A stretch of DNA of 47,239 nt. Origin: a bacterium. GTDB taxonomy: Bacteria; Latescibacterota; Latescibacteria; Latescibacterales; Latescibacteraceae. Below are positions 1 to 47,239 of this stretch, one piece after another. The first letter of the stretch is position 1, and each line of letters begins with the position of its first letter. Both the position numbers and the translations under genes were made by a program. The notes beneath the pieces were generated by a model, which had not been told where the DNA came from, made no database searches, and was given only the letters and a program-made list of their open reading frames with translations. The stretch is from assembly GCA_021372535.1 (NCBI GenBank), contig JAJFUH010000165.1:1-47239 (forward strand). Direction: 5' to 3'.

Positions 1-162
1 TATTGCTCCGGCGAATAAAGAATGATACCGGAAGTAAAAAAACATGGATTCCCGCTTTCGCGGGAATGACGGCTTGGTGCGCAGTTACACAGATTGTATC
101 GAATCACCTTTATAGGGCTCAATTTCCGAAATATATTTCACCGTTTAATCGCCGGAGCAATA
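1..162. mobile_element. MITE-like inverted-repeat element, copy 1
   Basis: The segment is bounded by imperfect terminal inverted repeats, TTGCTCCGGCGAATAAA at 3-19 and its inverted match at about 144-160, each flanked outward by TA (1-2 and 161-162). No ORF lies inside. The core carries a perfect hairpin at 48-67 (8-bp stem, loop TTTC). The second copy at 9656-9758 has the same ends but a different core. Short inverted repeats and a TA target duplication fit a non-autonomous relative of IS630/Tc1-mariner elements; the family assignment is inference. The window starts exactly at the left TA, so sequence further out is not visible. Confidence 0.7.
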
Positions 163-257
163 ATTAAAGGGCAGCTTGATTTTTCAGTACTGTATGTCTA
201 TGTTTAAGAGCCGGTAAAACTCCGGATGACAACAATCTTTCATGAGGAGTCACCACC

Positions 258-1121
258 ATGGTTTATAAAACGCTCACGGCAGCTCTGATTTTTCTATTCA
301 CAGTTTCGGCGGCCGCATTCTGTCAGGAGCTCGACGGGAGTCCCTATGATCCCGCGAAGGACCCCGATATCGATCTGTTTATGGCAAGCTGGAAGGATTC
401 CAATCCGAGGCATTCGCACGGCTCGCTCATCGAGCGCGATATCCTCACAAAGGGCAACCAGCTCAATCCTCCCCGTAAAGGCGCTGTTCTCGAATACATC
501 AACCGTTTCGTCCACGCAACCCTTTACGCTCATACGACGACTGCGCCGACCATGCTGAAAGGCGAGCAGGAAGCATTTTATATCATTTCGGGGAAAGGTA
601 CCATCACCGGAGGCGGGAAAACCTACGATCTCTATGAAGGCATCTGTTTCCTCGTGCCGGAAAACCTCAAATTCATCATGACAAACACCGGCGACGAGCC
701 GCTCACCATGTATCTTATCTGCGAACCAGTGCAGCCCGGCTTCACTCCCCGCAAAGATATCTTTGTGAAGAGCGAGGCGGAAACACCCTTCAACAGCGGT
801 GTCGGTCACTGGAGCTACCAGGAAAAGGACCTTCTGGTGCACGCCAACGGATTTTCGACTCTCCATGCGGTCATCACGCTTACCCTCGATCCCATGACCA
901 TAGGCCATCCTCATGTCCATGTGAAGGGATGCGAAGAGGTCTGGACAACGGTTTACGGCGATAATATCGCATGGCTCGGGAAACAGATCCGTTTCCAGCC
1001 ACCCGGAACGGCGTATATGATACCCCCGGACGGCAAGACCAACCATTCCAATATCAACCAGTCGAAGACAGACCAGGTGAAAATGCTCTACTTTTCGGTC
1101 AGGGATGATATACAGAAATAA
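258..1121 (+). CDS. Secreted bicupin-domain protein
   Basis: The 287-residue protein starts with a signal peptide (about residues 1-22: short basic N-region, hydrophobic stretch, cleavage near AFCQ). Two cupin barrels follow. The first (about 85-165) includes the TMLKGEQEAFYIISGKG segment, with glycines and a glutamate typical of cupin motif 1. The second (about 195-280) has GHPHVHVKGCEEVW, whose three histidines and a glutamate suit metal binding, and an NHSN segment for motif 2. AGGAG at 244-248 lies 9 nt before the ATG. Cupins range from sugar isomerases to dioxygenases, so the substrate cannot be named. It stands alone, convergent with the DUF218 gene that follows. Confidence 0.85.
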   Translation: MVYKTLTAALIFLFTVSAAAFCQELDGSPYDPAKDPDIDLFMASWKDSNPRHSHGSLIERDILTKGNQLNPPRKGAVLEYINRFVHATLYAHTTTAPTMLKGEQEAFYIISGKGTITGGGKTYDLYEGICFLVPENLKFIMTNTGDEPLTMYLICEPVQPGFTPRKDIFVKSEAETPFNSGVGHWSYQEKDLLVHANGFSTLHAVITLTLDPMTIGHPHVHVKGCEEVWTTVYGDNIAWLGKQIRFQPPGTAYMIPPDGKTNHSNINQSKTDQVKMLYFSVRDDIQK

Positions 1122-1234
1122 GCTGGTCAAACCGGAACGGGACGGATACAAGCAAACAACATGCAGTTTTTCCTTCACTCACTGGGCCGTCTGTCCTTGC
1201 CTCTGAACCGGTTTCGAGGCTGTAAAACCATCCC

Positions 1235-1888
1235 CTACCATGTTCGTATCACAAAGAGCGCTTTACGGTAGTATGGTTCGGGCAGAACCGCGAAGGCGGT
1301 ATATGCCAGCCATTCATGGTGTATCCAGCCCCTGAGGTACCGGTAATTCTTCAATGTCAGTGAACAGTCTGGCGACCAGGGCGAATAGAAAAGGTCGAGC
1401 GTTCCGTCACCGGTAAAGCGTGACAGCCGGTAAAGATGCAGCGGCGAGCTGACCAGTACAATCCTTTTCCATCCATGCGATACGATCATGGCATATGCCT
1501 CGTTCCAGTTCGAGAACGAATCATACGATACTGTGTCGTACAGAACACATTCCCCGGGCACACCGTTTTCAGTGAAGTAGTTTCTCATCATCTGCGCGCC
1601 CGATATCCCCCGTTTTTTCACGAGGTTCCCGCCTCCGACGCAGATAATGGCGCGGATGGATTCTTTTCTGTACAGTTCCAGCGCATGTTCCGCCCGTCTG
1701 AGCGTTTCCGGTCCCATATGGTACTCATGGTCGTTATCGCCGAAAAAAACGACCGCCGCATCCGATTCCCTGACTTCCCTGTTCATGAAAAAGCGATTGA
1801 CTTTCCGGCAAAACAGTGCGCAGGCGGCATAATCCATACCCGACAAGACAAGCACGAGCAGCCAGAACACGGTCAAAATTCTTTTCAT
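1235..1888 (-). CDS. DUF218 (YdcF/SanA/ElyC-type) membrane-anchored protein
   Basis: The 217-residue protein has an N-terminal hydrophobic segment (about 4-24), probably a membrane anchor with the rest outside the cytoplasm. The DUF218 fold follows: AAVVFFGDN at about 45-53, a RAEHALELY helix, the ICVGGGN turn, a Ser/Asn-rich segment (DTVSYDSFSNW) and IVLVSSPLHLYR near 145-156. Members of this family (SanA, ElyC, YdcF in E. coli) affect envelope integrity or lipid-carrier metabolism, but their chemistry is poorly defined. No strong ribosome-binding site is visible; GAAAG lies 4 nt before the ATG and GAGAGG about 14 nt upstream. It is monocistronic in this window. Confidence 0.8.
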   Translation of the reverse strand: MKRILTVFWLLVLVLSGMDYAACALFCRKVNRFFMNREVRESDAAVVFFGDNDHEYHMGPETLRRAEHALELYRKESIRAIICVGGGNLVKKRGISGAQMMRNYFTENGVPGECVLYDTVSYDSFSNWNEAYAMIVSHGWKRIVLVSSPLHLYRLSRFTGDGTLDLFYSPWSPDCSLTLKNYRYLRGWIHHEWLAYTAFAVLPEPYYRKALFVIRTW

Positions 1889-2261
1889 CGTCTTTCAAAT
1901 ACCTCTCGTGAATCCGGAACGAGATGTCCCGTTCATACATACAAAAATCTACCGGTAACCCTAAAATCATGGATAACGCCTGCACAGGCAAACAGAAAAT
2001 TCTTGCCAAAAGAGATGGAAGTACGCAATATTCATTCGCGCACAGGATTTTCAATAGTTATGAATTTCTACAATGTAACCGAAATCCCTCGACGCTTGCG
2101 TCGGAGTATGAATTTAAAGGTACGTACTTCCCGAATACACGACACAATCAGGGATATGCCCCGACTGTATGAATGAATACGGCAAAGACATTATCGCAGT
2201 CAGCCGGTAATCAAGGCCGTTCGGTTTGTTCATTCAACACACTTTCGAAACGGGAGCCGCC
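1889..2261. other. Intergenic region between divergent genes, with one repeat
   Basis: This 373-bp stretch separates the divergent DUF218 and heparinase-like genes and must hold both promoters, but I see no convincing -35/-10 pair. It contains the translatable repeat listed at 2094-2140. The open frame across 1924-2172 is mostly that repeat and is not called as a gene. Confidence 0.6.
2094..2140 (+). repeat. LASEYEFKG translatable intergenic repeat, copy 1
   Basis: GCTTGCGTCGGAGTATGAAT and the following AAAGG(T/C)...GTA...CCCG match 12491-12531 on the other strand almost base for base. In one frame both read LASEYEFKG followed by V/T-Y. Each lies a few hundred bases upstream of a forward-strand gene. 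No start signal accompanies either, so a mobile or structural repeat is more likely than a peptide gene. Confidence 0.65.
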
Positions 2262-4157
2262 ATGAACCGTATGATGCTGCTGATACTTCCCGCATTCCTG
2301 CTCCTTGCTCCGGTTGTCCAGGGGCAGACTGCCGCAGGTGATGACGAAACCGCCCGCCGTCTCCGCGAATTTGCTGCCATGCTCGAAGAAAAGCCTCATG
2401 GTTTCGGTCACCCCATTGGCGATCGCGCCGCGTGGGAACGGGTCGCGGCAATACCAGCGTTCGGCACGGTAGTCTCCGAGGCCGAAAAAAACGCAAGCCT
2501 CCCCGTCCCGGAGCTTCCTGACAGCCTTTTTCTGGAGTTCTCGCGGAACGGGAACCGTACCAATTATCAGGCGCCTCAAAGTTTGCGCCGGTCGAGGCTC
2601 ACCCTTTTCACCATCGCCGAGTGCATCGATAACCGGGGAAGGTTCCTGCCCGTTCTCGAGCGATACATCCGGGCGGTCTGCTCTGAAAGGACATGGGTAC
2701 TTCCGGCTCACGACCGCGATCTCGACAATTTTTACGGCAGGAAGGTGGAAATCGACCTTGGACAGGCAACAACCTCCCTGACTCTGGCTACCGTCCTCTC
2801 TATTCTCGGTGACCGCCTCAGCCCCGATGTCCGCCGTCTCATGGGAGCGGAAGTCCGGCGCAGAGTGTTCGTCCCGTTTCTCACCATGGTGCAGACTGGT
2901 AAAGACCTCACGTGGTGGATGACCACGACGAACAACTGGAACAGCGTCTGCCTCTGCGGCACAGCGGGCGCCGCGCTGGCCATGATCGAATCCCGTGAGG
3001 AGCGGGCATGGTTCCTTCTGGGTGTGGAGCGGTACATCCCCAATTACCTCTCGGGTTTCACGGACGACGGTTACTGCTCGGAGGGTCTCGGCTACTGGAA
3101 TTACGGATTTGGCCACTATATCATGCTCTCCGGGGTGATCAAACAGGCGACCGGCGGCTCATGGGACCTCCTCGAAAACGATAAGGTACGCCGTATCGCT
3201 CAATTCCCCGCAAATCTCGAAATCACCACAGGAGTCTATCCGGCGTTCGCGGACTGCGCGATCGATGCATTCCCCAACCCCCGGTTCATGCGTTTTCTCA
3301 ACCGCCGGTACGGTTTTAGCGATAACAAGTGGGAAAGTGTTGCACGTTCCGCGGGTGGAACGTTGTACGAGCTCGCGCTTTTCGAGGTATCGGATCCATT
3401 GTCCGATAAATCGTCGGTTTCGTCCGCAGCGCAGCCGCGCGAGAGGCGGCACTGGTTCGAACAGGCCGGTGTGCTGATCGGACGGCCTCCCGTGGAGACC
3501 GGCAGCCTCGCGGTTGCCCTCAAAGGCGGACACAACAACGAACACCACAACCACAACGATGTGGGATCGTATGTGGTGGTACTCGATGGAAAGACGCTCC
3601 TGCTCGATCCCGGCTCCGAGATATATACATCGCGGACATTCAGTCCCAATCGGTATGAAAGCACCGTACTCAATTCCTTCGGTCACCCGGTTCCGCGTAT
3701 CGGCGGTATGCTCCAGAAAACCGGTGAGGATGCCCGCGCCCGTGTGGTCTCGAAGCGTTTCACCGATGATGAGGACACCCTTGTATTCGATCTTTCCTCT
3801 GCCTATGAGGTTCCCGGGCTCGAAACCCTCGAGCGGACATTCGTCTACTCGCGGGAACTCCGGGGATACCTCACGGTCACCGACCGGATGGAATGTTCCA
3901 CGCCGCAGGCGTTCGAGACCGCTCTCGTCACTTTCGACGAATGGCATCAGCAGCCGGACGGTTCCCTGCTTGTCCGGAACGGCGATACTGCGGTGACTGT
4001 CTCCATCGATACCGGCGGCCGGAAATATACCGTTCAAGCCGGGCAGCTGCGGGAAGACCTGCCATCGAAGCGGTTCCCGACGAGAATCGGAATTGTTCTT
4101 TCGGAACCAGTGTCTGCGTCAACAGTGACGCTGACGATACGACCGGCAGTGAAGTAA
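2262..4157 (+). CDS. Secreted heparinase II/III-family polysaccharide lyase
   Basis: Start: GGGAG (2252-2256) lies 5 nt before the ATG at 2262. An in-frame TTG at 2226 has no such site and would bury the signal peptide. The 631-residue protein begins with a signal peptide (NRMMLLILPAFLLLAPVVQG). An alpha/alpha-toroid region follows (about 60-370) with the TNNWNSVC motif seen in PL15/PL17/PL21-like lyases and GYWNYGFGHY. A beta-sandwich heparinase II/III C-domain starts near residue 390 with HNNEHHNHNDVGSYVVVLDG and LLLDPGSEIY. The family eliminates uronic-acid polysaccharides (heparin-type, alginate, ulvan). The substrate is not readable from sequence. Probably periplasmic or secreted. No neighbour overlaps it. 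Confidence 0.88.
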   Translation: MNRMMLLILPAFLLLAPVVQGQTAAGDDETARRLREFAAMLEEKPHGFGHPIGDRAAWERVAAIPAFGTVVSEAEKNASLPVPELPDSLFLEFSRNGNRTNYQAPQSLRRSRLTLFTIAECIDNRGRFLPVLERYIRAVCSERTWVLPAHDRDLDNFYGRKVEIDLGQATTSLTLATVLSILGDRLSPDVRRLMGAEVRRRVFVPFLTMVQTGKDLTWWMTTTNNWNSVCLCGTAGAALAMIESREERAWFLLGVERYIPNYLSGFTDDGYCSEGLGYWNYGFGHYIMLSGVIKQATGGSWDLLENDKVRRIAQFPANLEITTGVYPAFADCAIDAFPNPRFMRFLNRRYGFSDNKWESVARSAGGTLYELALFEVSDPLSDKSSVSSAAQPRERRHWFEQAGVLIGRPPVETGSLAVALKGGHNNEHHNHNDVGSYVVVLDGKTLLLDPGSEIYTSRTFSPNRYESTVLNSFGHPVPRIGGMLQKTGEDARARVVSKRFTDDEDTLVFDLSSAYEVPGLETLERTFVYSRELRGYLTVTDRMECSTPQAFETALVTFDEWHQQPDGSLLVRNGDTAVTVSIDTGGRKYTVQAGQLREDLPSKRFPTRIGIVLSEPVSASTVTLTIRPAVK

Positions 4158-4525
4158 ATGATTATCCCCAATAATTCCTTTAGGGTATGAAAAATTAAAA
4201 AAAACCGCGCTTTTCAAAACGTCACGTCTTTTTACGTCATTTCCGCTCCGTTGCGAAAGAGCGACAGTATGAAGAGCGAAACAAAGACGAGCGAGCGTGG
4301 CGTGGTGAGTTATGACACCGTCACCGCTCCGGGGGAAGGTAACTGCCGGAGCTGCAACAAATTCCTTTATCTCCTTTTCAGGGAAAAGGGATTGAGGATA
4401 GCGGGTTTATGCATAAACCGGAATAATTTTTCAAAAATCCTGCATGATAATGAGAAGTACCATATATTTTCATATATTACAGAGAAAACAAAACCAGTCA
4501 TATATAATAACCGGGAGAAAAAACC
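4158..4525. other. Intergenic region, no gene seen
   Basis: These 368 bases have a purine/AT-rich second half. The forward open frame at 4251-4529 (92 codons) has no ribosome-binding site, no recognisable domain, and a Lys/Asn-rich end that overlaps the next start; I do not call it. TATAAT occurs at 4503-4508, but it is only 18 nt from the next ATG and has no good -35 partner. GGGAG at 4513-4517 is the ribosome-binding site of the following gene. Confidence 0.5.
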
Positions 4526-5896
4526 ATGAGTAAAACATCGCTGAAAGTGGCACAGGTCGGATTCGGGATGTTCGGGGCGCACGAGGTTGGCCGGAGCGTG
4601 GAGAGTATAGTCAGGTACGGTGTTTCTCCGTTTCTGGGAAGAATCGGCTATGCGAAGCATGCGCGGGAGCTCGCCGATGTAACATTCACCATGACGGCTT
4701 TGGGAACCCGGAGCAGGCAGTCGGCAGATCGGGCATCGGATCAGTTCGAGAAATCCACGGGTTCCCGGCCAAAAAGTTACTACGGCGAAAAATGCTGGAT
4801 ACCGATCATCGAGGAAGAGCATCCCGACATACTCGTGGTGGCAACGCCCGACAACCTTCACTATGAGCCTGCACGATTCGCGCTCGCTCACGGCGTCCAC
4901 GTTATTGTGGAAAAACCCCTCTCTCTCCGTGTCTCCGAGGTGATGGAGCTTGTAGCGACCGCCGAAACGAACGGCCTGCTCCTCGGCAGCGACAACCATA
5001 AGGAATACGATCCCGACCACATATTCATAGCCCGCAGGCTGCTTCCCCTGATCGGTCCCATCAATTACGGCCGGGCGTATCTCGAAGAACCCCTCGAGGT
5101 TTCGACATCCACTTTCAAATGGATCGCCGAGGAGGGCAAACATCAGCCTGTGCGCGAAACGCCCTTCGGATATGTCGGTATTCACTGGGTCTCGCTGTTC
5201 CAGAACATGTACGGGCGCACCGGGGAAGGCGACTACACGTTCCGTCCCGTTCACGTATCGGGGCACGGACAGAAAAACCTTCTCCTGCCGTCGTACGGCA
5301 TAGATGTTCTCGACTCCACCGTGATCGATGTCACTTATGACAGCGGCGCCAGGGTTACCTATGAGAACAACTGGATCACCCCTCCCGAGTTCTGCGGTGT
5401 CACGGTCAATCAGGGGCATGAAATAGTCGGCGCAAACGGAAAGGTCGAAAGCGACCAGCAGAACCGGGGGCTCGTGTACTGGGTCGGCAAGCACGGCCCT
5501 CAGGGTCCACCGGACGCACTGTCTCAGCGAACATCGAACACGCACTTTTTCCGCGAGGTCTATTCGCTCCATGACGGCGCAATCGACAGCTATTGCGGCT
5601 ACGGAATGGATGCCATCACCGCCTTTTTCACTGCCGTTGCGCGGGTAATGATGAAGGGAGAAAAACACGAGGCGGTAAAGGGCACATTCATCGACGGCTC
5701 TTCCCAGATACTGCCCTGCGCGGTCATAGAAGCGGGGAACGCTTCGATCTGGAAAAACCGTGAACTCCTCGAAGGCTCCCTGCCGCCGACCGCTGGCTGC
5801 GTCATTTCTCATGAAAAGGGTATCAGGCTCGACTATACCGGGGAACGCGGGGAACCGATATCGGAACCTCTCTATACGGGTAAACTCAGCCGGTGA
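4526..5896 (+). CDS. Gfo/Idh/MocA-family oxidoreductase (cytoplasmic)
   Basis: The 456-residue protein opens with a Rossmann fold (VAQVGFGMFGAHE, about 8-20) and has the family's VEKPL signature at about 128-132, where EKP contacts the nicotinamide ring and substrate. VATPDNLHYEP at about 105-115 is also typical. The C-terminal alpha/beta sheet domain spans about 165-450. It lacks the Tat-type leader found on other members here, so it should act in the cytoplasm. The N-domain carries an unusually long insert (about residues 25-95) between the dinucleotide loop and the usual acidic strand. Substrate unknown; probably an NAD(P)-dependent sugar or cyclitol dehydrogenase. GGGAG lies 8 nt before the ATG. 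Confidence 0.85.
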   Translation: MSKTSLKVAQVGFGMFGAHEVGRSVESIVRYGVSPFLGRIGYAKHARELADVTFTMTALGTRSRQSADRASDQFEKSTGSRPKSYYGEKCWIPIIEEEHPDILVVATPDNLHYEPARFALAHGVHVIVEKPLSLRVSEVMELVATAETNGLLLGSDNHKEYDPDHIFIARRLLPLIGPINYGRAYLEEPLEVSTSTFKWIAEEGKHQPVRETPFGYVGIHWVSLFQNMYGRTGEGDYTFRPVHVSGHGQKNLLLPSYGIDVLDSTVIDVTYDSGARVTYENNWITPPEFCGVTVNQGHEIVGANGKVESDQQNRGLVYWVGKHGPQGPPDALSQRTSNTHFFREVYSLHDGAIDSYCGYGMDAITAFFTAVARVMMKGEKHEAVKGTFIDGSSQILPCAVIEAGNASIWKNRELLEGSLPPTAGCVISHEKGIRLDYTGERGEPISEPLYTGKLSR

Positions 5897-6015
5897 ATCG
5901 ATCGGAATTCATGAACATTTCCCGGCATTGAACAGAACACGGATTTCTTAAAATGCGGCATGTCAATCACCACTGCAGATAGAGTTGTCATTCACGTATT
6001 ACAGGAGGTACTACC

Positions 6016-7041
6016 ATGGTTTCCGGAATGACACGGAGAAAAGCCATCGGCGCAGGAGCAGCGGCGGCAGGCGTTATACTTTCACCGACGGGTATTCGCC
6101 CGTCGCATGCATGGCCACCGGGCCCGGATGAAAATCTCAAGCGCAATCTGACACCCGGCAAGACCCCGGTTCGTCTGGCCTGTTCCGATCTGAGGATTCA
6201 CTACCCTCAGAACCAGAGCATGACCGAAATGGTGAAACATATCCGCGAGAGCGGCTATACCTCGGCTTCAACCGCCACAAACAAGGATGCGAGAAATCCC
6301 CTGCTCGACGCGACCGATGCAGAAATTACAGAGCTCAGAGCGGCCTGCAAAAAATACGATGTGACCATTTTCGATGTGATGACCTGGTCGAATCAGCTTC
6401 ATCCCGACCCGGAAATCCGTAAAAAAGCCATCAGATATGTCACCGAAAGCATCGAGGTCGCCGAACGTATCGGGTGCCTCATGGTCACATCGGTTACCGG
6501 AAGTTGCCATCCTGATAGCTTCATCGGTATTCACCCCGGTAACTGGACCGCGGAAACGTGGAAACTCACAGTGAAAACATACAGTCAGATTCTCCGCGAC
6601 ACGGCAGGTATGAAGGCGTCCCTCGGCATGGAAGCAGTTGTGACAACGAATCTCGACGGGGTCAAGGCTCATCTCAGGCTCATCGAGGATGTGGGCGATC
6701 CGCGGTGCGCGGTATGCCTCGATCCGACCAACATGGTGTCCCTTGCAAATTACTATCATACCACCGAACTCCTCGACGAGTGTTTCGACAAGCTCGGCGA
6801 GAAGATTCTCGGCTGTCATGCGAAGGACCCCTATATTCTCCCTGACAAGATGCTCGTGTATGTGACCGAGGTCGCCCCCGGAAAAGGCGTCATGGATTAC
6901 GAGACCTATCTGGTCCGCCTGAGCCGGATGGCATGGCCGCGCACACTGTTTCTCGAACACCTGCCATCGGAGGAATATCCCGGCGTAAAAGCCTTTATCG
7001 AGGGCACTGCGTCAAAGGTCGGCGTGAAGATATACGGCTGA
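6016..7041 (+). CDS. Tat-exported sugar isomerase/epimerase-like TIM barrel
   Basis: The 341-residue protein belongs to the xylose-isomerase-like (AP endonuclease 2) TIM-barrel superfamily. A twin-arginine-type leader (MTRRKAIGAGAAAAG) spans about 5-32. The expected metal ligands appear in order: Glu206 (GMEAVV), Asp236 (CLDPTN), His268 (GCHAKD) and Glu314 (LFLEHL). The family isomerises or epimerises sugars, inosose or keto-acids. A strong AGGAGG precedes the ATG. Export with a bound divalent metal fits Tat. It follows the Gfo/Idh/MocA gene by 119 bp on the same strand, a pairing common in inositol and keto-sugar catabolism, so the two probably act on related substrates in different compartments. 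That last point is inference. Confidence 0.85.
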   Translation: MVSGMTRRKAIGAGAAAAGVILSPTGIRPSHAWPPGPDENLKRNLTPGKTPVRLACSDLRIHYPQNQSMTEMVKHIRESGYTSASTATNKDARNPLLDATDAEITELRAACKKYDVTIFDVMTWSNQLHPDPEIRKKAIRYVTESIEVAERIGCLMVTSVTGSCHPDSFIGIHPGNWTAETWKLTVKTYSQILRDTAGMKASLGMEAVVTTNLDGVKAHLRLIEDVGDPRCAVCLDPTNMVSLANYYHTTELLDECFDKLGEKILGCHAKDPYILPDKMLVYVTEVAPGKGVMDYETYLVRLSRMAWPRTLFLEHLPSEEYPGVKAFIEGTASKVGVKIYG

Positions 7042-7063
7042 AAAAACCTGCTCGTCAGCCGTA
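7033..7063 (+). terminator. Stem-loop at the stop codon of the TIM-barrel gene
   Basis: TACGGCTGA at 7033-7041, which includes the stop codon, pairs perfectly with TCAGCCGTA at 7055-7063 (9-bp stem, 13-nt loop). No U-tract follows, so it may be a processing or stability element rather than an intrinsic terminator. Confidence 0.4.
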
Positions 7064-7446
7064 AAGAAGACGGTTCGGGGCTTGCCGTCATGTGATATAT
7101 CGAAACTGCAGAACATGTGCATAAAAAACACATCGGGAATATTATGGCCTCCGGAGAAAAGAAAATGCTTGGAAATTACCGGTGAGCGACTATATTTTTC
7201 ATTACGTTCAACGGAATGATAAGGTCAATGATAATAATAACGTTGAATGTCTGCATGATGACAGTATTCAATGCGTAATTACCTGTTCAATGAGAAGCTC
7301 GCGGGAAACACCGTTTTCGGGAAAACAAGCTGTCAATGGTCGGTACGAAGTGCCGATTTACATGCCCTTGACAGCGAACAGACAATACATTTTGTTATCG
7401 GGGGCGTGAAAAAGATGCTTTTTCACTGCCCACTAAGGGGAATTAC
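7042..7446. other. Intergenic region with a 5'-leader hairpin
   Basis: This 405-bp stretch holds the stop-codon stem-loop at its left end and the leader hairpin at 7402-7431 at its right end. The middle is AT-richer. The short forward frame at 7182-7409 shows no domain and no ribosome-binding site and is not called. The promoter of the epimerase gene should lie here, but no clear -35/-10 pair is visible. Confidence 0.5.
7402..7440 (+). promoter_or_regulatory. Leader hairpin with a competing Shine-Dalgarno pairing
   Basis: GGGC (7402-7405) and TGAAAAAG (7407-7414) pair with CTTTTTCA (7418-7425) and GCCC (7428-7431), giving a long near-perfect stem with a 3-nt loop. The Shine-Dalgarno AAGGGG follows at 7435-7440, 6 nt before the ATG at 7447. 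The same CCC (7429-7431) could instead pair with the GGG of the Shine-Dalgarno across ACTAA. Two mutually exclusive folds are therefore possible, one leaving the site open. Regulation is inferred. Confidence 0.45.
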
Positions 7447-8418
7447 ATGAAACAGGCGCTTGTCTGCGGAGCGGGCGGTTTTATCGGAAGTCACCTTGTG
7501 AAACGGTTAAAACGTGAAGGATTCCGGGTTCGGGGTATCGACCTCAAATACCCGGAATTCGGCGAAACGGAAGCGGACGATTTTATCATTGGCGATCTCC
7601 GTGATCCGCATGTGTGCGAAAATGCTGTCGATTGCCGGTTTGATGAGGTTTACCAGCTTGCCGCGGACATGGGCGGAGCCGGATATGTTTTCACCGGCGA
7701 GAACGATGCCGATATCATGCACAATTCGGCTCTTATCAATCTGAATATACTCGATATATGCTCGAAAAGAGATGTCGGAAGGATATTCTATTCTTCATCG
7801 GCGTGTATTTATCCAAAGTTCAATCAGGTAGACCCCCTCAACCCCAACTGCGCGGAAGATTCCGCCTACCCGGCCTATCCGGACAGCGAATACGGCTGGG
7901 AAAAACTGTTCAGCGAACACATTTATCTTTCATTTCACCGCAATTACGGCATGGATGTCCGTATTTCCCGCTTCCATAACGTTTTCGGTCCCGAGGGAAC
8001 ATGGACCGGGGGCCGTGAAAAAGCCCCGGCCGCCCTGTGCAGGAAAATTGCCATGGCGCCGGACGGCGGTGAGATCGAAATCTGGGGTGACGGCGAACAG
8101 ACACGGTCATTCCTGTATATCGACGAATGTCTCGATGGTGTTTCACTGCTCATGAACTCCGGCTGGACAGGGCCGGTCAATATCGGTTCGGAGGAGATGG
8201 TTTCCATCAACCGGCTCGCCGACATGATCATGGACATCGCCGGAAAAAAGCTGACCAAAAAACATATTACAGGACCTCTCGGAGTCCGCGGCAGGAAGTC
8301 GGATAACAGGCTCATATACGAAAAACTCGGGTGGAAACCGACCCGGCCTTTACGAATGGGCCTCGAAAAAACGTACGAATGGATAGAGCAGCAAGTGAAT
8401 AAGGCGCAGAAGGGATAA
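7447..8418 (+). CDS. GDP-mannose 3,5-epimerase-like NAD-dependent epimerase
   Basis: The 323-residue protein is an extended SDR epimerase with the NAD loop GAGGFIG at 8-14. It closely resembles plant GDP-mannose 3,5-epimerase: AADMGGAGY, SSACIYP, RFHNVFGPEGTW and GGREKAPAA are all present. Catalytic residues fall at the same spacing as in the Arabidopsis enzyme: Cys120, Tyr149, Lys153 and Lys192 here against Cys145, Tyr174, Lys178 and Lys217 there. The expected reaction converts GDP-D-mannose to GDP-L-galactose (and GDP-L-gulose). Two glycosyltransferase genes follow, so the product may feed an exopolysaccharide or glycan. A related sugar-nucleotide epimerase is possible, but the match to this subfamily is strong. 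Confidence 0.85.
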   Translation: MKQALVCGAGGFIGSHLVKRLKREGFRVRGIDLKYPEFGETEADDFIIGDLRDPHVCENAVDCRFDEVYQLAADMGGAGYVFTGENDADIMHNSALINLNILDICSKRDVGRIFYSSSACIYPKFNQVDPLNPNCAEDSAYPAYPDSEYGWEKLFSEHIYLSFHRNYGMDVRISRFHNVFGPEGTWTGGREKAPAALCRKIAMAPDGGEIEIWGDGEQTRSFLYIDECLDGVSLLMNSGWTGPVNIGSEEMVSINRLADMIMDIAGKKLTKKHITGPLGVRGRKSDNRLIYEKLGWKPTRPLRMGLEKTYEWIEQQVNKAQKG

Positions 8419-8508
8419 ATTCCCGTTCCGGTAAAATTCTGCCTTAACCTCTGTTTTTACTCCCTACCCGTTTCACGCAAAAACTGAACATGTATTTCGG
8501 GAGATTGT

Positions 8509-9477
8509 ATGTCGGACAGTGAATCCGGAGCCATTTTCAACCTGCCGCTCGTGTCTGTCGTCATCCCCTGTCTCAACAGGGCACATTACCTGGTGCCTAC
8601 CATAGAAAGCGTCCTCCGTCAGGATTATCCCCGCATAGAGTGCATCGTTGTGGACGGCGGCTCGAAGGACGGCACAACCGGTATTCTCGAAGGCTACGGC
8701 GACCGTATCCGGTGGATTTCCGAGCCCGATGGCGGTCATGCCGATGCCATCAACAAGGGCTGGCGCATGAGCACGGGCGACATTCTTGCGTGGCTCAATG
8801 CGGATGATCTCTACGTACTGCCCGGCGCTGTGGGCGGAGCTGCCGAATTCATGCGTGCCAACCCCGGTGTCGATGTGGTATATGGCGATTACATGACCAT
8901 CGGCGACGATGGTAACGTCATTTCCGATATTATCAAACCCCCTCGGTGGGACCTGGTTTACGCCGTCAAACACTGCGTTCCGATGATTACCCAGCCCGCT
9001 TCGTTCATCCGGCGTTCGATTCTCGAAAAGGTTGGATGGCTCGATCCGGAATTCCGCAACGGGAAAGATCATGAACTCTGGCTGAGAATCGGCCGTGCCG
9101 GAACAATACGGTATGCTCCCCTGCTCTTCGCACAGGTTCGCAGGTGTAAAGGCCTCAGCCAGCAATCCGACATGGGCGAGGCCAAGATTGCGATTACGGA
9201 GAAGTTCTTCAGTCAGCCCGATCTGCCATATCCCTTCAACTCGCCGCGATTCAGGCGCCGGGCTGTGAGCAATACGTATCTTATCAGCGGTGTTTATACA
9301 TGGGTCAGCACACGAAGCCTCCGATTATCGATGCGTCATGTCAAAAAGGCAATTGCCGCTGATCCGTTCAATACCTTTTATATTATTGCCGTGTTCAAGC
9401 TCTGGGTGCTGTTTTACATGCTCCCGGTCCGGTGGCAGGAAAAAATCCGTAAAATCCGCGGACTGCTGAAAAATTAA
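8509..9477 (+). CDS. Family 2 glycosyltransferase, tandem copy 1
   Basis: The 322-residue inverting GT-A glycosyltransferase opens with VSVVIPCLNRAHYL (about 15-28), followed by CIVVDGGSKDGT, EPDGGHADAINKGW and the DXD-type metal/nucleotide motif NADD (about 95-98). HELWLRI in the acceptor-side region is also typical. The C-terminus has a hydrophobic helix (about 285-308), perhaps membrane-associated. GGGAG lies 5 nt before the ATG. It is a clear tandem paralogue of the next gene, with whole segments such as EPD.GHADAINKGWRMSTGDILAWLNADD shared. It follows the GDP-mannose epimerase homologue by 90 bp, pointing to surface glycan synthesis. Donor and acceptor are unknown. Confidence 0.88.
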   Translation: MSDSESGAIFNLPLVSVVIPCLNRAHYLVPTIESVLRQDYPRIECIVVDGGSKDGTTGILEGYGDRIRWISEPDGGHADAINKGWRMSTGDILAWLNADDLYVLPGAVGGAAEFMRANPGVDVVYGDYMTIGDDGNVISDIIKPPRWDLVYAVKHCVPMITQPASFIRRSILEKVGWLDPEFRNGKDHELWLRIGRAGTIRYAPLLFAQVRRCKGLSQQSDMGEAKIAITEKFFSQPDLPYPFNSPRFRRRAVSNTYLISGVYTWVSTRSLRLSMRHVKKAIAADPFNTFYIIAVFKLWVLFYMLPVRWQEKIRKIRGLLKN

Positions 9478-9489
9478 CCGTCGAACGCT

Positions 9490-9775
9490 GATCCGGTCTA
9501 TTCATAATTTAAATAGAACGTGGATTTTCGCTGATCGGACGGATTTTCGCTGATTTGTTTTTTTATTATATCTTTTGAGGTATTGACATATAATAGTTAC
9601 TAAAGATAGTATAAATAATAGATTATATATATTTGTGCCCTTGTGTCTTCGTGGTTATTGCTCCGGCGGATAAATAATGATACCAATAGCAGGAATAGAT
9701 GCCGAAACAAGTTCGGCATGACGTCATCCGATATCACTGTTTAATCGCCGAAGCAATAATATTTTCACATATAAT
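9490..9775 (+). repeat. Modular 3'-associated repeat, copy A (interrupted by the MITE-like element)
   Basis: It begins 13 nt after the stop codon of glycosyltransferase copy 1. In order it shows a GATC.GGTCTATTCAT start, ATAGAACGTGGATTT, repeated CGGATTTTCGC units ending in a T-run, the 15-mer GATAGTATAAATAAT at 9605-9619, and TTGTGTCTTCGTGGT. The last module is then split by the MITE-like element and resumes as ATATTTTCAC at 9759. Three other full copies and one start fragment occur in the window. This and the MITE fill the 380-bp gap between the two glycosyltransferases. Confidence 0.75.
9656..9758. mobile_element. MITE-like inverted-repeat element, copy 2, nested in repeat A
   Basis: Left end TTGCTCCGGCGGATAAA starts at 9658, and the right end (inverted TTGCTTCGGCGATTAAA) finishes at 9756; TA flanks both sides. 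The ends match copy 1, and both left ends continue into AATGATACC. The 99-bp element contains a hairpin at 9699-9719 (ATGCCGAA/TTCGGCAT) that differs from the hairpin in copy 1. Removing the element and one TA restores GTGGTTAATATTTTCAC, which matches the uninterrupted repeat end near 45.33 kb. Confidence 0.78.
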
Positions 9776-9857
9776 CCGGGCTGACTGGTGCTCATGGTAC
9801 CGTGACAGGATATTTTGCCGTGTTCAGAGAGCCGTCAGTTCGTACAAGGCCCAAACA

Positions 9858-10829
9858 ATGACACGTGACCCGAATCCCCTCGTTTCGGTCGTGATTCCCT
9901 GCCTGAACAGGGCGCATTACCTCGTTCCCACCATCGAGAGCGTGCTCGGTCAGGACTATCCACACATCGAATGTATTGTCGTGGACGGCGGCTCGACGGA
10001 CAACACGGCTGAAATCCTCGGCGGCTACGGCGACAGCATCCGATGGATTTCCGAGCCGGACGAGGGACATGCCGATGCCATCAACAAGGGCTGGCGCATG
10101 AGCACCGGCGATATTCTTGCATGGCTCAATGCCGATGATGTGTATGTTGTTCCCGATGCGGTCGGTAAAGCGGTAGAGTTTCTCGGAGAGAATCCCGAAG
10201 TCGATGTTGTGTACGGCGATTATACGGCGATCTCGGAGGAGGGGCGGGCTGTATCCGGAATCATCAAGCCCCGGCGGTGGGATTTCGTTTATGCCGTGAA
10301 AAAGTGCGATCATATCATCTGCCAGCCCTCATCGTTCATGAGACGGTCGATTCTGGAAAAGGTCGGATGGCTCGATCAGGAGTTCCGCAACGGAAAAGAT
10401 CATGAGCTGTGGCTGAGGATTGGTCTTGCCGACGGCGTGATACGGTATGCGCCCCTGCACCTCGCCTTCTGCCGTCTGAGCCCGGGCCTGACCCGTCAGA
10501 TCGACATGGGTGAAGCGAAAGTCGCGGTAAACAGGAAATTCTTCAGCCTGCCGGACCTGCCTTATCCTTTTACATCGCCCCGTTTCCGTAAAAGAGCGAT
10601 GAGCAACGCCTGCCTTGTCGGGGCGCGATACATACTTGCCGGAACGGGACGGATCAGGCCATCGCTCCCTTTAATATCACAGGCCTTTGAAACCGACCCG
10701 CTGAACGCTCTTTGGGGTGCGGGAATTCATATGCTCTATTATCTTTATCTCCTGCTGCCGGACAGCATCCAGGGAATACTGAGGACAATACGGACGTCAG
10801 TCAGAAACAGAAGGCGCTCGAACGGGTGA
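9858..10829 (+). CDS. Family 2 glycosyltransferase, tandem copy 2
   Basis: Start: the frame stays open back to 9699, but that extension runs through the MITE-like element. The ATG at 9858 gives a 323-residue protein that aligns from its first residues with copy 1. Motifs are VSVVIPCLNRAHYL, CIVVDGGSTDNT, NADDVYV (DXD-type) and HELWLRIG. The C-terminus again has a hydrophobic helix (DPLNALWGAGIHMLYYLYLL). No strong ribosome-binding site precedes the ATG; ACAAGG lies about 10 nt upstream. Compared with copy 1, divergence is concentrated in the C-terminal third, which usually sets acceptor or membrane specificity, so the two probably act at successive steps of one glycan. Confidence 0.86.
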   Translation: MTRDPNPLVSVVIPCLNRAHYLVPTIESVLGQDYPHIECIVVDGGSTDNTAEILGGYGDSIRWISEPDEGHADAINKGWRMSTGDILAWLNADDVYVVPDAVGKAVEFLGENPEVDVVYGDYTAISEEGRAVSGIIKPRRWDFVYAVKKCDHIICQPSSFMRRSILEKVGWLDQEFRNGKDHELWLRIGLADGVIRYAPLHLAFCRLSPGLTRQIDMGEAKVAVNRKFFSLPDLPYPFTSPRFRKRAMSNACLVGARYILAGTGRIRPSLPLISQAFETDPLNALWGAGIHMLYYLYLLLPDSIQGILRTIRTSVRNRRRSNG

Positions 10830-10897
10830 TTATTTCCGATTCATGTGGTTATTGGCACATAACACTATTATTTCCCTCTTTCATGCAAAGGTGAAGT

Positions 10898-12286
10898 ATG
10901 GACAGACGAGCATTTCTGAGTGTATCCGCCGGAACGGGCGCGGCGGCGGCCGGGCTTTCCTGCGGTAAGGAGCCGGTGCATGTTGTGCCCGCTGCCGATG
11001 TCATCGGGGACATTGACGGTATGAGTCTTGAGGACCTCCGGAGCCAGTTCAGGTCCGAGCTCTTCGATGTTTTTCTCCCCGCAATGGATAAAATGGTTAT
11101 CGACCACGAGTTGGGCGGTTTCATGTGCAATGCCACACCGGACGGCACCCACACGAACGTCAACAAACGGACATGGTACGAGGGCCGCGGCATCTGGGTG
11201 TACTCGTTCCTCTATAACCATGTCGATAAAAAACCGGAGTATCTCGAAGTCGCCCGCAAGGCTGTCGAGTTCATTCTCAAGACCAGACCGCCGGACGATT
11301 CCCTCTGGAATTCATGGTTCACCCGCGAGGGAAAGCCTGTCGGAGGACCCGATACCGTGATCTACAGCGATCTGTTCGTTGCCACGGGGCTTCAGGAATA
11401 CTCTCAGGCTTCGGGCGATGAACGGTACTGGGACATTGCCAAGGAACTGCTCCTGAAAATGATGCATATCTATGATTCGAGACCCGGGTTCGGCGCAATT
11501 CCGCCGGGACAGGATGTTCCGGGCGGCTCACAGGGCGGGTATGACCCAAATTCGTTCGGCTCCGCCGGGACGAATGTGAACAAGCCGGGTGTTCCCCGGA
11601 CGAGAATCCTCGGTCACTGGATGCTTGTGCTCAGGCTCACCACCCAGATGCTCCGGAAACGTGCGGACGCCGAAGTGAAAGCCATCGCCGACCGTTGCCA
11701 GGATGCAATCATGAATTATCACTTTAATCCCGACTACCGGCTGTTCAACGAGTACCTGAACTATGATCTCACCCGTATCGACAACGATCACGGGCAGGTG
11801 GTTCTCGGGCATGGACAGGAAGGAATGTGGATGGTCATGGAACGGGCGCTCGACAACAAGGACCGTCAGCTCTTCGACACCTGTGCCGAGCGGCTGAAAC
11901 GTCAGATAGAGGTGTTCTGGGACGATGTGTACGGCGGCGAGCTGCTCGAACTCCTCCATGTCGACAAAAACATCTGGAATACGACCAAGGCGCTGTGGCT
12001 CCATGACGAGGTCCTTATCGGCACCATGATGGTCATCGAACATACCGGAGCCGAATGGGCTAAACGGTGGTTTACGCAGACGAACCGGTATATCGGGGAA
12101 AAGCTCGATCAGCGGCAGTACGGTTTTCCGCTCTGGATGTGCTACACCGACCGTAAAGCGACATTCAACCCCAAGTACGACCGTATCGAGAATTTCCACC
12201 ATCCGCGTCATCTCATGCTCAACCTGCTTGCCCTCGACCGCATGATCGAACGGGGCGGGAAAGTGTCGCATCATTTTGATGCGTGA
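10898..12286 (+). CDS. Exported AGE-family (N-acylglucosamine 2-epimerase-like) protein
   Basis: The 462-residue protein has a Tat-type leader (DRRAFLSVSAGTGAAAAG) ending in GLSCGK, a possible but non-canonical lipobox Cys at about 22. The rest is an (alpha/alpha)6 barrel of the AGE superfamily. WYEGRGIWVYS (about 89-99), HGQEGMWMV, the Trp/His-rich LWLHDEV and HPRHLML near the C-terminus are characteristic. The family epimerises or isomerises unphosphorylated sugars at C2 (GlcNAc/ManNAc, mannose/fructose, cellobiose). An exported form acting on a periplasmic sugar is likely; a hydrolase reading of the same fold is possible. AGGTGA lies 5 nt before the ATG. It follows the second glycosyltransferase by 68 bp. 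Confidence 0.82.
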   Translation: MDRRAFLSVSAGTGAAAAGLSCGKEPVHVVPAADVIGDIDGMSLEDLRSQFRSELFDVFLPAMDKMVIDHELGGFMCNATPDGTHTNVNKRTWYEGRGIWVYSFLYNHVDKKPEYLEVARKAVEFILKTRPPDDSLWNSWFTREGKPVGGPDTVIYSDLFVATGLQEYSQASGDERYWDIAKELLLKMMHIYDSRPGFGAIPPGQDVPGGSQGGYDPNSFGSAGTNVNKPGVPRTRILGHWMLVLRLTTQMLRKRADAEVKAIADRCQDAIMNYHFNPDYRLFNEYLNYDLTRIDNDHGQVVLGHGQEGMWMVMERALDNKDRQLFDTCAERLKRQIEVFWDDVYGGELLELLHVDKNIWNTTKALWLHDEVLIGTMMVIEHTGAEWAKRWFTQTNRYIGEKLDQRQYGFPLWMCYTDRKATFNPKYDRIENFHHPRHLMLNLLALDRMIERGGKVSHHFDA

Positions 12287-12442
12287 AGAGGAAAAAAACT
12301 TACGGGAATACGAGGACACACATAATCCCGTGTAAAAAAATTTTCAATAGCAACGAGGATTAAAGGAGATTACTCGGATTTATTTTTATTGAACTATCCC
12401 GCCCCAAGGGTTGTGCCTCGCCGATTATTCCGCACCGCTTCT

Positions 12443-12471
12443 CCTCCCTCTCTACAGGGTAGAGAGGGAGG
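12443..12471. repeat. Perfect 13-bp hairpin in a repeat
   Basis: CCTCCCTCTCTAC (12443-12455) pairs perfectly with GTAGAGAGGGAGG (12459-12471) around a 3-nt loop. No T-run follows on either strand. A degenerate relative (CCCTCTCC...GGAGAAGG) lies near 24630-24655, so it appears to be a dispersed intergenic hairpin. Confidence 0.55.
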
Positions 12472-12490
12472 CTGGAAGGGTGAGTTTGGG

Positions 12491-12531
12491 CCGGGTGATA
12501 CACGCCTTTGAATTCATACTCCGACGCAAGC
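12491..12531 (-). repeat. LASEYEFKG translatable intergenic repeat, copy 2
   Basis: On the reverse strand it reads GCTTGCGTCGGAGTATGAAT then TCAAAGGCGTGTATCACCCGG, and matches 2094-2140. The frame reads LASEYEFKGVYHP. It lies upstream of the TonB receptor promoter. Confidence 0.65.
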
Positions 12532-12651
12532 TTAACGAAATCTCCATCCGATAACTCCACATGAAAGCATTAAAACACAGGGCAAAAACACCGCCATATT
12601 GTACGCTAATATAATATTTATATAAATATTGTTTATTTTATAACAAAATTC

Positions 12652-12679
12652 TTGACATATTGGAAAATCTCGTTATATT
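12652..12679 (+). promoter_or_regulatory. Promoter of the TonB receptor-DUF4249 pair
   Basis: TTGACA (12652-12657) and TATATT (12674-12679) are separated by 16 bp in a very AT-rich stretch. The next bases make TATATTTG, which fits the TAnnTTTG -7 element of Bacteroidota promoters. The site lies about 110 bp before the receptor start. Confidence 0.65.
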
Positions 12680-12788
12680 TGTTTCTATGTGAACATTCTT
12701 CAGGCATCCGATTCCTGAAAAGATATTTTTACATGGCACTTTATAACCATTCGTATCATTATTATATCACATGGGAGATTCGCTAAAG

Positions 12789-15107
12789 ATGAAGATGTAT
12801 CTGCTGCTCACGGCTTTGCTTTTTTTCCCCGGAATTACCCGCGCCCAGTCGACATTCACTGTCAGCGGGCATATTCGTGATGCCGCCACGGGAGAGGAGC
12901 TTGTCGCCGCCAGTTTTTATGCCGTAGAGGTTAAAAAAGGGGGAATCGCAAACGATTACGGATTCTATTCCCTGACAATTCCATCGGGAACCTATACCAT
13001 GCGGTACAGTTATGTTGGATACAAAACAAAGGAAGTCAAGCTCACGGTCAAAAAAAATATCAAGCTCGATGTCGAGCTTTCGGAAGAAACCATTGTCATG
13101 GAAGGTATTGTCGTCAAGGGAGAGACTGAAGAATCCACTGTCACCTCGACCGAGATGGGAACGACGCAGATGAATCCCAAGGAAGCGGAAACGATGCCGA
13201 TTCTGTTCGGCGAGCAGGACATCGTGAAAACCTTCCAGCTTATGCCCGGAGTCCACGAGGCGAGCGAGGGCAACAGCGGATTCTTCGTACGCGGCGGAGA
13301 TGCCGACCAGAACCTCGTGCTCCTCGATGAGGCGCCCGTGTACAATCCTTCTCATCTTATGGGATTCTTCTCGGTCTTCAATTCCGATGCGCTCAAGGAC
13401 GTAAAAATGATCAAGGGAGCCCTGCCTGCGGAATACGGCGGCAGGTTGTCCTCGGTGCTCGACATTAAAATGAAAGAGGGCAATTCAAAGAATATATCCG
13501 CATCGGGGGGCATTGGTCTTATTGCTTCGCGCCTGACGCTCGAAGGACCGCTCGCAGGCGGAAAAGGGTCTTTCATTCTGTCGGGGAGAAGAACCTACGC
13601 CGATCTGCTGTGGAAACTATCTTCCAAGGAAAATTTACGGAGAACACAGCTCTATTTCTACGACCTGAATATGAAGGCGAATTACCTGCTCGGGGACAAC
13701 GACCACCTCTTTGTTTCCGGGTATTTCGGAAGAGATGTGCTTTCGGAGCGTGACCAATTCGGTTTTAACTGGGGTAATATTACCGGGACCGTCCGGTGGA
13801 ATCACCTGTTCAACGACCGGCTGTTTCTGAACTCCTCCCTCATTCTCAGCACATTCGATTACCAGATCAGCGCCCAAAGCAGCGGCTCCATGATCGATAT
13901 CACATCAGCCATCAAGGATATCAATCTCAAGGAGGATTTCGAATACTACATCAGATCCGGACATACCATGAAATTCGGATTCAATGTAATCCGTCACCGG
14001 TTTCTGCCCGGGGAATTTTCCGCGAGCAGCACCAGCGAGTACAACAACCTGAAACTCGAAGAAAAACATGCATACGAAACGGCGGCATATGCATCCCATG
14101 AATACGATGTGAATGATCGCCTCAAGGTGAATTATGGCCTGCGGTGTTCAATGTTCACCGTATTGGGTCCCGGAACGGTATTTACCTATGATGAATACGG
14201 TGATGTTTTCGATTCGAGGAAATACAGCCGAGGAAAGGTGATCAAGAATTACTGGGGACCCGAACCCCGTCTTGCCGCAAATTACATGATCGATCAGTCG
14301 CAGTCCGTGAAACTGTCGTATTCAAGGAACATGCAGTATATACACCTTCTGTCGAATTTTACTTCCAGCACGCCGCTCGATATCTGGCACCCGAGTACGA
14401 GCATCATCAAACCCGGCACAGCCGATCAGGTATCGGCGGGTTGGTTTCGGAATCTTGCCGGAAACAAATACGAAATGTCTGTGGAAGCTTATTATAAGGA
14501 TATGAAGAAACTCGTCGATTATAAAACCGGCGCCGAGATTATCCTGAACGAACACGTCGAAGCCGAGCTCGTATTCGGCAAGGGACGGGCATATGGCACC
14601 GAATATTTCCTGAAAAAGAAAACCGGTAAGTTTACCGGCTGGCTCGGATATACACTTGCAAGAACCGAACGTAAATTCCCGGCAATCGACAACGGGAAAC
14701 CGTTCCCCGCACGTCATGACAGGACTCACGATGTTGCCGGTGTCGGTACTTATGTGCTCAACGACAAATGGACGATTTCCGCATCATGGGTGTTCCATAC
14801 CGGGGACGCCGTAACCTTCCCGAGCGGGAAATATATAATCGAGGATAATACGGTGAGCCTCTACACGGAGCGAAACGGTTACCGTATGCCCACTTACCAA
14901 CGTCTCGATCTCGGACTCACATACACGAAGAAAAAAACGAAGCGGTATGAATCGAGCTGGAATTTCTCGCTGTACAATGCCTATGGCCGTAAAAATGCGT
15001 TTTTTATATATTTCCGTGACAATGAAAAACACCCCGAATATACCGAAGCGGTCAAGGTGACGCTGTTCACCTTTTTCCCGTCAGTTACCTATAATTTCAA
15101 ATATTGA
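12789..15107 (+). CDS. TonB-dependent outer-membrane receptor with carboxypeptidase-regulatory-like domain
   Basis: Start: an in-frame ATG at 12771 overlaps the GGGAG at 12773-12777, so 12789, 11 nt after that site, is preferred (772 residues). A signal peptide (MKMYLLLTALLFFPGITRAQ) is followed by a CarboxypepD_reg-like beta-sandwich (about 22-105: FTVSGHIRDAATGEELVAASF). The plug comes next (about 130-230), with FFVRGGDADQNLVLLDEAPVYNP and PAEYGGRLSSVLDIKMKEG. A 22-strand-type barrel with many aromatic strand ends runs to the C-terminal VTYNFKY. The family imports siderophores, oligosaccharides or peptides using TonB energy. It is co-transcribed with the DUF4249 lipoprotein. No SusD homologue or anti-sigma partner lies nearby, so the substrate is open. 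Confidence 0.9.
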   Translation: MKMYLLLTALLFFPGITRAQSTFTVSGHIRDAATGEELVAASFYAVEVKKGGIANDYGFYSLTIPSGTYTMRYSYVGYKTKEVKLTVKKNIKLDVELSEETIVMEGIVVKGETEESTVTSTEMGTTQMNPKEAETMPILFGEQDIVKTFQLMPGVHEASEGNSGFFVRGGDADQNLVLLDEAPVYNPSHLMGFFSVFNSDALKDVKMIKGALPAEYGGRLSSVLDIKMKEGNSKNISASGGIGLIASRLTLEGPLAGGKGSFILSGRRTYADLLWKLSSKENLRRTQLYFYDLNMKANYLLGDNDHLFVSGYFGRDVLSERDQFGFNWGNITGTVRWNHLFNDRLFLNSSLILSTFDYQISAQSSGSMIDITSAIKDINLKEDFEYYIRSGHTMKFGFNVIRHRFLPGEFSASSTSEYNNLKLEEKHAYETAAYASHEYDVNDRLKVNYGLRCSMFTVLGPGTVFTYDEYGDVFDSRKYSRGKVIKNYWGPEPRLAANYMIDQSQSVKLSYSRNMQYIHLLSNFTSSTPLDIWHPSTSIIKPGTADQVSAGWFRNLAGNKYEMSVEAYYKDMKKLVDYKTGAEIILNEHVEAELVFGKGRAYGTEYFLKKKTGKFTGWLGYTLARTERKFPAIDNGKPFPARHDRTHDVAGVGTYVLNDKWTISASWVFHTGDAVTFPSGKYIIEDNTVSLYTERNGYRMPTYQRLDLGLTYTKKKTKRYESSWNFSLYNAYGRKNAFFIYFRDNEKHPEYTEAVKVTLFTFFPSVTYNFKY

Positions 15108-15119
15108 GGATATATGTTC

Positions 15120-15956
15120 ATGAAAAACAGAACGATAATCCCGATGTGCATGACCGGACTGCCGAAAGGCATTATGATTGTTCCGGTTCTCTTCCTGGTC
15201 CTATTTGCATGTTCCTGTTCCGAGGATGTCATTAAAGTCAAACTGAAAAACACCAAACCGCGTATCGTCATAGAAGGAACGGTAACCGACCGTGATCCGG
15301 CCATGGTGAGAATATCCAAAACGGTCGATTTCTTCAAACCGACCACTCTGCCGGCCGTATCGGGTGCTCTCGTCACCATATCCGACAGTGAGAGTAACGT
15401 ATATACGCTGAAAGAAATCGTTTCCGGCATCTATATTGCTGAAAAACTCCGCGGAATCGAGGGACAAACCTACACGATGAACGTATTTGCCGAGGGTGTC
15501 GAGTACACGGCGGTTTCGACCATGCAGCATGCCGTGGTGATCGATTCTCTGTCGCAGGATTACGATGAAGAAGACGAGCTCGAAATCCACTGTTATCTGA
15601 CCGATCCCGAAGGTATCGATAATTTCTATCGCATACGGCTTTTCCGGAACGGCACAGCTCCGGGCGGTATAACTCCGGACAGCAATTACTGGTTCTCCGA
15701 CAAGGTGACGGACGGTAAAAAAATCGACTATTATTTCTTCGATACCGAGGATTTCGAGATTGATGATGTAATAACGGTCGAGCTGCTCACCATTGACGAA
15801 GGAATATACGATTTTTTCATGACGCTCGACAGTGCCCTGGGCGACAACAGCTCGTTCGGTACACTGCCCGGCAATCCCATTTCGAACATCAGCAACGGTG
15901 CGCTGGGCTATTTCGGGGCATTCACCATCCGCTCGGCGGAGCTTACGGTCAAATAA
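15120..15956 (+). CDS. DUF4249 lipoprotein, partner of the TonB receptor
   Basis: The receptor's stop codon overlaps GAGGA (15106-15110). ATG 15120 sits 9 nt after that site; ATG 15114, only 3 nt after it, is the alternative. The 278-residue protein has a hydrophobic leader ending LFACSC, a good lipobox, so it should be a lipoprotein. The DUF4249 features follow: RIVIEGTVTDRDPAMVRISKT (early strand), a GALVTISD beta-sandwich, GQTYTMNVFAEGVEY, and NFYRIRLFRNG in the C-terminal half. DUF4249 proteins regularly sit beside this receptor type in Bacteroidota and are thought to be surface partners, of unknown ligand. Near-zero spacing supports one operon. Confidence 0.85.
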   Translation: MKNRTIIPMCMTGLPKGIMIVPVLFLVLFACSCSEDVIKVKLKNTKPRIVIEGTVTDRDPAMVRISKTVDFFKPTTLPAVSGALVTISDSESNVYTLKEIVSGIYIAEKLRGIEGQTYTMNVFAEGVEYTAVSTMQHAVVIDSLSQDYDEEDELEIHCYLTDPEGIDNFYRIRLFRNGTAPGGITPDSNYWFSDKVTDGKKIDYYFFDTEDFEIDDVITVELLTIDEGIYDFFMTLDSALGDNSSFGTLPGNPISNISNGALGYFGAFTIRSAELTVK

Positions 15957-16008
15957 CGATTCGATTCACCGCAGAAATCACCACCATTTCTCCCCCGTAT
16001 ATATAAAA

Positions 16009-16044
16009 TGAGCCCGAATCGGAAATATGAATAATTCGGGCTCA
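16009..16044. terminator. Bidirectional terminator between convergent genes
   Basis: TGAGCCCGAAT (16009-16019) pairs perfectly with ATTCGGGCTCA (16034-16044), an 11-bp stem with a 14-nt loop. AT-rich sequence follows on both sides. It lies between the DUF4249 gene (forward) and the GH109-like gene (reverse). Confidence 0.7.
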
Positions 16045-16113
16045 CTATTTAAATATGGTATAATGCTCTGATTAAATGGAAAATTATCCGGCCCCGGTAT
16101 GTGTCATAATCAT

Positions 16114-17427
16114 TTATGCTTTTACCCCGAAAGTCGGCTTTTTCGTCTTCCACCTGCCCCCCGTGAAATCGGGACACTTGACCGGTTTGCTGCCGCTTGC
16201 GATGGACTGCTCGGACAGCGGGACGATACAGCTCATGATAACCGAATCGTACACATCGATTGGCGTCTGCGTTTTATTCCGCACAGCGGTGAGGAACAGG
16301 AGAAGCTCGAGATAGTCGGTGCCGCCGTGCCCTTTTTCGAGCCCCGCCGTCCATTCCTTGTCCGAATACCAGAAATGGTTGTACCGCTCCATGTAGGGCG
16401 GAAACGGCTCCCACTGATGGTATTCCGGGCTTTTGTCGGTTATATAGAGGGAATTTCGCTGCTCGTTGTAGATGCCGAGCGTTCCCTGGAGCATCCAGCG
16501 GTTGTCGTATGGGCGGGGGAGCTGCATGTCGTAGTTGATGACTATCGATTTCCCCTTGATCGTCCGGACAACCGAAGTGACGATATCGCCCTGCTTGTAT
16601 TTTCGTTTCGCGTTGGGATGATCGGCCCCGAATTTCCGTATGAAATAAGCGTTGATTCCCTTGGAATCCGATGCGGTCGAGGTTATGTAATCAAAATAGT
16701 CGCCGCAGTTGATATCGAGCCAGCTTATGACAGGGCCGAGGCTGTGAGTCGGATACTGGTCGCAGTTACGGTTGATGAGGAATTCCCCACCCCAGCGGAT
16801 ATTCCCCTGGGGATCGAAAAACCAGTGGTCTATGCAGTCGTGGGAGTGTGCGCAGTGACAGTGGACAATCTCGCCGAACAGCCCCTGCCGCACCATGTTG
16901 AGCACCGAAAGGTTGTCGCTCCTGAAGCTCCAGTTCTCGAGCATCATGCAGGGGACGCCGGTCTGTTCATGCGTTTTCACGAGATCCCAGCTCTGGTCGA
17001 GAGTGATCGCGCAGGGCACTTCGACGCCGACATACTTGCCGTGCTTCATGCCGTAAACCGCCATCGGGGTATGGAGCTGCCATGGTGTCGCGATTATAAC
17101 CGCATCGATGTCGTCACGTTCCATGAGTTTTTCATAGATGTGATCGTTCTGAGAGTACCCCTCGGGTTTCGGACGGCCGGTTTTTGTCACGATATCCTGA
17201 GCCATTGTCAGATTCTCGACATTGATGTCACAGAGGGCCGGAAACTCGACTCCCTCCATGTCCGCCATGACACCGAGCAGCGACCGTCCGCGATTGCCGG
17301 TGCCGACCACGCCGACTCGCACGTTCTTCCCTTGGGCAAAGGTCTTCTTTGAAGATGCCAGCGCCATTCCTACCGTCGAAGCAGTTCCCGCCTTGATGAA
17401 TTTCCTGCGATTGAGATGAGCAGCCAT
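16114..17427 (-). CDS. Tat-exported GH109-like Gfo/Idh/MocA protein
   Basis: The 437-residue protein has a twin-arginine leader (LNRRKFIKAGTASTVGMALAS) and a Rossmann loop VGVVGTGNRG at about 37-46. In place of the usual EKP it has EVP (136-138), as in GH109. Other GH109-type segments are CMMLENWSFRSDNLSVLNMVRQGLFGE split across 160-187, the YPTHSLGP motif (225-232) and the following DINCGDYFDYITS. GH109 enzymes are NAD-dependent glycosidases (founding activity alpha-N-acetylgalactosaminidase) that hydrolyse through a transient 3-keto intermediate, which explains Tat export with bound cofactor. The exact sugar is unproven. A plausible reverse promoter is TTGTCA (17556-17561) with an AT-rich -10 about 16-17 bp on. 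It ends a reverse-strand cluster. Confidence 0.82.
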   Translation of the reverse strand: MAAHLNRRKFIKAGTASTVGMALASSKKTFAQGKNVRVGVVGTGNRGRSLLGVMADMEGVEFPALCDINVENLTMAQDIVTKTGRPKPEGYSQNDHIYEKLMERDDIDAVIIATPWQLHTPMAVYGMKHGKYVGVEVPCAITLDQSWDLVKTHEQTGVPCMMLENWSFRSDNLSVLNMVRQGLFGEIVHCHCAHSHDCIDHWFFDPQGNIRWGGEFLINRNCDQYPTHSLGPVISWLDINCGDYFDYITSTASDSKGINAYFIRKFGADHPNAKRKYKQGDIVTSVVRTIKGKSIVINYDMQLPRPYDNRWMLQGTLGIYNEQRNSLYITDKSPEYHQWEPFPPYMERYNHFWYSDKEWTAGLEKGHGGTDYLELLLFLTAVRNKTQTPIDVYDSVIMSCIVPLSEQSIASGSKPVKCPDFTGGRWKTKKPTFGVKA

Positions 17428-17612
17428 AATACATACCCCGGAATAATTGTTCTTACCACAGAGAACACTGAATTCTCCGATTTTATGCTGGTATTATATT
17501 ATTATCAGGCGTAGATAACTAATATATAATCAAAATATCATATTTCCACTGGTATTGACAACAGTAAAAAACGTGGTTTTCACAGGAAATAATATATCTG
17601 GGTAAGTGATTG

Positions 17613-18806
17613 TTATTCTTTTATGTTCTGTACGATTGCACCGGTCTTTTTATTCTTGAGGATCAGCTTCGTACGGCCATCGGGCATTGTCTCTTCCTTG
17701 ATGAGGAAAAACTGACTGTCATACTCGACCGCGGCTTTAGTATCCGCGGCTTTCTCCGGGCCGCGCCAGATTTCTAGCCCGACCGGCTCCCATTTTTTCG
17801 ACTGCACCGAGCGGTAACAGGCATCCATGATCGCATTGACAATATACCCGTCGTAGAAGGTCTCCCCGGGCGTGGTGTCGTTATCGAGCGCATCGAGCAT
17901 ATCGGCGAACATATCGACATAACCGAGCTCGTGCACCTCGTCTCCGACCGGGAAGAGCCAGCCGGTTTCGCTCTCTGCTTTCTCGGCCACATACCCGCCT
18001 TTACCGACCGATGTGTACATCTCGAAACCCGTGCGGAGAAAATGGTCGAGCCAGATGGTTCCCTCAGTCCCGGAGACTTCGTCGCGGAGATCCATCCCGC
18101 CGCGGAATGTCCAGCTTACCTCGAACTGACCGATTGCGCCGTTTTCGTACTTCACGAGCCCTATGGCATGATCCTCCGCTTCGATAGGATGCACTTGTGT
18201 GGCAGCCCAGCACATGACCTCGACCGGCCTGATGTCTTTCCCGATAAAATTCCTGCCGATCTCGATACAGTGGCAGCCCATGTCGATGATTGCCCCACCA
18301 CCGGCCTGCCCGATATCCAAAAACCAGGCGCTGTGCGGGCCGGGATGCGTCTCGCGCGACCGTGTCCACAACACTTTTCCGAGAGCGCCTTTCCGTACGG
18401 AATCTATCGATTTGAGTGTTTTGGGAGTGTAGACGAGGTCTTCGAGATAGCCATGGAACACGCCCGCCTGCTCGACCGCATCGAGCATCTCACGGGCTTC
18501 CTCAGCATTGCAGGCAAGCGGTTTGGTGCAGAGAACCGCTTTCCCGGCTTCGGCGGCCATGAGCGCGGCCTCCCTGTGGAGGTTGTTGGGCAAGCCGATA
18601 ACAACGACATCCGTCTCGGGATCGTGAATCGCTTCTCCCATATCGGTTGTCCACCGGGGAATGCCCCAGTCTTCCGCAAACTTCCGCGCCCGTTCGGGAG
18701 AGCGTGAATAAACCGTATGAACCCTGTCACTGCGCCGTTTTCCGTGAAGTGTCATGGTGTAGAACATTCCGATAAGACCGGTGCCGAGCATCGTTATGGA
18801 GCGCAT
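17613..18806 (-). CDS. Gfo/Idh/MocA-family oxidoreductase (cytoplasmic)
   Basis: The 397-residue protein has a Rossmann loop MLGTGLIG (about 6-13), [11 protein letters not shown] (71-81) and CTKPL at 93-97, a TKP variant of the family's EKP motif. [11 protein letters not shown], after GGGAIID at about 187-203, supplies the Asp/His pair used in catalysis in many members. It has no leader, so it is cytoplasmic. AAGGAGATG precedes the ATG closely. The C-terminus ([18 protein letters not shown]) forms a short charged tail outside the normal domain. It probably oxidises the keto- or hydroxyl-sugar made by the exported enzymes encoded beside it, which is inference from context. Confidence 0.83.
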
Positions 18807-18850
18807 CGTTTCATCTCCTTTTCGGGCTTTTTATTTCTTAACCCGGAATA

Positions 18851-19003
18851 CTCATGAAAATATTCAGCCACGAAGACACAAAATGATATAACATATTATT
18901 TATACTATCTTTAAAAATTACCAGCCGTTAACATACGAAAAACACAAAATACAAATCCGTCAAAATCCGCGTTCTATTCAATTTTTATGAATAGATCGGG
19001 TCA
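18851..19003 (-). repeat. Modular 3'-associated repeat, copy B
   Basis: It reads on the reverse strand, downstream of the stop codon of the 19103-21328 gene. In order it shows GATCTATTCAT, AATAGAACGCGGATTTTGACGGATTTG, the 15-mer GATAGTATAAATAAT (18895-18909), TTGTGTCTTCGTGGC and AATATTTTCATGAG. About 100 nt separate it from the stop codon, the longest gap among the copies. Confidence 0.72.
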
Positions 19004-19102
19004 AACGAAATCTCATGTTTTACCTGTGGCCAGATGATAACAATGGCACAGGGAAACCATCGAACAGCATATACGATGGAAAAACCGTAACCGGTACACT
19101 GA

Positions 19103-21328
19103 TTATTTCTCCTTCGGGATCGTTATCAGAACGTCACCGGGGATCATGATCGTCCGCAAACGGTCGAAATTTCTGCCGATTTTGCTTGAACCGGACAGTT
19201 CCCAGAGCGAGGTCTTCAACCGCCGGAGGGCCAAAACGGAGGTTATCCAGCCCTGCGTCCAGCCTGTCTCCGTGCTCCAGACTCCCCAGCCCGCATCGGA
19301 ATTGCTCCCCCAGTGCTCCCACCGCTCGAAATCGAACGCCCTGAACCATGCGCCGTCGAGCTCAGGATGAGCTTCGCTCCTCACCTGTATGCGGCAGAGA
19401 AAATCCGCCAGCCGGTTCTCCGTTTCACGGTATAGGGTATCCCCGGTTGCCTCGGCCGCCTCGTGCAGCCCGAGGAAGGCAAAATTTGTCGTGTACAGCA
19501 TATCCGCCAGCGGATCGCCGTTCTGCTGTATCAGGGAGGCCTCGCCCTTGCCGTAATCGGCATTCGATGCGGGAGGACCGTACTGTCCTTTCCCGGAGCC
19601 GATTTCTTCGCGTATGGCCCCGCACGGCGCCTGGTACTTCAGGAGTTCCCCTGTCATAATTTTGAGCCATTGACGGTGCTCCGGCGTATCATCCACGCGC
19701 ACGAGCCATGCGAGCGGCAGGATCATCCGCGCCCGCTCCTGCTGGATGCCGTTCGTCCATACCCACGAATCGGGATAGGCTTTCATGGTCATGGCAATGG
19801 CCGTTTTCGCCCGGTTCAGGAAAAGTTCATATCCCGTGTGGCGGTATGCCCAGAGATAGCAGGCCCAGAGGTATGCCTGATAATGGGGAGAGTAACTTAT
19901 GGTCTGATCGGCGAAATAGCTTTGCCAGCCGTTTTTGACAAGTTCGTCTTCATCGATCCGGTTTTTACGGAAACCCAGTGTTCCCGTAGTTCGCAGATTC
20001 GCCATCAGGCATCTCGTGACAGCTTCGTCCCAGCGGTCGGTTTTGAGCACCGCCGAAGCGGCGATAATTCCGAGCAGCGACCGTGCGTTGTCGTCACCGT
20101 AATAGACGCCGTAACCGTCAAGGTCCCGCCAGTAGTTTTCGACATCGTTCCAGCCGAACAGCCCGTACGAAGGATTCCCGGAGTCGGCGCGGCTGCCCTG
20201 AGACATGATTGATTTCAGGCACAGCCAGTCACAGATATGTTCCGCCGTTCCGCGGTAACGGGATTCGTCCAGAGCCAGACCAGCCAAAGCCATTGCGCCG
20301 GCCGTTTCTGCGTTGCAGTCGTTGCGGCGCCACCAGCGAACGGGCTGGGTGCCGTCACGCCAAATGCTCGAACAGAATCCCTCGAGAACCCCGAGGCTGC
20401 CGTCCCCGACCGGCCGTTCCGCTCCGGGCATCGGCCCGATGCGGTCACTCCATGTCCGCGCATCGACGGTATAGAGATTCTCCCAGGACGGATGGATCAG
20501 CAGCCGCGCGTTGAAAAACCAGTCGATACCGCGGCGGAGCGCCTGAACCTCGATTTCTGCGGGAAGCCGTGATTCTCCGGTAAATGACGGCCGGACGGCC
20601 GGTGTCCACTCTACCGGAGGTATAGAATTTTCAGGTCGTAGCCATCGGAGTATCCATGTCCAGATCGTCTCCCATTTTTCCGATGGCGCATAACGAGCGG
20701 TGATACAGGCGCTCAGCTTTGTTGTGGACACGAGCACGTTTTTTCCGGGAAGTTCGAACAGCACGGGATAAACCGTCGTTCCTTCGAGGCCGAATACCGC
20801 GCGGTCGAATCCCGCCACCTTCGCGATAACGATGAGCGGATGTGGAGCCTCCATTTCGAGAAAACGGCAGCCATGGAGGTAGAGGATATCCATTGCCGAT
20901 ACTCCGGCGCCGAATGCCCCGGCTGTCACCACACCGCGTTCGAGCGAGGTATCCCGCGGTTTCCCCACAGCGATGCCCGGGAGCGAGGAGGGATATTCGA
21001 CATACAGCCGGAGATTCTTTTTCGCCGCCGTTTCATAAACTTCCTGCCCGACAGGGGTCGGCTCGTCCGGATATCCGTCCGCAAGAATGAGCACACCGGA
21101 GCCTGCAGGCGCCGACCGCACCGCATCGAGAGCGGTATCATACCGCGCTGTTTCTTTCATGCGTCCGGCAACGACATGGTACAGATCGTTATCCTCGCGG
21201 CAGACAAAAACAAGCGACGGACCGCGGCGAACTGTCTGTACGGTTTCTCCGTAGATGATCGTCTGAAACACGATAAACGCCGATATGACACCGACTGCAA
21301 CACACATAAAACGAATTCCGTTTCTCAC
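19103..21328 (-). CDS. Large secreted protein of unknown function, alpha/beta plus helical-toroid-like
   Basis: I do not recognise a named family. The start is GTG at 21328 with GGAG 7 nt upstream, giving 741 residues and a signal peptide or anchor (about 1-28). Residues 30-250 look alpha/beta, resembling a glutamine-amidotransferase-like (ThuA or beta-galactosidase trimerisation) domain: GVLILADGYPDEP, MDILYLHGCRFLEME, HPLIVIAKVAGFDRAVFG. Residues 270-715 are helical and rich in Trp/Tyr with repeated acidic-aromatic pairs (WFFNARLLIHPSWENLY, RRNDCNAETAGAMALAGLAL, SPHYQAYLWACYLW, GWGVWSTETGWTQGWI), like (alpha/alpha)6 glycosidases and lyases. It lies 30 bp downstream of the nitrilase-family gene, so they are co-transcribed. 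A carbohydrate-active role is inferred. Confidence 0.6.
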   Translation of the reverse strand: MRNGIRFMCVAVGVISAFIVFQTIIYGETVQTVRRGPSLVFVCREDNDLYHVVAGRMKETARYDTALDAVRSAPAGSGVLILADGYPDEPTPVGQEVYETAAKKNLRLYVEYPSSLPGIAVGKPRDTSLERGVVTAGAFGAGVSAMDILYLHGCRFLEMEAPHPLIVIAKVAGFDRAVFGLEGTTVYPVLFELPGKNVLVSTTKLSACITARYAPSEKWETIWTWILRWLRPENSIPPVEWTPAVRPSFTGESRLPAEIEVQALRRGIDWFFNARLLIHPSWENLYTVDARTWSDRIGPMPGAERPVGDGSLGVLEGFCSSIWRDGTQPVRWWRRNDCNAETAGAMALAGLALDESRYRGTAEHICDWLCLKSIMSQGSRADSGNPSYGLFGWNDVENYWRDLDGYGVYYGDDNARSLLGIIAASAVLKTDRWDEAVTRCLMANLRTTGTLGFRKNRIDEDELVKNGWQSYFADQTISYSPHYQAYLWACYLWAYRHTGYELFLNRAKTAIAMTMKAYPDSWVWTNGIQQERARMILPLAWLVRVDDTPEHRQWLKIMTGELLKYQAPCGAIREEIGSGKGQYGPPASNADYGKGEASLIQQNGDPLADMLYTTNFAFLGLHEAAEATGDTLYRETENRLADFLCRIQVRSEAHPELDGAWFRAFDFERWEHWGSNSDAGWGVWSTETGWTQGWITSVLALRRLKTSLWELSGSSKIGRNFDRLRTIMIPGDVLITIPKEK

Positions 21329-21358
21329 TGTTCGACTCCGGATTTATTGTGCGTTTCT

Positions 21359-22315
21359 CTATTTCTCGAACCTGACCTTTCGGGTATCCTGCTCGATTCC
21401 GGTCGGACGGGTCAAAGGCTCGTACAACTCCGGGCGGCGGGTGCGAATCCACCGTCTCCCGGTCGATTTCTCCTGAAGGGAAGCATCGAGATCGGCAACC
21501 ACCATATCGTCCCCGGCTTTCCATGTCTCGGTGATGATACGGCCGTAGGGATCGAGAACCATCGCATTTCCGGTGCGGATTTCATCATCGTCCACTCCGA
21601 CTCCGTTGCTGAAAACGAGGAACAGCCCGTTGTCGTGGGCGCGGGCAGGGAGCCAGCGCATGAGCCAGCCCCGTCCCTTGTCGCCGCGGAGCTCGTCCTC
21701 GATCGCACGGGGGTCGCTGTGACGGTTGTGCCAGAGCGCGGGATCGACAAGCCCCATGGCATAAGGACTCGCAGTCTTGCAGCCGCCGGTCTGGTGCGGA
21801 GCGAGGAGGATTTCGGCACCCATGAGCGCTGTTACACGGACGTTTTCGCCGATGTTGTTGTCGTAGCAGATCAGCACACCCACGCGGCATCCGTGCGGGG
21901 TATCGAATACCGTGTATTCCGAACCGGACGACATGTGTTCGCTGATAAAACAGTGAATCTTGCGGTGACGGCGGCATTGACCGTCCGGCATGGCCACAAC
22001 ATAGGTGTTGTAGAGCTTTCCGTCGTCAGCGATTTCAACGAGTCCTGCACCGATGGTCATCCGGTAAAAACGGGCAAGAGAAAGCAGCTCCTGCGAGGAA
22101 GGCCCCTCGAATATCGGCTCCGCCAGAGCCGCAAGCTCATCTTTCGTCAGTTTTCTGAGAAACCAGTAGCCTGTTATGCAGCATTCGGGGAATACGATGA
22201 TCTCCGCCTCACGGCGCGACGCTTCCTCGGTGAAGTGACGGATTTTCCGGAAATTTTCCTGCTTGTCTCCCGAAGTATGTTCGAACTGCACCGAAGCGAC
22301 ACGAATATTTTTCAT
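21359..22315 (-). CDS. Carbon-nitrogen hydrolase (nitrilase superfamily)
   Basis: AGGTG 6 nt upstream favours the ATG at 22315 over one seven codons earlier, giving 318 residues. The Glu-Lys-Cys triad is complete: Glu44 in VFPECC, Lys119 in HRKIH and Cys150 in LICYDNN. The alpha-beta-beta-alpha sandwich covers the whole chain. Members hydrolyse amides, carbamoyl groups or nitriles; the closest look is to aliphatic amidase or N-carbamoyl-amino-acid hydrolase types, but specificity cannot be set. It has no signal peptide, so it is cytoplasmic. The 146-bp gap from the FAD oxidoreductase and the 30-bp gap to the next gene suggest one reverse-strand transcript. It may release ammonia from an amide-bearing sugar derivative, which is inference. 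Confidence 0.85.
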   Translation of the reverse strand: MKNIRVASVQFEHTSGDKQENFRKIRHFTEEASRREAEIIVFPECCITGYWFLRKLTKDELAALAEPIFEGPSSQELLSLARFYRMTIGAGLVEIADDGKLYNTYVVAMPDGQCRRHRKIHCFISEHMSSGSEYTVFDTPHGCRVGVLICYDNNIGENVRVTALMGAEILLAPHQTGGCKTASPYAMGLVDPALWHNRHSDPRAIEDELRGDKGRGWLMRWLPARAHDNGLFLVFSNGVGVDDDEIRTGNAMVLDPYGRIITETWKAGDDMVVADLDASLQEKSTGRRWIRTRRPELYEPLTRPTGIEQDTRKVRFEK

Positions 22316-22417
22316 GAACGCACCTTTCGACGACAATTACCTTATGGTCTCATATCACCGGAGAGCTGTCCGGTCAAAACAGAAGATAGAAGAACTCTTT
22401 CTTTTTTTCCCTTGTTA

Positions 22418-22445
22418 CTTGTGCCTTATGCCTTGTGCCTTATGC
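22418..22445. repeat. Tandem 14-mer
   Basis: Two perfect adjacent copies of CTTGTGCCTTATGC are followed by the partial unit CTTCTTAATGC. They lie in the gap between the FAD oxidoreductase and nitrilase-family genes. No function is visible. Confidence 0.6.
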
Positions 22446-22461
22446 CTTCTTAATGCCCGCT

Positions 22462-24321
22462 TTACCCAACATCGCACGCGAATATGTGCGCCCGGTCGGC
22501 ACCCCATGTATCTTCAAGGACGAGCCGCACAGTTTTTGCTCTCGCATCGAGGGGCAGCCTGACGAGGCGCTGATAATTGTTATCCGCCTTAGCAATGGTT
22601 TTCCATGCTCCGCCGTCACCGCGCACATCGACGCGGAACACATGGGCCATCGCTTCCGGTACCGTGCGATTTTTCATGTTCAGAGGATAATTCGAGGGCA
22701 TCAGGTACTTGTTGTTCAGGTCGCTGTCGAAGACAAGCCGCATGGACTGTATCTGAACCGTGCTCTTGAACGTGAACTCGATCCACCCACCACGGGGAAG
22801 CCACAGGCCGTTGTCGGCGTTCCCGACCGGCCGGTCGATGCCGTTGACGAGCACCGACGTATCGCCGCCGGACGAACTCAGCTTCGCCGTTTTCGAGAGC
22901 CCGGGAACCTCCCGCACGTTCCAGGGAAGATAGCAGTCGTCGTCCATGAGAGTCTGCTTGAGAAGAGTAGTTTTTCGTTCATAAACACCCCGCGGGGAAA
23001 GCCCATCCTTCACGGCGATTGCAGCGGCGACACCGACCGCCTGACCGAGTGTGGCGCAAGTCGCCATGACGCGGGTGGCGCTCATTGCGGCGTGGGTCGC
23101 GCTGATATTACGTCCCGCGAAGAACAGATTGTCGATATTCCGCGAGTAGAGGCTCCGGTACGGGATGCCGAAGGGCGAAGGGGCCGGGTGAAAGATATTC
23201 GGTTCACCGGGATGCCGGAAACCCGCCGTATTGTGGTCGTCCATCGTCCAGCCGCCGTATGCGGCGAGATCGTCGAATTTCCCTTCGGCGCGGACATCGT
23301 TCTGGGTCAGGATGTGATCCCCGACGTAGCGTCTGCTCTCGCGTTTTCCGGGGAGGAAGCCCACCCAGTCGAGCGTCCAGTTTTCGGCGCCGTGGTCACC
23401 GCGATTCTTGATGTGGTCCCACACGCCGAAAGCGATCTTGAGGAGCTCGTCACGGAGACGCTCGGTGTCGTGGATGGAATCGTCCTCGCCGCCGAGCTCC
23501 ATCCACCAGAAATTGGTTGTGCGTACATCGTGCTCACGGTACGGCAGATCATCGTCACTCTTAAACACGGAGGCCCAGGCAGGCGGAATGAACGGCTGCG
23601 GACTCGCCGTTTCGCGGGCCTGAAAAAGACAGCTCATGCCCATCGTCCTGCGGTCGGCTTCCAGCGGCTCGATGTCTTCGCCGAACTCGTCACGGCTCTC
23701 CCGTCCGATGCGAAACTCAGCGCCGGAAAGCGGGGCAAGAATCGAGTCACCCGAACAATCGGCGAAATAACCTGCTTCGATATGGTGCCAGGTCTCGGTT
23801 GTGAGCTGCCAGGCTTTGACAGCCCGTATCCGCGTTCCGTCCATTTCGATGTCGTTGCAGGTGCAGTTGAGAAAGAGCTCGATATTCGGCTCGAACCGCA
23901 CTTTTTCGTACAGCACGCTGTCCCATAGCGAGTAGTTCGAGGTCGGGTTGCGGTAACAGTTCTCCATCTGTATTTCGTCGATGATACCGGTCTCACGGTT
24001 GTTTTCGCCATGGGCTCCGCAGACATGCATGCGGATTTCGCTCGATGCGTTCCCGCCGAGCACGGGGCGATCCTGCACGAGGGCCACCTTTGCGCCGTGA
24101 CGGGCAGCGGCGATAGCGGCGCACATTCCCGCGATTCCGCCGCCGACCACGCAGAAGTCCACGCGGTGGTCTTCACGTTTCAATGCGGCAGCACCGGACG
24201 GTTTCCCCGTAGATCGTATGAGTCCCGAAGGTGATGACGGACGCACGAACGCCAGCGACGATGCGGCGGCAATTCCGGTTTTGAAGACGGTCCGGCGGTT
24301 CATACCGGTGGATTTTCTCAT
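22462..24321 (-). CDS. Tat-exported FAD-dependent oxidoreductase with C-terminal carbohydrate-binding-like domain
   Basis: AGGGA 7 nt before ATG 24321 sets the start (619 residues). The frame opens five codons earlier without such a site. A twin-arginine leader (MNRRTVFKTGIAAASSLAF) spans 7-25. The FAD-binding Rossmann motif VVGGGIAGMCAAIAAARHG lies at about 58-76, followed by PVLGGNASSEIRMHVCGAHGE, typical of the FAD_oxidored family. FFAGRNISATHAAMSATRVM near 440-460 is the second FAD contact. Residues about 485-619 look like a beta-sandwich F5/8 type C-like module (RGGWIEFTFKSTVQIQSMRLVFDSD, split). It is the first gene of the reverse cluster and has a recognisable promoter with an operator-like palindrome. 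Substrate unknown; sugar or polyol oxidation fits the setting. Confidence 0.85.
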   Translation of the reverse strand: MRKSTGMNRRTVFKTGIAAASSLAFVRPSSPSGLIRSTGKPSGAAALKREDHRVDFCVVGGGIAGMCAAIAAARHGAKVALVQDRPVLGGNASSEIRMHVCGAHGENNRETGIIDEIQMENCYRNPTSNYSLWDSVLYEKVRFEPNIELFLNCTCNDIEMDGTRIRAVKAWQLTTETWHHIEAGYFADCSGDSILAPLSGAEFRIGRESRDEFGEDIEPLEADRRTMGMSCLFQARETASPQPFIPPAWASVFKSDDDLPYREHDVRTTNFWWMELGGEDDSIHDTERLRDELLKIAFGVWDHIKNRGDHGAENWTLDWVGFLPGKRESRRYVGDHILTQNDVRAEGKFDDLAAYGGWTMDDHNTAGFRHPGEPNIFHPAPSPFGIPYRSLYSRNIDNLFFAGRNISATHAAMSATRVMATCATLGQAVGVAAAIAVKDGLSPRGVYERKTTLLKQTLMDDDCYLPWNVREVPGLSKTAKLSSSGGDTSVLVNGIDRPVGNADNGLWLPRGGWIEFTFKSTVQIQSMRLVFDSDLNNKYLMPSNYPLNMKNRTVPEAMAHVFRVDVRGDGGAWKTIAKADNNYQRLVRLPLDARAKTVRLVLEDTWGADRAHIFACDVG

Positions 24322-24383
24322 TGCTCGTTCCCTCATTGGTATATGTGACCTGCTTCCGAATAATCGTGCTCATTTCCATTATG

Positions 24384-24412
24384 AATATAATCCGGTATAT
24401 CATACCGGGCAA
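24384..24412 (-). promoter_or_regulatory. Reverse promoter with a palindromic operator in its spacer
   Basis: On the reverse strand, TTGCCC (24407-24412) and TATATT (24384-24389) are separated by exactly 17 bp. The spacer holds a perfect inverted repeat, CCGGTAT at 24392-24398 and ATACCGG at 24402-24408 around ATC. The -10 lies about 60 bp before the FAD oxidoreductase start. The palindrome suggests a repressor site, which is inference. Confidence 0.6.
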
Positions 24413-24878
24413 CCTATTCCGTAAAGCGATGCAGACATATGTATGGGTAGGCTGTTTGGAATCAGTTCACAAGCATGCTTACTCCATTATCGTGCATATA
24501 AAGAAACCTTTGAATAACGAAAAGATCATACCCGTATTGGTCATTCGTTCCATTTTCCCCCGCATGAGAGAAGGGTCAGGGATAAGGGCAATTACCGTAT
24601 TTCATAGAATTATTACCCTCACCCTCGGTCCCTCTCCCGTAAACAGGAGAAGGAAGAAAAACATTATATCAGGCATTCGAACATGTTTTAAATAATTACT
24701 TCAAAGGTTTCGACGTGAATGAACCATTCGGTCTGAAAAAGGATGCTTGATTCATCATGAGATTTTACAGATACTATTATCACAGAAGAACTGAAAAATG
24801 AACAATGCTTTCACAAAAACAGGGAATGTTTATAGAGCACTGCATTGCCGTAAACACGCCTTTGCAGGGAGTCAGAGT
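24413..24878. other. Intergenic region between divergent genes
   Basis: Apart from the reverse promoter to its left, this stretch holds a degenerate CCCTCTCC/GGAGAAGG hairpin-type repeat near 24610-24660 and nothing else I can name. The forward frame open from 24798 is upstream sequence of the next gene, whose ribosome-binding site fixes a later start. Confidence 0.5.
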
Positions 24879-26108
24879 ATGAGAAGTTATATACTGGTCG
24901 GGGGAATGTTCTTTGTTTTGATAACTTTATGGACTTTCCCCGTTTTTTCGCAGCAGCCGTCCCGAATTACATGGAAGCACCTTTCAAGCGCTAACGGCGA
25001 CATTCCCGCTCCGAATCCAGGCAATCAGCAGACTGCAACAGCCGTGTTCGATGTCGACAAGGACGGAGTCAACGACTTTCTCATAACCGAGCGTACACAA
25101 GCACCCTCCGTGGTCTGGTATCGCAGGAGCGTCAATGGCTGGACACGGTATGTCATCGATGACACTCCGCTCCATATAGAGGCGGGATCGGATTCTTACG
25201 ATATCGACGGCGACGGTGACCTCGATGTGGTTTTCGGCGGCGACGCCCGGAGCAACGGAGTCTGGTGGTGGGAAAATCCCTTTCCCGACTATAATCCCGC
25301 TGTGCCGTGGAACCGTCACGAAATCAAGAGCTCCGGCGGAAACAAGCACCATGACTGCATGTTTATCGACTGCAACGGCGACGGGAAAACGGAGCTCGTG
25401 TTCTGGAATCAGAGTGCCCGCACGCTCTGGTGCGCTTCTCTGCCCGACAATCCCGGAACGGCCCGCTCGTGGGAATGCACGGCGATCTACACATACGGCG
25501 GCGACAGCGAAATGGAACAGCGCGGCACTTATCCGGGCTGGAAATCGATCAACGAGCACGAGGGGCTTTCAAAGACCGATATCGACGGCGACGGTGTGCC
25601 TGATATTGTCGGCGGCGGACGGTGGTTCAAAAATACTTCCGGATCGGCATATGTACCGAACATAATCGATGCTGGGTATTCATTCTCGCGCTCGGCGGCC
25701 GGACAGCTTGTCAGGGGCGGCCGTCCAGAGGTTGTGCTCGTTGTCGGCGACGGGCTCGCCCCCATGATGATGTACGAATGGAAAAAGGGAACATGGGTCG
25801 GGAAAGTGCTCGTTGACGAGGTAGACAACGGACATTCGCTCGCGATAGTGGATTTCGATGGTGATGGGAACCTCGACATCTTTAACGCCGAGATGCGCCT
25901 GGGCGGCGGCAATCCGGATGCAAAAATCCGCATCCTGCTCGGTGACGGGCTCGGGAATTTTACCGAAACCGTTGTCGATACCGGTTACGGCCTTCATGAA
26001 TCGAGGATTGCAGACCTCGACGGGGACGGCGATTATGACATCCTTGGAAAACCCTATACATGGGAAGCTCCACGCCTCGATATCTGGATCAACGAGGGCG
26101 GGAAATGA
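24879..26108 (+). CDS. Secreted FG-GAP/VCBS-repeat protein
   Basis: AGGGAG at 24866-24871 lies 7 nt before ATG 24879, and a signal peptide (MRSYILVGGMFFVLITLWTFPVFSQ) follows at once, so I prefer this to the open frame from 24798. The 409-residue protein carries six calcium-binding FG-GAP/VCBS loops: DVDKDGVNDF, DIDGDGDLDVV, DCNGDGKTELV, DIDGDGVPDIV, DFDGDGNLDIF and DLDGDGDYDIL. Together they should form one beta-propeller. Such proteins are exported and often bind glycans or act as adhesins; catalytic residues are not evident. It has no C-terminal sorting domain. It is 181 bp upstream of the M28 peptidase on the same strand. Confidence 0.85.
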   Translation: MRSYILVGGMFFVLITLWTFPVFSQQPSRITWKHLSSANGDIPAPNPGNQQTATAVFDVDKDGVNDFLITERTQAPSVVWYRRSVNGWTRYVIDDTPLHIEAGSDSYDIDGDGDLDVVFGGDARSNGVWWWENPFPDYNPAVPWNRHEIKSSGGNKHHDCMFIDCNGDGKTELVFWNQSARTLWCASLPDNPGTARSWECTAIYTYGGDSEMEQRGTYPGWKSINEHEGLSKTDIDGDGVPDIVGGGRWFKNTSGSAYVPNIIDAGYSFSRSAAGQLVRGGRPEVVLVVGDGLAPMMMYEWKKGTWVGKVLVDEVDNGHSLAIVDFDGDGNLDIFNAEMRLGGGNPDAKIRILLGDGLGNFTETVVDTGYGLHESRIADLDGDGDYDILGKPYTWEAPRLDIWINEGGK

Positions 26109-26289
26109 TGGGGATATCAAGAAGCAGAGAGACTGAGAGACAGAGGGGCAAAGGGAACGAGAAACATATGCTGTGGTTTTTACCGTTGGGGAACTCAACG
26201 GGAAAGTTGTGAAAGAATTTACGAAACCTAACACTATACCGGATACCGGAATCCGCTGACAATAATTGATACAGGGAAAGGAGCTTGTA

Positions 26290-28386
26290 ATGTTCAGAAA
26301 GGTTATTGCAGGGTGCATGACAATTGTCGTTATATCGATGTTCCCCGCACATATTCATGGGGCCGATTTCGACCGGATTTTTCAGGCGATTCAGAGCGAA
26401 GTCTCCGGCAACAGAGCGCGCGACTATGTGATGAGGCTGTGGCAGCACGACAAGTGGACGAACCTTCCCGAATGGAAAAAAGCGATACAGGAAGCGCAGA
26501 CCATCATGAAAGAACGCGGTTACGATGAAGCAGTGATATATGGGACGCCTGCTGACGGCCGCACCATGTCGGGCGCATGGACAAATCCCATCGGCTGGGA
26601 AGCGAAACAGGCGACTCTCGAGGTCATCGAACCCGCGAACCTGCCCGACGAGTTCCGGTATCTCTGCAACTACCGTGATAACCCGACATCGCTCAATGCA
26701 TGGAGCGCCCCAACGCCTCCCGGGGGCATCGAGACCGAGATTGTGCTCATGGAGACCTCCGATCCCGCCGAGCTGAGCAGGCTCAATGCACGAGGGAAGA
26801 TCGTGCTGACATCGGCGGGGACACGGGCTCTCAAACGGTATCTCGACCCGAATGGCATTCTCGGGTTCGTGGGGGATACCATCGAAAGCCCCAACGAGGA
26901 TTTCGTAAACGCAAACCAGTGGCTCAACGGCTGGTCGGACATCCCCGGAGGCTGGTGGATGACCGATTACGACAGCAAGAACAACTTCGGCTTTTCCATA
27001 TCGCAGAAAAAAGCCAACTACCTCCGTGACCTCCTCCGCGGGGGTCGAAAGGTCAAAGTACGCGCGATCATCGACAGCAGGTACTATACCGATGATTCAC
27101 TGCCCTATGTCGTGGGCCTCATAAAAGGAACGGATGCGGATGGCGAAGAGATTCTGATTACATCGCACATGAATGAATGGGGTGCGAACGATGATTCGGC
27201 GGGTTCTTCGGCGATTCTTGAGATTGTCGGAACACTCAACGATCTGATTCGTTCGGGAAAACTCCCTCGTCCAAAACGGTCGATACGGGTACTGCTCGGC
27301 GCGGAATGTTACGGGTCGCTGCCCTATGTGCAGAAATTCCTCGACAGATTACAGACCAAAACGATAGCCGCTATCAACCTCGATACAGGTGCTTCCGATT
27401 ACAATCTCCATACAACGTCCATTACGATACATACAAATCCGAATGTATGCCCGACCTTCACCGATGCAGTTTTCCCTGAAATAGTCAGGATGTATTATGA
27501 ACGGTATGCTCCTACAAGACACTGGAAAACGGGGCCCTATTCCATGGGTACCGACACCTACTTCTGTGAGCCGATGATCGGTGTTCCCACGAACTGGGTC
27601 TATATGAGCGAAGGTACTCATTTCCATCATAACTCGATGGATACCATCGATAAAATCGATCCCCGTTCACTCCGTGAACTGAGTTTCATTGTCGCAGCAT
27701 ATCTCTACTATATGGCAAATGCGGGAACCGAAGAGGTTCCATGGATCGCGAACCTCACCTTCGAACGTGGCATCGGAATTGTCGCGGAAAAAGCGGCGGA
27801 GGCAGATGCGACTCTCATGAAGGCAGGTGACGGCGCCGCGCTCGGTACGGCGCTTGCGGACGGCATCGAGCGGATACAGTACTACACCGACCTCCAGAAA
27901 AAGGCGCTCGACAGCATCGGACGCATCGTTCCCGCCGACAAAAAGAACGAGACCCACGATGCGACGGTGTACTATGCCCGTTCTCTCGATGAATTCAGCG
28001 TTTCTTTGACCAGACAGCTCCGTGATATGGCGTCATCGAAAGCCAAAACCGCATCGGTCAAGATTGTCATGCCGCAAAAGCAGGAAGGACAGTGGGAGAA
28101 GGAAGCCGCGACCATCATTCCTAAACGGAACTACTTCGCCACCCTGTTCCTTGCGGAAATCCCCGTCGACCAGTGGCAGGAAGTAAAATCATCTCCGCAC
28201 TGGTGGTCGGCGACAAACTGGGCATCGGCATCATACTGGTGGTGCGACGGCAAGCGGAATCTCAACGATATAAAGAAACTGGTCGAGCTCGAAGCGGGAG
28301 TACCGGTCAGGAATTTCGACCTGATTAACTACTACAAGTTCCTGCGGCAGCACAAATATGTCGATTTTGTCAGCCCGTCGAAATGA
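26290..28386 (+). CDS. Secreted M28-family zinc peptidase
   Basis: AAAGGAG (26277-26283) lies 6 nt before ATG 26290, giving 698 residues and a signal peptide (about 1-24). Residues about 140-200 may be a PA-like insert (GKIVLTSAGTRALKR). The catalytic domain supplies the di-zinc ligands in order: His293 (SHMNEWGANDD), Asp301 or 302, Glu339 (LLGAECYG), Asp365 (AINLDTG) and His446 or 447 (FHHNSMDT). About 230 residues continue beyond the peptidase core, rich in charged helices, with a final domain resembling a winged-helix or substrate-cap region (RNLNDIKKLVELEAGVPVR). It is probably an aminopeptidase or carboxypeptidase outside the cytoplasm. Repeat copy C starts 14 nt after the stop codon. 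Confidence 0.88.
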   Translation: MFRKVIAGCMTIVVISMFPAHIHGADFDRIFQAIQSEVSGNRARDYVMRLWQHDKWTNLPEWKKAIQEAQTIMKERGYDEAVIYGTPADGRTMSGAWTNPIGWEAKQATLEVIEPANLPDEFRYLCNYRDNPTSLNAWSAPTPPGGIETEIVLMETSDPAELSRLNARGKIVLTSAGTRALKRYLDPNGILGFVGDTIESPNEDFVNANQWLNGWSDIPGGWWMTDYDSKNNFGFSISQKKANYLRDLLRGGRKVKVRAIIDSRYYTDDSLPYVVGLIKGTDADGEEILITSHMNEWGANDDSAGSSAILEIVGTLNDLIRSGKLPRPKRSIRVLLGAECYGSLPYVQKFLDRLQTKTIAAINLDTGASDYNLHTTSITIHTNPNVCPTFTDAVFPEIVRMYYERYAPTRHWKTGPYSMGTDTYFCEPMIGVPTNWVYMSEGTHFHHNSMDTIDKIDPRSLRELSFIVAAYLYYMANAGTEEVPWIANLTFERGIGIVAEKAAEADATLMKAGDGAALGTALADGIERIQYYTDLQKKALDSIGRIVPADKKNETHDATVYYARSLDEFSVSLTRQLRDMASSKAKTASVKIVMPQKQEGQWEKEAATIIPKRNYFATLFLAEIPVDQWQEVKSSPHWWSATNWASASYWWCDGKRNLNDIKKLVELEAGVPVRNFDLINYYKFLRQHKYVDFVSPSK

Positions 28387-28400
28387 TGAATCCGTCCGAT

Positions 28401-28563
28401 AACCCGATCTGTTCATGAATTGCAATGGAACGCGGATTTGCGCGGATCGGGCGGATTTACGCGGATTTGTTTTTTTATAGAGCTTTTTTATATCGATGAC
28501 TGATTATCACTCAAGACAGGAAGATAGTATAAATAATCTATTATTATATATCGCATTGTGGTG
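28401..28563 (+). repeat. Modular 3'-associated repeat, copy C
   Basis: It starts 14 nt after the M28 stop codon with CCCGATCTGTTCATGAAT, then AATGGAACGCGGATTTG, tandem CGGATTT units and a T-run, then the 15-mer GATAGTATAAATAAT (28523-28537). The final module is reduced to GCATTGTGG. Confidence 0.72.
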
Positions 28564-28594
28564 ATGCATTTTAACAAATAATTCCGACTTGATT

Positions 28595-28622
28595 GCAGGG
28601 GTAATTCATGAATTGCCCCTGC
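28595..28622. repeat. Hairpin repeat with palindromic centre
   Basis: GCAGGGG (28595-28601) pairs with CCCCTGC (28616-28622), with AATTCATGAATT palindromic between them, so the stem runs almost to the centre. A related GGGGC-type pair of hairpins lies at 45409-45455. Confidence 0.5.
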
Positions 28623-28814
28623 AGGACTTTCTAATCCTGATAATTCGCAGAAAAGATCCAAAAACACCCCATTTTTTCTGCATTGAATCCCCCTGCAAAC
28701 TCTTTTCATCCCCGACTGCAACATAACAAGTCAAAACGTGGAATGCATTTATATCCGTGAATTAATCAGACTTTAAAAAATATCAGCAAATATATTCTCA
28801 TTATTTTCAAATTT

Positions 28815-28830
28815 TGTGATCTGCATCACA
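28815..28830. promoter_or_regulatory. CRP/FNR-family-like palindrome
   Basis: TGTGATCTGCATCACA is a perfect TGTGA-N6-TCACA inverted repeat, the consensus half-sites of CRP-type regulators. It lies in AT-rich sequence about 205 bp before the first propeller gene. Whether a CRP-family regulator exists in this organism is not visible here. Confidence 0.5.
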
Positions 28831-29034
28831 TTTTATTTCATTATCCACCCATATATTAGTACTAATATTAATATTGTTCGTAATAATAGTAATACAAGGG
28901 CTTTATTATCATTATTATAGATAATATGCGCCTATTACCTGTACTAACATATCATGTATTCCCGCTAAAACTGATGTATACGACGGAAAATATCCGTCAT
29001 ATATGTAAAAATCATCAAAAATGGGGGTAAAATC

Positions 29035-30306
29035 ATGAAAAAACGATTATTCTGTGCAATGCTTATCATGGCATGCCTGTACGCCGCAACGGCAGCCGGA
29101 GACGGAAGCTGGAGACAGTTTACCACGGCGGACGGTCTTCCGGCCAACGAAGTACGGGCGATTGCCGAGGACGCGAACGGTGTGCTGTGGTTCGGCACCG
29201 ACGGCGGCGGAGTGGCGCGGTATGACGGCGAGAGTTGGACCGTGTATGGTGAAAAGGACGGGCTGGTTAATAACGAGGCGCGGGAACTAGCTTTCGATAA
29301 GGATGGGGTTCTCTGGGTCGGAACACCAAGAGGTGTGTCGAGCTTCGACGGTGTGAAGTGGAATATATACACGACAGAAAATAGCGGACTGGTGAGCAAT
29401 TATGTGATAGCGCTTGCAGTGGACAAAAACAATGTCAAGTGGTTCGGGACGATCGATCAGGGAGTGTCTATCTTTGATGGCACATCATGGAAAACGTTGA
29501 CCGAAAAGGACGGCCTTCCTGGCAATAAGATTACCGCAATTGCATTCAGTGAAAATGGTAATGTATGGATTGGCTCCGACAGAGGCGCCACGTGCTTCGA
29601 TGGCGTAACATGGAAAACATACAATACTGAAAACAGTGGAATATCCCACAACCTTGTGTTGGCGATCAAAGAAGACGGCAACCACACCATGTGGTTCGGG
29701 ACGAGGCGTGGTGTATCGAGTTTTAACGGCAGCTCATGGACTGTATATTCTGCCAGGACAAAACACAACATTCTCGATACCAGATGTATTTACACGATTG
29801 ACATCGACAAGGATGGAACATTGTGGTTTGGATCAACGATGGGTATGTGGAGTTATGACGGTAATAATTGGGTGAGCTATACCCGGTTTGAAAGTAATCT
29901 TAAAAATGATGTATATGTTCGGGCAATTCATACGGATACAGTGGGTAAAAAATGGGTAGGTGCCCGTGATGCCATGACGACAAGGTTATCCGATCAACCG
30001 CAAATCATGAAAAAATCATCACAGCCGACCCAGATGAAAATTGTCGGTAACTATCCCAATCCCTTCAATCCGGAGACCACAATCGAGTTTGTCATTGCGG
30101 AAAGCGGCTATGTAAGCCTCGATGTGTACAATATCGCCGGTCAGAAAATCCGTACTCTTGTTACCGAAAACATGATGCCGGGTATTCATACGGCGGTATG
30201 GAACGGACAGAACGATGCAGGAACACCCGTGGCATCGGGTGTTTATTTTTTCCGGCTTAAAATGGGCGAAACAGTATTACACCATCGTATTATGCTTACA
30301 AGATAA
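29035..30306 (+). CDS. Secreted seven-repeat Reg_prop propeller protein with type IX-style C-terminal sorting domain
   Basis: The 423-residue protein has a signal peptide (MKKRLFCAMLIMACLYAATAAG). Seven two-component-regulator-type propeller repeats of the form W(F/V/I)G(T/S)..GV..FDG..W..Y follow, starting near residues 55, 95, 135, 175, 215, 257 and 300, which fits one seven-bladed propeller. Residues about 340-423 are a FlgD/Ig-like sorting domain (NYPNPFNPETTIEF, YNIAGQKIRTL, GVYFFRLKMGE). In Bacteroidota and relatives this domain directs type IX secretion and surface attachment. No kinase domain is fused, so a sensor role is unlikely and binding is more probable. The next gene starts 34 bp on and is probably co-transcribed. 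Base composition is AT-richer than in flanking genes. Confidence 0.88.
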   Translation: MKKRLFCAMLIMACLYAATAAGDGSWRQFTTADGLPANEVRAIAEDANGVLWFGTDGGGVARYDGESWTVYGEKDGLVNNEARELAFDKDGVLWVGTPRGVSSFDGVKWNIYTTENSGLVSNYVIALAVDKNNVKWFGTIDQGVSIFDGTSWKTLTEKDGLPGNKITAIAFSENGNVWIGSDRGATCFDGVTWKTYNTENSGISHNLVLAIKEDGNHTMWFGTRRGVSSFNGSSWTVYSARTKHNILDTRCIYTIDIDKDGTLWFGSTMGMWSYDGNNWVSYTRFESNLKNDVYVRAIHTDTVGKKWVGARDAMTTRLSDQPQIMKKSSQPTQMKIVGNYPNPFNPETTIEFVIAESGYVSLDVYNIAGQKIRTLVTENMMPGIHTAVWNGQNDAGTPVASGVYFFRLKMGETVLHHRIMLTR

Positions 30307-30340
30307 AATATATTTCAGTCATTCTTGATGGAGGAATACA

Positions 30341-32239
30341 ATGAAAAATATATTAAGAATCGCTCTTATAACTATCGCGCTGTTCTCAATAAACGGTATC
30401 GTATGGTGTACAACTTATTATGTCGATCCTGTCAATGGTTATGATGTCCCCGACCCCAGTTGGGGCCAAAGCACAGGTCAGGCGTACAGGACTATCAAAT
30501 ATGCGATATCAAAATGCAGCACCAATGATATTGTCAAATTAATGGATGGCGATTTTGTTGAAGTAAAATTTAATACACCGGGAGGTGGTGGAGAAATATG
30601 GGATGGAGTCCGCCATGTTCAAATATTTGTAGATAAACAAATAACGATAGAGAGAGAAGACGGCGATCCAACAATAATCGGGTTTAATTACGACTACCCA
30701 GCAGAAGGTGGCAACGATCTTGATGATATAATGCTCATCGACCAGACGGATGTGGAGATAAATGACATCACTTTTGATGGGTATTACTACGCAACAGGCG
30801 ACACCGTTAAAACAAATAATGTAATATATATAACACCCGATGCAGATGGCACCCAGGTACTTTACTGTAATTTCACCAATTTCGGAAGCGATGCTTTCTA
30901 TGGAGGTGGTTACGATTTTTACTCGATAGTCGGGGGTGGATGGCCGAAAACTGAGTCATCCAACAGGCTCTATAATGTAAAGATTAACTATAATAATTTT
31001 TACGGTAATCCTTTTGCAAGCGTGGGTGCCCATGAAATTTACCTGAATTATGCATCAGACGCGGAAATTAAATATAACAATATAACAAATAACGGGAAAG
31101 GGATTCCGCTAAAACTAAAAGATGGATGTATCAGTACTGATATTATCGGAAACACCGTTCATGGTGCAAATACCGGTTTCATTTATGATGAATATGTTAC
31201 CTATTACAGTTCGGAAACGATAGTTACTGATAACACATTTGACGATAGTTATGGTGTCATAAATGAAAATGAATATCTGGGCCCCTTTCGGCCAACCGCA
31301 AACCATATAAAATTATTTGAGGATAATACCATTTACGAATTCTCCACTGCCGATACAAAGCACATACAAGGTCTTGCTTATAAGTCATCGGCTAATGATC
31401 TTTATGCGGCGCAAAAGAACAGCAGTCATACTGAAGCTATTATATTGCCAAACCCAAACGCTCCTAGTCCAGATAATGGATATGGATTTTCAGCGGATAA
31501 TTACTATTGTCAGGGTGATATGTGCACAACTTCTGCTTATGTGGTTTTCTGTACGCAATATTCGGGCACACAACGTGTGTATAAAGACTATATTGATGGT
31601 GATTTTGATAATGGAGCAAATCCGTCAGATTACTTGTCTGTTGGTCAATACGAAACAGTGACTGCCCTTTCATCCTATGACGATAATTCTTTTCTAACCG
31701 CTATTCGTGATACCGGTAATTCAGAAGTCAGAATATATCAGAGTACTACATCTGACTTGACATATTCATTGAAATTATATAAATCATTTACATTTGCTGA
31801 TTCCATTACTGCTATAGCATGTAATGGAACTGATATTGTTTTTGCAACGTATAAGAATGGTACATCAAAGATATATAACGGTACTCTCAATGATTTAAAT
31901 AATGCAACAAAACAAGGGAATGATATCTCAGGTTATGTATCGTCCATGTGTTTTGCACGGGGAAACCTTGTAACTGCCGTTTATGATAACAATTCACAGT
32001 TGTCTAAACTGTATTACGGTTCTTCGAGTAATCCAACAAATTATTATACTGGCAACTACGCATATATAATATTTCTGGCGCTTGCCGGGGATTATGGCAC
32101 TGGAAATGAAAACTATATGTATTCTCTTGTCCATGATACATCCGGTGGTAACAATTGTAAAAAAATATATTTCACCAAGGATGTGACTGATTATGACGAT
32201 CAGTTGTATTTTTACTCGCAATGGTACCGTGATTTTTAA
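30341..32239 (+). CDS. Secreted beta-helix-like protein of unknown function
   Basis: The 632-residue protein has a signal peptide (about 1-23), GGAGG before its ATG, and YYVDPVNGYDVPD at the mature N-terminus, the usual opening of right-handed parallel beta-helix (pectin-lyase-like) proteins. Residues about 100-320 show short Asn/Asp/Ile-rich turns (ITFDGYYYA, VLYCNFTNFGSDAF, VKINYNNFYGNPF, AEIKYNNITNNG, STDIIGNTVHG) consistent with helix coils. Residues about 330-632 are Ser/Thr/Tyr-rich short beta repeats, perhaps a propeller. No catalytic residues are certain. There is no sorting domain, unlike both neighbours. Codon use is markedly AT-rich against most of the window, suggesting a different history. 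A strong hairpin follows the stop codon. Confidence 0.7.
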   Translation: MKNILRIALITIALFSINGIVWCTTYYVDPVNGYDVPDPSWGQSTGQAYRTIKYAISKCSTNDIVKLMDGDFVEVKFNTPGGGGEIWDGVRHVQIFVDKQITIEREDGDPTIIGFNYDYPAEGGNDLDDIMLIDQTDVEINDITFDGYYYATGDTVKTNNVIYITPDADGTQVLYCNFTNFGSDAFYGGGYDFYSIVGGGWPKTESSNRLYNVKINYNNFYGNPFASVGAHEIYLNYASDAEIKYNNITNNGKGIPLKLKDGCISTDIIGNTVHGANTGFIYDEYVTYYSSETIVTDNTFDDSYGVINENEYLGPFRPTANHIKLFEDNTIYEFSTADTKHIQGLAYKSSANDLYAAQKNSSHTEAIILPNPNAPSPDNGYGFSADNYYCQGDMCTTSAYVVFCTQYSGTQRVYKDYIDGDFDNGANPSDYLSVGQYETVTALSSYDDNSFLTAIRDTGNSEVRIYQSTTSDLTYSLKLYKSFTFADSITAIACNGTDIVFATYKNGTSKIYNGTLNDLNNATKQGNDISGYVSSMCFARGNLVTAVYDNNSQLSKLYYGSSSNPTNYYTGNYAYIIFLALAGDYGTGNENYMYSLVHDTSGGNNCKKIYFTKDVTDYDDQLYFYSQWYRDF

Positions 32240-32260
32240 TGAATAGTACAACATACTGCA

Positions 32261-32292
32261 TCAACCCAGCCTTCATTATGAGGCTGGGTTGA
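32261..32292 (+). terminator. Strong stem-loop between the beta-helix and second propeller genes
   Basis: TCAACCCAGCCT (32261-32272) pairs perfectly with AGGCTGGGTTGA (32281-32292), a 12-bp stem with an 8-nt loop, 22 nt after the stop codon. The T-content downstream is modest, but the stem is strong enough for a terminator. Confidence 0.65.
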
Positions 32293-32321
32293 CTGCTTAC
32301 CAATTTTGATCAAGGAATATC

Positions 32322-34439
32322 ATGAAAATAACCTGTATAGCGATTTTAATGTTACTTATATCTGTTTTTTCCACCATGGCAGATGAATTATGGACGACTT
32401 TCCGTTCGCCGCCTCCTGCTTCAGGATGTCTCGCGGTCGATGGCAAGTACATCTGGTGCGGAACTGATTATGGCGCCTTTCGGTATGATTCCGTAACGGG
32501 TGATATGAGCCATTACACCGTCGACGATGGTTTAATCGACAATACGGTCAATGCAATTGCCCCAGGACCTGACGGCGTTATATGGTTTGCAACGAACATC
32601 GGTATTTCCAGATTTGACGGTTCATCATGGAAATCGTTCACACGGAACGATATTATATCCGCCATATTTTACGATATAACGGTTGATTCCGATAATACGG
32701 TATGGGTGGCTTCTTCCGGCGGTATTGTAACTTTTAATGGTGAGGAATGGCGCTTGATAGAGAAGGGGGCTTTTAGCTGTATAAACGCAGGAAGCAATGG
32801 TGTCGTGTGGGCAGGGAGCAGTCGCGCAAAATTGAGTAATTATCTTCTCCGCATAGAAGGTTCCGATGTCATCAGAATCGGTGATAACATACCGGAAATA
32901 AATGCGGATAAATTTAAAGATATAGCAGTTGCCCCCGGAGACAGTCTGGTATGGTTCCCCTCTGATTCAACCATTGTATCATATAACGATATGGGGAAAA
33001 CAGTATTCGAATACCCAGACAGTCTTGGTTCCTTTGATGTTATAGATGTAGATAAAAACGGGACGGTTTGGTTTGCAGATCAGTCTCGGCTTGTATCTTA
33101 TCATAATGGGAAAACAGAACAGTATAAGGATATAAAGGGATCATTTGATGGAATAGTAAAAGATCTCGTATGCGGGAAAAACGGTGTTGTCTGGATCAGC
33201 ACTGAATATAGTTTACTCAGTTTTGACGGTAAAGAGTTCCGTTCTCACACGAAATTTTATTCGGCAGGACCCGTTTATAACATAATAACGGATATTGCTA
33301 TCGATCGGAACAACGTAAAGTGGGTTAACCAATTTGAAAGCAGCAGTCCATATGGAACAGTATCGACATATGACGATACTATGTGGCGGGAAATACCCGA
33401 ATTAAGCGGCATTGATTATATAATTATTGCCATCGATCCTGAAAATGTAGTCTGGTTAGCATCGGGCGGCACACTTTTCAGTTTTAAAGATGATAAAAGA
33501 ACAACATTTTTTGCAGCAGGAATGGATTATATCAACGATTTACTGTTTGATGATGGCTTAATGTGGATTGCAGATGGAGGTGATTTCAATTATCCTCCTG
33601 ATGTTATAACATATGATGGAGTAAATTTCAATTTTATTATTAAATCTCTCCAGATCAGAAAGTTAGCCATGGATTCACATCATGATATCTGGATGGCTGG
33701 TCATGGCCTGTATAGATATGACGGATCTGTCCTGCATGAGTACACATCATATGATGGCACCTATCATGGATATGGCAATATTGCCGTCGATTATGATGAT
33801 GTTATCTGGTTAAGTGTATATTCAAATGATGGAGGCTATAATTTTGCTTCTTATAATAATGGTGATTGGACGTTGTATACGCCGGAAAATTCAGGTCTTG
33901 CCAGCAATAAAATTTGGGGGGACATCGTTGTCGACCGTAACAACGTCAAATGGATCAGTACTAAAGATGCCGGCGTCTGCCGCTTCGACTGCGAAACATG
34001 GACGACATTCAACACAAGTAACAGCGGCCTCTGTGATAATAAAGTCAATACCATTGCTGTCGAGAAAAACAACACCATCTGGTTCGGAACCGATAATGGA
34101 GTGTCACGATACACCGGTGAAATGATAACAACATCGGTGGATGAAAACGAAACGAAACCTGAAACGCTCCCCGTCATCCGTTCCTACCCCAACCCCTTCA
34201 ACCCCTCGACGACCATCGAGTTCACCCTGCCGGAAGCCGGTTCATCGACTCTCTCTATCTACAACATCGCCGGGCAGAAAGTCCGCGGGCTCGTATCGGA
34301 GAATATGACCGCCGGTCATCACACCGCCGTGTGGGACGGCAGGGACGACAGCGGCAGCTCAGTCTCGGCGGGACTCTATTTCGCACGGTTGACCAGCGGC
34401 GGGCGGACGGTTACGGGGAAGATGGTGATGGTGAAGTGA
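32322..34439 (+). CDS. Secreted fourteen-repeat Reg_prop propeller protein with type IX-style C-terminal sorting domain
   Basis: The 705-residue protein has a signal peptide (about 1-20) and AGGA 6 nt before the ATG. I count fourteen propeller repeats beginning with W(F/C/V/I/L)..., from WCGTDYGAFRY near residue 45 to WFGTDNGVSRY near 588. That suggests two seven-bladed propellers in one chain. The FlgD/Ig-like sorting domain occupies about 625-705 (SYPNPFNPSTTIEF, YNIAGQKVRGL, GLYFARL). The DNA of the first ~530 codons is AT-rich, while the last two repeats and the sorting domain (from about 33.93 kb, most sharply from 34.16 kb) are GC-rich like the rest of the window. This points to a mosaic gene. 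Likely surface-displayed binding protein. Confidence 0.87.
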   Translation: MKITCIAILMLLISVFSTMADELWTTFRSPPPASGCLAVDGKYIWCGTDYGAFRYDSVTGDMSHYTVDDGLIDNTVNAIAPGPDGVIWFATNIGISRFDGSSWKSFTRNDIISAIFYDITVDSDNTVWVASSGGIVTFNGEEWRLIEKGAFSCINAGSNGVVWAGSSRAKLSNYLLRIEGSDVIRIGDNIPEINADKFKDIAVAPGDSLVWFPSDSTIVSYNDMGKTVFEYPDSLGSFDVIDVDKNGTVWFADQSRLVSYHNGKTEQYKDIKGSFDGIVKDLVCGKNGVVWISTEYSLLSFDGKEFRSHTKFYSAGPVYNIITDIAIDRNNVKWVNQFESSSPYGTVSTYDDTMWREIPELSGIDYIIIAIDPENVVWLASGGTLFSFKDDKRTTFFAAGMDYINDLLFDDGLMWIADGGDFNYPPDVITYDGVNFNFIIKSLQIRKLAMDSHHDIWMAGHGLYRYDGSVLHEYTSYDGTYHGYGNIAVDYDDVIWLSVYSNDGGYNFASYNNGDWTLYTPENSGLASNKIWGDIVVDRNNVKWISTKDAGVCRFDCETWTTFNTSNSGLCDNKVNTIAVEKNNTIWFGTDNGVSRYTGEMITTSVDENETKPETLPVIRSYPNPFNPSTTIEFTLPEAGSSTLSIYNIAGQKVRGLVSENMTAGHHTAVWDGRDDSGSSVSAGLYFARLTSGGRTVTGKMVMVK

Positions 34440-34510
34440 CATGGCGTTATCTTGAGCAATAAAACTTTAACATATTGTGGCGCCCGTTGTATTACCGGCG
34501 TCGGTAACCC

Positions 34511-34676
34511 TTTGAAAAGTCCCCGGTGAGCAAGCATTTTTCGGAAAAGAAGCGCAGCATGTCCGAGCAAAGCGAGTTCTGCGCTTCCCGAAAAATACGA
34601 AGCGAACGGGGGAAGAGACTTTTCACAGGGCGTCCTTTCTTTTCGTCCTTTTCTTCGGACGAGCAAAGAAAAGGAC
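34511..34676. repeat. Large palindromic element plus adjacent hairpin
   Basis: An imperfect inverted repeat pairs 34511-34555 (GAAAAGTCCCCGGTGAGC..., then TTTTTCGG...GAAGCGCAG) with 34580-34628 (CTGCGCTTCCCGAAAAAT..., then GGGGGAAGAGACTTTTCACA), separated by about 24 nt. A second hairpin follows at 34632-34676 (GTCCTTTCTTTT..CGTCC against GGACGAGCAAAGAAAAGGAC). It lies between two convergent genes. It could be a REPIN or MITE-like element or a structured RNA; nothing in it encodes a protein. Confidence 0.6.
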
Positions 34677-34769
34677 ATGAAATATGATTGTAATAAGGTT
34701 CATGGATAATCGTTTCGTATCGAATCATGAAAAATCCCCCGGAACCTTGGTATAAAAAGAAAAGTGTTT

Positions 34770-34804
34770 AATAAAATAATCCGCGCACATCCGCGTTCCA
34801 TGAT
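34770..34804 (-). repeat. Modular 3'-associated repeat, start fragment (copy E)
   Basis: On the reverse strand it reads TGGAACGCGGATGTGCGCGG followed by ATTATTTTATT, about 12 nt after the stop codon of the M1 peptidase gene. It matches only the first modules of copies A-D; the 15-mer is missing. Confidence 0.55.
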
Positions 34805-34815
34805 GTTTCTCTTTT

Positions 34816-37404
34816 TTATTCATTTTTACGGTTATCATTATTTTCCCCACGGGCATCGAGGCGTTTCTTTATATCCTCCAGGTCTTTTTTCATGGTCTCG
34901 TTCTCTTTACGGATCTCGTCCACCGTCTCGCGAAGAGAAATGATCTCTGCGGGAGCCACCTTTTTCTGTTCACGGAGTTTTTTGAGGGACTCTTTCGCCG
35001 CGCTCTGGATGGTATCCTCGGTATCATCGCCGGTGAACGTTTCGACTATCGATACGGCTTTCGGGTCGCCGAGTGTTCCCAGAGCGCCTATAGCACGCTG
35101 CCGTATGTTGCGTTTGGGATGGTTGACATACCCGGCAATGAACTCACGCACTTCAGTCCGGTCGTCCTCGTTTCGTGCTATGAACGCAAGGGTGTCGAGC
35201 GCCAGGCCGAAACTGCGCGAGGTGAACTCGCGCTCGCTTCCCTTGAGGGTTTTCATGAGCGGCGGGATGTACGAAGGATCGTCGAGCGTGCGGATCGCAT
35301 CGACAGCGCCATCGGCGAGTCTGTTACGGTACGATTTCGAGTTGAGATATGCCACGAGGATTTTCTGGGTATCCTTGTGATGGTACCTGCCGAGGTTGCA
35401 TATCGCCTCGTAGAGGATATCGGGATTGTGCTCATTCTTGAGAATCCGTTTTGTGGCTTCGAGGCTTTCGGGACGGTAGAAGCCGCCGATGTCGGTAACG
35501 ACCTGGAGGCGGACACGCGCATCCGTCTGATCGAGTGATCCGGCAAGCGCATCGAACGCCTCGTTCGTATGGATATTCCGAAGCGCATCCGACGCTTTCA
35601 CCCGGACGGCCCAGAACGGATCGCCCGTAAGCGCATCCTTCAGCTTCGACACCGTATTCTGATCGTTCTTTTTCCTGAGCGCTTCGATGGCAAGCAGACG
35701 GCCTATGACATCCGAGGTGTCGGCAAGCTGGGCATAGAGCATATTCTCCGGCTTGTCGAAGGTGATATCCGCCAAAATGCCATACTCGGGATCGAAACGG
35801 ACGATGGCTGGCTCATTTTCAAGCGAGAAATAGAAATCGTGCCCGGCGCTGTCGATTGTGATGACCCGATCAATAGGCTTACCGTCAACCACGAATCGTA
35901 CCTTCGTGCGGAAATGAAAGAGCATGACGTTGTCATCCACTTTCTGGGTCTGCCTGACCGTCACTTTCGCGAGCTTTTCTTTTTCTGACCAGCTGTAGGT
36001 TACGGTGAGGTCGGGATGACGGGCATGGTAAACCCACTGGTCGAAAAACCGGTCGTACGAGCGGCCGGTCACTTCCTCGACAACCGCGCTGAGGTCCTCG
36101 GTTACAACACTGGTCAGGGCATAGCGTTCCGCATATGTCCTGATGCATTTCCGGTACAGGTCTTCGCCCAGCTCGGTCCTGAGCATATGGAGCACCCAGC
36201 TTCCCTTCGGGTAAGTCCGGTAATCGAACTGCTCCTCGGCGTAGGCATATTCACGGTATACAATCGGCTTGTGTACGGGACGGTCGGCGAGCACATTCCG
36301 GGCGTCATCGTAGAGGCCGTACAGCATTGAATCATGACCGTTCTTGTAGTTATCGTACAAAAGGGCGTAGTATGTCGCGAAACCCTCGTTGAGCCAGGTA
36401 TGGCTCCAGTCCTTGCAGGTGATGTAATCCCCGAACCACTGGTGAACCATCTCGTGCACGACAAGTTCCTGGCTCGACCGGATATTCTCCGTCTCGTCAG
36501 TGAAAAGGGTACGGTCGGTCAGCACGGTGAGGGTGGTGTTTTCCATGCCGCCCCAGGTGAAGTCGTCCACAACCACCTGATAGTACTTGTCCCAGGGATA
36601 CGGTATCCCGATCTCTTTTTCAAGGAATCCCATCATGTCGGCGGTATTCCTGAACGAATTCGGCGCCTGCCCGATCTGGGACGAGGGTGTATAGAACGCG
36701 AGGGGAATGTCACGGTAGTTCGATTCGATCTTTTTGAACTTGCCCGCAACGAGGGCTATGAGGTAGTTGACCTGCGGTTTATCCTGCAGCCAGCGGACAG
36801 CCTTGAGTCCGGTCGCGGGGTCGGTCTGCTCCGAGACAAGCCTTCCGTTTGACAGGACGACCATGTCACCGGGAACATGGCAGATAACCTCCGTAGTGAA
36901 CCGTTCGTTCGGGTAATCGTAGTTGGGAAACCAGTACGGCGCCTCGTGCATTTCACCCTGAGACCACAGATGGGCGTCCTCGGGACGATATCCCATCTCG
37001 GGCGTGCGGAAGTACAGCCCTTTTTTCGGCTCCGCTTCGTGGGAAACCGTAATCGAGGCTTCCGTTCCGGGCTGGACAGGCGGATCGAAGGTGATGGTGA
37101 GCAGCTTGTCATCGGCCGTATACCCCTCGATTTTTGCTGTCGAGGTCACCGATGTAACAGTGAGATCGATCGCATTCAGGCTCAGCTCGACAAGCGGTTT
37201 TGCGATGGGCACGAACCTGATCGTGGTTGTACCCGCAATGGTGCGGGACTTGAAATCCGGTGTGACATCGATGGTGACATGGATGATGTCGACCTTCCGG
37301 TCCGGGGCATATTGACGTTCGGCCGATTCCGACAGAGATACAACTGTCATGGAAATCAACGAAACAACGGATAGAAAAACGAGTATGCGTCTATACCTGA
37401 ACAT
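34816..37404 (-). CDS. Secreted M1-family aminopeptidase with HEAT-like repeats
   Basis: The 862-residue protein has GGAGG 6 nt before the ATG and a signal peptide (about 1-28). The M1 N-domain beta-saddle spans about 35-230. The exopeptidase motif GGMEN is at 285-289. The zinc site is HEMVH (317-321) plus Glu340 in WLNEG, and Tyr of RTYPKGSWVL near 420 is typical of the next helix. Residues about 560-800 form HEAT-like helical repeats (LLAIEALRKKN, PFWAVRVKASDALRNI, RQRAIGALGTLGDPKAV). The last 60 residues form a coiled coil (LRETVDEIRKENETMKKDLEDI, split) ending in a charged tail. The enzyme should cleave N-terminal residues from peptides in the periplasm. Confidence 0.92.
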   Translation of the reverse strand: MFRYRRILVFLSVVSLISMTVVSLSESAERQYAPDRKVDIIHVTIDVTPDFKSRTIAGTTTIRFVPIAKPLVELSLNAIDLTVTSVTSTAKIEGYTADDKLLTITFDPPVQPGTEASITVSHEAEPKKGLYFRTPEMGYRPEDAHLWSQGEMHEAPYWFPNYDYPNERFTTEVICHVPGDMVVLSNGRLVSEQTDPATGLKAVRWLQDKPQVNYLIALVAGKFKKIESNYRDIPLAFYTPSSQIGQAPNSFRNTADMMGFLEKEIGIPYPWDKYYQVVVDDFTWGGMENTTLTVLTDRTLFTDETENIRSSQELVVHEMVHQWFGDYITCKDWSHTWLNEGFATYYALLYDNYKNGHDSMLYGLYDDARNVLADRPVHKPIVYREYAYAEEQFDYRTYPKGSWVLHMLRTELGEDLYRKCIRTYAERYALTSVVTEDLSAVVEEVTGRSYDRFFDQWVYHARHPDLTVTYSWSEKEKLAKVTVRQTQKVDDNVMLFHFRTKVRFVVDGKPIDRVITIDSAGHDFYFSLENEPAIVRFDPEYGILADITFDKPENMLYAQLADTSDVIGRLLAIEALRKKNDQNTVSKLKDALTGDPFWAVRVKASDALRNIHTNEAFDALAGSLDQTDARVRLQVVTDIGGFYRPESLEATKRILKNEHNPDILYEAICNLGRYHHKDTQKILVAYLNSKSYRNRLADGAVDAIRTLDDPSYIPPLMKTLKGSEREFTSRSFGLALDTLAFIARNEDDRTEVREFIAGYVNHPKRNIRQRAIGALGTLGDPKAVSIVETFTGDDTEDTIQSAAKESLKKLREQKKVAPAEIISLRETVDEIRKENETMKKDLEDIKKRLDARGENNDNRKNE

Positions 37405-37670
37405 TCGCTACCTCCGACGTTGAGAAATGAATCCTTTTATTGGTTGAAAAACGGATGATCGAACAGTATGCGTGAACAGACAATAACTTACAATGTGTAT
37501 TATGACAAGGTGTTTATAAGTATAATGATATTTATCATCCGGATAAAGTGAAATATCTTGACTTTACGAATTCGATATGGGAATATAATGCAAGGCGGGC
37601 GATACATCTCATAGAAAAAGCTACAATGAAATTCTAGCATGTACATTACAATAACCAGGAGGGACAACAC

Positions 37671-38987
37671 ATGAAATCCACAGCATTGATACCGCTTATT
37701 ACGGCCTTTTTCTGCATCCAGTCGTCGCCAGGCGCTCAGGAAAAGGTTCTGAATCCTGTAAACAGTGAGGAGTTACCAATAAGAATCGAGGCGTGGGTGC
37801 CGGTTCACCCGATTACGCAGGGACCGAAATACCACTGGTTTGGGTACTATGACAAGCTTCAGTTCGATCCCTCCGGCCGCTATGTACTCGGCATGGAAGT
37901 GGATTTCGAGGACCGTTCGCCCGAACCGGAGGATGTAATCAAGATCGGTATGATCGATCTGAGGGACAATGACCGGTGGATCGAGCTCGGCGAGAGCAGG
38001 GCATGGAACTGGCAGCAGGGCTGCATGCTCCAGTGGCGGCCCGGATCGGCTTCGGAAATCGTCTGGAACGACCGTGATGGCGACCGTTTTGTCTGTCATA
38101 TTCTCGACGTTTTCACCGGGAAAAAGAGGACTCTTCCTTTCCCGATCTATACGCTGAGCCCCGATGGCCATACAGCGGTGACTGTTGATTTTCAGAGGAT
38201 AAACGATATGCGACCCGGATACGGATATGCCGGAATACCCGACAAAAACAAAGACGTTCTCGCACCGAAAGACGCCGGGATTTACCGCGCCAACCTCGAA
38301 ACGGGCGAACTCAAACTTATTATTTCTGTCGCCGATATGCTCAAAATCCCCTATCCGAAAGGCGACATTTCGGACAAGAAGCACTATTTCAACCATCTCC
38401 TGTTCAATAAGGATGGCTCACGGTTCATCTTTCTGAACCGCTGGCGGATCGGGGAATACCGTGCTTCCAACCCGTCGACGCCGTTCGACACCCGAATGCT
38501 GACCGCCAGACCGGACGGCTCCGATATACGGGTGGTGGATGATTCCGGCTACACCTCCCATTTTATCTGGCGGGATACCACACACATTCTTGCATGGACA
38601 AAGCTCCCCTCGCACGGAGACCGCTTTTACCTGTTCAGCGACGACGGCTCGAAAAAGGGTGAAGCGGTGGGCCCGGATGTCATGACCGTCAACGGACACT
38701 GCACCTATCTCCCGGGCGGTGAGTGGATCCTCAACGACACATATCCCGGCGCAGACCGTCTCCAGCATGTTTATCTCTATCACATCGCCACGGGGATACG
38801 GGTTCCGGTTGCCAATGTGTTCATGCACAAGAAATACCAGTTCGACAAGGAATTCCGTGTCGATACGCATCCCCGTTTCAGCCCGGACGGCATGAGTGTT
38901 GTCATCGATTCTCCGCACGACGGCGCTGGCAGGCAGATGTATCTGCTCGATATCAGCGGAATTGCAGGCGGGAAGAAGCTCTATTAA
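37671..38987 (+). CDS. Secreted TolB/PD40-like beta-propeller protein
   Basis: The 438-residue protein has AGGAGG 9 nt before the ATG and a signal peptide (about 1-22). Repeated strand-turn units follow: YHWFGYYDKLQFDPSGRYVLG (split), DVFTGKKRTLPFPIYTLSPDG, FNHLLFNKDGSRFIFLNRW and HPRFSPDGMSVVID, each with the D/SPDG turn of WD40-like (PD40) propellers. HGDRFYLFSDDG and HCTYLPGGEWILND continue the series. Oligogalacturonate lyase and TolB share this fold. Histidines in HYFNHLL and TVNGHCTY could be ligands for a lyase, but I cannot establish catalysis. The 266-bp gap to the divergent M1 gene has a TATAAT (37584-37589) without a well-spaced -35. Function unknown. Confidence 0.72.
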   Translation: MKSTALIPLITAFFCIQSSPGAQEKVLNPVNSEELPIRIEAWVPVHPITQGPKYHWFGYYDKLQFDPSGRYVLGMEVDFEDRSPEPEDVIKIGMIDLRDNDRWIELGESRAWNWQQGCMLQWRPGSASEIVWNDRDGDRFVCHILDVFTGKKRTLPFPIYTLSPDGHTAVTVDFQRINDMRPGYGYAGIPDKNKDVLAPKDAGIYRANLETGELKLIISVADMLKIPYPKGDISDKKHYFNHLLFNKDGSRFIFLNRWRIGEYRASNPSTPFDTRMLTARPDGSDIRVVDDSGYTSHFIWRDTTHILAWTKLPSHGDRFYLFSDDGSKKGEAVGPDVMTVNGHCTYLPGGEWILNDTYPGADRLQHVYLYHIATGIRVPVANVFMHKKYQFDKEFRVDTHPRFSPDGMSVVIDSPHDGAGRQMYLLDISGIAGGKKLY

Positions 38988-39145
38988 CGATTATGAAACG
39001 GGATACCCGAAGACATGGTGCTTGATGACACATAATATTGCAGTTCCGGACCGGCGATAACCACACGAGCAGGCCCCATCTGCCGCGGAATGAAAACAAG
39101 TTGTAATCGAACAGGTAACATAGTTGACCGTAGTGATTCCAAAAG

Positions 39146-39202
39146 ATGCTGAAACCAGTTCAGCATGACGGCGCTCATGTCACCCTGATTTTATTTCAGG
39201 GT
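39146..39202. terminator. Two hairpins between convergent genes
   Basis: ATGCTGAA/TTCAGCAT (39146-39153 and 39159-39166, loop ACCAG) followed by ATGACGG is the same hairpin type as in the core of MITE-like copy 2. A second hairpin, ACCCTGA/TCAGGGT (39182-39188 and 39196-39202), comes with T-rich flanks. They lie between the propeller gene and the reverse-strand transporter gene and could terminate both. Confidence 0.5.
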
Positions 39203-39274
39203 CTATTACATGCTTTATTATTTCAATGAACGCAATTTTATATAAACATATCCTGTTTGTTCCGGGCTTTTTTA

Positions 39275-40681
39275 TCAGAAATATGCCGGTATTTTGTAGA
39301 AGAAGAAATACCCGAACACTATTGAAGCAGCCGCGAGACCCGCAATCAGTATCCAGTGCGGCCGGAGGATTTTCCCCGCTTCAGACGATACGAGGCGGGG
39401 TAGTATCCAGAGGAGGCCGATCAGAACCGCCACCGCCTGGAACGGTGTCAGAAGGAGGCCTTCGAGTACGGCGCTCATTTTGATGATGAATACCGGTTGT
39501 ATACCGAGCGAATAGACAATCACCATGTTCGTCACAAAAAAGAAGACGATAAACAGCCTGAACTGGGTTTTCCAGCCCAGACGACCGAATCCGGGGATGC
39601 AGATTCTGCACGAATCAGATAAAAGCCGCGGCCAGCCGCCGAACTGACCGATCAGAGTACTTGCAAGTGCAGCGCACCCGGCGATCAGAAACATTACCGA
39701 GCCGATTTTACCCCACAGTTTTCCAAAAACCTCCGACAGCTCGAACGCTACAGAGGCGCCATCGGGCGCGATATGTTCGGGATGGAGAATTCCCGCGCCG
39801 GACAGCATGAATCCGCAGGTCACGACAATCCCGATTATGGTGGCTACAGTCGCGTCGGTATAGACCACTCTGCACCAGCCCCGTACTTTAAGGGCGGTTT
39901 CGGCACTCATCTGTTTCAACGCTCCGGTATCGCACGGCTGACCGTAGGGCCTGTCTTTCGCCATGCCGTAACCCGCGCCGAGCACCCAGTATGTATACCA
40001 GACCTGGCTCGCAAAACCTCCGGCGGCCCAGCCGATGAGGGGAAGAATCTCGTTCCATGTATTCGCGGATATATTCTCGAGGTTACTGGCCCAGTCGGGA
40101 ATTGCAGGGACATGAAACCCGAATACGCCGTCCGCGACAGTTCCGAATCCGGGGAATGTATGCACCGTAACGTACAGTACGCCGACAACAATAATAAAGA
40201 CAAATACGCTCATGACATACTTGATGATGTCAAAGGTGCCCGACCACACGACAACAATGGCAAATACCGTGACAATCCAGCCCCAGATGTACGGTTTGAG
40301 GGGTATGAGCGTATGGGCGAACACACCCGCAGCCGATGCTATCCCGCCAATGGAGATCGCTCCCGCACAGACCTGCCCGATAAGCACGATCCAGACAGCC
40401 CAGTTCCCCCTTCCCGGCATACGGCTGAACATGTCGATCATACCTTCGCCGGTACAGACCGTATAGTGCGCTCCGCCCGCGCCGATGAACGCCTTAAGCA
40501 TGATTCCGAAAATCGGTGCCCAGAGAACCGCATATCCAAAAATCGCGCCCATCCTCGTGGACAGAATCACCTCGCCCGAACCGATATATTCGGCGCACCA
40601 CACAAAAGCCGGTCCCACGACCGCAAAAACCGCCAGCCCCGTCGGGGCCGAAGCAATCAATTTTCTGCCGTTATGCTCCAT
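39275..40681 (-). CDS. Nramp-like membrane transporter lacking the canonical metal motifs
   Basis: The 468-residue protein has about eleven or twelve membrane segments and the Nramp (SLC11) layout: VVGPAFVWCAEYI in TM1, FGYAVLWAPIFGIMLKAFIG in TM2-3. The unwound TM1 motif DPGN, which binds Mn or Fe in true Nramps, reads GSGE (34-37) here. The TM6 MPH motif is not recognisable; GGFASQVWYTYWV occupies that place. Metal transport by the usual mechanism is therefore doubtful. The gene lies 59 bp downstream of an amidase gene on the same strand, so both probably belong to one transcript and the cargo may be an organic compound. That is inference. The ribosome-binding site is weak. Confidence 0.82.
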   Translation of the reverse strand: MEHNGRKLIASAPTGLAVFAVVGPAFVWCAEYIGSGEVILSTRMGAIFGYAVLWAPIFGIMLKAFIGAGGAHYTVCTGEGMIDMFSRMPGRGNWAVWIVLIGQVCAGAISIGGIASAAGVFAHTLIPLKPYIWGWIVTVFAIVVVWSGTFDIIKYVMSVFVFIIVVGVLYVTVHTFPGFGTVADGVFGFHVPAIPDWASNLENISANTWNEILPLIGWAAGGFASQVWYTYWVLGAGYGMAKDRPYGQPCDTGALKQMSAETALKVRGWCRVVYTDATVATIIGIVVTCGFMLSGAGILHPEHIAPDGASVAFELSEVFGKLWGKIGSVMFLIAGCAALASTLIGQFGGWPRLLSDSCRICIPGFGRLGWKTQFRLFIVFFFVTNMVIVYSLGIQPVFIIKMSAVLEGLLLTPFQAVAVLIGLLWILPRLVSSEAGKILRPHWILIAGLAAASIVFGYFFFYKIPAYF

Positions 40682-40740
40682 GAGTCACTTTCTGTTAATT
40701 ATCCGTTACAGCCCGTATATGATATTTTATCGTCATCGTA

Positions 40741-42420
40741 TTACAGAGATGGGTGTTTGAGATGAAATCCGGTGGCATTCTGGTACGTCCGGGCGAGCGC
40801 AAGCAGGGTTGCCTCATCGTAAAGCCTGCCGACAAATGATATGCTCACCGGACATCCCCGTTCGTTGAAACCATGCGGAACGATCACTTCGGGATGACCG
40901 GTAATGTTGGTAAGCCAGTTGGTCGGCCCCACAAACGTGGGAGTAACATAGGCATCTATGTCCGCCATAACTGCCTCCATAGCCTTCATGGCGTGGGTTC
41001 GGGCACGGTTTGCCTGAATATAGTCCACCGCAGGTACAAGGTGGTACGCCGGGTATCTTTTAAGACGCTCCCCCGACGATTCAACCATATCGCTCATTCC
41101 CGGATTGGTGAAGTCGAAGGCTGCGGCGCCCTCGGTAAAGAGGATAAGATACACCATATCTGCCGGACACTCAGGGAGTTCCATGGGAACCAGCTTGACA
41201 CCGAGCGAGCGGAGAACATCGAGAGTATCGTTGTTGAATTTCATATTCGTTCGAGCCCGATTTTCGACACTTTCAACCGTCCCCTCGAATTCCGCCCTGA
41301 CATACCCGACACGGAGGCTGCTGGCATCGAGCGATGAATTCCAGTTGAACGGCAGATCGACTACATCGTGGTCAAAACCATCGGGGCCGTAGAGCGCATT
41401 GAACACAACCGCGCAGTCCTCGGCTGTTCTGCAGAGCGGTCCGACCTTGTCCATGCTCCAGCTCAGCGCCATCGCACCGTACCTGCTGATACGGCCGAAT
41501 GTGGGCCGCAGCCCGGTAACTCCGCACCGTTCGGAGGGGCCGGCAATCGAGCCGCGCGTTTCGGTTCCGACAGCGAATCCGACAAGTCCTGCGGCAGTCG
41601 CGGAACCGGGCCCAGCCGACGAGCCGCTCGAACCCTCGTCGGGTTTCCACGGGTTACGGGTCTTCCCGCCAAACCAGTTTTCCCCGCTCGCGAACGCGCC
41701 TGTGGCAAGCTTCGCGATGAGCACCGCACCGGCTTCGGTCAGACGGGTAACGACGGTTGCATCCATGTCAATGATACGGTCTTTGAAAGCTTCCGAACCC
41801 CATGTTGTCCGGTAGCCGCGGACAGCGAACAGGTCCTTGATACCATAGGGGATGCCGTGGAGAATTCCTCGGTATTTCCCCGCAGCAATCTCCTCGTCAG
41901 CCTTTTTCGCCTGACGGAGGGCGAGTTCCTCGGTGAGAGTAACCACGCAGTGCAGGATAGGATCGTACTTTTTGAGGCGGCTCAGGTACATGTTCGTAAG
42001 GTCGGTGGAGGTCACCTGACGGGTTTCGATCAGCTTCGCGAGGTGTGTAACCGGGTAGTAGGCGGCATCCTCGATTCTGGCGGGTTTTTTGACGGTGACA
42101 GGGCTCATGTGAAACGGCTTCCGTTCAGCCGGAAACTTCATACCGGGAAGCGCGGGATTGAAGACGAGCGCGGGCGGGACGCTGTTACCAAGCTCGATGG
42201 TACGGATGTAATCGTATGTTTTCCCGAGGCTGTCGAGGATTTTAACCATCGATTCCCTCTCCGCTTCGGTAAACACCAGCCCGGCAATCTTTTCGGCAGA
42301 AGCGATCATGTCAACCGTGATTTCCTGCCTGTCATGTGCGACAGCGGTCAGGGCTTCGGGAAAAAGCGTACCCGCAAGCCCGGCAGAAGCGCAGTAAACG
42401 GCAAAACGTCTCCGGTTCAT
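40741..42420 (-). CDS. Tat-exported amidase (amidase-signature family)
   Basis: I chose ATG 42420 (559 residues; AGGA 6 nt upstream), which puts the twin-arginine motif at the N-terminus (MNRRRFAVYCASAGLAG). ATG 42465 (AAGGGA 7 nt upstream) is a real alternative. The Ser-cisSer-Lys triad is visible: Lys195 in YGIKDLF, a Ser of the GSSGSSAGPGSATAAG stretch (263-278) and the nucleophile Ser291 in GTETRGSI. The N-terminal ~100 residues are an added helical region common to secreted members. These enzymes hydrolyse linear amides, including acylamides and amide-capped peptides or sugars. It is followed by the atypical Nramp-like transporter, suggesting hydrolysis then uptake. Confidence 0.9.
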   Translation of the reverse strand: MNRRRFAVYCASAGLAGTLFPEALTAVAHDRQEITVDMIASAEKIAGLVFTEAERESMVKILDSLGKTYDYIRTIELGNSVPPALVFNPALPGMKFPAERKPFHMSPVTVKKPARIEDAAYYPVTHLAKLIETRQVTSTDLTNMYLSRLKKYDPILHCVVTLTEELALRQAKKADEEIAAGKYRGILHGIPYGIKDLFAVRGYRTTWGSEAFKDRIIDMDATVVTRLTEAGAVLIAKLATGAFASGENWFGGKTRNPWKPDEGSSGSSAGPGSATAAGLVGFAVGTETRGSIAGPSERCGVTGLRPTFGRISRYGAMALSWSMDKVGPLCRTAEDCAVVFNALYGPDGFDHDVVDLPFNWNSSLDASSLRVGYVRAEFEGTVESVENRARTNMKFNNDTLDVLRSLGVKLVPMELPECPADMVYLILFTEGAAAFDFTNPGMSDMVESSGERLKRYPAYHLVPAVDYIQANRARTHAMKAMEAVMADIDAYVTPTFVGPTNWLTNITGHPEVIVPHGFNERGCPVSISFVGRLYDEATLLALARTYQNATGFHLKHPSL

Positions 42421-42549
42421 CTGCAATCCTATAGAATCAGCATGATGGCGGGGTAATCGATTCATCACAATGTCCCTTTCAACGCATACAACAAATCATC
42501 CTGACCGTTTTATCCACGGAAAAATACGGAAATATTCTGCGGTATCACA

Positions 42550-42723
42550 TCACATGAAAAAACGAGTGAGCCACTGCCCTCCGGGAAGTTGACGGAGTAT
42601 CCCCCGTATGATCTCACGGTGCAGCCTGCTCCTGTTGGCGGCATACCAGTACCCGATCTGCCTGCCGAACCTGAAGTAGATACTTTCATTGCCCACGATA
42701 CGGTTGACCTTTCTCAGGGTAAA
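42550..42723 (-). pseudogene. In-frame coding-like tail beyond the aldo/keto reductase stop codon
   Basis: Directly after the TAA of the aldo/keto reductase gene (42724-42726), the same frame stays open for 57 codons to a TGA at 42550-42552. It reads as a well-formed polar/aromatic segment (VNRIVGNESIYFRFGRQIG, then YWYAANRSRLHREIIRGIL and RQLPGGQWLTRFF). Codon choice resembles that of real genes here. There is no ATG; a GTG early in the stretch is the only possible start. It may be the end of a decayed gene, a read-through extension, or chance. Homologous YghZ proteins lack it. Confidence 0.35.
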
Positions 42724-43719
42724 TTATTCCTGCTTCAGGATCGCTTCGATGCGGGCAAGTTCTTCATCGGCAAATTTCAGGTTGTTCAGAGCGGCGACAT
42801 TCTGCTCGATCTGCTCCACCCTGCTTGCGCCAATGAGAACCGTGGTAATCCGGGGGTCTTTCAACAGCCACACGAGCGCCATCTGGCTCAGGCCCTGCCC
42901 TCTGTCCGATGCCACCCGGTTGAGAGCCTGAATTTTCCTGAGCACGTTTTCCGTAATCTGCTCGCGTTTCAGAAAACCGTGAGGTTTGGCTGCTCGTGAA
43001 TCATCGGGAATGCCGCTCAGGTAACGATCGGTGAGGAGCCCCTGTGCAAGCGGCGAGAAAGGTATGCAGCCGATGCCTTCATCCTCAAGAACATCGAGGA
43101 GTCCGTCCTCGACCCAACGGTTGAACATCGAATATTTCGGCTGGTGAATAAGACAGGGAGTTCCCAGTCCCCTGAGAACAGCAGCAGCGCGTTTTGTCTG
43201 TTCGGCTGTGTAATTCGAGATTCCCGCATAAAGCGCCTTTCCCTGGCGAACCACGAGATCGAGCGCGGCCATTGTTTCCTCTAACGGCGTGTCGGGATCG
43301 GGCCTGTGCGAGTAAAAGATATCGACATAGTCGATACCGAGACGTTTGAGGCTCTGGTCGAGGCTGGCGACGAGATACTTTTTCGAGCCCCAGTCGCCGT
43401 ACGGCCCGGGCCACATGAGGTAGCCGGCTTTCGAGGAAATAATGAGCTCGTCACGGTATCCCGCGAGATCGGTCTTGAGGATTTTCCCGAATGTTTCCTC
43501 GGCGGAGCCCGGCGGGGGACCATAGTTGTTGGCAAGATCGAAATGGGTTATTCCCAGATCGAACGCCCTCCGCACCATGGCACGGCAGGTTTCCATCCTG
43601 TCGACTTCACCGAAGTTGTGCCACAGTCCGAGCGAAACCGCAGGCAGCTGAATTCCGCTTTTCCCGCAGCGGTTGTACTTCATCAGGTCATAACGGTTTT
43701 TATCGGGCATATACTCCAT
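42724..43719 (-). CDS. yghZ: YghZ-type aldo/keto reductase (L-glyceraldehyde 3-phosphate reductase)
   Basis: The 331-residue protein has AAAGGA 6 nt before the ATG. Long stretches match E. coli YghZ (Gpr): YNRCGKSGIQLPAVSLGLWH, FDLANNYGPPPGSAEE, DELIISSKAGY.MWPGPYG and LLIHQP-type LIHQPKYS. The AKR tetrad is complete: Asp61, Tyr66, Lys97 and His138 in FYSHRPD. The NADPH-binding end is VLIGASRVEQIEQNV. YghZ reduces L-glyceraldehyde 3-phosphate and other aldehydes such as methylglyoxal. It follows the Tat-exported Gfo/Idh/MocA gene by 134 bp on the same strand. The substrate in this organism may be a sugar-derived aldehyde. It has no leader, so it is cytoplasmic. Confidence 0.92.
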   Translation of the reverse strand: MEYMPDKNRYDLMKYNRCGKSGIQLPAVSLGLWHNFGEVDRMETCRAMVRRAFDLGITHFDLANNYGPPPGSAEETFGKILKTDLAGYRDELIISSKAGYLMWPGPYGDWGSKKYLVASLDQSLKRLGIDYVDIFYSHRPDPDTPLEETMAALDLVVRQGKALYAGISNYTAEQTKRAAAVLRGLGTPCLIHQPKYSMFNRWVEDGLLDVLEDEGIGCIPFSPLAQGLLTDRYLSGIPDDSRAAKPHGFLKREQITENVLRKIQALNRVASDRGQGLSQMALVWLLKDPRITTVLIGASRVEQIEQNVAALNNLKFADEELARIEAILKQE

Positions 43720-43853
43720 GGTCTATCCTTTCACATTGATATTATGTATGATTTTGTTGAAAATTGTGTACCGGTGCAGCGTCATGCTTAATCTGTTTCG
43801 GCATCGGTTTCAATCAAATTCCCGGGTCACATCACGGTCGTCATCGATAATCC

Positions 43854-44999
43854 CTATGCCAGTCTGATAATGGCGTTCTCATCAGCCGCCTGACGGGCGA
43901 GGAGCGAAACACGGGTCATTTCGAACGGTTCTTCGGGCGCAATCACATGCTTCCCCTGTCCGCGGAGCTCCGCAATGAAATCAGCGAAAAATGATTTCCG
44001 CTCCGGCAGAGGAATATCGTACGGTTTCTGCGATGTTGTGATGAGTTCCACCCTCGTGGCCAAGTCCTTGATTTCAACGACACCCTCGGAGCCGATCACC
44101 CTGAGACGGTCGTCTCCGTGCGTAGGAGCGGTTTCAGGCCGCAGATAATCCATGTTGATCATCGCGGTCCCGCCGTTCCTCATCCCGAGGAGCACACCCG
44201 CATAATCCTCGCAGCCGGGATAATCCGGGTGATCCTTGTTGCCCTGGAATGCAGCGACCCGCGTATAGTTCATTTGAGTCGTATAGTGAATGTAATCAAT
44301 CGCATGTATTCCTACCCACGGTATCGTTCCGCCGTACAATATACCGTCCTTATAGAAATCGGGACGGCTTTCACCGAATTTATACGATTTTTGAGCCGTC
44401 GCAAGGATCGGCTCGCCGATTTTCCCCTCGGCAATGGCATCATGGACAGCCCGGAACTGCGGCTCCATCCTCATGCTGAGGAGCGCTGTGAGGCGAACCT
44501 TGTGCTTTATCACCGCGCCGAGAAGTTCATCCAGGTCCCCGATGGTTGTCGCCACCGGCTTTTCCGACATGATATGAATCCCCTTTTTTGCGGCGGCGAT
44601 CGATGCCCGGGCATTCTGATGGTACGGCAGGCATATACCGACAATATCGAGCTGCTCCTTTTCGAGCATTTCCTCGTACGTATCATATATTCTGGTACCC
44701 GCCGGAATTTTCAGACCGGGATTATCGTACACGGCGTACGCGGCAAGCTCGGTTCCGGGAACCTGCGGGATATCGTCGATGATTGTCGCGGTATGGCCGG
44801 TCGTACCGATCATGCCGATTTTTATGACCTCTCCGGAGCGATATGTCCTGAAGGAGTAATCGAACCGGGCGGGCAGGACCGGCCCTGTCACGGCATGTGC
44901 CTGATCGTTCGACAAGGCGAACGCTCCCAGTCCCGCTATTCCGGCAGTTCCCAGGTATTTCCTCCGGCTGAACGTATGGTTTGTGAAACAATCGCTCAT
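43854..44999 (-). CDS. Tat-exported Gfo/Idh/MocA-family oxidoreductase
   Basis: The 381-residue protein has GGGAGG close to the ATG and a twin-arginine leader (FSRRKYLGTAGIAGLGAFALS, split at about 10-30). Its Rossmann loop (IGMIGTTGHT, about 61-70) has a looser glycine pattern than usual. CLPYHQNARAS and SEKPVA (EKP at 146-148) are canonical. GIHAIDYIHY near 228-237 supplies the Asp/His pair. Export through Tat implies a tightly held NAD(P) and action in the periplasm, perhaps as a cofactor-regenerating or hydride-shuttling enzyme rather than a free dehydrogenase. It is first in a reverse-strand run with the aldo/keto reductase, amidase and atypical transporter genes. Confidence 0.86.
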   Translation of the reverse strand: MSDCFTNHTFSRRKYLGTAGIAGLGAFALSNDQAHAVTGPVLPARFDYSFRTYRSGEVIKIGMIGTTGHTATIIDDIPQVPGTELAAYAVYDNPGLKIPAGTRIYDTYEEMLEKEQLDIVGICLPYHQNARASIAAAKKGIHIMSEKPVATTIGDLDELLGAVIKHKVRLTALLSMRMEPQFRAVHDAIAEGKIGEPILATAQKSYKFGESRPDFYKDGILYGGTIPWVGIHAIDYIHYTTQMNYTRVAAFQGNKDHPDYPGCEDYAGVLLGMRNGGTAMINMDYLRPETAPTHGDDRLRVIGSEGVVEIKDLATRVELITTSQKPYDIPLPERKSFFADFIAELRGQGKHVIAPEEPFEMTRVSLLARQAADENAIIRLA

Positions 45000-45186
45000 A
45001 CTGCCCTCCCGCCCGATGGTTCTTCGGGCGTTTCAATCCCGGAATTACGACATGTATGCTCTTGCACTTTTTTAAATTCCCTCTGTTGACGGTTCAGATA
45101 AGGTACGAAAATCCATTTATGAATGCATCGTTTTTTCCACCACGATTATGGCCCGAACACGTCATGACTCATGTAATCCAGATTAT

Positions 45187-45350
45187 TCGTGAAAATATCA
45201 TAACAAATTTTACCACGGAGACACGGAGAACACGGAGAAAAATAATTCATGTAATAATTAGTTTTATCTGAAAATACGTTTTCATCCTTCGTTGTGACTA
45301 TCTATAGTCATGGAGGTTATTCGTGAAAATATTTAACCACAAAGGCACAA
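45187..45350 (-). repeat. Two solo distal modules of the 3'-associated repeat
   Basis: TTCGTGAAAATATC...ACCACGGAGACACGGAGAAC (45187-45240) and TTCGTGAAAATATTTAACCACAAAGGCACAAA (about 45320-45350) match, in the same orientation, the distal ends of copies B and D. The 15-mer and the CGGATTT modules are missing. The second is the best uninterrupted match to the site split by MITE-like copy 2. Confidence 0.6.
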
Positions 45351-45408
45351 ACAGTCATAACGGATTATCATACATGACGAAATAATTGTTCGCGATTTTT
45401 TATTGCAG

Positions 45409-45455
45409 GGGCGATCCTCCGTCGTTGCTGTAGGGGCAACCCTCCGTGGTTGCCC
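45409..45455 (-). repeat. Tandem degenerate hairpins downstream of the M50 gene
   Basis: Two related units follow each other: GCAGGGGCGATCCTCCGTCG and GTAGGGGCAACCCTCCGTGG. The second forms a perfect hairpin, GGGCAACC (45434-45441) with GGTTGCCC (45448-45455). They lie 36 nt beyond the M50 stop codon and could end its transcript. Confidence 0.5.
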
Positions 45456-45490
45456 ACTGTTAAAATAGATAGATAAAAAAACTCTGCGAG

Positions 45491-46174
45491 TCATGAACCG
45501 AATACGGCGATCCGAACCAGATGAAGACCATTGAAAACAAGCCCGAACGGCAGCCCTGCCTTCTCCGCGATATATCCGATAAAATGCCAGTAGGCGTTCC
45601 CCACCGGCTTGACGTAAAACATCACGATGATGAGCGCTAAAAAAATTACCTGCGACCGTTTATAGAGGTACAATCGTACCTTCCGGTGCATGAAAGACGC
45701 CAGTGCGCCGAACCCGTCGAGCGGAGGTATGGGCAGAAGGTTGAATAACACCGCGGTGAGCTGGCAGTAGCAGAGAAAGGCATACGCCGACCAGAAGACG
45801 GGATGCAGCCCGGGCCCGGCAATTCCGTACCGGAACGGAATCATCATGGCGCAGAAAAGCAGGGCGCTCGAAAACGGCCCGGCAAGCGAGACAGCGCTCT
45901 CCCAGATCCTGTTCCGGAGAGCGTTACGGTTGATATAGACCGCGCCACCGGGAAGTCCGATTCCGCCTAAAAGCAGGAAAACGAGCGGATATACGATGCT
46001 GGTGGAGATATGAGTATACCGGAGCGGGTTGAAGGTCAGGTAACCGCTTTCCCTGACCGAGCGGTCACCGCCGAGGTATGCGATGAGCGCATGAGAGAAC
46101 TCGTGCACACATACGCTGAATATCCATCCGCAGAGAACGAGCGCGAGCGCTGGTATATTTACATTACCGTGCAT
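45491..46174 (-). CDS. Site-2-protease-type (M50) membrane zinc metalloprotease
   Basis: The 227-residue protein has about five or six membrane segments. The zinc motif HEFSH (His24, Glu25, His28) is in the first, and the third ligand is in NLLPIPPLDG (145-154, Asp153). WESAVSLAGPFSSALLF at about 91-107 is the conserved mid helix. It has no PDZ or CBS domain, so it is the compact form found in many bacteria and archaea, which cleaves membrane-embedded regulators or peptides. The start lacks a strong ribosome-binding site; GGAG lies about 12 nt upstream. It follows repeat copy D and is probably transcribed alone. The target is unknown. Confidence 0.9.
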   Translation of the reverse strand: MHGNVNIPALALVLCGWIFSVCVHEFSHALIAYLGGDRSVRESGYLTFNPLRYTHISTSIVYPLVFLLLGGIGLPGGAVYINRNALRNRIWESAVSLAGPFSSALLFCAMMIPFRYGIAGPGLHPVFWSAYAFLCYCQLTAVLFNLLPIPPLDGFGALASFMHRKVRLYLYKRSQVIFLALIIVMFYVKPVGNAYWHFIGYIAEKAGLPFGLVFNGLHLVRIAVFGS

Positions 46175-46227
46175 TCAGTTCATGCTCTCCGGCCGTATCG
46201 ATGAGCTCCGATCGACGATCACCATAA

Positions 46228-46421
46228 TCCATGTTATTCATGAAAATATTTTTACCACCAGGACATAAAATTACAAGGAGATATGAACGATTATTTATAC
46301 TATCATGAGTAGTTATTAATCGTTCACATCTAAAAAGATATATTAAAAAAACAAATCCGTGTAAATCCGCCCGATCCGCGTAAATCCGCGTTCTATTGTA
46401 TTTTGCACATAGATCGGGATA
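46228..46421 (-). repeat. Modular 3'-associated repeat, copy D
   Basis: On the reverse strand it begins only about 6 nt after the stop codon of the edge gene, with GATCTATGTGCAAA and ATAGAACGCGGATTTACGCG. Tandem CGGATTTACACGGATTTG and a T-run follow, then the 15-mer GATAGTATAAATAAT (46290-46304), and finally TGGTGGTAAAAATATTTTCATGAA. It is the most complete copy. Confidence 0.75.
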
Positions 46422-46426
46422 AAGGA

Positions 46427-47239
46427 TCACCCGAACTTTTTCTTGAACAGGTCAGGGGTTGTATCGTCGGGATGATTGGGCAGCTTCACCGGAGACTCCC
46501 AGTTATCTGCTATCTCGTCGAGCCGCACCGGATTGCCGTCCCGTTCGAGCACCGATTTCCATCCGGCCAGGAAAACCGCGGTCTTGTGGACAATCTGGTC
46601 GAATGTCTGGGGCATTTCCCCGTTGTACGCCATGTTCTGAAACGCCCAGATCGTGGGAGCCCATATCTCTGTCTTGTTGAACGGGTATCCCGTGCCGGTA
46701 TAGATATTGAAATCCTCGCCGCCGTAAGCTTCGGGCGTATGTATCTGCACCGTACCCCATGACCCGCTCACCTCGTTGAGTGTCCCGTAGAAGAGTCGGC
46801 CGTCCTTGTCCGCATGCTCATAGGTGAGAATCCCGGGAGGACTGTACCAGCTCTTGGTGCGGTACGAGACAGAGACAACCGGATTACCGGCTTCGGCAAT
46901 CGCTTTGCAGACCAGATAGACACCGTGAACGCCGTGTGTCGGGTAATCGTCGAAGGAGTTCGTGGCGCTGTAGCAGATGATGTTCTTCCCGGTCGTCCAG
47001 GCCTTGGCGCGGGCGATGGATTCGTTGTGCTCGTGGCTCGATGGACAGAGGATGGTCGCGTTGTACTGTTTCGCCATATCGACCATCTTTTTCGCTTTCG
47101 CGAGCGAATTGGCGAACGGCCGGTTGATGAGATTGGGCAGCCCGGCTTTCAGGTAGGGTTCGTGGAGAATGTGGTTCCATGGATGATTGTAGTATCCACC
47201 GTTGATGATGCCGTCCACCTTCCCGAGCATGTCATCGAA
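46427..47239 (-). CDS. Gfo/Idh/MocA-like oxidoreductase, partial (5' end outside the window)
   Basis: The frame is open to the window edge (FDD precedes the first internal Met), so the N-terminal dinucleotide loop is missing and 270 residues are visible. HEPYLKAGLPNLINRPFANS, near visible residues 25-45, corresponds to the strand and EKP region of the family, with the motif changed to NRP. A substrate-domain-like sheet follows (GTLNEVSGSWGTVQIHTPEAYGGEDF, split) and then a helical end (DQIVHKTAVFLAGWKSVLER), as in Gfo/Idh/MocA proteins. Whether it has a Tat leader cannot be seen. The change of EKP suggests altered chemistry or loss of dehydrogenase activity. Repeat copy D starts just after its stop codon. 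Confidence 0.7.
   Translation of the reverse strand, partial: FDDMLGKVDGIINGGYYNHPWNHILHEPYLKAGLPNLINRPFANSLAKAKKMVDMAKQYNATILCPSSHEHNESIARAKAWTTGKNIICYSATNSFDDYPTHGVHGVYLVCKAIAEAGNPVVSVSYRTKSWYSPPGILTYEHADKDGRLFYGTLNEVSGSWGTVQIHTPEAYGGEDFNIYTGTGYPFNKTEIWAPTIWAFQNMAYNGEMPQTFDQIVHKTAVFLAGWKSVLERDGNPVRLDEIADNWESPVKLPNHPDDTTPDLFKKKFG

Follow-up and report, generated by a model that had tools for sequence, protein, structure and literature searches.

The window, as we call the whole 47,239-nucleotide stretch that was analyzed, carries two members of a dispersed repeat family that we refer to as family A. Its members are very probably non-autonomous MITEs that derive from an insertion sequence of the IS630 family, were moved in trans, and captured REP hairpins of the widespread CGTC type as their middles. 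We base this on shared ends flanked by TA, on a high copy number, on unrelated cores behind the same ends, and on related genomes in which IS630 coding sequence adjoins such ends.

Family A in the window and its genome

The earlier note on this DNA proposed that positions 1-162 and 9656-9758 share their ends, are flanked by TA, and hold two different hairpins. Each of these points was borne out (Table 1). Searching the window for TTGCTCCGGCGAATAAA with up to three mismatches returned exactly four ends, at 3-19 (+), 144-160 (−), 9658-9674 (+), and 9740-9756 (−), compared to an expectation of 0.18; none of 100 shuffles reached four. The terminal inverted repeats (TIRs) are approximately 23 to 25 bp without the TA, longer than first stated, and TA is present at both ends of the long (A-L) and the short (A-S) element. 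Since the window starts at contig base 1, the left flank of A-L is absent. The A-S copy sits within another dispersed repeat. We also noted a larger dispersed repeat (CGCGGATTTTCGCGGAT... GTGTCTTCGTGGTTAAATATTTTC) with many copies, found in the window at 9512-9629, 18842-18969, and 46241-46397, one of which hosts the second A element.

Table 1. Coordinates of family-A features and of a separate hairpin pair in the window
Feature	Position	Strand	Description
A-L element	1-162	+	Family A, long subtype; very probable IS630-type MITE with TA target duplication (TA at 1-2 and 161-162)
A-L left TIR	3-25	+	Terminal inverted repeat
A-L hairpin	45-71	−	CGTC-1 type REP CGTCATTCCCGCGAAAGCGGGAATCCA; stem arms ATTCCCGC/GCGGGAAT at 47-71; class as in PMC3733652
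A-L right TIR	138-160	−	Terminal inverted repeat; corresponds to the 3' end of an IS630 transposase gene (last codons and stop)
A-S element	9656-9758	+	Family A, short subtype; very probable IS630-type MITE, 103 bp including both TA
A-S left TIR	9658-9680	+	Terminal inverted repeat
A-S hairpin	9698-9723	−	CGTC-2 type REP CGTCATGCCGAACTTGTTTCGGCATC; stem arms ATGCCGAA/TTCGGCAT
A-S right TIR	9734-9756	−	Terminal inverted repeat
Third hairpin	39145-39170	−	CGTC-2 variant REP (GCTGAA/TTCAGC) in repeat family C, outside family A
Partner of third hairpin	39179-39203	+	Second, oppositely oriented hairpin GTCACCCTGATTTTATTTCAGGGTC in the same family-C repeat

In the genome that contains the window (assembled as 236 contigs totaling 5.35 Mb), a 19-nt end gave 165 matches with up to two mismatches, compared to 3 for the reversed control, and the 25-nt end TATTGCTCCGGCGNNTAAANARTGA gave 166 compared to 0. 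We fetched 140 stretches around the listed end copies and then paired the ends; family A has at least 70 complete copies in this genome. End pairs numbered 62 for A-S with the ATGCCGAA hairpin (nearly all 100 to 104 bp, typically 103), 10 for A-L with the ATTCCCGC hairpin (161 to 163 bp, with additional A-L copies cut by contig ends), and 2 for a subtype without a hairpin that has the same ends, termed A-M (100 and 101 bp). Ends that are this abundant, and paired, speak against the chance pairing that the earlier note had considered. Being non-coding, 100 to 163 bp long, and present in many copies, the elements have the properties of MITEs. Several contigs, the window included, start inside or at a family-A element, as expected when short-read assembly breaks down at repeats.

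In genome G003, which represents another genus of the same family, the A-S elements measure exactly 103 bp, and a single element of 153 bp, termed Z, has the same ends around an unrelated core. The family-A TIR pattern had no match in viral contigs. A 1,252-bp TIR pair in L199 was rejected, as its left end was judged to be a chance match.

Some copies are rearranged. At L067 (3777-3960), a copy with an insertion is preceded by a tandem array in which the A-S left half is partially repeated three times in units of 68 bp, each unit following ATAAATCCGGGG. In G003, half elements at L191, L198, L204, and L206 consist of the right end and the REP, and unrelated sequence begins directly after the REP stem (GGCATCTAT or GGCATCAAT), so that breaks at the hairpin base recur. 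A contig from a Eubacteriales MAG (L209; JAQTSP010000235.1) holds an A-L copy, interrupted beside a 573-amino-acid transposase-like ORF, and an A-S copy identical to that of the window; this contig is probably misbinned.

TA was found at both ends in 73 of the 85 paired copies. One A-S copy lies within a family-B repeat, where the filled site reads CCAGTAT-TA-element-TA-ACATCGC, and uninterrupted family-B copies read CCAGTAT-TA-ACATCGC (CCAGTATTAACATCGC) with a single TA. Likewise, the flanks of the copy at L043, when joined with one TA, align without gaps to the unoccupied paralogue L108. A single TA in the empty paralogues compared to TA-element-TA in the filled sites is what a TA duplication predicts, with unoccupied repeat copies and paralogues, rather than strain-level empty alleles, serving as the pre-insertion sites. 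At L045, L049, and L067, family-A elements often occur at the TA that ends family-E repeats (ATAAATCCGGGTTA), which suggests that this TA is a preferred family-A target.

IS630 coding sequence at family-A ends

The earlier note predicted a full-length relative with a transposase. A relative with an IS630 transposase does exist: we found IS630 coding sequence joined to family-A ends at four places, as halves or decayed copies: contigs C198 and C3 of a congeneric genome (G001) and contigs C71 and C159 of G003. On C198, the left end TATTGCTTTGGTGAATAAACATTGA is located 56 bp upstream of an ATG that opens MKSTDARTLCSQTQYELR... and continues for 116 codons, open to the contig end. This ORF matches an annotated IS630 transposase (E = 3e-16, 42%) and contains HTH domains by Pfam. 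The other half, at positions 1-76 of C3, comprises the codons HVKKYFKHPSVVYAANVTL and a stop that lies inside the right end TATTGCTCCGGTGATTAAAGAGTGA. Rather than by a continuous copy, the G001 IS630 is therefore represented by two halves, each located at the end of a separate contig. The closest A-S copy of G003 matches the G001 right end at 24 of 25 positions. In G003 itself, the DDE_3 gene on C71 is decayed and terminates within the same inverted repeat. On C159, the left end is followed by the first ~25 codons and, across an internal deletion, by the C-terminal part of IS630; this second copy is a nascent MITE. With the N terminus of a transposase next to the left repeat and the C-terminal stop codon inside the right repeat, the elements can be placed among IS630-type MITEs.

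In the window's own genome, we found no intact IS630 with family-A ends. A DDE_3 search of this genome returned no match, and the one trace detected with a full-length protein query was a C-terminal IS630 remnant (C116), which is decayed and has a diverged end. DDE_Tnp_1 (IS4/IS5-type) was also examined as a candidate parent; it gave 17 matches in three genomes, and the family-A end was present in 0 of the 16 loci fetched.

The IS630 transposase WP_152386499.1 from Azotobacter salinestris is homologous to the transposases of the family-A relatives. The ends of its element begin with TATTAATCCGGC, similar to TATTGCTCCGGC, and the protein ends in ...RSYFRHPKIAYAA-stop, as on G001 C3. Such IS630 elements are autonomous and about 1 kb in length, whereas family A is non-coding.

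From these data, we infer how family A may have arisen and moved. The left end corresponds to the IS630 5' end, i.e., the inverted repeat and the start of the untranslated leader, and the right end to the last transposase codons, the stop, and the right inverted repeat. Acting in trans, a transposase of the IS630 type would recognize the ~23- to 25-bp ends, excise the element, and insert it at a TA that is duplicated in the process. Recent copies that are nearly identical support such movement indirectly. The middle would be dispensable for recognition, which would explain why several unrelated middles have been amplified between these ends. A-S and A-L, the two abundant subtypes, have as their middle a CGTC-REP, a pre-existing mobile-like hairpin that was presumably captured either during formation of the element by internal deletion or through later insertion or recombination.

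Hairpin cores and the ends that carry them

Read on the other strand, the A-L hairpin is CGTC-ATTCCCGC-GAAA-GCGGGAAT-CCA (stem of 8, loop of 4) and the A-S hairpin is CGTC-ATGCCGAA-CTTGT-TTCGGCAT-C (stem of 8, loop of 5). The CGTC-REP class is described as having a CGTC tag, a stem of 8 to 9 bp starting with AT, a loop of 4 to 5, and a short tail (PMC3733652, Di Nocera 2013). By tag, AT stem, and loop size, both hairpins fit this class and resemble its CGTC-1 and CGTC-2 REPs, including the 8-bp stem and, in the A-L hairpin, CCA as the short tail (PMC3733652). The two hairpin cores gave 65 and 131 matches. Among AT-based hairpins in the fetched sequence, which is enriched for these hairpins, GTC was the commonest tag (189 compared to 81 for the next). 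Approximately 0.44 Mb chosen away from known copies contained five perfect CGTC hairpins, too few for statistics. Across 45 older A-S copies that were selected by their ends, identity to the consensus was 91 to 93% for the REP stems and 73 to 79% for the inner arms. Stem changes on the CGTC strand gave 14 G-U pairs compared to 6 A-C, a suggestive difference only. Judged from the higher identity of the stems, the REP may be maintained in A-S copies.

The earlier note also had the second hairpin type occurring alone at 39146-39166. A related hairpin does lie there, but its stem is a variant with three mismatches. Nor is it a loose family-A core: it is paired with a second hairpin and belongs to another repeat family with different flanks (Table 1).

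REPs also occur in other repeats. Family B, of ~200 bp, has the imperfect inverted repeat ATCTGGTTATTCAATTAGTGCATAA, ends unrelated to those of A, and 18 end-paired copies with a REP; it is a second MITE family. Across L044-L168 (e.g., L045 845-1044), we observed two oppositely oriented CGTC-1-like hairpins per family-B repeat in ~46 copies. Family D (134 to 137 bp) has imperfect ends TATACATGACG with the CGTC-REP class inside and may be another IS630-type MITE. The ends of a Methylovirgula IS630 (L262, about 413-440 and 1504-1540) contain TTATACATGAC, similar to family-D ends. Families C and E carry REPs as well; their flanking inverted repeats are weak (C) or were not found (E), and for this reason we do not claim them as MITEs. 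The A-L REP is also found solo in different families of this phylum, e.g., with 65 matches in G006, where flanks look unique and 5 of 40 REPs exceed the 99% background for flanking inverted repeats. Searches for the family-A end returned nothing in G006 and, in G010, one match with 3 mismatches. REPs without A ends elsewhere, together with repeats that carry a REP between other ends, imply that hairpin and ends are independent modules.

It is normal for MITEs to have unrelated middles behind shared ends; family A is unusual in that the middles are CGTC-REPs. As the earlier note predicted, the same ends enclose several unrelated cores, four in total: A-S (103 bp), A-L (162 bp), the hairpin-less subtype (100 bp), and, in the related genus, Z (153 bp). 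When A-S and A-L were aligned locally over the sequence enclosed by their inverted repeats, 65% of shuffles reached the observed score, as did 96% with the REP removed, so that these cores align no better than shuffled sequence and do not match over their whole length. For A-S and Z, 0.8% of shuffles reached the score, which reflects a single short match that we gave no meaning. REP flanks were clustered separately on each side, and cross-tabulation tied each REP subtype to its own arms (A-S, 43; B, 28; E, 13; A-L, 11). The only clear exception was a chimera, L070 (901-1100), in which an A-L left arm is joined at a shared GATTCCCG to a family-E REP and right half. This chimera has lost the A right end and, because of this, is probably immobile.

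We considered whether family A is a modular element with active exchange, in which recombination among copies replaces the hairpin cores and leaves the ends in place. The unrelated cores behind the same ends and the chimera point in this direction. However, the chimera is the one clear swap among REP subtypes that otherwise keep their own arms, it probably no longer moves, and both the A-L copies and the young A-S copies form bursts of near-identical elements whose composition is fixed, which makes this explanation unlikely. The proposal that ends swap core hairpins thus holds for the same ends with unrelated cores but not for the exchange: the cores are fixed per subfamily, and active core swapping is not supported. 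Recombination or deletion between the REPs of neighboring elements could nonetheless yield new core and arm combinations. It is very doubtful that there is one core only, with A-L being A-S (or the reverse) altered by insertion and drift. Both hairpins are shaped GAT-stem-ATGAC, and the last ~20 bp of the A-L right arm are similar to the A-S right arm, but the stems come from two REP families, one with a loop of 4 nt and the other with a loop of 5 nt, and the shuffle comparison does not favor a common core with or without the REP.

If instead a RAYT (Y1 transposase) mobilized the hairpin as such, with the inverted repeats being incidental, the fit to the CGTC-REP class and the occurrence in several repeat contexts would be accounted for. 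We give this almost no credence, as the copied unit spans TA to TA, the hairpin-less subtype keeps the same ends, and CGTC-REPs are reported without a dedicated transposase (PMC3733652). Moreover, we found no RAYT flanked by CGTC-REPs in the window's genome, where the one Y1_Tnp gene is IS200-like and flanked by other hairpins; the arrangement that marks a REPIN/RAYT system, a RAYT gene flanked by the repeat, was thus not seen. We therefore favor IS630-derived MITEs with captured REPs.

Known systems and the spread of CGTC-REPs

IS630-derived MITEs of this kind have close counterparts. RUP of Streptococcus pneumoniae (107 bp) shares with family A its size, TA target, ends in common with an IS630 element, high copy number, and lack of coding sequence, and is proposed to be moved by IS630-Spn1 (PMC2229807). 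RUP differs in its end sequences, and family A has several unrelated cores carrying CGTC-REPs. In Neisseria, the Correia/NEMIS elements, compared here for size and TA analogy only, have two size classes (about 107 and 155 bp), common ends, and TA termini as family A does, but their long form is described as the short form with a 50-bp internal piece, whereas the family-A cores are unrelated (PMC2229807). The anatomy of family A and its presumed movement are known already from RUP and Correia elements (PMC2229807). What is new is family A itself, its IS630 parent, and the systematic presence of CGTC-REP cores in DDE-type MITEs.

CGTC-REPs are usually dispersed without other repeats, whereas here they form the cores of TIR elements; the nearest precedent is CGTC-1 dimers inside 41-bp palindromes in H. 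neapolitanus (PMC3733652). The same study asks whether other transposases move CGTC-REPs. Tentatively, DDE-type MITEs could be a general vehicle for these transposase-less hairpins, with REPs captured repeatedly by MITEs that have unrelated ends, exchanged among these through hairpin recombination, and thereby spread in this lineage although they have no transposase of their own; we regard this as possible rather than probable. Our literature search found nothing on repeats of this phylum, for which family A provides a new MITE family with an IS630 parent. For CGTC-REPs, the IS630-type MITEs and at least one further TIR family described here offer a concrete, testable route of spread.

Follow-up and report, generated by a model that had tools for sequence, protein, structure and literature searches.

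Proteins related to the Nramp metal transporters that lack the canonical DPGN and MPH motifs have already been described, and most of them are uncharacterised (PMC12873925). The aspartate of the first unwound transmembrane segment (TM1) is termed universally conserved in SLC11, the Mg-transporting NRMTs included, and EleNRMT moves Mg and Mn through an altered site (PMC8806188). The Nramp-related protein PxpT is required for growth on 5-oxoproline, and 5-oxoproline uptake has been ascribed to PxpT/YcsG from genetic evidence (PMC13274462). This role is disputed for YcsG (MntG), for which Mn import is claimed (PMC10448178), and the pxpABC genes accompany YcsG/PxpT (PMC10448178, PMC13274462). Cellular Mn is raised in vivo by MntG/YcsG (PMC10448178) and by MumT of Acinetobacter baumannii (PMC5050338). 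A literature search whose scope ended short of subscription journals and supplements returned no claim of an organic-acid role for Nramp-type carriers beyond 5-oxoproline (PxpT/YcsG), or for the GSGE type described here.

Here we present the analysis of an Nramp-related gene in a 47,239-nucleotide stretch of DNA (the window) from a bacterium of the Latescibacterota. We read its product as a cation-coupled importer of a sugar acid or a similar carboxylate, with a probability of roughly 0.5; an organic substrate is the better-supported reading than metal. The open reading frames agree with the first-pass annotation, which had placed the transporter gene 59 bp downstream of an amidase gene; both genes lie on the minus strand (Table 1). 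The amidase frame opens with ATG, and an alternative GTG 48 bases further upstream is equally open. Terminator-like sites are absent from the 59-bp gap; matches fall inside coding regions, exceeding those in shuffled sequences. Elsewhere in the window, positions 37671-38984 encode a protein of 438 aa whose start is signal-like and which matches neither Pfam nor NCBIfam models.

Table 1. Features of the transporter-amidase locus, in window coordinates
Feature	Position	Strand	Remarks
Nramp-related transporter	39275..40681	-	ATG start, 468 aa, LeuT/Nramp fold; profile matches and model
Unwound TM1 motif GSGE at residues 34-37, replacing DPGN	40571..40582	-	Alignment; model helix break at 33-34
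Unwound TM6 segment AAGGFA at residues 219-224, replacing the MPH region	40010..40027	-	Alignment and model
Gap from amidase stop to transporter start, 59 bp	40682..40740	.	Without terminator-like site
Amidase-signature enzyme, 559 aa, twin-arginine-like start	40741..42420	-	Pfam; neighbour in source genome only, as far as found

The transporter belongs to the Nramp family by profile, scoring 43.1 bits against Pfam PF01566 (cut-off 29.8) and 107 bits against NCBIfam NF037982 (cut-off 50). Its AlphaFold model (pLDDT 90.5, pTM 0.91), with helix breaks at residues 33-34 in TM1 and 219-222 in TM6, finds its best structural match in DraNramp 6d91 (Z 39.6, 2.6 A over 393 residues), and the Nramp fold proposed earlier is thereby confirmed. 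Other Nramps follow (Z about 29-38), and LeuT-fold carriers rank after them (AdiC Z 28.3, Asc1 27.6, LAT1 26.1). A profile of the clade found nothing among PDB sequences at E<=1, so that the link to the PDB stands on the fold and on one phmmer match, BfraNramp (E 5.7e-5). A search through a distant relative toward the YcsG sequence returned BfraNramp only.

The TM1 sequence AEYIGSGEVI aligns in register with AYVDPGNFAT of the canonical paralogue encoded in the same genome, and in TM6 the transporter reads GWAAGGFASQVWYTYWV where that paralogue reads GATVMPHVIFLHS. Together with 72 family rows, this alignment bears out the claim that GSGE replaces DPGN and that MPH is missing. Of the 68 family rows that have letters at TM1, 66 read GSGE (GTGE and GAWE account for one each, and four more rows are gapped), and the TM6 block is almost invariant; because both are kept across the family, the missing motifs are no effect of chance or sequencing. 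A hidden canonical site or a frame error was rejected on the same clade-wide conservation. Taking the same-genome canonical paralogue as reference and excluding gapped rows from the counts, we find that the canonical metal site is lost and that every metal-coordinating position is replaced in the clade. The TM1 aspartate column holds Gly and the TM1 asparagine column Glu in 68/68 rows each, while the TM6 methionine column holds Gly and the TM6 histidine column Ala or Gly in 71/71 rows each, in a register certain to within one residue (GGF or GFA lies opposite MPH in two alignments, neither with Met or His). The TM3 glutamate of the proton path is Leu, Val or Ile in 69/69 rows. Among the other non-canonical rows, Gly occupies the TM1 aspartate column in 66 of 68. 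The transporter therefore shows none of the marks of canonical SLC11/Nramp proteins (DPGN, MPH, TM3 Glu, a place in the canonical clade) and has those of the Nramp-related group, being an Nramp homologue without DPGN, MPH or proton-path residues. Membership in the Mg-transporting NRMTs was also rejected, as their DxxG-TxxA site is here without its TM1 Asp, Gly34 standing in its place.

The transporter belongs to a tight, widespread clade. One scan of GTDB species genomes yielded 71 relatives, whose best segments are 49-72% identical. They come from Latescibacterota, KSB1, Neomarinimicrobiota (Fidelibacterota), Planctomycetota, Hydrogenedentota, Gemmatimonadota, Acidobacteria, Bacteroidales, Rhodothermota (Roseithermus), Sumerlaeota and others, the clade covering about ten phyla. 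W28, E37, R43, K63, E79 and D83 are invariant in all 50 aligned members, as is most of the TM6 stretch G-W-x-A-G-G-F-x-S-Q-V-W-Y-x-Y-W, and E31 is near-invariant in the clade. A quick maximum-likelihood tree of 88 rows groups 40 family rows as one clade (SH-aLRT 100) apart from four canonical rows, with loci L032-L034 (69-72% identical) nearest to the window transporter; its deeper joins are unsure because several branches are long. The source genome encodes seven PF01566 proteins, only one of them with DPGN/MPH. The other six read GSGE, GTGS (three), GAGA and GGGT at TM1, and the GxG type thus accounts for 6/7 homologues. Across the phylum, PF01566 matches at 1e-5 occur in 47 of 64 genomes, and a canonical row is found in 7 of the 60 stretches taken from those genomes. 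Some non-DPGN homologues, in the source genome (L103-L109) and in L142-L146, lie near glycan-degrading genes, and a 3-keto-disaccharide hydrolase gene adjoins L144.

The TM1 motif resembles that of APC carriers. The structural VIA alignment starts with model residue 20 opposite AdiC residue 11 and, read ungapped, pairs model residues 34-36 with AdiC 25-27, which also read GSG; the same arithmetic pairs them with Asc1 55-57 and LAT1 65-67. The AdiC motif binds the carboxylate of the substrate through Ser26 and Gly27 (PMC7048771), and 55-GSG-57 of Asc1 is assigned a carboxylate-binding role as in AdiC, bound or modelled (PMC10998858). By analogy, the GSG of the transporter may use the same carboxylate chemistry; three residues can also converge.

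Sugar-acid-type neighbours recur in part of the clade. Counting up to two co-directional genes per side, spaced by no more than 150 bp, the 71 loci gave 70 neighbouring proteins, among which Pfam identified nine GntP permeases, nine ADH_N dehydrogenases, three D-2-hydroxyacid dehydrogenases and two SDR proteins. Among 67 random non-adjacent genes of the same loci, GntP and ADH_N occur at most once each, in a control tally that shows only the most-populated families and could hide a single one of either. An MDR dehydrogenase gene lies directly downstream of the transporter in Fidelibacterota (L036), Rhodothermota (L044) and Planctomycetota (L045 and L050), while in L053 and L066 it follows GntP. 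The six proteins are orthologous, being 56-85% mutually identical; the L064 and L065 dehydrogenases stand further from them. In L095, the genes run DctM, tagaturonate epimerase UxaE, 2-hydroxyacid dehydrogenase, transporter, with the three other genes just upstream. NCBIfam scores lie below the cut-off of every named enzyme; the top models are a gluconate:H+ symporter, an inosose/threonine/idonate-type dehydrogenase and gluconate 5-dehydrogenase/KduD. The E. coli idonate gene set seems to have an order similar to transporter-(GntP)-MDR-SDR. One Fidelibacterota locus and a Planctomycetota group account for the GntP neighbours, so that this link perhaps reflects two events. Most of the 71 loci have no recurring neighbour, and the other non-canonical rows, from the same phylum and from plasmids, show no dominant theme (the top Pfam family reaches 4 of 91), which gives no help to the sugar-acid reading. 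One GSGE-type gene, in L185, adjoins a DUF6785/DUF6784 protein (6104-8080 of that locus), one of two such neighbours in the tally. Canonical loci in the phylum have Usp, ZIP and cytochrome neighbours (8 proteins), and a universal stress protein gene is repeatedly found 3' of canonical Nramp genes (L133-L136, L223, L231, L232).

Plasmids offer a broader contrast. Distant relatives at 1e-5 occur in 23 plasmid records, all annotated as divalent metal transporter, and 14 of these 23 non-canonical regions were read with flanks of 5-6 kb a side. Sugar or organic-acid catabolism is encoded in 8/14, in Rubrobacter (UxaA/MR-MLE), Skermanella (SLC13/GH1), Mesobacillus (CoA-transferase/thiolase), two near-duplicate Streptomyces regions (four-carbon acid sugar kinase and PdxA), Halocatena (mannonate dehydratase), Microscilla (GH43) and Haladaptatus (gluconate symporter). 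It is absent or unclear in the remaining six, one of which has MgtC/SapB. For comparison, 10 regions were read of the 20 listed among 304 records matching the canonical paralogue: metal genes (MntR or another metal-dependent regulator, P-type ATPases, CopC, CadD) are present in five, a universal stress protein in three and an organic catabolic set in one, while the last has none of these. Catabolism (8/14 versus 1/10, Fisher p 0.024) and metal genes (0-1/14 versus 5/10, p 0.006, or 0.028 if MgtC counts) thus separate the two types, in regions whose labels were non-blind and set after seeing the data, which makes the contrast a pointer rather than proof.

On the reading we prefer, the transporter would be an alternating-access secondary importer of the Nramp-related, GxG-type branch. 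It would use a proton or sodium gradient to take up an organic solute with a carboxylate group, most probably a sugar acid or hydroxy acid. Backbone amides and the Ser hydroxyl of the GSG in unwound TM1 would hold this carboxylate, as in AdiC/Asc1, E37 (invariant) and E31 (near-invariant) could serve ion coupling, and the glycine-rich TM6 break would leave space for the remainder of the substrate. The strongest objections are the Mn effects of MumT and MntG and the second carrier in sugar-acid loci; several of these loci already have a GntP or TRAP carrier, so that the Nramp-like protein may act otherwise there. The window transporter itself adjoins an amidase, not sugar-acid genes, and E37 and E31 could be cation ligands.

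That last objection leads to the alternative that survives best, which we nevertheless consider unlikely: the transporter has remained an importer of divalent cations (Mn, Mg, Zn or other), which it would bind at a non-canonical site formed by E37, E31 and backbone carbonyls, and so provides metal-dependent catabolic enzymes with their cofactor. MumT and MntG, both of them Nramp-related, raise Mn (PMC5050338, PMC10448178), EleNRMT transports Mg and Mn despite its altered site (PMC8806188), the dehydrogenases linked to relatives are of the Zn type, E37 is invariant and the fold matches metal Nramps best. However, the TM1 Asp needed by characterised SLC11 members is Gly throughout the clade, the source genome has a separate canonical DPGN/MPH Nramp, and metal genes lie near canonical plasmid loci more often than near non-canonical ones (5/10 versus 0-1/14). 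Less likely again is an uncharged or zwitterionic organic cargo, such as a sugar, polyol, amino acid or peptide product. Sugars and amino acids are substrates of LeuT-fold relatives (SGLT and amino-acid carriers are among the structural matches), paralogues in the source genome lie near glycan-degrading genes and an M55 D-aminopeptidase gene is found near L034, but the GntP, 2-hydroxyacid dehydrogenase, UxaE and four-carbon acid sugar genes speak for acids rather than for such solutes.

The first-pass annotation had proposed that the transporter imports an organic product of the adjoining exported amidase, and had named recurring amidase linkage as a check. The amidase is an amidase-signature enzyme (262.8 bits against Pfam PF01425) whose start, MNRRRFAVY, is twin-arginine-like as read by eye. 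It carries KDLF, GSSGSSAG and GTETRGSI, presumably the Ser-Ser-Lys elements with a catalytic role. Around the relatives, no amidase-like frame was found in 100 loci, including the 71 family loci, nor in a second set of 145 loci in which other Nramp types are also represented, the two sets sharing the 71 loci L032-L102. At least 2 kb on the upstream side was available in 57 of the 71 family loci, and a regular amidase partner would therefore have shown. In the reverse direction, amidase relatives at 1e-60 occur in 22 of 64 phylum genomes, and no Nramp gene lies beside them in 29 loci besides the window's, with flanks of up to 1.5 kb a side. An amidase partnership as a rule is thus rejected from both sides, and the pairing, private to the source genome as far as seen, looks incidental. 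Despite the shared strand, the 59-bp gap, the twin-arginine-like start and the amide or lactam hydrolases that accompany other Nramp-related branches (PxpABC, MumH and a CN_hydrolase beside L157), import of the amidase product is very improbable, since no amidase-signature gene lies near relatives, no Nramp gene near other amidase relatives, and the closest relatives, L032-L034, adjoin DUF362, M55 or unrelated genes. What stands of the proposal is the organic substrate, as the better-supported reading; the amidase as the enzyme that defines it does not, the linkage being non-recurrent. The further claim of a new function for this fold was too strong, as proteins without DPGN/MPH have been described (PMC12873925) and PxpT/YcsG has been assigned to 5-oxoproline (PMC13274462). 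On the preferred sugar-acid reading, the window amidase would probably belong, along with the aldo/keto reductase and MocA-type oxidoreductase encoded nearby, to a local set for catabolism, and would not be a fixed partner. Many amidase relatives in the phylum, that of L194 among them, lie within open frames of 940-1000 aa with a long N-terminal extension, which in L194 looks beta-propeller-like by eye. In L157, a GAGD-type Nramp-related gene (4951-6357) adjoins the gene of CN_hydrolase, an amide hydrolase (3614-4906).

More tentatively, and with the odds somewhat against it, a large sector now named 'Nramp family divalent metal transporter', comprising the GxG type with the GSGE clade, may be organic-acid importers that hold the carboxylate on an APC-style TM1 GSG, the canonical metal Nramps being derived from them by a change of GSG to DPGN. 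If so, a widespread group carries incorrect curated names, since NF037982 and every annotated plasmid gene are labelled divalent metal transporter. Sugar-acid pathways would then acquire a carrier family that they had lacked, and one could test whether metal Nramps arose by conversion of an organic-acid site into a metal site. Members in defined operons make the cargo of Nramp-related proteins directly testable.

Among known systems, AdiC, Asc1 and LAT1 share GSG in unwound TM1 at the structurally aligned place, but their structural scores are lower (Z 26-28 versus 39.6) and kinship at the sequence level was not found. EleNRMT shares the Nramp fold and an altered site and differs in keeping the TM1 Asp (DxxG), where the transporter has Gly-Ser-Gly-Glu. 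MumT is, like the transporter, a low-identity Nramp homologue, encoded in a catabolic operon with allophanate hydrolase, but that operon is for urea and Mn accumulation has been shown (PMC5050338). PxpT/YcsG (MntG; TCDB 2.A.55) is alike in being Nramp-related, in sharing an operon with catabolic enzymes and in having a proposed organic substrate; it differs in adjoining the 5-oxoprolinase genes pxpABC, whose families are absent from the seven window genes scanned (the transporter and its surroundings). The text passages of PMC12873925 match the GSGE/AAGGF clade to no named group, and it is the Nramp-related proteins, the 'G-motif' groups described there and the outgroup of PMC9606685, that the transporter resembles in its Nramp fold, its loss of DPGN, MPH and proton-path residues and its place in a non-canonical clade.
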